Position numbers and translations under genes: made by a program
The notes under the pieces: generated by a model
Seen by the model: only the letters and a program-made list of their open reading frames with translations
What the model was told of the DNA's origin: nothing
Databases searched by the model: none
From: Candidatus Omnitrophota bacterium
GTDB lineage: Bacteria > Omnitrophota > Gorgyraeia > Aquiviventales > Aquiviventaceae
Assembly (NCBI GenBank): GCA_023247235.1
Contig: JAHFGW010000002.1
Location: 8,722-48,245, forward strand
Direction of reading: 5' to 3'
DNA: 39,524 nt
Shown here: in pieces, positions 1-39,524 of the stretch
Layout: each line of letters starts with the position of its first letter
How positions within the stretch are numbered: the stretch's first letter is position 1

Positions 1-1152
1 ATCTACCTCGACTATTACGGCCAGACGCCGGTGCTGCCTGAAGTCGGGCGGGCGGTGGCCGAGGCCTTGGGAGAGTTCGGCAACCCGTCCTCGATCCATC
101 GCGAGGGCCAGCGCGCCAGGCAGATGGTGGAGCGCGCCCGCGGGCAAGCCGCCGCGCTGCTGAACGCCAAAGCCGACGAGATCTGCTTCACCTCCTGCGG
201 AACCGAAGCCAATAACTGGGCGCTGCGCGGCCTGTTTGCCGCCAACCGCCGCAAGGGCGCCCACCTGGTCATCTCGGCCATCGAGCATCCCTCGGTCAGC
301 CTGGTCGCGCGGCGACTGGAATTGGATGGCGCGCACGTGACGATCCTGCCAGTCGATCATGAGGGTGTTGTGTCGCACGATGCGCTGCGCGCGGCCATCA
401 AACCGGACACCGTGCTCGTCTCCATCATGCTGGCCAACGGCGAAGTCGGCACGATCGAGCCCATCGCTGAGCTGGCCGAGATCGCCCATGAGCAGGGCGC
501 GCTCTTTCACACGGATGCGATCGCCGCGGTCGGGCACATGCCAGTGGACGTGAAGGCGCTCACGATTGATGCGCTGAGTTTTGCGGCGAACCAATTCTAT
601 GGGCCGCCTGGCGCGGCGGGACTGTTCGTGCGCCAAGGCGTGCGCATCCTGCCGTTGTTGGAAGGCGGCGGGCAAGAGCACGGCAGCCGCTCAGGCACCG
701 AGGGGCTGGCAGCGATCGTCGGCCTGGGGGCTGCCGCGGAGCTGGCGCGGCGCGATTTGCCTGCGCGAGGGCCTCGGCTGCGGCGGTTGCGGGATCGGCT
801 GCGCCAAGGACTTGAGGCGAAGCTTGAGGCGGTCCGTGTGCATGGATCATGGACCGAGCGGCTGCCGCATAACCTGCACGTGTGTCTTGATGGGCTCTCC
901 AGCGAATCGCTGATCCTCGGGCTTGATGAGGCCGGCCTCGCCGCAGGGCTTGGCTCCGCATGCAACTCCAAGGCGCTGCGGCCCTCGCACGTCCTGAAGG
1001 CGATGGGATTGACCGACGAACAGGCCAAGGGCGCGCTGGTGCTCACCGTCGGCGTCCCCACTACCGAGGCGGAGCTTGAGGAATCGGCTGAGCTGATCCC
1101 TCGGGTGGCCGAACGGATTCGGCGGGTCAGCGCGCTGACAAGCCGCGCATGA
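1..1152 (+). CDS. Cysteine desulfurase (NifS/IscS-like) family protein, 5' partial, probable PLP-lysine loss
   Basis: Frame 1 is open from base 1 (IYLDYYGQTPVLPEV...). Family motifs ISAIEHPSV, FHTDA, GGGQEHGSRSGTEG and GSACNSKALRPSHVLKAMG. Stop overlaps next start (ATGA). The usual SxHKxYGPKG reads SFAANQFYGPPG. Confidence 0.85.
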   Translation: MYLDYYGQTPVLPEVGRAVAEALGEFGNPSSIHREGQRARQMVERARGQAAALLNAKADEICFTSCGTEANNWALRGLFAANRRKGAHLVISAIEHPSVSLVARRLELDGAHVTILPVDHEGVVSHDALRAAIKPDTVLVSIMLANGEVGTIEPIAELAEIAHEQGALFHTDAIAAVGHMPVDVKALTIDALSFAANQFYGPPGAAGLFVRQGVRILPLLEGGGQEHGSRSGTEGLAAIVGLGAAAELARRDLPARGPRLRRLRDRLRQGLEAKLEAVRVHGSWTERLPHNLHVCLDGLSSESLILGLDEAGLAAGLGSACNSKALRPSHVLKAMGLTDEQAKGALVLTVGVPTTEAELEESAELIPRVAERIRRVSALTSRA

Positions 1153-2348
1153 AATACGTGGTGATTCTTCCCGATGGCGTGTCTGATGTGCCCATCGCCT
1201 CACTGGGCAACAAGACGCCTCTTGAAGTCGCCACGCATCCGAACATGGATTGGATCGCGCGCGAAGGCCTCACCGGCTGGGCGCATACCATTCCGCAGGG
1301 CTTCAAGCCCGGCTCTGATGTCGGGTGCATGAGCGTCTTCGGCTACGATCCTCGCACGCACTTCACCGGGCGCGCTCCGCTGGAGGCGGCGGCCCAGGGC
1401 ATCAGCTTGCGCAATGGGGACGTCGCCTTCCGCTGCAATACCGTGACCGTGGAAGACGGCATCATGGCGGATTACTCGGCCGGCCACATCGACACCCAGG
1501 ATGCCGTGGAGCTCATCAAAGCGGTCCACGAGCGGCTGAAGAGCGAGGGCCTGCATTTTTATCCCGGCGTCTCCTACCGGCATCTGGCCTTGGCGCATGG
1601 CGCGGACTTTGCGAAGACCCAGTGCACGCCCCCCCATGACATCTCAGGCCAACCGATCGCTTCGCATCTGCCCACCGGTCCCGGGTCGGATCTGCTGCGG
1701 CGGGTCATGGAGGCTTCGGTCACGATCCTCAAAGAGCACCCGGTGACGCAGCGACGGCTTCACGCCGGCAAGCGGCCGGCGACCATGCTGTGGTTCTGGG
1801 GCCAGGGCACCGCGGCGAGCTTTCCGCCGTTTCAACGGCAGTACGGGCTGCGCGGGGCCTGCATCAGCGCGGTAGACATCGTGCGAGGGTTGGGCCGGCT
1901 GGTGGGGTTTGACATCATCCAGGTGCCGGGTATCACCGGCTATTTTGATACGAACTACAAGGGCAAGGCAGACTACGCGTTGAAGGCCCTGGACGATCAT
2001 GACTTCGTGCTGATCCACATCGAGTCGACGGATGAAGCCGGGCACATGGGCGATGCGAAGAAAAAGATTCAAGCGATCGAGGACACGGATCGGCTCGTGG
2101 TCGGCACCGTGCTGGAGGGGCTGAAGCGGCGCGGAGAGCCGCATGCCGTCTTGCTCGTGTGCGACCATCCGACCAGCACCGCGCTGAAAACGCACATCGC
2201 GGAGCCGGTGCCCTTTGCCCTCTATGTGACAGGGGTCGAGAAGGACGGCGCGAGCGCCTATAATGAGGTGGCCATCAAAGGCTCGCGCCGCCGGTTTGAG
2301 AACGGCTTTGAGCTCATGGGTTTTTTCCTCAGGCAGAGTGCACCGTGA
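1149..2348 (+). CDS. apgM: Cofactor-independent phosphoglycerate mutase, archaeal (ApgM) type
   Basis: MKYVVILPDGVSD...PNMDWIAREG...GSDVGCMSVFGYDP; HIESTDEAGHMGD; CDHPT metal motifs. Confidence 0.9.
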   Translation: MKYVVILPDGVSDVPIASLGNKTPLEVATHPNMDWIAREGLTGWAHTIPQGFKPGSDVGCMSVFGYDPRTHFTGRAPLEAAAQGISLRNGDVAFRCNTVTVEDGIMADYSAGHIDTQDAVELIKAVHERLKSEGLHFYPGVSYRHLALAHGADFAKTQCTPPHDISGQPIASHLPTGPGSDLLRRVMEASVTILKEHPVTQRRLHAGKRPATMLWFWGQGTAASFPPFQRQYGLRGACISAVDIVRGLGRLVGFDIIQVPGITGYFDTNYKGKADYALKALDDHDFVLIHIESTDEAGHMGDAKKKIQAIEDTDRLVVGTVLEGLKRRGEPHAVLLVCDHPTSTALKTHIAEPVPFALYVTGVEKDGASAYNEVAIKGSRRRFENGFELMGFFLRQSAP

Positions 2349-2424
2349 AAATGGACACGTCCCCATTTTTCGTTCAGGTCAAACGTGGTGATGTTTCGAG
2401 GAAAATCGAAGCGTCCCCATTTTT
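2348..2424. repeat. Pair of CGTCCCCATTTTT repeats in the intergenic region, the first within an inverted repeat AAAATGG..CCATTTT
   Basis: CGTCCCCATTTTT at 2358-2370 and 2412-2424; AAAATGGACACGTCCCCATTTT at 2348-2369. Confidence 0.6.
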
Positions 2425-2436
2425 AGAGGAGGTTCG

Positions 2437-3942
2437 ATGCGTATTACGGTGAAGTCGGGGCCACAGGGACGTCACGGGATCCGCGTCGTGGGCGGGTTGC
2501 AGGGCGAGCGGGGCTTGGAGCGGTTGCTGCCCGCCTCGACCGGACGGGATCGTGCCCTCAGGCGGCTCTTAGAGGGGGCGGGATTTCGCGGCGCGCGCAA
2601 CGAGACGGCCTTCTTGCCGCACGGGCGCGGCTGGGTGCTCGCGGTGGGCTTGGGCAAAGCCAAGGAGCTCAGCTTGGACACGACGCGCCAGTTCGCGGCT
2701 ACCGCGGCGCGGACCGTGCGCGCCCGAGGCCACACGTCGCTGTCGCTGCCGGTCTTAAAAGAGCGCGGCCTGGGCGCCTCGGAGCTGGTCGCCCAGGCGC
2801 TGACTGAAGGCGCGCTGTTGGGGCTGTATCGCTATGACGCGCTGCGCGAAGTTCCCAAGGAAGACCGTGCCAAGCGCATCGACGCGGTGACGCTCGTCGT
2901 GGAGCGCCCGAGTGAAACCGGACCGGCCCGGCGCGGAGTCGCCAAAGCGGAAGTGCTTGCCGAGGCGGTCCGTCTTGTGCGCGATCTGATCAACGGCCCG
3001 GCGAATCTTGTGACCCCGACCGTGTTGGCGAACGAAGCCCGCCGGATCGCCCGGCGCTACCGGCTGAGGTGCCAGGTGACGCCGTTCGCGCGGCTCAAGC
3101 GCCTGGGGTTCGGCGGCATCGTCGGCGTCGGCCAAGGCAGCGCCCACCCGGCGCAGTTCATCGTGCTGGACTATCGGCCGGCTCGCCCCGCCCCAGGCCT
3201 GGGCGGGGCACGCGTGAAGGCGACCTTCGCCTTGTGCGGCAAGGGCATCACGTTTGACTCCGGGGGGTTGAGCCTGAAGCCCTCAAGCAAGATGGAGCAA
3301 ATGAAGTGCGACATGTCCGGGGCCGCCGCGGTCTTGGGGACCGTGCAGGCGGCCGCGGCCTTGAAGCTGCCGGTGCGGATCATCGGCATCATCGCGGCGA
3401 CGGAGAACATGCCGTCGGGCACGGCGCAGCGGCCCGGGGACGTCATCAAGACGCTGTCCGGAAAGACCATCGAGGTCATCAACACCGACGCGGAGGGCCG
3501 GCTCGTCTTGGCGGATTGCCTCCACTATGCCAAGCGCTACAAGCCGGATGCGGTCATCGATGTGGCCACGCTGACCGGCGCCTGCGTCGTCGCGCTGGGC
3601 AGCGAGGCGATCGGGCTCATGACCAAAGATGAAACGCTGGCGGCCAGGATCAACCAAGCTGGCAAAAGGACATACGAGCGGGTCTGGCGGCTGCCGCTGT
3701 GGGATGAGTATGCGCCGATGATGAAATCCGACATCGCGGACATCAAGAACGTGAGCAACACCGGCGAGGCAGGCACGATCACCGCGGCGAAGTTCCTGGA
3801 GATCTTCACCGAGGGCCTGCGCTGGGCGCACCTGGACATCGCGGGCACCGCCTGGACGGAGAAGGGCAAACCGTACGTGCCCAAGGGCGCGGTCGGCATC
3901 GGCGTGCGGTTGCTGATTCAACTGTTGGAAGATTGGAAATAG
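2437..3942 (+). CDS. pepA: Leucyl aminopeptidase (M17 family)
   Basis: [36 protein letters not shown] gaggagg upstream. Confidence 0.95.
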
Positions 3943-3953
3943 GGAGGCAGCCC

Positions 3954-4574
3954 ATGGCGAACTCCGAGAGCGAGCTGAATCGGCTCAGGCAGGCGCTGGA
4001 GATTCCTCCGAAGCAAGAATGGGAGTACGTGGTCCGGCTCCTGCTGCGCCTGATCGGGGAGGATCCCACCCGCGAGGGCCTGCGGCGCACGCCGCTGCGA
4101 GTCAAGCAGTCCTTGCAGTTTCTGACGCGAGGCTACCAAATGGACCCGGCGAAGGTGCTGAACCGATCCTTCAGGGAAGTCCGCTCTGATGAGATGGTCA
4201 TCGTCAAGGAGATTGATTTCTTCAGCTTATGCGAGCACCATCTGCTACCGTTTTTCGGCAAGTGCCACGTGGCGTATCTGCCGGACAAGAAGGTCATCGG
4301 GCTGAGCAAGATCCCCCGCCTGGTCGATGCGTTCGCGCGGCGGCTGCAGGTCCAGGAGCGGCTGACGACGCAGATTGCGGAGGCGCTGAACACGCACCTG
4401 CAGCCTCGGGGGGTCGCCTGCGTGCTGGAGGCGTCGCATCTGTGCCTGATGATGCGGGGCGTCCAGAAGCAGAACACGCTCGCCGTGACCAGCTCCATGC
4501 TAGGGGCCTTCCGCACCGATGAGAAGACCCGCAGCGAGTTCCTCACGCTGATTCGCTCGAAACTATCCGCATGA
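3954..4574 (+). CDS. folE: GTP cyclohydrolase I
   Basis: [19 protein letters not shown] and [18 protein letters not shown] gggaggc before ATG 3954. Confidence 0.95.
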
Positions 4575-4677
4575 CCCGCCACCTGCCAGTCCAGCCAAAG
4601 GCTGGCGCGGCATGAGGCAGCGTCGCACCATGTTCCCGCCGCGCGGCCGCCGACAGCGGCCGCTGGCAGGTGGTGGG
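4575..4677 (+). promoter_or_regulatory. Possible leader RNA structure: long-range inverted repeat whose 3' arm covers the ribosome-binding region of the CbiX-like gene
   Basis: cccgccacctgccag (4575-4589) pairs with ctggcaggtggtggg (4663-4677) at 14/15 positions; ATG at 4678. Confidence 0.35.
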
Positions 4678-7173
<2,496 letters not shown>

Positions 7174-7212
7174 GCGTTCAACCTCGTCCCAGGACTTCCA
7201 TCCCGCCTGCGA

Positions 7213-7229
7213 AGCCCCCTTGTGGGGCT
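7213..7229 (+). terminator. Short GC hairpin, possible weak terminator
   Basis: agcccc-cttgt-ggggct; no T tract follows. Confidence 0.25.
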
Positions 7230-7314
7230 AACTGGTTATGATAGAATTAGATAGGGCTTGGATACTCGTCCAAGCTGGCAGGGAAGGTCTGTCGTAGCCC
7301 CTACAGGAGCCGCC

Positions 7315-8250
7315 ATGGCCAACCGACCGCTCTCGCTTGAGGATCTGGATCTGCCGATCGGCAAGAAAGCCCGCCTGTACCGGTTGACCCACAAATATGG
7401 GCCGGGCAACGGGCGCATGATGGTCTTACCGATCGACCAGGGCCTGGAGCACGGGCCACGGGATTTCTTCGTGAACCCCGAGAGCCTGAACCCGGAATTC
7501 CAGCTCCGCCTGGCGCTGGAGGGCGGTTTCTCAGCCATTGCCTTTCAGGTGGGGCTGGCGGAGAAGTACCTGCGGGCCTTCGCCGGCAAAGTGCCGCTGA
7601 TCCTGAAGATCAACGGCAAGACCGAGATCCCGCCGGATGATGAGGCCTTTTCGCCCTGCCATGCGCGCGTCGAGGACGCGGTGCGCTTGGGAGCGGACGC
7701 GGTGGGCTATACGTCCTACATCGGCTCGCCTCGCCAAGACGAGGATTTCATCCAGTTCGGACGCGTGCGGCGGGAGGCCGAGCGGGCCGGGATGCCTCTG
7801 ATCATGTGGGCCTATCCGCGCGGCAAATACATCGAGGAGCGCGGCGGCCGAGGCAGCCTCTATGCGATCGACTACGCGGCGCGCGTGGCGCAGGAGCTCG
7901 GGGCCGACGTCGTGAAGGTGAACTACCCGAAAGTTGATGAAGCCAAGCGGGCGCTGTACCCCAAACCCTATAACGAGCTGAAGCTTTCCCAGGTCGAGAT
8001 GCTGCGGCAGGTGGTGGCCTCCGCAGGCCGCACGCTCGTGCTCATGTCGGGCGGCTCCAAGCGGAGCGACGAGCAGCTCTTGGAGGACGTCCGCGCGGCC
8101 TTGGAGGCCGGCGTGACCGGCTTCATCTTCGGCCGCAACATGTGGCAGCGGAAATTCGGCGAGGCGCTGAAGGTGGCGGAGACGATCGCGAACATGACCC
8201 GGCAAGTGTCCCAGCCGGCGGCCAAGAGTAAGAAAGCCGCGTTGGTGTAG
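7315..8250 (+). CDS. fbaB: Class I fructose-bisphosphate aldolase (FbaB/DhnA family)
   Basis: LPIDQGLEHGPRDFF, VKVNYPK, VLMSGGSKRSDEQLLEDVRAALEAGVTGFIFGRNMWQR. Confidence 0.88.
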   Translation: MANRPLSLEDLDLPIGKKARLYRLTHKYGPGNGRMMVLPIDQGLEHGPRDFFVNPESLNPEFQLRLALEGGFSAIAFQVGLAEKYLRAFAGKVPLILKINGKTEIPPDDEAFSPCHARVEDAVRLGADAVGYTSYIGSPRQDEDFIQFGRVRREAERAGMPLIMWAYPRGKYIEERGGRGSLYAIDYAARVAQELGADVVKVNYPKVDEAKRALYPKPYNELKLSQVEMLRQVVASAGRTLVLMSGGSKRSDEQLLEDVRAALEAGVTGFIFGRNMWQRKFGEALKVAETIANMTRQVSQPAAKSKKAALV

Positions 8251-8258
8251 AAGCCCAG

Positions 8259-10103
8259 ATGGCACAAGCGCGCGATGAGTTGACGGTATGGATCGGCGGG
8301 GCCGCCGGGGACGGGATCGCCTCGGCCGGAGAGTCGTTCTCGAAGGCCTGCACCCGCGCAGGCTACCATGTCTTTGCCTATAACAGCTACCAGTCGGTGA
8401 TCCGCGGCGGCCACGTCTGCATGCACGTCCGCATCGGCCGCCAGAAGGTCTGGACGCACGGCGATACGTGCAACTACCTGATCGCCCTGAACCAGGACAC
8501 CTTCAAGCGGTATGCCAAGAAGGTGACGCCCGGCGGGGCCGTGTTCTACAACACGGACAAGTTCAAGGCCTCAGCGAGCGACGTAGGCCCGGACGTGCAG
8601 CTCATCGGCCTGCCCGTTATGGAGCTGGTGGGCAACCAGTTGATGCAGAATACGGCGCTGATGGGCGCGTTCCTGGGCGCCGTCGGGCTTGACCCGACCA
8701 AGATGCGCGAACTCATCCAAGAGCGATTTACGAAGAAGGGCGAGGCGGTCATCAAGGCCAACGTCGACGCCTTCGACAAGGGCATCGACTTCGCCAACAC
8801 GAAGGCCAAACCGGCCGGGGTGCGCATCGGCGCCTCCGACGGCAAGCCGCGCTTGCTGGGCAGCGGCAACGCGATCGTGGGCTTCGGCGCGGTGGCCGCC
8901 GGCTGCCAGTTCTACGCGGCCTACCCCATGACTCCCGCGTCCTCCATCCTGCATTGGCTCGCGCAGTACGGGCCCAAGGCCGGCATGCTGGTCAAGCAGG
9001 CCGAGGATGAAATTGCAGTGATCAACATGACCGTCGGCGCCGCCCACGCCGGCGTCCGGGCCATGTGCGGCACCTCCGGCGGAGGCTTTGCGCTCATGAC
9101 CGAGGGGATCGGCGAAGCGGGCATGACCGAGACGCCGATCGTCATCCTGGAGGCCCAGCGGGGCGGGCCCTCCACCGGGCTGCCGACCAAGACGGAGCAA
9201 GCCGACCTCTTTCAGGTGCTCGGCGCGTCGCAGGGCGACTTTCCCAAGATCGTCCTGGCTCCCTGCACGCTGCCCGAATGTTTCACGCTGACCATCCGCG
9301 CCTTCAACCTCGCCGATCGCTACCAGTGCCCCGTCATCATCATGTCTGATCTCTACCTGGCCGAGCGCAATGAGACGCTCGAGGGGCTGGAGATCCGCAA
9401 CATCCCGATTGACCGCGGGCCGCTGCTCACGCAATGGAACGGCGCGGCCTACCACCGGTATGAGGACACGCCGACCGGCGTCTCGCCGCGCGCGATCCCC
9501 GGGACGGAGGGCGCCGTGCATGTGGCGGCGACCGACGAGCATGACGAGGATGGAATTCTGATCAGCGATGTCTTCTCGAACCCGCCGGCGCGCGTGAAGA
9601 TCATGAGCAAGCGCATGCGGAAGATCGAGCATGCGCTCAAAGAGCTGCCGCCGCCGCAGCTTGAGGGGCCGGCCGATGCCGAGCTCACGCTCGTGGGCTG
9701 GGGCTCGACCTATTCCGTCCTGCGCGAGGCCATGGATGCGCTGAACCGCGAGGGCCTGTCCGTGAATCTCCTGGCGCCGCGCGTGCTCGCGCCGTTCCAG
9801 GGCGAAGCTGTTGGGAAGCTGCTGGCCGGCACGAAGATCACCCTGGCGGTCGAAGCCAACTACACCGGGCAGCTCGCCCGGCTCATCCGCATGGAAACGG
9901 GGTTCGCCATCCGCCACCACCTGCACAAGTTCGATGGGGAGCCGTTTGAGCCGCGGCAGGTCATCGACCACGCCCGGACGATTCTCAAGACGAAGCCGAA
10001 GGAGCCGGTGATCGTCATCGCGGTCAGCGATGAGGGATTGCCTCCGGATTTCTCGCCGATCGCCTCGCCCGCTCTGGGGGCCGAGACGGCGCGCCAACAT
10101 TAA
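8259..10103 (+). CDS. korA: 2-oxoacid:ferredoxin oxidoreductase, fused gamma-alpha subunit (copy 1)
   Basis: N-terminal gamma domain GGAAGDGIASAGE...GGHV; alpha domain AAYPMTPASSILHWLA, GTSGGGFALMTE, RGGPSTGLPTKTEQADL. Confidence 0.9.
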   Translation: MAQARDELTVWIGGAAGDGIASAGESFSKACTRAGYHVFAYNSYQSVIRGGHVCMHVRIGRQKVWTHGDTCNYLIALNQDTFKRYAKKVTPGGAVFYNTDKFKASASDVGPDVQLIGLPVMELVGNQLMQNTALMGAFLGAVGLDPTKMRELIQERFTKKGEAVIKANVDAFDKGIDFANTKAKPAGVRIGASDGKPRLLGSGNAIVGFGAVAAGCQFYAAYPMTPASSILHWLAQYGPKAGMLVKQAEDEIAVINMTVGAAHAGVRAMCGTSGGGFALMTEGIGEAGMTETPIVILEAQRGGPSTGLPTKTEQADLFQVLGASQGDFPKIVLAPCTLPECFTLTIRAFNLADRYQCPVIIMSDLYLAERNETLEGLEIRNIPIDRGPLLTQWNGAAYHRYEDTPTGVSPRAIPGTEGAVHVAATDEHDEDGILISDVFSNPPARVKIMSKRMRKIEHALKELPPPQLEGPADAELTLVGWGSTYSVLREAMDALNREGLSVNLLAPRVLAPFQGEAVGKLLAGTKITLAVEANYTGQLARLIRMETGFAIRHHLHKFDGEPFEPRQVIDHARTILKTKPKEPVIVIAVSDEGLPPDFSPIASPALGAETARQH

Positions 10104-10121
10104 CCTAAGGGAGCGAGCTTG

Positions 10122-10982
10122 ATGGCAGAAGTGAAAGAGTTTGCCGGGAAGATCAAGCCGGACTGGTGTCCGGGCTGCGGGGACTACGGGGTGCTCAACG
10201 CCCTCCAGCGGGCGCTGGCCGATCTGGACATCGCGCCCCATAACGTGCTGGTGGTGTCGGGCATCGGGTGTTCCTCGAACCTGCCCGGCTTCATCAATGC
10301 CTACGGGTTCCACGGGCTGCACGGGCGGTCGCTGCCGGTCGCAGCCGGCGCGCGGCTGGCCAACCACGGGCTCACGGTGCTGGTCACCGGCGGCGACGGG
10401 GACGGCTACGGGATCGGAGTGGGCCACTTCGTCCATACCTGCCGGCGCAACATCAACATGACATACATCGTCATGGACAACCAGATCTACGGCCTGACGA
10501 CCGGGCAGGCCTCGCCGACGACGGAAAAAGACATCCGGACCAAGTCCACGCCGGAGGGCACGATCGAGATCCCGCTCAACCCGATCGCGCTGGCGCTCAC
10601 CTGCGGCGCGACGTATGTGGCCCGCGGGTTCTCGGGGGAAAACCTGCAGCTGGCCAATCTCCTCAAGGGGGCGATTGAGCACAAGGGCTTCTCGCTGGTT
10701 GATGTGTTCTCGCCGTGCGTGACCTACAACAAGCACAACACCTATCCGTGGTTCCGCGAGCGGGTCTACAAGCTGGAAGACGAGCGGCACGACCCCTCGG
10801 ATTTCCGCCTGGCGATGGAGAAGGCGTTCGAGTGGGGCGCGCGCATCCCGATCGGCCTGTTCTACAAGGTGGAGCGGCCGACCTACGAGGATGAAGATCC
10901 CACGCTGCGCAGCGGCATCCCGCTGGTCAAGCAGCCGGCGGGGCGCGCGAACCTCGCGGAGATTATGCAGGATTTCATGTGA
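10122..10982 (+). CDS. korB: 2-oxoacid:ferredoxin oxidoreductase, beta subunit (copy 1)
   Basis: DWCPGCGDYGVLNAL, GIGCSSNLPGF, TGGDGDGYGIG, SPCVTYNKHNTYPW. Confidence 0.92.
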   Translation: MAEVKEFAGKIKPDWCPGCGDYGVLNALQRALADLDIAPHNVLVVSGIGCSSNLPGFINAYGFHGLHGRSLPVAAGARLANHGLTVLVTGGDGDGYGIGVGHFVHTCRRNINMTYIVMDNQIYGLTTGQASPTTEKDIRTKSTPEGTIEIPLNPIALALTCGATYVARGFSGENLQLANLLKGAIEHKGFSLVDVFSPCVTYNKHNTYPWFRERVYKLEDERHDPSDFRLAMEKAFEWGARIPIGLFYKVERPTYEDEDPTLRSGIPLVKQPAGRANLAEIMQDFM

Positions 10983-11290
10983 TGCCGACGCTGACCAAAG
11001 TGGCGACCCGTTCGGAACTTCCCTCAGGCAAGGGCAAGGTCGTTGAGGCCGGCGGCCGCACACTCGCGGTGTTTAATTGCGGCGGAACCTTTTACGCGAC
11101 GGACAACACCTGTGTGCATCGCGGCGGACCGCTGGGCGAGGGCAGCCTGACCGGCACGGTCGTGACGTGCCCATGGCATGGCTGGGAGTACGATGTGGCC
11201 AGCGGCGCTTGCAAGACCAACCCGGCGGCCACCATTCAGCGCTTTGACGTGAAGGTCGAAGGGGACGCGATCCTCGTCTCCGTGCCGTAG
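10982..11290 (+). CDS. Rieske [2Fe-2S] ferredoxin-like protein
   Basis: CVHRGGPLGEG...CPWHGWEYDVASGAC (CxH/CxxH Rieske ligands). Confidence 0.92.
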   Translation: MPTLTKVATRSELPSGKGKVVEAGGRTLAVFNCGGTFYATDNTCVHRGGPLGEGSLTGTVVTCPWHGWEYDVASGACKTNPAATIQRFDVKVEGDAILVSVP

Positions 11291-11422
11291 TTCATTGTTG
11301 ATTGTTCATTGTTCATAGTAAGAGCTGGAGGTCAGAGGAGTTCGTTGATGGATGCCGTCGGCGCAGGCCGGCGATTTCATAGACGGCTCTTACTACGAAC
11401 TATGAACAACGAACAATGAACA
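11288..11422. repeat. Heptad inverted-repeat element 1 (TTCATTG-type heptads)
   Basis: Left arm g-ttcattg-ttgattg-ttcattg-ttcatag-taagagc; reverse complement of right arm g-ttcattg-ttcgttg-ttcatag-ttcgtag-taagagc; 32/36 identical; 60-nt spacer. Confidence 0.85.
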
Positions 11423-11439
11423 AGACCGCTAGTGTTTGC

Positions 11440-12417
11440 ATGGAAAAAAAGTGTGTGGCAATGCTCTCCGGCGGCCTGGACAGCTCCCTGGCCGCGCGCT
11501 TGATGCTCAAGCAGGGCATCGAGGTGCACGGCCTCTACCTCTCCCTGAGCTGGGGCTGCTGCGACAAGGACAAAGCCGCCTCGGCGGCCCGCCAGCTCGG
11601 CATTCCCCTCATGGTACTGGGCGTCGGGGACGCCTACCTCGACGTCATCCGCACCCCCAAGTACGGCTACGGGACCGGCATGAACCCATGCGTGGACTGC
11701 CGCATCTACATGTTCCGCATTGCTCGCCGCTACATGGAAGAGCTCGGCGCCGGGTTCGTGGTGACCGGCGAAGTCGTGGGCCAGCGGCCCATGTCGCAGA
11801 TGCGCAGGCCCTTAGAGCTGATCGAAGCGGAAAGCGGGCTCGAGGGATTACTGGTCCGCCCGCTGTCGGCGCAACTGCTGGACCCGACGCTGCCGGAACT
11901 GCTGGGCGTCGTCGACCGGCAGCAGCTGCTGCGTGTCGCCGGCCGCTCGCGCCAGGAGCAGCTGGCGCTCGCACGGGCCGAAGCGCTCACCGAATATTCC
12001 ACCCCCGCGGGCGGCTGTTTGCTGACGGACCCCCACTTTGCGAAGAAAACGCGCGATCTATTCGAGCACGAGGAGCGGCCCACCACGAAGGATATGGAGC
12101 TCCTCACCCTGGGACGGCACTATCGCTTGGGACCACGCGCCAAGCTGATCCTCGGCCGCAATGAGCTGGAAAACCTGATGCTGGAAGGCCATGCGGAGCC
12201 GGGGTACCGGTGCCTGCGGCCGACATTTCCAGGACCGACCGCACTCCTGGTCGGGCCTTGCCCCGAGGAGCTTGAGCCGGTGGCGGTCCGCTTAATCGTG
12301 CAGCACACCAAGCCGGAGAAGCTTCCGCCAGAGGGGTCGTTGGAATTCTGGCGCGACGGACAGCCCTGGAGCGCGACACGGCCTCCCGTGGCGGAGGCGG
12401 CGGTCGCGGCACTCTGA
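11440..12417 (+). CDS. PP-loop ATPase (ThiI/MnmA-like thiouridylase-type) with probable C-terminal NFACT-R-like domain
   Basis: AMLSGGLDSSLAARLML; NPCVDCRIYMFRIARRYMEELGAGFVVTGEVVGQRPMSQ; C-terminal LGRHYRLGPRAKLILGRNELENLML. ORF-track ATG at 11416 lies in the repeat arm; ATG 11440 is more likely. Confidence 0.8.
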   Translation: MEKKCVAMLSGGLDSSLAARLMLKQGIEVHGLYLSLSWGCCDKDKAASAARQLGIPLMVLGVGDAYLDVIRTPKYGYGTGMNPCVDCRIYMFRIARRYMEELGAGFVVTGEVVGQRPMSQMRRPLELIEAESGLEGLLVRPLSAQLLDPTLPELLGVVDRQQLLRVAGRSRQEQLALARAEALTEYSTPAGGCLLTDPHFAKKTRDLFEHEERPTTKDMELLTLGRHYRLGPRAKLILGRNELENLMLEGHAEPGYRCLRPTFPGPTALLVGPCPEELEPVAVRLIVQHTKPEKLPPEGSLEFWRDGQPWSATRPPVAEAAVAAL

Positions 12418-14201
12418 TGGCAAAGAACAGCACATCCAAGCACGTCGATTACGTCTTCCGAATCGGCGGAGAAGGCGGCGAGGGCGTCATCAGCACCGGC
12501 GAGCTCTTGACCCTGACCTTGGCGCGCGCCGGCTACGAGATCTATACCTTCCGCACTTATCCGGCCGAGATCAAAGGCGGCCACGCGAACTACCAGGTGC
12601 GCGCCTCCGACAGGCTCCTGCTGTCTCAGGGCACCAACGTCGATGTGCTGGTCGCGTTTAATGAAGAGGCGTATCAGAAGCACGTCGGCGATCTGCGCAA
12701 GGGCGGCGTCGTGATCTACGACTCCGACAGCTTCACGGCCGCCTCGCACGACTCGGCCATCCTCTATAGCGTGCCCCTGGCGTCGCTGGCGACGGAGAAA
12801 GTCGGCGTCAAGCTCACCAAGAACATTGTGGCGCTGGGGGTGGTCGCCCACCTCTTCGAGATTCCCTTGGAGGCGTTTGCTGACCTCTTGCGGGACCGGT
12901 TCCGGCACAAAGGCGAAATGGTCGTGCAGAAAAACCTGCAGGCGCTGCAGGTGGGCGCCGACTACATCAAGCAGCAGACCAAGCGCGACGCGATCCGGCT
13001 GGGGCCTGGACCGCGCCAGACGAAGGAGCTGGTGCTGTCGGGCAACGAGTCCTTCGCGTTGGGCGCGATCGCCGCAGGCTGCCGCATCTACGCGGGCTAT
13101 CCCATTACGCCGGCGACCGACATCATGGAGTTCCTCGCGAAGGAGCTGCCCAAGATCGGCGGCTACGTCGTGCAGACCGAAGACGAGATCGCCGCGGTCG
13201 GCGTCGTCCTGGGCGCATCCTACGCGGGCAAGAAGGCCATGACGGCGACGTCGGGGCCGGGTTTCTCCCTCATGACCGAGATGATCGGGCTGGCGGTGAC
13301 GGCGGAGATCCCGGCCGTGATCGTCGATGTGCAGCGCGTGGGCCCCTCGACGGGCATGCCGACCAAAACCGAGCAGGGGGACTTGTACCTGGCCTGCTAT
13401 GGCGGACACGGTAACTGCCCGCGCATCGTCCTGGCGCTCTCCAGCGTTGAGGACGCGTTTTACAGCGCGATCCGCGCCTTCAACATCGCCGAGCAATTCC
13501 AGATGCCGGTGATCGTGCTGTCCGACCAATACCTCGGGCATCGCAAGGCTACCGTTCCGGTGCCGGATCCCTCCAAGGTCCCGGTCATCAACCGGCGCAC
13601 GCCGACGCCGGAGGAGCTGAAGCAGTACAAGCGGTACAGCTTCACGTCGACGCATATCTCGCCGATGGCGATCCCCGGGGTCCACGAGGTCGGCTACGTC
13701 GCCACGGGCCTGGAGCACGATGAAATCGGGTATCCGGCGGCCTCGAATCATCTCAACCATCTCGCGATGACCCGCAAGCGCTACGGCAAATTCCATCAGG
13801 TCGAGGCGATCGCTAATGAGCTGACGCGCCAGTACGGCGAGGAGCATCCTGAAATCGCCATCATCGGCTGGGGCTCGACCGAGGGCGTCATCCGCGAAGC
13901 GGTCCAACTGGCCCTGGAGGCGGGCTACTCCGTCGGCGCGCTGCACCCCAAGATCGTCTATCCCCAGCCGCTGGCCCGGCTGCGCGCCTTCCTCGAAGGC
14001 GCCAAGGCCGTGATCATTCCGGAAGTCAACTTCACGGGGCAGTTCGCGACGCTGCTGCGCAAGCGGTTCGCCGTCGATTTCATCCAGCTCAACAAGTGCA
14101 TTGGCCTGCCGTTTACCCCGCAGGAGATCGTCGATAAGATCGAGGAGGTCGCTCGCCATGTCAACAGCCGTCGACGCGAAGTACACGCCGCAAAGCTATA
14201 A
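12417..14201 (+). CDS. korA: 2-oxoacid:ferredoxin oxidoreductase, fused gamma-alpha subunit (copy 2)
   Basis: GGEGGEGVISTGELL...KGGHANYQVR; AGYPITPATDIMEFLA; RVGPSTGMPTKTEQGDL. Confidence 0.9.
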   Translation: MAKNSTSKHVDYVFRIGGEGGEGVISTGELLTLTLARAGYEIYTFRTYPAEIKGGHANYQVRASDRLLLSQGTNVDVLVAFNEEAYQKHVGDLRKGGVVIYDSDSFTAASHDSAILYSVPLASLATEKVGVKLTKNIVALGVVAHLFEIPLEAFADLLRDRFRHKGEMVVQKNLQALQVGADYIKQQTKRDAIRLGPGPRQTKELVLSGNESFALGAIAAGCRIYAGYPITPATDIMEFLAKELPKIGGYVVQTEDEIAAVGVVLGASYAGKKAMTATSGPGFSLMTEMIGLAVTAEIPAVIVDVQRVGPSTGMPTKTEQGDLYLACYGGHGNCPRIVLALSSVEDAFYSAIRAFNIAEQFQMPVIVLSDQYLGHRKATVPVPDPSKVPVINRRTPTPEELKQYKRYSFTSTHISPMAIPGVHEVGYVATGLEHDEIGYPAASNHLNHLAMTRKRYGKFHQVEAIANELTRQYGEEHPEIAIIGWGSTEGVIREAVQLALEAGYSVGALHPKIVYPQPLARLRAFLEGAKAVIIPEVNFTGQFATLLRKRFAVDFIQLNKCIGLPFTPQEIVDKIEEVARHVNSRRREVHAAKL

Positions 14202-15015
14202 GACCGACGAACACCCGATCTGGTGCCCCGGGTGCGGGGACTTCGGGGTGCTCGCCTCGCTCTATAACTCGCTGGCGGGCCTTAAGATCGACCCGAAGAA
14301 CCTGGTCGTCGTCTCCGGCATCGGCTGCTCCGGGCGCACGCCGGGCTTCGTGAAGTCGTTCGGCTTCCACGCGGTCCATGGCCGCGTCCTGCCCGTCGCC
14401 CTGGGCGTCAAGGTGGCCAACCCCGAGCTGACGGTGATCGGCGCCGGCGGCGATGGAGACGGTTTTGCGATCGGCGGAGGCCATATCGCGCACGCCGCGC
14501 GCCGCAACCCGGACCTCACCTACCTCATCATGGACAATTCGACCTATGGGCTCACCAAAGGGCAGTACTCGCCCACCTCGCCGGTGGGCTACAAGGCGGG
14601 GTCGACGCCCTACGGCAACATCGAGCGGCCGCTCAATCCGCTGGCGATGCTCATCGCCTACGGCGCGACCTTCATCGCGCAGGGCTATTCGGGCAAGCCC
14701 AAGGAGCTGACGGACCTGATCACGCGGTCGATTCGGCACAAAGGCTTCGCGTTCGTGAACATCATCAGCCCCTGCATCACGTTCTACAATACCTACAAGG
14801 TGATCCCGCCGCGCCTGGCCGAGGTCCCGCGCGATCACGATACCTCCAGCCGCCCGAAGGCCTTCGAGCTGGCGCTTCAGGACGATCACATCACCCTCGG
14901 CGTCTTCTACGAGGCGCGCCTGCCCACCTTCGAAGAAGGGGTCGCCGACGTCATCCGCCACGCCCAGGCCGCCGGGCCCTCGCGCCTGGAGCAGATCTTC
15001 GCCGAGTTCTCGTGA
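14158..15015 (+). CDS. korB: 2-oxoacid:ferredoxin oxidoreductase, beta subunit (copy 2)
   Basis: IWCPGCGDFGVLASL, GIGCSGRTPGF, GAGGDGDGFAIGGGH, SPCITFYNTYK; likely ATG 14158, overlapping korA copy 2. Confidence 0.92.
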   Translation: MSTAVDAKYTPQSYKTDEHPIWCPGCGDFGVLASLYNSLAGLKIDPKNLVVVSGIGCSGRTPGFVKSFGFHAVHGRVLPVALGVKVANPELTVIGAGGDGDGFAIGGGHIAHAARRNPDLTYLIMDNSTYGLTKGQYSPTSPVGYKAGSTPYGNIERPLNPLAMLIAYGATFIAQGYSGKPKELTDLITRSIRHKGFAFVNIISPCITFYNTYKVIPPRLAEVPRDHDTSSRPKAFELALQDDHITLGVFYEARLPTFEEGVADVIRHAQAAGPSRLEQIFAEFS

Positions 15016-15037
15016 GCCGCCGCCTCCCCTGGCTCGC

Positions 15038-16414
15038 ATGAGATCCCGCCTCGAGCGCGATTCGCTCGGGACCAAGCGCGTCCCCGCGTCCGCCTATTAC
15101 GGCATCCAGACCCTCCGGGCCATCGAGAATTTCCCCATCAGCGGGCTGCACCTGCCGACGGACATGATCCGCGCCTATGCCGCGATCAAGGACGCGGCGG
15201 CCTCTGCCAACGCGGCAATCGGCTGGCTGCCGCGACGGATGAGCGCGGCGATCCGGCGCGCCGCGGACGAAGTGCTGCGCGGGCGCTTCGACGACCAGTT
15301 TGTGCTCGACGTCTACCAGGCCGGCGCCGGCACCTCGTTCAACATGAACATGAACGAAGTGCTCGCCAACCGGGCGAACGAGTTCTTGCGCGGCCGCCGG
15401 GGCACCTACCGGCCCATCCATCCGAATGACCACGTGAACATGGCCCAGTCGACGAATGACACATTTCCGACGGCTATTCAGCTCGCCACGCTGATGACCG
15501 TCCCGCAGTTACTGGAGGCCGGCAAGGAGCTGGAGCAGGCGCTGGCGCGCAAGGCCCGCCAGTTCGCCGGCATCGTCAAGGCGGGGCGGACGCACCTGCA
15601 GGACGCCGTGCCGGTGCGGCTGGGTGGTGAGTTCGGCGCCTACGCGATGGCGATCCGCAAGGCGCTGCGGTACATCGAGGAGCAGGCTCGCCCGATGCGC
15701 GAGCTCACGCTGGGGGGCACGGCCGTGGGGACCGGCATGAATGCGCATCCTCGCTACCGGAGCTTGGCGATCCGGCGGCTGCGGCAGCGGCTGAAGCTGC
15801 CACTGCGTCCTGCCGCGCATCCCCAGGAGCGGATGCAGAGCATGGCCGATGCCGCGCGGGTGTCGGGGAGCCTTCGCGTCTATGCCATCGAGCTGATCCG
15901 CATCGCGAACGATCTGCGGCTCATGAGTTCCGGACCCAACACCGGGCTGGCGGAGCTGACGCTGCCAGCGGTGCAACCCGGCTCGTCGATCATGCCCGGG
16001 AAGGTGAATCCTTCGATGGCCGAAATGGTCGACATGGTCAGCTTTCAAGTCTTCGGGCATGATCAGACGGTGGCCCTGGCGGCGCAGGCGGGTCAACTGG
16101 AACTCAACGTCATGATGCCCGTCATCGCCTACAACCTCTTGCAAGCCATCCACATCTTGACGGCGGCCAGCCGTGTCTTCGCCAGGCGCTGCGTGAACGG
16201 GATCGAAGCCAACCGGCCACGCTGCGAGGCCTTCGCGCGGCGCAGTCTGGCCTTGGTGACCGCGCTGGCGCCGAAGCTCGGCTATCTCGAGGCGGCCAGG
16301 ATCGCGAAGGAGTCCTTGGACACCCATCACTCGCTTGAGGATTTAGTTGTGGCGCGTGGCCTCCTGGGCAGGGCGGAGGCTCGGCGTCTGCTGGACCCCC
16401 GCCGCCTTTGCTGA
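15038..16414 (+). CDS. aspA: Aspartate ammonia-lyase / class II fumarase family
   Basis: YYGIQTLRAIENFPISG, NMAQSTNDTFPTA, signature GSSIMPGKVNP. Confidence 0.85.
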   Translation: MRSRLERDSLGTKRVPASAYYGIQTLRAIENFPISGLHLPTDMIRAYAAIKDAAASANAAIGWLPRRMSAAIRRAADEVLRGRFDDQFVLDVYQAGAGTSFNMNMNEVLANRANEFLRGRRGTYRPIHPNDHVNMAQSTNDTFPTAIQLATLMTVPQLLEAGKELEQALARKARQFAGIVKAGRTHLQDAVPVRLGGEFGAYAMAIRKALRYIEEQARPMRELTLGGTAVGTGMNAHPRYRSLAIRRLRQRLKLPLRPAAHPQERMQSMADAARVSGSLRVYAIELIRIANDLRLMSSGPNTGLAELTLPAVQPGSSIMPGKVNPSMAEMVDMVSFQVFGHDQTVALAAQAGQLELNVMMPVIAYNLLQAIHILTAASRVFARRCVNGIEANRPRCEAFARRSLALVTALAPKLGYLEAARIAKESLDTHHSLEDLVVARGLLGRAEARRLLDPRRLC

Positions 16415-16461
16415 CGGCTTCCGTCTTGCCGTGGCTGTGCGGCCCATGCTAACATCGTATC

Positions 16462-16524
16462 TCCCTTCCTTTCAGGAAAGGGATGGTCGTGCAGGAAGGG
16501 AAAACCTCGTGTTCCCTTCCTGCA
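16462..16524. repeat. tRNA-cluster hairpin repeat, copy 1
   Basis: CCTTTCAGGAAAGG palindrome then perfect hairpin tgcaggaagggaa-aacctcgtg-ttcccttcctgca (16490-16524). Confidence 0.8.
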
Positions 16525-16560
16525 TCAACGAAACGCCCCTAGCCACAACTGAAGGCGCTT

Positions 16561-16634
16561 GCGCCCGTAGCTCACTTGGATAGAGCGCCTGGCTTCGAAC
16601 CAGGAGGCAGCAGGTTCGATTCCTGCCGGGCGCG
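16561..16634 (+). tRNA. tRNA-Arg (anticodon TCG)
   Basis: Acceptor gcgcccg/cgggcgc, anticodon arm cctgg-cttcgaa-ccagg, T-arm gcagg-ttcgatt-cctgc. Confidence 0.95.
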
Positions 16635-16723
16635 CATTTTAACAACGGAATGCGGGGTTCCAGAGGGCGATTTCCTGCCGGTGTAAATCCCTCTGTGATG
16701 CAGAGAACACGGGCCATGCCTAT

Positions 16724-17509
16724 ATGATCCTGAGACGGTGGCAGCAACGGGAGGCTGTTCGAAACCTTCGACAGCAAGGGTTGAGCTACCGAGAAATTCT
16801 TGCACGAGTTTCATTTAGAATTGCGCGCAGCACGATCAGCAATTGGTGTAAGGACATCGAATTGACGAGCGCGCAGCTCGACCGACTCGATGGTTTGTAC
16901 CGAGAGGGCAGTTATCGAGGGCGGCTTCTTGGCCCAAAGGCGATACAAGATCGCCGAGCCAAAGAAGTTACGCGAATTAAGGCGGTTGCGCGTGACGAAG
17001 TCTCAGCACTCACTCAGCAAGAGGTATGGGTTGCCGGACTGATGCTGTACTGGGCGGAAGGTGACAAGCAGCATAGGGTTGGCCTCACGAACTCTGACCC
17101 AGAGCTTGTGCGGTTCATGATGGGATGGTTTCGAGGGTGCTGCCATGTTCCCGAGGAGAAGTTCAGGGCTCACTTGCATATTCATTCGGGGCAGGATAAG
17201 GAAGCCATCAAGAGCTTCTGGTCCAGGGTCACGGGAATTCCACCCTCGCGGTTTGGGAAGTTCTGCGTCAAGCAAGAGGGCACCGGACATCGAAAACACA
17301 AGCTGTACCACGGAACGGTTGCCATTGCCATCCGCAGCAAGGATTTGCTTTACAGGATTCAGGGATGGATCGAAGGTTTTTCCCAAGTTGCTTGCGGGCC
17401 GCTAGCTCAATTGGCAGAGCACCTGACTCTTAATCAGGGTGTTGATGGTTCGATTCCATCGCGGCCCACTTCTTTTGCACAAGCGCACGCTGACGCCACG
17501 GATTATTGA
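16724..17509 (+). CDS. HTH plus LAGLIDADG-like (homing-endonuclease-type) hypothetical protein; ORF reads into tRNA-Lys
   Basis: N-terminal resolvase-like HTH (LRQQGLSYREILARVSFRIARSTISNWCKDI); VAGLMLYWAEGDKQHRVGLTNSDPELVRFMMGWFR; LLYRIQGWIEGF. Last residues (GPLAQLAEHLTLNQGVDGSIPSRP) are the tRNA-Lys gene translated in frame. Confidence 0.6.
   Translation: MILRRWQQREAVRNLRQQGLSYREILARVSFRIARSTISNWCKDIELTSAQLDRLDGLYREGSYRGRLLGPKAIQDRRAKEVTRIKAVARDEVSALTQQEVWVAGLMLYWAEGDKQHRVGLTNSDPELVRFMMGWFRGCCHVPEEKFRAHLHIHSGQDKEAIKSFWSRVTGIPPSRFGKFCVKQEGTGHRKHKLYHGTVAIAIRSKDLLYRIQGWIEGFSQVACGPLAQLAEHLTLNQGVDGSIPSRPTSFAQAHADATDY
17396..17468 (+). tRNA. tRNA-Lys (anticodon CTT)
   Basis: Acceptor gggccgc/gcggccc, anticodon arm cctga-ctcttaa-tcagg, T-loop ttcgatt. 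Confidence 0.95.
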
Positions 17510-17561
17510 GAACGAGCGGGCAAATTGGCGCCTGCGTCCCGCTCGGTCGCTGCGCAGCATT

Positions 17562-17662
17562 GTGGGAGAGTGGCGGAACCCTTCGACTCAGTCCGCAGCA
17601 ACCTGCCCCGCCGAGCTCAGGCCAGAATGACAAGGGGCGGATAGCGGAACTGGTGGACGCGT
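17562..17662 (+). pseudogene. Two partial tRNA-Leu 5'-half-like fragments upstream of the intact tRNA-Leu
   Basis: gtgggagagtggcggaac (17562-17579) and ggcggatagcggaactggtggacgcg (17636-17661) resemble ttgggcgagtggcgaaactggcagacgcg of the intact tRNA; no 3' halves. Confidence 0.45.
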
Positions 17663-17683
17663 CCCGCCCGCGACAACAAGATT

Positions 17684-17765
17684 GGGCGAGTGGCGAAACT
17701 GGCAGACGCGCGGGTCTTAGGAGCCCGTCCCGGAAGGGGTGGAGGTTCGACTCCTCTCTCGCCCA
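17684..17765 (+). tRNA. tRNA-Leu (anticodon TAG)
   Basis: Acceptor gggcgag/ctcgccc, anticodon loop cttagga, long variable arm, T-loop ttcgact. Confidence 0.93.
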
Positions 17766-17768
17766 GGC

Positions 17769-17825
17769 TCCTTTAAGGAAAGCGATGGGTGTGCGGGAAG
17801 AGGAGACCCGTTTCCTCTTCCCGCA
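17769..17825. repeat. tRNA-cluster hairpin repeat, copy 2
   Basis: TCCTTTAAGGA short palindrome then perfect hairpin tgcgggaagagga-gacccgtt-tcctcttcccgca (17792-17825). Confidence 0.8.
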
Positions 17826-17855
17826 TCAAGTCGCCGGATGAAATGACTGCGAGTT

Positions 17856-17944
17856 CCTTTCAGGAAAGGGAGATCAGGGAGCGAGTCATCGGATCTCCGT
17901 AGCGAGCGACCGCTAGGAGGGAAAACCTGGGTTTTCCCTCCTAG
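17856..17944. repeat. tRNA-cluster hairpin repeat, copy 3
   Basis: CCTTTCAGGAAAGG, ggagatc..gatctcc inverted pair, then ctaggagggaaaacc-tg-ggttttccctcctag (17913-17944). Confidence 0.8.
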
Positions 17945-17975
17945 GGAGCACCCCTCAGAAAAGTATTGGTGCGAC

Positions 17976-18047
17976 GCGGGAGTAGCTCAGGGGTAGAGCA
18001 TCACGTTGCCAACGTGAGGGTCGCGGGTTCAAATCCCGTCTCCCGCT
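17976..18047 (+). tRNA. tRNA-Gly (anticodon GCC)
   Basis: Acceptor gcgggag/ctcccgc, anticodon arm tcacg-ttgccaa-cgtga, T-loop ttcaaat. Confidence 0.95.
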
Positions 18048-18088
18048 TTCTCTTTTCGAACTCATAACAGGAGGCGTTAGAGGCAACC

Positions 18089-18559
18089 ATGCAGATGATG
18101 GATTTCCTGAACGAGCGGGCGATCAGCTGTAATCTTGGGGCGCAAGACAAAGAAAGCGCGATCCGCGAGCTGGTCGAGCTGCTGGTCTTGGGGGGGGCGG
18201 TCAAGGAGAAGGATGCGGCGCGGCTCATCCAAGTCCTGCTGGAGCGCGAAGCCCTCGGCTCCACGGGAATCGGCCACGGCGTGGCCATTCCGCACGGGAA
18301 ATCCGCGGCGGTGAGCCGGCTCATCTCGGCATTCGGTATTTCACGGCAGGGCATGAACTTCGATTCCTTGGACGGCGAGGTGGTGCACATTTTCTTCCTG
18401 CTCGTCGCGCCGGAGGATTCCGCCGGACCCCACCTGAAGGCCTTGGCGCGGATCTCGCGGCTGCTGAAGGACAAGTACTTTCGCGAGACCCTGCTGGCCG
18501 CGAAGGACGAGAAGACCCTCCTGAAGCTCATCCGCGAGGAAGATGCACGTCGCCATTGA
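18089..18559 (+). CDS. ptsN: PTS IIA-like nitrogen-regulatory protein (EIIA-Ntr)
   Basis: GIGHGVAIPHGKS active-site His; HLKALARISRLLKD. Confidence 0.85.
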   Translation: MQMMDFLNERAISCNLGAQDKESAIRELVELLVLGGAVKEKDAARLIQVLLEREALGSTGIGHGVAIPHGKSAAVSRLISAFGISRQGMNFDSLDGEVVHIFFLLVAPEDSAGPHLKALARISRLLKDKYFRETLLAAKDEKTLLKLIREEDARRH

Positions 18560-18602
18560 CACGCCGCGCCACCCGTAGTTCGGCGCCTCCACCACACAAC
18601 CC

Positions 18603-19883
18603 ATGCGACTCTTGAAGTGGCTCTATCCCGGCATGCGCGTGAAGCGCTGGCTTGTCATTGCGGCCGCGGGCGTGCTCCTCTTTGGGATCGGCTCGGCGCT
18701 CCTGCCGGTCGATGGTGGGGTTCCCTTGCGGCTGGTCAGCCTGGTCATGCTGGTGAGCGGCCTCTTAGTCATCGCCCTTGGCATCTTCGGCATTCTGCGC
18801 TCCCTGCTGGAGGTCGTGATTCCACCCGAGCAACAGGATCTGGTGGAGCTCGTGTTCCAGCGCCGGTATTTGGAAAAGGGGCCCAAGGCGGTCGCCATCG
18901 GCGGCGGTACCGGCCTCTCCACGCTCCTGCAAGGTCTCAAGCACTACACGACCAACCTCACGGCGATCGTCACGGTCGCTGATGACGGGGGCAGCTCGGG
19001 GCGCCTGCGGGAGGAATTCGGCATGATCCCGCCGGGTGACATCCGCAACTGCCTGGTGGCCCTGGCGGACACGCAACCCCTCATGCAGCAGCTCTTCCAA
19101 TATCGCTTCGCGGAAAGCTCGGTCTTGCAGGGGCACAATTTTGGCAACCTCTTCATCACGGCGATGACGAAGATCACCGGGGATTTCGAGCGCGCGATCC
19201 GGGCGTCCAGCAAAGTCCTGGCGATCCGGGGCCGCGTCGTGCCTTCCACCAACACGAAGGTCCGCTTGGTGGCGGAGCATGAGGATGGGACCATCACCGT
19301 GGGCGAGAGCCGTATTTCACAAGCCACCTCGCGCATCAAGCGGCTCTACCTCGACCCCCACCTCTGCCTGCCCTCGTCGGATGCCTTGGAGGCCATCCGG
19401 GACGCCAGCGCAATCATCCTGGGCCCCGGCTCGCTCTACACGAGCATCCTGCCAAACCTCCTGGTGCAGCAGCTGGTCGACGCGGTGGTGCAGTCCAAGG
19501 CGATGAAGATTTACATTTGCAATGTCATGACCCAGCCGAACGAAACATCCGGGTACCGCGCCAGTGACCATGTGCGCGCCTTGATCAGGCACACGAATCC
19601 CGCCGTGCTCCAGGTCTGCGTCGTCAACACCAAGCCCGTACCCGAGCACTTGGTGGAGAAGTACCGGCAGGAAGGCGCTCGCCCGGTCGAGCCGGATATC
19701 GAGCGCATTCGCGAGATGGGCTACCAAGTGCTGGCGGACGACATCATCAGCACGACGGATTACGTCCGGCATGATCCCGACAAGGTCGCGCGCCTCATCG
19801 TGCAACTCATTGTGGGCACGAAGGGCCGCCAGGTCGCCGCCCTGCGGCGCACGGCGGCAGCCGCGCCGGCGGCGGAGCGCTAA
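18603..19883 (+). CDS. yvcK: YvcK/CofD-like gluconeogenesis factor with N-terminal transmembrane region
   Basis: VAIGGGTGLSTLLQGLKHYT, TVADDGGSSGRLREEFGMIPPGDIRNCLVAL, LGPGSLYTSILPNLLV; two hydrophobic helices at the N-terminus. Confidence 0.92.
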   Translation: MRLLKWLYPGMRVKRWLVIAAAGVLLFGIGSALLPVDGGVPLRLVSLVMLVSGLLVIALGIFGILRSLLEVVIPPEQQDLVELVFQRRYLEKGPKAVAIGGGTGLSTLLQGLKHYTTNLTAIVTVADDGGSSGRLREEFGMIPPGDIRNCLVALADTQPLMQQLFQYRFAESSVLQGHNFGNLFITAMTKITGDFERAIRASSKVLAIRGRVVPSTNTKVRLVAEHEDGTITVGESRISQATSRIKRLYLDPHLCLPSSDALEAIRDASAIILGPGSLYTSILPNLLVQQLVDAVVQSKAMKIYICNVMTQPNETSGYRASDHVRALIRHTNPAVLQVCVVNTKPVPEHLVEKYRQEGARPVEPDIERIREMGYQVLADDIISTTDYVRHDPDKVARLIVQLIVGTKGRQVAALRRTAAAAPAAER

Positions 19884-19890
19884 GACCAAG

Positions 19891-20190
19891 ATGCCTATGG
19901 CGCAGCGGACTGTCAGCGTCGTGCACTCGGAGGGCCTGCATGCCCGCCCGGCGGCGGTGTTTGTCGAGGCAGCCCGGCGGTTCGCCAGCCGAGTCACCGT
20001 CAAGAAAGGCCGTACGATCGTCGATGGCAAGTCGATCATGGGATTGCTGACCTTGGCCGCCCGCAAGGGCTCCCGCCTGTCCGTGACCACCAATGGGCCG
20101 GATGCGACGGCGGCCCTGGAGCGGCTCATCGGGCTATTGACGAGGCCGCTGCCTGACGCCGACAAGTCGTCAACCAGGAGCCTGAGGTGA
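19891..20190 (+). CDS. ptsH: Phosphocarrier protein HPr
   Basis: GLHARPAAVFVEAA (His-P site) and DGKSIMGLLTLAA (Ser site). Confidence 0.92.
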   Translation: MPMAQRTVSVVHSEGLHARPAAVFVEAARRFASRVTVKKGRTIVDGKSIMGLLTLAARKGSRLSVTTNGPDATAALERLIGLLTRPLPDADKSSTRSLR

Positions 20191-21932
20191 TCACGCTCAA
20201 GGGGATCCCTGCGGCCCCTGGCGTGGCCATGGGGCCGGCGTGTCTCTACCGCAGCGAGCTGCGCGTCTTGCGCCGTGCGATCACCGCCGAGCAGATCCCG
20301 GGAGAAATCACCCGGTTCGACGAGGCGCTGAACCGGACGCGCCGCCAGATCCTGGACATCCAGAAGCGGTTGGCGGAGGGGCTGGGCCAAGACCACGCGG
20401 ACATTTTCAACGCGCACCTGCTGGTCCTGGACGACCACGCGCTGCGCGAAGAACTGGAGGCGGGGCTCCAGAAGCAGCTCGTCAACGTCGAAGCGGTGTT
20501 CGACGACATCATCCAGCGCTACCTGAAAGTCTTCCGCAAGACGCAGGATGAGTACCTGCGCGACCGCACGGCGGACATCGAGGACGTGCGCAAGCGGATC
20601 CTGCGCAACCTCCTGGGCAAGCAGACCGACGAGCTCGGCCGGGGGAACGAGCCGGTCGTGATCGTGGCGCACGATCTGTCGCCTTCCGAAACGGCGCAGA
20701 TGCACAAGCGCCACGTCCTCGCCTTCGTGACCGACATCGGCGGCCGGACAAGCCACACGGCTATCATGGCGAAGTCGCTGGCGATTCCCGCCGTGGTGGG
20801 TGTGGAGGGGGCGACGAACCGGATCCACGAAGGCGACAGCGTGATTATCGACGGCACGCACGGCGAAGTCATCGTGTCTCCCGAGGCCCCGTCGATTGAG
20901 CGCTATCAGCTCGAGCATCGGCGCCACGAGGAGTTGGACCGCCAGCTCTTGCACTTGAAGGACCTGCCGGCGGAGACGCTGGACCACCACCAGGTCTTGC
21001 TGGCGGCGAACATCGAGCTCCCCGAAGAAGTGTCTTCCGTCATCGCCCACGGCGCCCGGGGCATCGGCTTGTTTCGCACGGAGTTCCTGTACCTCAACCG
21101 GCCGGACCTGCCGACCGAAGAGGAGCAGTTCCAAGCCTACAAGACCGTCGCGGAACGGGTGAAGCCGCATGCGGTTGTCATTCGCACGATGGATCTCGGA
21201 GGCGACAAGTTCCTCTCGCCGATGCAGCTGCCCTCGGAAATGAACCCCTTTATGGGCTGGCGCGCCATCCGCTTCAGCCTCGCCCGGCCGGAGATTTTCC
21301 GGATCCAGCTTCGGGCCATCCTGCGGGCGAGCGTGCACGGCAATCTGAAGCTCATGTATCCGATGATCTCGGGGCTTGAGGAACTCGAGCGAGCCAACGA
21401 AATTCTCGAGGAGGTGCGCCGCGAGCTCACCCAGGCGGGCCAGCCCGTCACCGAGTCCCTGGAGATCGGCGTGATGATTGAGGTCCCCTCCGCGGCGTTG
21501 CTGTGCGACCTGCTGGCACCGGCCGTGAAGTTCTTCTCGATCGGTACGAACGATTTGATCCAGTACGCGCTCGCCGTGGATCGCGTCAACGAGAAGATCG
21601 CGTACCTCTATCAACCCACGCATCCCGCGGTCCTGCGGCTCCTCAAGCAGATCGTGGATGTCGGGCATGCGGGCAAGGTAAAAGTGGGGATGTGCGGGGA
21701 GATGGCCGGGGAGCCCATGATGACTCTGCTCTTGCTGGGACTCGGCCTGGATTCCTTCTCGGCGTCGCCCGTGCAGGTGCCGCTGGTCAAGCGGGTCATC
21801 CGCTCCATTGAGCACTCCTTCGCCGAGTCTGTCGCGCAACAAGCGCTGACCCTGCGCACGGGCAAAGAGGTCGAAGCGTTTCTCCTGGCGAAGCTCAAGC
21901 AGGTGGCGCCTGACCTCGTGGAGCAGGGATAA
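20187..21932 (+). CDS. ptsI: Phosphoenolpyruvate-protein phosphotransferase (EI)
   Basis: GGRTSHTAIMAKSLAIPAVVG, RTEFLYLNR, FFSIGTNDLIQYALAVDR; GTGA overlap with HPr. Confidence 0.95.
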   Translation: MITLKGIPAAPGVAMGPACLYRSELRVLRRAITAEQIPGEITRFDEALNRTRRQILDIQKRLAEGLGQDHADIFNAHLLVLDDHALREELEAGLQKQLVNVEAVFDDIIQRYLKVFRKTQDEYLRDRTADIEDVRKRILRNLLGKQTDELGRGNEPVVIVAHDLSPSETAQMHKRHVLAFVTDIGGRTSHTAIMAKSLAIPAVVGVEGATNRIHEGDSVIIDGTHGEVIVSPEAPSIERYQLEHRRHEELDRQLLHLKDLPAETLDHHQVLLAANIELPEEVSSVIAHGARGIGLFRTEFLYLNRPDLPTEEEQFQAYKTVAERVKPHAVVIRTMDLGGDKFLSPMQLPSEMNPFMGWRAIRFSLARPEIFRIQLRAILRASVHGNLKLMYPMISGLEELERANEILEEVRRELTQAGQPVTESLEIGVMIEVPSAALLCDLLAPAVKFFSIGTNDLIQYALAVDRVNEKIAYLYQPTHPAVLRLLKQIVDVGHAGKVKVGMCGEMAGEPMMTLLLLGLGLDSFSASPVQVPLVKRVIRSIEHSFAESVAQQALTLRTGKEVEAFLLAKLKQVAPDLVEQG

Positions 21933-21939
21933 GATCACC

Positions 21940-22752
21940 ATGGCGAGCACCGCAATCTTGCTGGCGGCCGGCTACGCGACGCGGCTCTACCCATTGACCC
22001 AGGACCGTTCGAAGGCGCTCCTCCCGTTGGGCGGCCGAGTCATTCTCGATGCCGTGTGGGATGCCCTGGGCACGGTGCCGGACCTCACGCGGCGCATCCT
22101 CGTCACCAACGCCCGCTTCGCCGAGCCCTTCCGGGCGTGGGCCAAGCTCCGCGGGGCGAAGCTGGCCATCGTCGATGACGGCACGAGCTCTAATGAGACC
22201 CGCTTGGGCGCCATGCGCGATTTGGAGTTGGCGCGGACCCAGGGTGGAGCCGTCGGAGACCTGCTCGTGGTGGGCACCGACAATCTGTTCACCTGGTCCC
22301 TGGGGGACTTCGTGGCGCAAGCCCGGCGGCACCACCCGGCCCCGAGCGTGGCCATCGGCGAGGCGTCCTCGAAAGAGGCTGCGCGGCAGCTCGGCGTTGT
22401 GCTGCTGGATGAGACCGGCCGGATCGCGCAATTGCTCGAGAAACCCGCGGATCCCCCCTCGACCAAGGTCGCGCTCTGCGTCTATTATTTTCCGGAACCG
22501 ATGCTCGGGCGCCTCACCCAATTCTTGCAGGAAGGCGGCAGGTCGGATGCTCCGGGATACTTCATCGAGTGGCTCGTGCGGCGCGAGCCCGCCTATGGCG
22601 TGCCGATGCGCGGGACGTGGTTCGACATCGGCACCACCGAGGCCTATGACGCCGTGGTCAAGACGTGGCCGGCCCTGGCCGCCGGCCTGAATGAGCCACC
22701 AGGAGCCCCGGTCGGCGAGACGCGCCGGCAGTCCCTCGGACATAAGGAGTAA
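21940..22752 (+). CDS. Sugar-phosphate nucleotidyltransferase
   Basis: ILLAAGYATRLYPLTQDRSKALLPLGGR; GTWFDIGTTEAYDAV. Confidence 0.9.
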   Translation: MASTAILLAAGYATRLYPLTQDRSKALLPLGGRVILDAVWDALGTVPDLTRRILVTNARFAEPFRAWAKLRGAKLAIVDDGTSSNETRLGAMRDLELARTQGGAVGDLLVVGTDNLFTWSLGDFVAQARRHHPAPSVAIGEASSKEAARQLGVVLLDETGRIAQLLEKPADPPSTKVALCVYYFPEPMLGRLTQFLQEGGRSDAPGYFIEWLVRREPAYGVPMRGTWFDIGTTEAYDAVVKTWPALAAGLNEPPGAPVGETRRQSLGHKE

Positions 22753-22755
22753 CCC

Positions 22756-23901
22756 ATGCGACGATCCCTGTTCACCTCGGAGTCCGTGACGGAGGGCCAT
22801 CCGGACAAGATGGCCGACCAGATCTCGGACGCGGTCTTAGACGCGATCTATGACAAGGACCCGGTGGGCCGCGTCGCCTGCGAAACTTTGGTGACGTCCG
22901 GCCTGGTGCTTGTCGCGGGCGAGATCACCACGTCCTGCTACATCGAGATTCCCAAGATCGTCCGGCAGACGATCCATCAGATCGGCTATGACGAGCCGCA
23001 GCACGGATTTGCGGCCAAGACCTGCGGGGTGATTGCGGCGATCCAGGCGCAGTCTCCGGATATCGCACTGGGGGTGGACAAGGGCGGCGCAGGAGACCAG
23101 GGGATGATGTTCGGCTACGCCACGAATGAGACCCCGGAATACATGCCGCTCCCCATCCAGCTCGCCCACCGCTTGGCCCGTCGGCTGTCGGAGGTGCGCA
23201 AGCAACGGCTCGTCGATTTTCTGCGGCCCGACGGCAAGACGCAGGTCACCGTGGAGTACCACGACGGGCACGTGGGACGGCTGGAAGCGCTGGTCGTCAG
23301 CGCCCATCACAAGCCCGGGGTGCCGCTGACGAAGATCCGCTCGGCCATGAAGGAGCTCGTGATCGGCGCCGTGGTGCCCAAGCAGTGGATGGATCGCCGG
23401 ACCAAGATCTTCGTCAACCCGACCGGCCGATTTGAAGTCGGAGGGCCCATGAGCGATACCGGACTGACCGGGCGCAAAATCATCATGGATACCTACGGCG
23501 GGGTCATCGGCCACGGCGGGGGCGCGTTTTCCGGCAAGGATCCGACGAAGGTCGATCGCTCCGCCGCCTACATGGCCCGCTACATCGCCAAGCACCTGGT
23601 CGCGGCCGGCGTCGCGGACAAGTGCGAGATCCAAGTCGCCTATGCGATCGGCGTCGCGGAGCCGGTGTCGATCATGGTGAACACGCACGGCACAGGCAAG
23701 CTCTCCGATGATCGGATCACCAAGCTGATCCGCGAGGTGTTCGATCTGACGCCCAATGGCATCATCCAAAGCCTCAAGCTGCGGCGGCCGATCTACATGA
23801 AAACCGCCGTCTATGGTCACTTCGGCCGCGATGACGACGGCCTACCTTGGGAGGAACTCGACCGTGTCAACGATGTCCGCCGCGCCGCCCGTCGCCACTA
23901 A
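22756..23901 (+). CDS. metK: S-adenosylmethionine synthetase
   Basis: [44 protein letters not shown]. Confidence 0.97.
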
Positions 23902-25207
23902 ACGCCGCCCGACGCGATACGCCATGCGACCGCGCGCCCCAGCCGGCAAGACCCACCATATTAAAGACGCAGCCCTGGCCCAGGCCGGCCGCTCGAAGAT
24001 TGACTGGGCGGAAAGCCAGATGCCCGTGCTGCTCAGCATCCGGCACCGGTTCGCGCGCACCAAGCCCCTGAAGGGCCTGCGGGTGGCGGCCTGTCTCCAT
24101 GTGACAACGGAAACCGCTCATTTGATGCTGACGTTGCGCGCCGGCGGGGCCGAGGTCGCCCTCTGCGCCTCGAATCCGCTCTCCACGCAGGATGACGTCG
24201 CGGCGAGCCTGGTGAAGGATTTTGGGCTGGCGGTCTTCGCCATCCGCGGCGAGGGCCGCGAGACCTATTACGAGCACATTCGGGCCGTGCTGGGCCGATC
24301 TCCGCACGTCACGATGGATGATGGCGCGGACCTAGTGTCCACGATCCACAAGGAGCCTGCGCGCTACGGCGGGGATCTCCTGGGCGGCACGGAGGAGACG
24401 ACGACCGGCGTGATCCGGCTGCGCAGCCTCGAGGAGCAGGGCAAGCTGCGCTATCCGGTCATCGCGGTCAACGACGCGGAGACGAAGCATTTCTTCGACA
24501 ACCGCTATGGCACGGGCCAATCCACAATCGACGGGATCCTGCGGGCGACGAATCGGCTGCTGGCCGGCTCCGTCTTCGTCGTGGGGGGCTATGGCTGGTG
24601 CGGCAAGGGCCTCGCGCTGCGGGCGCGCGGCATGGGAGCCCAGGTGATCGTGACCGAAATCAATCCGGTGCGTGGCCTGGAGGCCATCATGGATGGCTTC
24701 CAAGTCATGAGCATGCGCGACGCAGCCGCGCGGGGGGATTTCTTTGTCACCGTCACCGGATGCTGCGAGGTCCTTCGCGCGGAACACTTCACGCGGATGA
24801 AGGATGGCGCCGTCATCTCCAACTCGGGACACTTCGACGTCGAGCTGGACCTGCCGGCGCTCAAGCGGCTGAGCCGGCAGCACCGGCGGTTTCGGGATGG
24901 AATCGATCAATACGTGCTGCTGAAGAGCGGCCGGCGGATCAATGTGCTTGGCGAGGGGCGGCTGGTGAACCTGGCCTGCGCGGAAGGGCACCCGCCCGGC
25001 GTCATGGATATGTCATTCGCCAATCAGGCCTTGGCCTGCGAGTACTTGCGCCAGCACGGCAGCCGGCTGGAGCGAAAAGTCTATCCGGTTCCCCCTGAGT
25101 TGGACCGGGAGATCGCGCGTCTGAAGCTGGGCAGCCTGGGGATCCGGCTCGACCGTCTGACGCCGACCCAACAGCGTTATCTGACGAGATGGGAGCTAGG
25201 GACCTAG
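23873..25207 (+). CDS. ahcY: Adenosylhomocysteinase (start may be ATG 23873 or 23924)
   Basis: [58 protein letters not shown]. Confidence 0.95.
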
Positions 25208-26283
25208 GCGGGGCGTCGCAGCCGCCGCACGCACCAGGCGATCGCCAGCAGGTGCGGCAGCCAGGCGGCGACAACTGGGGGCAACACGGGGTCCTTTCCG
25301 AGGGCCTGGCCGACGGCGACCGCGAGATAGTACGCGCACCCCCCCCAGACGCTCATGCCCAGCCCGCGCAAGTGCCCGCGCGTCTGGAGCCCGCACGAGA
25401 CGACGAAGCCGATCAGGCACGCCACCAAGTTCATCATCGGCATGGTCAGCTTCGACCAGAGCTCGACCTCGTAGGATCGCAGATTGGTCAGGCCCATGTG
25501 CCGCAGCCGCGTCATGAGCAGCCGGAGCTGCCCAAAGGGCATGAGCTCGGGTTTTGCCTCCGGCTCAAGGAACGACGCCGGCGTCACGGGATAGGCGATC
25601 AAGCGCTCCACAAACGGCTCAGGGTTCCCCTGGACATGCCCCCTGGCGTCCAGCCGGTAGATCGTCCCATAGAGCAACAGCCATCCGTGCGGCGTGTAGA
25701 TGGCACGCGAGGCATATAAGCTCTTGAGCGGCCGATTGTGCCAGTCATGTTCCAGCACGGTCAGATCCGTCAGTTCCCGTCGTTTCACGTCGAGCGCGCG
25801 GGCATGATAAATCCGATTGAGCTTGTCCAGGATGGCCACCTGCTGCATCGTCTCCCCCGGCCCCCCGCTTCGAAAGACCTGTTGGCGCAGGCGCTCATAG
25901 GTCGCGCTCGTGCGGGGCACGACGCGGTCGTTCAGCAGGAACATGCCTGCGCTGATCAGCCAGCCCACGAAGACAAACGGCACCGCGCTGCGCAACAAGC
26001 TCGTGCCGCTGGCATTCATGGCGAGGAGCTCATGGTATCGCGTGAGCTGCATGGTCAAAAATGACGCGCCGACGAGCAGCGCGAAGGGCGAGGCTTTGAC
26101 GATCACCATGGGCGTGAAGTTCAGATAATAGGTGGCGACCGTGCCGGGGGAAATATGGTAGCGGAGGATCTCATCGAGGTGCCCGAAGAGATCGATGAGA
26201 CAGCTGAGAAACACAAAGATCAGGAGGCACCAAAACCATACGGGCCAGATCTGCCTCGCCACGTATCGATCCAATATGCGCAT
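25204..26283 (-). CDS. lptG: LptG-like LPS export permease (YjgP/YjgQ family)
   Basis: [23 protein letters not shown]... four-helix YjgP/Q pattern. Confidence 0.85.
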
Positions 26284-26312
26284 CACACGACTCGAGTCAT
26301 GGGCTGCTCTTC

Positions 26313-26408
26313 TGTGTAATGTTTATTGTGTAATGTGTAATGGAAATGCGGGAGCGAAAGAGAGTGGTTTTGCTCTTACATTACACGTTACACATTGCAC
26401 ATTACACA
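26313..26408. repeat. Heptad inverted-repeat element 2 (TGTGTAA-type heptads)
   Basis: Left tgtgtaa-tgtttat-tgtgtaa-tgtgtaa-tggaaat-gcgggagc; right gctctta-cattaca-cgttaca-cattgca-cattaca-ca; 16-nt spacer. Confidence 0.8.
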
Positions 26409-26427
26409 ACATGTTCCTTGAGGTGAG

Positions 26428-27519
26428 TTAGTGGCGGATGGCCCTGGCGACGAGGAGCACGCCCAGGCCCAGCCCGGTGACATTGGGCAGCCACATGGCC
26501 ACCCAGGCCGGCAGCCAGCCTTTGATGCCGACCGCGCTCAGCCCGATTGAAGCCAGGTAGTAGGCGAGGAAGATGATGAACACCCACACGAAGCTGACCA
26601 ACCGTTCATGGTGGCGCAACTGCAGCCCCAGGGCCAGGCCGAAGACGACAAAGACCAGCGCGGCGAACGAGGAGGCGATTCTGCGGTGGAATTCCAAGGA
26701 TACCGGCCGCGTGTCGATGCCCTCGCTGGCGACGCGCTGGCGCTCCTGGAGTAACTGATGAAAGCTCATCTCCTTGAGCTTGCGACTCATCTTGCTGGTT
26801 TCGTTCCGATCCGACCGCAGGTCCATCGCGTAGCTGCCGAAGGTAATCTTGTAGAACAGGCCAGGCAGCGAGGGATCCCATTGGTCCGCAGTGCCGTCGT
26901 ATAGGAGCAGCCGCACGCCTTTGCGATCCGGCGTGGACTCGAACTCCCCCCGCGAGGCGATGATCGCGCGGGTCGGGCCGTTGGCCTGCGGCTCGTAAAT
27001 GCGCACATCGAGGAGTTTCTGCCCCTCGAGTTGATAGACGAAGATCGTATAGGGCGAGAACTCCCGGATGAAGGTCCCGGCTTCAATGTAGGCGGCGGGC
27101 CGCTGCTGGCCGATCGTGCGCAGCTGCTTGCGAAATGCCAAGTGCGATTCGGGAATCAGCCGGTCGTTGATGACCAACAGCAGCAGGCTCAGGACGGCGC
27201 CGGTCATCACGATGGGAACGACCAGGCGCAGGGGCGCGATCCCCGAGGCGCGCATGGCGATCAGCTCGTAATCCGTGCTGAGCCGGCCAAACGCGAGAAT
27301 CATCGCCACCAAACAGGCCATCGGGATGGTAAAGCTCGACATGTAGGGAACCAAGTAGAGCAAGAGGCGCAGGATATCGAAGACATTGACCCCTTTGGCG
27401 ATCACCAGCTCGGCGAACTTGATGATGTGGCCGACCAAGAGGGCGGCCGTGAGCGCGCCGATCGTGGCAAGGAAGGGCGCCAGGTGTTCCCGAAGCACGT
27501 AGGTCCGCAAAATTCTCAT
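26428..27519 (-). CDS. lptF: LptF-like LPS export permease (YjgP/YjgQ family)
   Basis: MRILRTYVLREHLAPFLATIGALTAALLVGHIIK... ; ORF-track extension to 27588 translates the adjacent heptad repeat. Confidence 0.85.
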   Translation of the reverse strand: MRILRTYVLREHLAPFLATIGALTAALLVGHIIKFAELVIAKGVNVFDILRLLLYLVPYMSSFTIPMACLVAMILAFGRLSTDYELIAMRASGIAPLRLVVPIVMTGAVLSLLLLVINDRLIPESHLAFRKQLRTIGQQRPAAYIEAGTFIREFSPYTIFVYQLEGQKLLDVRIYEPQANGPTRAIIASRGEFESTPDRKGVRLLLYDGTADQWDPSLPGLFYKITFGSYAMDLRSDRNETSKMSRKLKEMSFHQLLQERQRVASEGIDTRPVSLEFHRRIASSFAALVFVVFGLALGLQLRHHERLVSFVWVFIIFLAYYLASIGLSAVGIKGWLPAWVAMWLPNVTGLGLGVLLVARAIRH

Positions 27520-27521
27520 CT

Positions 27522-27612
27522 GAGTGCGGAATGCGGAGTGCGGAATGCGGAGTGAGAACCAAGGCATCGCGAGGTTCCCATTCCGCATTCCGAATTCCGA
27601 ACTCCGAATTGA
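27522..27612. repeat. Heptad inverted-repeat element 3 (GAGTGCG/GAATGCG-type heptads)
   Basis: Left gagtgcg-gaatgcg-gagtgcg-gaatgcg-gagtgag-aacc; right ggttcccattccgcattccgaattccgaactccgaattga; 12-nt spacer. Confidence 0.85.
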
Positions 27613-27613
27613 C

Positions 27614-28348
27614 CTAGCGTGTTCGCCATTGGAGGGGAGTGCGGGCGGCAGTCAGGACAAAGACCTCGCGCGAACCGGCTGCCCGCAGCGCCTGCGCGCA
27701 CGCCTGAGCCGTGGCGCCGGTCGTGAGCACGTCATCGACCAGCAGGATGCCCTGTCCTTGAACGCGCCTGGGATCAGCCTGGAAGCTTTCGCGGACGTTT
27801 CGCCAGCGTTCCTGCCAGGTCCGCTGGCGCGTTTGGCTTGGCGTCCAGCGCCTGCGGCGCAGGGCCAGGGCATCGTGGGGTTTGTGCAGGGCGCTGGCCA
27901 CGCGTGCGGACAGTTCCGCGGCGTGGTTGGCTCCTCGCAGGCGCCGCGTGAGCCAGTGAAGCGGCACCGGCACGACGAGGTCAATTTGCGCCACCGGCAG
28001 GTCTTCACCCGCCCGATGCGCCATGGTCTCGGCCAGCCAGCGCCCCAGACGCCGGCGGTGACGGTACTTCAACAGCCGGATCGCCTGGCGCCCGGCCCCG
28101 AGATACAGCCAGGGCGCGCGCGCGCCGGCGAACGCGGGCGGCCGCGCGCGGCAGCGGGCGCAGACCAGCCGCGCATCGAAGGCTCCCGACAGCCCGATCC
28201 CGCAGGACAGACAGAGCGGGCGGCCTGGGCGCGGCATCGCGGCCTCGCACGAGCGGCAGAGCGCGGCGTCGGCACGAGGGAGGGAGCGGTCACAGCGCGG
28301 GCAGGCTGGCGGATAGAGCACATTGGCCAACCGATGCAGCGTCAGCAT
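27614..28348 (-). CDS. comF: ComF-family phosphoribosyltransferase-like protein
   Basis: [20 protein letters not shown] zinc motif; [27 protein letters not shown] motif. Confidence 0.9.
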
Positions 28349-28364
28349 GCCGTGGCAGCATAGC

Positions 28365-30602
28365 ATGGGCGCGCCTGGAGTGTCAATTTACCGACGGACG
28401 ATTGCGTGGCTGACGGTCGCGGCCCTGACCGGTTCAGGTTGCTTGCGTCGGGCCGGCCCCTCCGATACAGTAGAGCCCATGTCCCCTTCCGCGAGCGGTT
28501 CCACCGCCGCCGGACAGCCCAACCGGCTCAGCCAAGAGAAGAGCCCCTATCTGTTGCAGCACGCCCTGAATCCCGTGCAGTGGTACCCCTGGGGCGAGGA
28601 CGCGTTTGCCAAAGCCCGCGCCGAAGACAAGCCGATCTTCCTGTCGATCGGCTACTCCACGTGCCATTGGTGCCATGTGATGGAGCGCGAATCCTTTGAG
28701 AATCCCCGCATCGCGGAGCTGCTCAACCGCTCGTTTGTCAGCATCAAGGTGGACCGCGAGGAGCTGCCGGATGTTGATCAGGTGTACATGACGGCCGTGA
28801 CCATGATGACCGGGCAGGGCGGCTGGCCCCTGACGGTCTTCCTCACGCCCGAGGGCCGCCCGTTCTTTGGCGGCACGTACTTCCCGCCGGAGCGCCGATG
28901 GCACCTGGCGGGCCTGGATGAAGTGCTGCAGCGCGTCGCGGACCTCTGGCGCCAGAAGCGCCAGGAGATCCTGACCTCGGCGGAGCAGATGACGGCGACG
29001 CTGCAGCAGCAACTCAGCCAGACGGCGGCGGCCGCGCCAGGCGCGGCAGGCGACGCGCTGTCGGCGCAGGTGCTCGAACGGGCATTTGGCATCGCTAAGG
29101 ACGGCTTTGACGCCGCCCACGGCGGGTTCGGGGCGGCACCGAAATTTCCGCGCAGCCACGATCTCTCATGGCTGCTGACCTACTGGCATCGCACCCGCAC
29201 GCAGCAGGCGCTGGACATGGTGACGACGACGCTTGATCACCTGGCGCGCGGCGGCATTCACGACCAGGTGGGCGGCGGCTTCCACCGCTACTCGACCGAT
29301 GAGCGGTGGCTGGTGCCGCACTTCGAGAAGATGTTGTACGATCAAGCCCTCCTGGCGAGGACCTATCTGGAGGCGTACCGCATCGCCAAGCGGCCGGACG
29401 ATGCCAAGACCGCGCGGGACATCTTTGACTACGTGCTGCGCGACCTACGGGATGCGCAGGGCGGGTTCTACACGGCGGAGGACGCCGACAGTGAAGGGGA
29501 AGAGGGCAAGTTTTACACCTGGACCCCGGCGGAACTCACCGCCGTGCTGGGCCGGCAGGACGCGGAGCTGGTCATGCGGTTCTACGGCGTGACGCCGCAA
29601 GGCCACGTGGAGCACCAACGGAGCATCCTCCATATCGAGCAGCCGCTGGAAGCCTTCGCGACATCAACCAAGGAGACCCCGCCGGCGCTGGCCCAGCGGC
29701 TGGCGCAGGCCCGCGCGAAGCTGCTGGCTGCGCGCGAAGAGCGCATCCGACCGCATCGAGATGACAAGGTGTTGACCTCGTGGAATGGGTTGATGATTGG
29801 CAGCCTGGCCGACGGAGCCTCGACGCTGGATGAGCCCCGCTACCTTGAGGCCGCCGAACGCGCCGCCCGCTTCATTCTCCAGACGCTGCGGCGCGATGGC
29901 CGACTCTTGCGGCGCTGGCGAGACGGCGAGGCACGCTACGACGGCACGTTGGAAGACTATGCGTTCTTCGCCTACGGCCTCGTGGCGCTGTATGAGGCCA
30001 GCTACGATCCTGCGTATTTGGCAGAAGCCAAGGGGTTGGCCGAACAGATGGTCGAGCGATTCTGGGACGAGGCAGGCGGAGGGTTCTTCCTCCGGGCGGC
30101 CGATGCGGACCCGCTGATTGTGCGATCGAAGGACCTCTATGATGGCGCGACGCCCTCAGGCAACTCGATCGCGGCCCTGGTCCTCTTGCGGATCGGCCGG
30201 CTGACTGCGGATGCGCGATTGGAAACCTTGGGGCGCCGGACGCTGGAGGCCTTTGGGCAGCCCATGGCGCAGATGCCGTTTGGCTACACGCAGATGCTCA
30301 TCGCCTTGGACGCGGCGCTGGGCCCAACCCAAGAGATTGTCGTGGCAGGCGATCACGCGGACGCTCAGACCCAAGCCTTGCTGCGGGTGCTGCATGAGCG
30401 CTTTCTCCCGCGCGCCGTCAGCGTACTGCATCCGATGGGTCCGGACCGCGGAGTGATCGAGCGTCTGGCGCCCTACGTGGCGGCGCAAGGGCCCGTGGAG
30501 GGGCGCCCGGCCGCGTATGTCTGCGAAGGCTCTAGCTGCCGCCTGCCGGTGACTGACCCGGCGCAGCTTGCGCAACAACTCGATGCAGCGCCAACCCAGT
30601 GA
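28365..30602 (+). CDS. YyaL-type thioredoxin-domain protein (DUF255), possible lipoprotein leader
   Basis: [43 protein letters not shown]; upstream ATG gives a signal-like N-terminus with LTGSGC; alternative start ATG 28479. Confidence 0.9.
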
Positions 30603-31293
30603 CAGCGCGCCAGCGATCGAGGCCCCGGCGCGCGCGGAGCCGGTCTTGATGTGTTGGAGCGGGGGGAAAGACAGCGCCATGGCGCTGCAGGCCGCCCTCG
30701 CCGATCCGGCGCTGCGCGTCGAGGCGCTGCTCACCACCGTGACGGATGCCTATGAGCGCATCAGTATGCACGGCGTGCGCCGCGCGCTCTTACATCGGCA
30801 AGCTGCGGCCATCGGGCTGCCGGTCGAGGAGGTGCGCATCCCGACCCAGGCGTCGAATGCCCACTATGAAGAGGCCATGGGGCAGCTCCTGAATCGCTAC
30901 CGCGCGCAGGGCGTGCGCCGCGTCATTTTCGGCGACCTTTTTCTACAGGATATCCGCCGCTATCGTGAACGTCAGCTCGCCCGGCTCGGCATGGAAGGGC
31001 TCTTCCCGTTATGGTTGCGCAACACGAAGCAATTGGCGGACGGGTTCATCGCGGCGGGCTTCCGGGCCATCCTGGTGTGCGTCGATCCGCGCCAACTGCC
31101 TTCCGCGTTCTGCGGGCGGGACTTTGATGCCACCCTCCTCAGGGACCTGCCGCCTGGCGTTGACCCCTGCGGAGAGCATGGCGAATTCCACACGTTCGTC
31201 TACGAGGGGCCGATGTTTCGGCAGCCCGTGCGGGTGACCAGGGGCGAGATCGTAGAACGAGACGGGTTTTGGTTCTGCGACCTCCTGCCATGA
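30583..31293 (+). CDS. Dph6-like (diphthine-ammonia ligase family) ATP-PPase
   Basis: [41 protein letters not shown]. Confidence 0.88.
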
Positions 31294-32216
31294 GACTCTT
31301 CGTGACGGGTGGGACTGGATTCATCGGACGGCCCCTGTGCCAGGCGCTGGTCCAGGCGGGTCACGAAGTGGCGGTCGTCACGCGCGCTCCTGAGGCTCAG
31401 CCGAGGCTCGCGCAGGGTCCAGGGATGGCGACATTCGTCTCCTGGGAACGCGGGCAATGGGAAGGCGCCTTGGCCGAGGCGAAAGGCATCATCAATCTCG
31501 CCGGGGAATCGATTGCGGCGCATCGGTGGACGCCGCGCCAGAAGCTGCGCCTCTGGGAGAGCCGGGTCGGCCTGACGCACCGGCTGATTGAGGCGCTCTC
31601 CACCTCTTCCCGCAGACCCGCCGTGCTGCTGAACGCCTCGGCGGTCGGCTACTACGGCCCGCGCGGGGATGAGGAGCTCACGGAGACGGCAGGACCTGGA
31701 CAGGATTTCCTCGGCCAGCTCTGCCAGGCCTGGGAGGCCGAGGCGCGGCGCGCCGAAGCCCTGGGCCTGCGCGTGGTGCGACTTCGTATCGGGCTCGTCT
31801 TGGCTGCCGATGGCGGGGCGTTGGCGAAGCTGCTGCCCCCCTTTCGTGCCTTTCTCGGCGGGCCGCTGGGCAGTGGACGCCAATGGTGGTCCTGGATCCA
31901 TCGCGAGGATGTCCTCGAGCTCATCCAGTGGGCCTTGGAGCACCCGGACGTGTCCGGCCCGCTCAACCTGACCGCTCCGGAGCCGGCGCGCATGCGAGAA
32001 CTCGCCGCCGCGCTCGGAGCCGCCCTCAGGCGGCCGGCATGGCTGCCGGCTCCCTCGGTGGCGCTGCGGCTTCTGTTGGGGGAAATGGCGGAGGTCTTGG
32101 TGAGCGGCCAGCGGGCCATGCCGGCTGCGGCCTTAAAGGGCGGCTATGCGTTCAAGTATCCGCATTTGCAGCATGCGCTTGCGGCTTGCCTCGCTGCACA
32201 GCAAGGCACACCATGA
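31290..32216 (+). CDS. TIGR01777-family (YfcH-like) NAD-dependent epimerase
   Basis: [55 protein letters not shown]. Confidence 0.9.
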   Translation: MRLFVTGGTGFIGRPLCQALVQAGHEVAVVTRAPEAQPRLAQGPGMATFVSWERGQWEGALAEAKGIINLAGESIAAHRWTPRQKLRLWESRVGLTHRLIEALSTSSRRPAVLLNASAVGYYGPRGDEELTETAGPGQDFLGQLCQAWEAEARRAEALGLRVVRLRIGLVLAADGGALAKLLPPFRAFLGGPLGSGRQWWSWIHREDVLELIQWALEHPDVSGPLNLTAPEPARMRELAAALGAALRRPAWLPAPSVALRLLLGEMAEVLVSGQRAMPAAALKGGYAFKYPHLQHALAACLAAQQGTP

Positions 32217-32881
32217 AGGCTGACGCCGTTTCGCACCTCGACCATCAATTGCGCACGCCGATGATGGCGATGAAGGAGACCCTGTCGATCCTATCGGATG
32301 GGCTCGTCGGGCCTCTGAATGATGAGCAACGCCGCTTCATTGAGTTGTCGCAGCGCAATTTGACTCGCGTGAACCGGTTGCTCAACGACATGATCGATCT
32401 GCTCAAGCTGGAGGCGCCGGACAGCCCGCTGCAGCGCGAGTCCGGCTCGCTGGGCCTGGTCCTGGAGTCCGTCTGCGCGAGCCTGGCGCCGCTGGCCGCC
32501 GCCAAGTCTGTGGTTATGGCTAAAACAATCCCTCAGAGGCTGCCGGCAAGCGCCTTTGATCAGCGCCGCATGACCCAGGCGCTGACCAACCTGCTCAGCC
32601 AAGCGATTGCCTGGACACCGGAGGGCGGGCGCATTATCATCGAGATACGATCCGGCGCCGGCGCCATAGAGGCTCGCATGGCCAGCTATGCGCCGGCTGG
32701 AGCCGCCGCCGAGGCAGGAGCCACCGAGCGGGCCGCGGCCGAGCTGAGCGGCTCGGGACTGGAGCTTGCCATCTCGCAACAGATCGCGGAGCTGCACCAG
32801 GGACGCATGACGCTGGACACCGAAGCGGGCGATGGAGCGGACGTCGTGCTGAGCGTCATCTTGCCGCTTCGCACGCCGTGA
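32213..32881 (+). CDS. Sensor-less histidine-kinase-like protein with intact HisKA and degenerate ATPase domain
   Basis: HLDHQLRTPMMAM H-box; NLLSQAIAWTPEGG in place of NLLxNA; no DxGxG box; SGSGLELAISQQIAELHQGRM. Confidence 0.75.
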   Translation: MKADAVSHLDHQLRTPMMAMKETLSILSDGLVGPLNDEQRRFIELSQRNLTRVNRLLNDMIDLLKLEAPDSPLQRESGSLGLVLESVCASLAPLAAAKSVVMAKTIPQRLPASAFDQRRMTQALTNLLSQAIAWTPEGGRIIIEIRSGAGAIEARMASYAPAGAAAEAGATERAAAELSGSGLELAISQQIAELHQGRMTLDTEAGDGADVVLSVILPLRTP

Positions 32882-32895
32882 ACGGAGGCGCAGGC

Positions 32896-33297
32896 ATGGA
32901 TGAAGGGAAGGCATCACAGGTGATTCTGATCGTGGATGACACGCCGGACATCATCGAGGTGCTCACGCGCCGGCTGTCGAGCTGGGGCTACCGGGTGCTC
33001 GCGGCGCACAGCGGCGAAGAGGGCATCCAGGTCGCCAGAGCACAGCGACCGGACTTGATTCTGCTGGACCACATGATGCCGAAGATGAAGGGCCGCGACG
33101 CCCTGCGCTACCTCAAAGATGACCCGCAGACGAAGGACATCCCGGTCATCTTTCTGACCGCCCTGGAGCTGCCCGACCACGTGAAAGCTGGCATGGAGCT
33201 GGGCGCCGAAGACTACATCGTCAAACCGTTCGACATGAGCGATCTCAAGGAGCGCATTACCGTGTGCCTGGCCCGTCACGCCCGCCCGGGCTCGTGA
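32896..33297 (+). CDS. Single-domain response regulator (receiver only)
   Basis: ILIVDDTPDI, LILLDHMMPKMKG, IFLTAL, YIVKPFD. Confidence 0.92.
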   Translation: MDEGKASQVILIVDDTPDIIEVLTRRLSSWGYRVLAAHSGEEGIQVARAQRPDLILLDHMMPKMKGRDALRYLKDDPQTKDIPVIFLTALELPDHVKAGMELGAEDYIVKPFDMSDLKERITVCLARHARPGS

Positions 33298-33359
33298 TCG
33301 CCGTGTAATCTGGTTTCTGCGGTCCGTTCCGTGCTGCACTATCGCCATCACATTATCCG

Positions 33360-34736
33360 ATGAGCACATCTATCCCGCCATCTTCCGCGCCCGCGGGGCG
33401 TTCGCCGGCCGCGCCGCCCCAAGGGACGGAGTCCACCTCAGCGGACGGAGCGGCCCCCACCTTTGACGCGATGGGCCTGCACCCGGAGCTCTTGCGGGCC
33501 GTCCGGGGGATGGGCTTCACGCAGCCGACGCCAATCCAGGTGCGCGCCATCCCGCCGATTCTCGCGGGCCGCGATGTGATCGGCTGCGCGCAGACCGGCA
33601 CCGGCAAGACGGCGGCGTTCGTCCTGCCCATCCTTCACCGCTTATTGCAGGCCCCCAGCCGTGGCAAGATCCGGTCGCTCATCATCGCCCCCACGCGCGA
33701 GCTGGCCCTTCAATCGGCCGAGCATATGAAGGCCTTGGGACACCACGTGCCGCTCAGGGGCGCGGCGATTTTCGGCGGCGTGCCGATGGAATTTCAGATC
33801 GCAGCGCTGCAACGGGGCGTGGACATCGTCTCGGCCACCCCCGGCCGGCTGCTGGACCATGTCTACTCCGGGCGCATTGACTTCGTCGATCTTGAGGTGT
33901 TCGTCCTGGATGAGGTTGATCGGATGCTCGACATGGGTTTCCTGCCGGATATCGAGCGGATCATCAGCCTGTTGCCCCCGAAGCGCCAGAACCTCGTCTT
34001 CTCCGCCACGATGCCGGAGCCGATTCTCCAGCTCGTGCACCGCATTCTGACCGACCCGGTGATGATCGAAATCGGCCAGCGCAGCAGCCCGGCGACCGGC
34101 GTCACGCAGGCGGTGTATCCGGTCGCGCGGCGCCAGAAACCTGAGCTGCTCGTGGCATTGGTCAAGCGCCAGCAGATGAAGTCGGTGCTCGTGTTCATGC
34201 GGACCAAGATCTATGCGGATCGCGTGGCGCAGTGGCTCCAGCAGCACGGGGTCAAAGTCTCGCTCCTGCACGGGGACCGCAGCCAGAGCCAGCGCCTGCG
34301 GGCCCTGGAGCTGTTCCGCCAGGGGCGCAGCCAGGTGATGGTGGCGACGGATATCGCGGCGCGCGGCCTGGACATCGAGGACATCAGCCACGTGATCAAC
34401 TTTGACGTCCCGGACACCGCCGACGCCTACGTCCACCGGATCGGGCGGACCGCGCGCGCCGGTGACACGGGCGATGCCTTTACGCTCATGGCGCCCGAGG
34501 AGGAGCCTTTGGTGGCCCAGATCGAGCAGGCCCTGAACCGCCAACTGCCGCGGATGACCTTGCCCGAGTTCAGCTATCAGGCAGGGCCGGCGGAACGCCA
34601 TCCTGCGCGCCACGAGCCGCGCGGTCGGCACGAGCCCCATCGGCGACCCGGCGGACAGGGCCCGCCTAGGCGGCGGGGCCAGGGAGGGCCGCAGCACGGA
34701 GGGCATCGGCCCCGGAGGGCTGGACATGGGAGTTGA
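33360..34736 (+). CDS. DEAD-box RNA helicase with basic Arg/Gly/His-rich tail
   Basis: AQTGTGKTAAFVLP, VLDEVDRMLDMGF (DEVD variant), SATMP, HRIGRTARAGDTG; tail RHEPRGRHEPHRRPGGQGPPRRRGQGG. Confidence 0.94.
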   Translation: MSTSIPPSSAPAGRSPAAPPQGTESTSADGAAPTFDAMGLHPELLRAVRGMGFTQPTPIQVRAIPPILAGRDVIGCAQTGTGKTAAFVLPILHRLLQAPSRGKIRSLIIAPTRELALQSAEHMKALGHHVPLRGAAIFGGVPMEFQIAALQRGVDIVSATPGRLLDHVYSGRIDFVDLEVFVLDEVDRMLDMGFLPDIERIISLLPPKRQNLVFSATMPEPILQLVHRILTDPVMIEIGQRSSPATGVTQAVYPVARRQKPELLVALVKRQQMKSVLVFMRTKIYADRVAQWLQQHGVKVSLLHGDRSQSQRLRALELFRQGRSQVMVATDIAARGLDIEDISHVINFDVPDTADAYVHRIGRTARAGDTGDAFTLMAPEEEPLVAQIEQALNRQLPRMTLPEFSYQAGPAERHPARHEPRGRHEPHRRPGGQGPPRRRGQGGPQHGGHRPRRAGHGS

Positions 34737-34810
34737 TCGGCTCGGCGGCGGCCGCGACGCGCTTGAACCTTGGTTGGCTCGCCGCCGAGGCCAGCGGCGT
34801 TCTTGAGCCC

Positions 34811-35308
34811 ATGCCGGCCGACCATAGCTTTGATTTGGTGTCGAAGGTCGATCTTCAGGAAGTGCGCAACGCCGTCCAGATGGCGCAAAAGGAACTGGCG
34901 ACGCGCTTTGATTTCAAAGGCACGGCCGCCGGCCTGGACTTCGAGCTCGAGCCCCCCACCCTGAAGCTGAGGGCGGACCACGAACCCCAGCTGCGCAGCG
35001 TGCGCGATGTGCTGGAATCCAAGCTGGCCAAGCGCGGCGTGCCCTTGAAGGCCTTCGTCTGGAAGGCCATGGAGCCCCTGCCCAGCGGCGGGGTGAAGCA
35101 GCAGAGCACGTTGCAACAAGGCATTTCCCCTGAGCAGGCCAAGTCGATCGCGCAGTTCGTCAGGGGGCTTGGCCTGAAGGTTCAACCGCGCATTGAAGGG
35201 CAGACCGTCCGGGTGAGCGCGCGGCAGATCGATGATCTACAAGCGGTGATCCAGGCCGTGAAGGGCAAGGACTTCGGGGCCCCATTGCAGATGGAGAACT
35301 ACCGCTGA
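34811..35308 (+). CDS. yajQ: YajQ-family nucleotide-binding protein
   Basis: HSFDLVSKVDLQEVRNAVQMAQKELATRFDFKG; VSARQIDDLQAVIQAVKGKDFGAPLQMENYR. Confidence 0.95.
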   Translation: MPADHSFDLVSKVDLQEVRNAVQMAQKELATRFDFKGTAAGLDFELEPPTLKLRADHEPQLRSVRDVLESKLAKRGVPLKAFVWKAMEPLPSGGVKQQSTLQQGISPEQAKSIAQFVRGLGLKVQPRIEGQTVRVSARQIDDLQAVIQAVKGKDFGAPLQMENYR

Positions 35309-35312
35309 GCTG

Positions 35313-36539
35313 ATGGGAACTCAGCCCAGCTGGAAGGCGCGGTGGGCGCTTGGAGCGGTTGCCCTGCTCCTCAGTTTGGGCATGGCGGAGCTCGCCTTCC
35401 GGCTCTTCTGGCTGCATCAGCTCACCATCGGCCAAGGCATTGAGCACCCGCATTTCCACCACCGTCTGCTGCCCAACACGACCTACCACTTCGCCACCGC
35501 GGAGTTCAACGTGGACATCCGGACGAACCGCTATGGGCTGCGGGGTCCGGATCCTGTCATTCCAAAGCCTCCCGGCGTCACCCGGCTCCTCATGCTCGGC
35601 GATTCCTTCACCTTCGGCTTCCCGGTCCGGGATGACCAGACCTTCTCGCACGTGATCGAGTCCGGCCTGCGCGCCCGGGGGCGCCAGGTGGAAGTGATCA
35701 ACGGGGGCGTGTCCGGGTATGCGCCGACGCTCCACTACATCTCGCTGCGCGATCAGTTCTTGGCGTTTGAACCCGATGCCGTCATCCTGTGGTACGACTT
35801 GGGGGATCTCCAGGAGGATCATTGGTTTGAGAAGAATCTCATCCGTGATGCGCAAGGCCGCGTGGTCGCCGCGCATCCGCATTATCGTGACGGCCGATTC
35901 GACTGGTGGTCGTGGCTGGTGAGCCGCAGCGCGCTGGCCAAGTGGGTGAATAACAAGCCGGTGAGTACCTACCGTAAGCTCCGCGTGCTGGGCTTCCGGC
36001 GCTATCTGAAGGTCATCGTCAGCGGCGAGCGGGCGAAGGTCGCCATCGCGAAGCTGAAAGCCAGCCAGCATGCCGCCGACTTGGGGATGCACGACCGCTT
36101 CTTGCTGGTGCGCGAAGGCGCTGATCCCGCCTCGGTCCGAGCCGCCTGGAAGGTGAGCGAGCGCTACCTCCTCATGATCCGAGACCTGCTGCGCGAGCGA
36201 GGCATCTCCTTTGCGTTGGGCATCTATCCGTACGGCATGTTGGCCGGACCCGATGAATGGGCCCATGGCCGCGTCTTCTGGGGTTTTGAGCCCGGCAGGA
36301 CCTATGACGCCAGCGGGGCACAATCCCTGCTGCATGAGTTTTGCCAGCGCGAGCGCATCCCGCTCATCGATACGTTCCAGGCATTCCAAACCGCCGCCGC
36401 CACCCAGCAGGAGAAGCTGTTCTATGACGAAGACGGCCACATGACGCCGGCAGGGCACCGGGTTCTTGCCAAGCAAGCCCTCGCCGATCACCAGCTCGTG
36501 GCCATGATGTCTCGGGGGCGCGCCCACGCCCGGCGCTAG
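35313..36539 (+). CDS. Membrane-anchored SGNH/GDSL-like hydrolase, copy 1
   Basis: N-terminal [31 protein letters not shown]. Confidence 0.75.
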   Translation: MGTQPSWKARWALGAVALLLSLGMAELAFRLFWLHQLTIGQGIEHPHFHHRLLPNTTYHFATAEFNVDIRTNRYGLRGPDPVIPKPPGVTRLLMLGDSFTFGFPVRDDQTFSHVIESGLRARGRQVEVINGGVSGYAPTLHYISLRDQFLAFEPDAVILWYDLGDLQEDHWFEKNLIRDAQGRVVAAHPHYRDGRFDWWSWLVSRSALAKWVNNKPVSTYRKLRVLGFRRYLKVIVSGERAKVAIAKLKASQHAADLGMHDRFLLVREGADPASVRAAWKVSERYLLMIRDLLRERGISFALGIYPYGMLAGPDEWAHGRVFWGFEPGRTYDASGAQSLLHEFCQRERIPLIDTFQAFQTAAATQQEKLFYDEDGHMTPAGHRVLAKQALADHQLVAMMSRGRAHARR

Positions 36540-36577
36540 CGCCGGGAACTCGCAACAATGCAGGCGCCGTCGCGTCC

Positions 36578-37882
36578 ATGACGCTTGACCTCCAGACCGC
36601 GGCGCAACAACCTGAGACGGCCCACGCACCGGGCCCGCGAATCGCCCGAAGGCCCGGCCTAGGGCTGAAGCTGCTCACGGTCGGACTTTCCGTCCTCGCA
36701 AGCCTCGGAGCCCTGGAGCTGGGAGTTCGCTGGTGGCGCTACCGGACGCTGTGGGGCATCCCGCAGCCGGGCGGCTATCCGGATGACATTACGTATCGCC
36801 ATCCGCGCTACCATCATCGCTACCGTCCCCACGCGCAGACCACCGAGGGCCGGGTAGATTTCCACGCGACCTACACCACCAATGCGCTGGGCCTGCGCGG
36901 CTCGCGCGAGTATGGGCCGAAACCGGCGGGGGTGCGGCGCCTGCTCATGCTCGGGGATTCCTTCACCTTCGGCATCGGCGTCAACGACGGTCAGACGTTC
37001 TCGGCCCTGCTGCAGGAGGCCATGGATGTGCGCGGCGCACCCATTGAGATCATCAACGCCGGCGTGGGCAGCTACTCGCCGATCCTGCATTACCTGACGC
37101 TGCGGGACCTCTACCTCGACTGGGCGCCGGATGCGGTGATCCTCTGGTTTGACTTCACCGACATTCAGGACGACTATGAGTATGAACCCCATCTGCTCTA
37201 TGATGCGGCGGGTCAGGCCACGGTCTGCAACCCCGACTATGTCCACGGGCATCGGGACTGGGTGGCGACTGTGCTCACGCGCAGCGCGCTGGTCAAATAC
37301 TTGCATCACAAATTGGGCGGTACGGTCCAGAGGATCCGGATGCTTGGCTGGTGGGAATATGTGCGCGCGAAGTTCCGCGGGGAGGATACCAAGCTCGCCG
37401 CGGTGCATCTGCGCGGCGGGCGACGCAGCCGGGTGGACCTGGTGGCGTACGATCGCCTGCTCATGGTCCGGGGTACGGCCAGCGCCGAGGAGCTGGACCG
37501 ATACTGGAAGCGCACCGGCGGCTATATCCTGAAGATCCGCGACCTCTTGGCGCAGCGGGGCGTGCCGCTCATCTTGGGCCTCTACCCCTCAGGCGTGCAG
37601 GTCGGTCCGGACCAATGGGGACAGGGGCGCACCTACTGGATGTTCGAACCGGGGCGCACGTACGATGATCCGCTCCCGTTTGAGTTCATTGAGCGCTTTG
37701 CGCGCGCCCAGGACATCCCAGTCATCAACACGTACCCGTCCTTCAAGGCCATGCGAGAGGAGACCTTGTTTTTGCCGATGGATGGGCATTTCAACGCCGC
37801 GGGGCATCAAGTCCTGGCGGCGCATGTGCTGCACGACCCGATCCTTGCGCAACTGCTTCGCAGATGGAGGGGAGGAGAGTAG
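36578..37882 (+). CDS. Membrane-anchored SGNH/GDSL-like hydrolase, copy 2
   Basis: N-terminal [30 protein letters not shown]; colinear with the upstream paralog. Confidence 0.75.
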
Positions 37883-37883
37883 C

Positions 37884-38468
37884 ATGCGGCACACCGGCTG
37901 GACCGCGCTGGCGGCGATGGCCCTGTGGCTCGCCGCGCCGGATCGCGCAAACGCGAACGACACGAAGGAGAAGACCATGGACTCCGACTCATCGCAATCG
38001 AAGCTCGATGCGCCCTGGAAGACCTGTCCAATTCCAACGGATGAAGAGCTGCGACGGACGCTGACCCCCGAGCAGTACGAGGTCATGCGAAACAGCGGCA
38101 CCGAGGCGCCCTTTCGGAATGCCTATTGGGACAACCATCGCGCCGGGCTGTACGTGGACGTGGTCACCGGGGAGCCGCTCTTCAGCTCCACCGACAAGTA
38201 CGATTCCGGCACCGGATGGCCCAGCTTCACGAAGCCGGTTCACCCGGAAGGCCTCACGGCGCTCACCGACCGCAGCCATGGGATGGCCAGGACCGAAGTG
38301 CGGAGTGTGCGCAGCAATTCCCATCTGGGGCACCTCTTCGACGACGGCCCCGGGCCCACCAAGGCGCGCTACTGCATCAACTCGGCGGCCATGCGGTTTA
38401 TTCCCGTCGAGCGTCTCGAAGCCGAAGGCTATGGCGAGTATCTCAAGCTGTTCCGATCGGAGGAATGA
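37884..38468 (+). CDS. msrB: Peptide-methionine (R)-S-oxide reductase with signal peptide
   Basis: [24 protein letters not shown] leader; [37 protein letters not shown]. Confidence 0.92.
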
Positions 38469-38474
38469 ATTCCC

Positions 38475-39524
38475 ATGCGGGTGACGAGGCGCCGTCTGCT
38501 CATGTGCGCAGCCGTGACGCTTCTTGCGGCGCCTGTCGTCTGGGTGCTGGCCAGCGCGCGCGCCCAAGACAAATTGGAGCATGTGTACGAGCGGTTGACG
38601 TTTCAAGTGATCGCGGACCGGGTCATCCAGGGGCGCTCGGAGCCTCAAGCAGCCCTCAGCAAGCTGTTGGAGTATGTGCATCTGCAGGTCGTGTCGCCTC
38701 CGAACGACGCGCGGACCGGTGATTTAGCCCATCCCCTCGATATCCTGGCCGTGGGACGCGGCTATTGCGACCAGCAGGCGAATGTGTTCGCTCAGTTGGC
38801 ACGGACGATCCCGGTAGATGTCCAGATGACGTTTCTGCATGACGCAAGCGGCGCCTCGCCCCATTCGGTCGCCGAGGTGTATCTAGACGGCGCCTGGCGG
38901 GTGGTCGATCCACTGCTTGGTGTTCCGATCCTGAATCACGAGGGAGCCCTTGCCACGCGAGAGGAGCTGGCGCGTGATCCCGCGCTGCTGACGGAACTCC
39001 CCCAGCTGGATGCGCTGCGGCGCCTTGATTCCCCGGACACGTTTTCCAAGACCGTGGAGCTGTACCAACATCCGGCCACAGTGTTCAACACCTGGCGCGG
39101 CCGGCGCAAGGCCTGGCTAAGCCGCCTGCCAACGCCCGCCCAGCGGGGATTGGTAGGCGTACTGCAGTCGTTGTCCTTCGCCCTGCCCACCTTTGGCAGG
39201 GAGCTTTCGCCGTCGGAGCGCCTACTGTTGCGCGCGCGCCACTACGGGCTGCTGAACCGGTTTCGGGCCGCCGCACGCACGTACGCGCAGCTTCTGGCAC
39301 GATCGGATCAACCTGGGCTCAGGCAGGAGGCTCGGTACTTCTCAGGACGCCTCTTGGCACGGCAGGGACGGTCGGCGGAGGCCCTGCAGGCCTTCCAAGA
39401 CGCCTTGAGCGAGGATCCCTCAGGACCCTGGAGCCCGTTCGTCTATCGTGCCATCGGCAAACTCTACGAAGACATGGCGGAGCCTGCCTCGGCGGTCGAA
39501 GCGTACCGCCGCAGCATCGGGCTG
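38475..39524 (+). CDS. Exported transglutaminase-like protein with C-terminal TPR-like repeats, 3' partial
   Basis: Open frame to window end (absent from ORF track); signal-like MRVTRRRLLMCAAVTLLAAPVVWVLASARA; GRGYCDQQANVFAQLAR, PHSVAEVYLDGAWRVVDP. Confidence 0.75.
   Translation, partial: MRVTRRRLLMCAAVTLLAAPVVWVLASARAQDKLEHVYERLTFQVIADRVIQGRSEPQAALSKLLEYVHLQVVSPPNDARTGDLAHPLDILAVGRGYCDQQANVFAQLARTIPVDVQMTFLHDASGASPHSVAEVYLDGAWRVVDPLLGVPILNHEGALATREELARDPALLTELPQLDALRRLDSPDTFSKTVELYQHPATVFNTWRGRRKAWLSRLPTPAQRGLVGVLQSLSFALPTFGRELSPSERLLLRARHYGLLNRFRAAARTYAQLLARSDQPGLRQEARYFSGRLLARQGRSAEALQAFQDALSEDPSGPWSPFVYRAIGKLYEDMAEPASAVEAYRRSIGL

Follow-up and report, generated by a model that had tools for sequence, protein, structure and literature searches.

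The window analysed here, a 39,524-nucleotide (nt) stretch of an Omnitrophota genome (G000), carries an inverted repeat of heptanucleotides between two plus-strand genes. Upstream is a gene for a Rieske [2Fe-2S] protein (10982–11290; PF00355, E = 7e-22), and downstream a gene for a PP-loop (ThiI/MnmA-like) protein, probably spanning 11440–12417. A preliminary description had proposed 36-nt arms around a 60-nt spacer, the left arm beginning within the Rieske stop codon. Both points are confirmed: the arms occupy 11290–11325 and 11386–11421 with 32 of 36 positions paired (89%), and the first base of the left arm is the G of the TAG (11288–11290), which gene and element share. The left array, GTTCATT GTTGATT GTTCATT GTTCATA G (11290–11318, plus strand), is followed by TAAGAGC (11319–11325, plus strand). 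The right array, ACTACGAACTATGAACAACGAACAATGAACA (11393–11423, minus strand), is its inverse, with pairing stopping at 11421, and is preceded by GCTCTTA (11386–11392, minus strand), the reverse complement of TAAGAGC. The spacer between them (11326–11385, unstranded) holds a small inner hairpin (GCCGTCGGCGCAGGCCGGCGA). TAAGAGC is thus present at both inner ends as described, but does not continue the array as another heptad; each arm consists of about four heptads plus this inner core. The ATG at 11416 offered by the open reading frame track does lie inside the right arm. The PP-loop protein more likely starts at ATG 11440, because alignments with its homologues begin at the first residue encoded from there. 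Annotators should be aware that starts and gene ends next to heptad elements can be miscalled, as with ATG 11416.

The element is predicted to fold far more stably than shuffled sequence, both as DNA (z = −8.5) and as RNA (z = −9.9), and none of the shuffles reached its stability in either case. Together with the genome-wide excess of arrays at lag 7 described below, this indicates that the element is not a product of chance. An Rfam scan of the window matched tRNAs only and gave nothing at the element. The Rieske/PP-loop junction is occupied differently elsewhere: in other genera the gap is a few to about 25 nt (loci L182, L187, L189 and L194), unrelated inverted repeats are found instead in loci L185 and L190, and the relative G002 has an unrelated hairpin.

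Two further heptad elements, neither assigned a strand, lie in the window. One, of family TGTGTAA (26313–26408), lies 19 nt past the stop of a minus-strand gene (26428–27510) and has TAAGAGC at its right inner end; the other, of family TGCGGAA/ATTCCGA (27519–27607), lies a few nt past the stop of the minus-strand gene at 27614–28348. The earlier proposal that the element near 27.5 kb has the same architecture with unrelated heptads is borne out, and it holds genome-wide and across genera. Separately, an imperfect inverted repeat at 16342–16553 (TTTAGTTGTGGCGCGTGGC / GCCCCTAGCCACAACTGAA, 174-nt gap) directly precedes a tRNA at 16561.

Heptad arrays are abundant throughout G000 (1.34 Mb in 46 contigs, 90.7% complete). 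When self-matches of the contigs were scored at every lag, 73 arrays reached a score of at least 15 at lag 7, against 0–3 at lags 3–6 and 8–12; lags 14 and 21 are harmonics of lag 7. At a score of at least 12 there are 118 arrays in about 82 loci, and these include 57 clear inverted pairs, whose arms measure about 28 nt and whose spacers have a median length of 20 nt. By pair count the families include GGCTCGT/GGCTSGA (31), GTTCATT-like (12), TGTGTAATG-like (7), GCGGAAT (2) and TAGCGT (2).

G000 also contains other repeats. An unpaired ACCCCGA array follows both copies of tuf (C11:84411–84440 and C11:100089–100118) within an identical stretch of 1,246 nt, which is likely to stem from gene conversion. 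Another palindromic family of about 114–120 nt (ATGACCCCACCACCTGCTGGG...CCAGCAGGTGGTGGGATGATCC) is also intergenic (C21:13695–13808, C34:1231–1350, C35:44619–44738 and C6:13127–13242), and relatives L195 and L201 have a hairpin resembling it. A further family, about 292 nt long with AGAACCGGCTTCAT...ATGAAACCGGTTCT at its ends and 84–99.7% identical between copies, is mainly intergenic (C4:12355–12655, C11:32327–32620, C22:86331–86631, C17:3450–3743 and C37:67–358).

With genes called by a simple, purpose-written hexamer-based finder, 55 of the heptad loci lie between co-directional genes, the median distance from the upstream stop being 11 nt and that to the next start 19 nt. The element fills the gap between such genes. 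None of 50 divergent junctions carries one, yet measured against the full set of junctions this absence is not significant (p = 0.16). About 16 loci lie inside genes with the frame kept open; among the weakest, a few may be chance arrays. Family models name the carriers as ValS (three inserts), KdsB, an RluA-family pseudouridine synthase, CarA, CarB, Dxs, NadC, a radical SAM/GNAT protein and a MiaB-like protein. Well-placed in-gene inserts of the GGCTSGA family are predicted to encode SRLEARG...RATSHEPRA. An apparent KdsB–CTP synthase fusion was discarded as an assembly artefact since it spans a run of N, and two candidate genes split by an element were set aside, both resembling paralogous neighbours.

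A simple property of the repeat bears on this placement. Because 7 is not a multiple of 3, an array of at least three heptads yields one and the same cyclic peptide whichever frame is read, and hence a stop-free heptad can read through any frame. Heptads that bear a stop, such as GTTCATT and TGTGTAA, would survive only between genes because every frame is stopped on at least one strand. None of the 19 pairs of these two families is in a gene, compared with 8 of the 31 GGCTSGA pairs. This is the expectation under purifying selection and no proof of design, and the frame property gives no reason for a period of 7 over 10 or 11. It does offer a simple, testable reason for the survival of inserts in genes. 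The Rieske/PP-loop copy is of the stop-bearing kind and is placed exactly at the Rieske stop, overlapping it; in six GTTCATT-type elements the TAG of the upstream gene overlaps the array. Across uncultivated bacteria, heptad elements would shape operon spacing and add peptides to essential enzymes.

Comparison with G002, a member of the same family, reveals gain and loss at these positions. The comparison covered 935 kb, about 70% of G002, and yielded 652 reciprocal best hits with a median protein identity of 67%. Orthologous junctions with an element in G000 only number 27, with a median gap of 124 nt against 21 nt in G002, and the 18 with an element in G002 only have median gaps of 102.5 nt against 9 nt in G000. 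Four junctions carry one in both genomes. Several of the empty junctions are overlapping ATGA stop-starts. Since orthologous junctions are often without the element, an insertion element is favoured over a conserved RNA device. Within genes, KdsB, NadC and the RluA-family gene have arrays in both genomes. In G002 the frame of the RluA-family gene (C24:9223–10240, L261) changes across its element of about 47 nt, which is not a multiple of 3; the gene may be frameshifted and decayed, slipping in phase (phase variation) or misassembled. Relatives also contain inverted arrays of period 8 with the same architecture (G002 C17:33956–34050 and C28:51920–52001; L190; L220; for example GTTTGCGC/AACGCGCC).

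The sharpest contrast in repeat words at shared sites comes from two loops of ValS, which hold heptad arrays in nine other genera, with different heptads in each. In one or both loops the words are GGCTCGA (G000), GGGACAG (G002), GGGGCTC (G008), GGGGCGT-like (G011), GGCTCAA (G013), GGGGCGG (G014), GGTCAGT (G016, site 1), GGGGCAC (G007) and, at class level, AAGGACG (G034); G029, also related at class level, has period 7 at site 2 and period 8 at site 1. Most are inverted pairs and some are single arrays. No arrays were found in the ValS loops of G005, G006, G010 and G012. Site 1 measures 93 nt in G000 and G002 compared with 33–39 nt in the shortest empty orthologues. The sharing may reflect repeated insertion into a small number of permissive loops, or early insertions in which one repeat word has since given way to another; the data fit both. 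At site 2 of the class-level relative G028 (L219) there is a different palindrome (CGTCATTGCGAGGAGCGAGC...), so this loop accepts several kinds of palindromic insert. Beyond ValS, among loci fetched with the PP-loop gene, arrays of period 7 compare with those of other periods from 4 to 12 as 7 to 0–1 in Deltaproteobacteria/Desulfobacterota and 3 to 0 in Nitrospirota; Geomonas oryzae is among the loci with period-7 arrays.

Relationships between copies bear on how the elements arise. Contig C14 of G000 carries an element of about 80 nt twice in identical form, the copies lying 256 bp apart in different flanks, and in G011 one element occupies both ValS sites with a single mismatch between copies. 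These pairs show copying of whole elements and place their borders close to the outermost heptads. Most copies have spacers unrelated to one another, a finding that simple transposition leaves unexplained; similar ones lie nearly all within about 4 kb of each other, with one moderately similar pair on different contigs as the exception. Target-site duplication is not consistent, direct repeats in the flanks being no longer than with shuffled flanks.

This pattern gives some room to an origin without transposition, in which local replication slippage and template switching at the fork produce the inverted copies and recombination or gene conversion between arrays spreads the families. Arms shared in the face of unrelated spacers, the missing target duplications, the nearness of copies with similar spacers and the genus-specific sequences at the same ValS sites would all follow. 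Such an origin is nonetheless unlikely: compact empty sites, with gaps of 1–21 nt in the relative, offer little to slip on, the heptads are common to dozens of dispersed loci and the AAGAGC core to many, and whole elements recur in different flanks.

That core is the general form of a feature noted at the inner boundaries. Enrichment of TAAGAGC there had been proposed as a test; exact TAAGAGC is found in only 2 of the 57 spacers of paired elements and was rejected as a general mark, but AAGAGC occurs in 10 of 57 against 1.4 expected and is their most enriched 6-mer. The degenerate form AAG[AG][AGC]C lies within 16 nt of an arm in 20 of 57, against 2.1 expected, and 200 shuffles peak at 7. TAAGAGC is the local form of this enriched inner core.

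The inner ends of the spacers are also mutually complementary beyond shuffles in G000 (z = 3.4). Together with the strong RNA fold, and with the interpretation placed on paired inverted tandem heptanucleotides in an earlier paper (PMC2700814), this is what would be expected of host regulatory sites, either paired tandem repeats to which a global regulator or nucleoid protein (IHF/HU) binds or RNA hairpins tuning expression between cistrons. We consider this improbable, since the element is usually missing from orthologous junctions, copies sit within essential coding sequences, the heptads vary by genus and the excess of complementarity is absent in G002.

Another candidate is an element of the REP/REPIN type mobilised by a RAYT (Y1) transposase. 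The inverted pair of short repeats and the extragenic preference are of that type, and Y1_Tnp genes occur in 20 of the 27 genomes examined. However, Y1_Tnp (RAYT, PF01797) has no match in G000, which is 90.7% complete, no heptad arrays adjoin the RAYT genes at the five loci of relatives inspected, and the arms are tandem arrays rather than a single palindrome with a tag; mobilisation by RAYT is therefore improbable. RVT_1 (reverse transcriptase) has no match in G000 either. The RAYT gene of G002 is adjoined by a different hairpin (AAGTACCGGGTACTT; L261:17472–17554, AAAAAGTACCGGGTACTT...AAGTACCCGGTACTTTT), likely to be a REP of that genome. A search within 4 kb of 29 unpaired arrays in this fragmented genome gave no autonomous long version with heptad ends around a gene. 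An intrinsic terminator of the Rieske gene, for which a strong hairpin directly after the stop codon would speak, is very improbable given the lack of a T tract, a negative terminator scan at the element, the same-strand gene that comes next and the copies within genes.

We conclude, with a probability of roughly three in four, that the Rieske/PP-loop element is a member of a dispersed family of short palindromic insertion elements, non-autonomous and with heptad arms. The family is dispersed in the genome, is gained and lost at compact junctions, has whole elements copied to new flanks and is found in frame in variable-length stretches of essential proteins. A typical element would be about 60–140 nt, with two inverted arms of about four tandem heptads around a short spacer and, in many copies, an AAGAGC-like core at an inner end. 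New copies may come from transposition in trans or from copying primed by a hairpin, with selection expected to remove those that break genes. In the message, the Rieske/PP-loop copy is predicted to form a strong hairpin between the two cistrons, and any putative effect on expression would be a by-product or a function acquired later. Mobility as such has good support, but the process behind it does not. More tentatively, and at well below even odds, the elements may form a class of mobile palindromes whose defining features are architecture and a 7-nt period, not the sequence itself: between genera the word at a shared site would be exchanged as a whole, with period and inversion kept. For this, some enzyme or copying process would have to recognise hairpins containing a 7-nt repeat, and the repeat period would have to give the same reading in all three frames. 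Mobility without a recognisable transposase, combined with turnover of the repeat word, would be a novel means of persistence for short selfish DNA.

Among known systems, REPINs resemble the elements in being non-autonomous, dispersed, extragenic inverted pairs of short repeats, but here the arms are tandem heptads, no conserved tag was found and the genome is without RAYT; assignment to REPIN/RAYT fails on the enzyme. MITEs are likewise short, with terminal inverted repeats as here and no coding capacity of their own. In the present elements there is no consistent target-site duplication, the interior is not conserved and no parent transposon was found within 4 kb of the unpaired arrays, and assignment to MITEs fails on the target duplication. 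The TAACTGA repeats of Beggiatoaceae are intergenic heptamer arrays, many per genome as here, but they are direct rather than inverted (one indirect repeat is reported), use a single heptamer and lie mostly just upstream of start codons (PMC4679880). Nematomorph mitochondria have inverted repeats within protein-coding genes, gained and lost between species; these are mitochondrial, with perfect arms of up to 142 bp, and heptad arrays are not described (PMC6649704). Literature searches returned no description of this element by another name apart from the systems cited here.

The descriptive precedent is found in Geobacter metallireducens, for which Aklujkar (2009) listed tandem 7/8-nt repeats in opposite-strand pairs at variable distance, in classes 1–3 with 16–48 aligned sequences per class, as putative global regulator sites (PMC2700814). 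Tandem 7/8-mers paired on opposite strands are what we find here. In the part of that paper available, the pairs are read as regulator sites, and neither empty orthologous sites nor genus-specific heptads are mentioned; its consensus words MTYCTGA, GTTGCTYN and TCTCCGTS are, by eye, unlike the main families here. By analogy, the element would be of the palindromic insertion kind and behave like the Rickettsia palindromic elements (RPEs), small dispersed palindromes of several families, nearly half of them in frame in unrelated metabolic genes (PMC10969869). By description, both are dispersed palindromic repeats of one genome, with 57 inverted pairs here, and in both, numerous unrelated conserved genes carry in-frame inserts. 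RPEs measure about 150 bp, and tandem heptad arms are not described for them in that paper, whereas here the repeat word differs by genus at the same sites.
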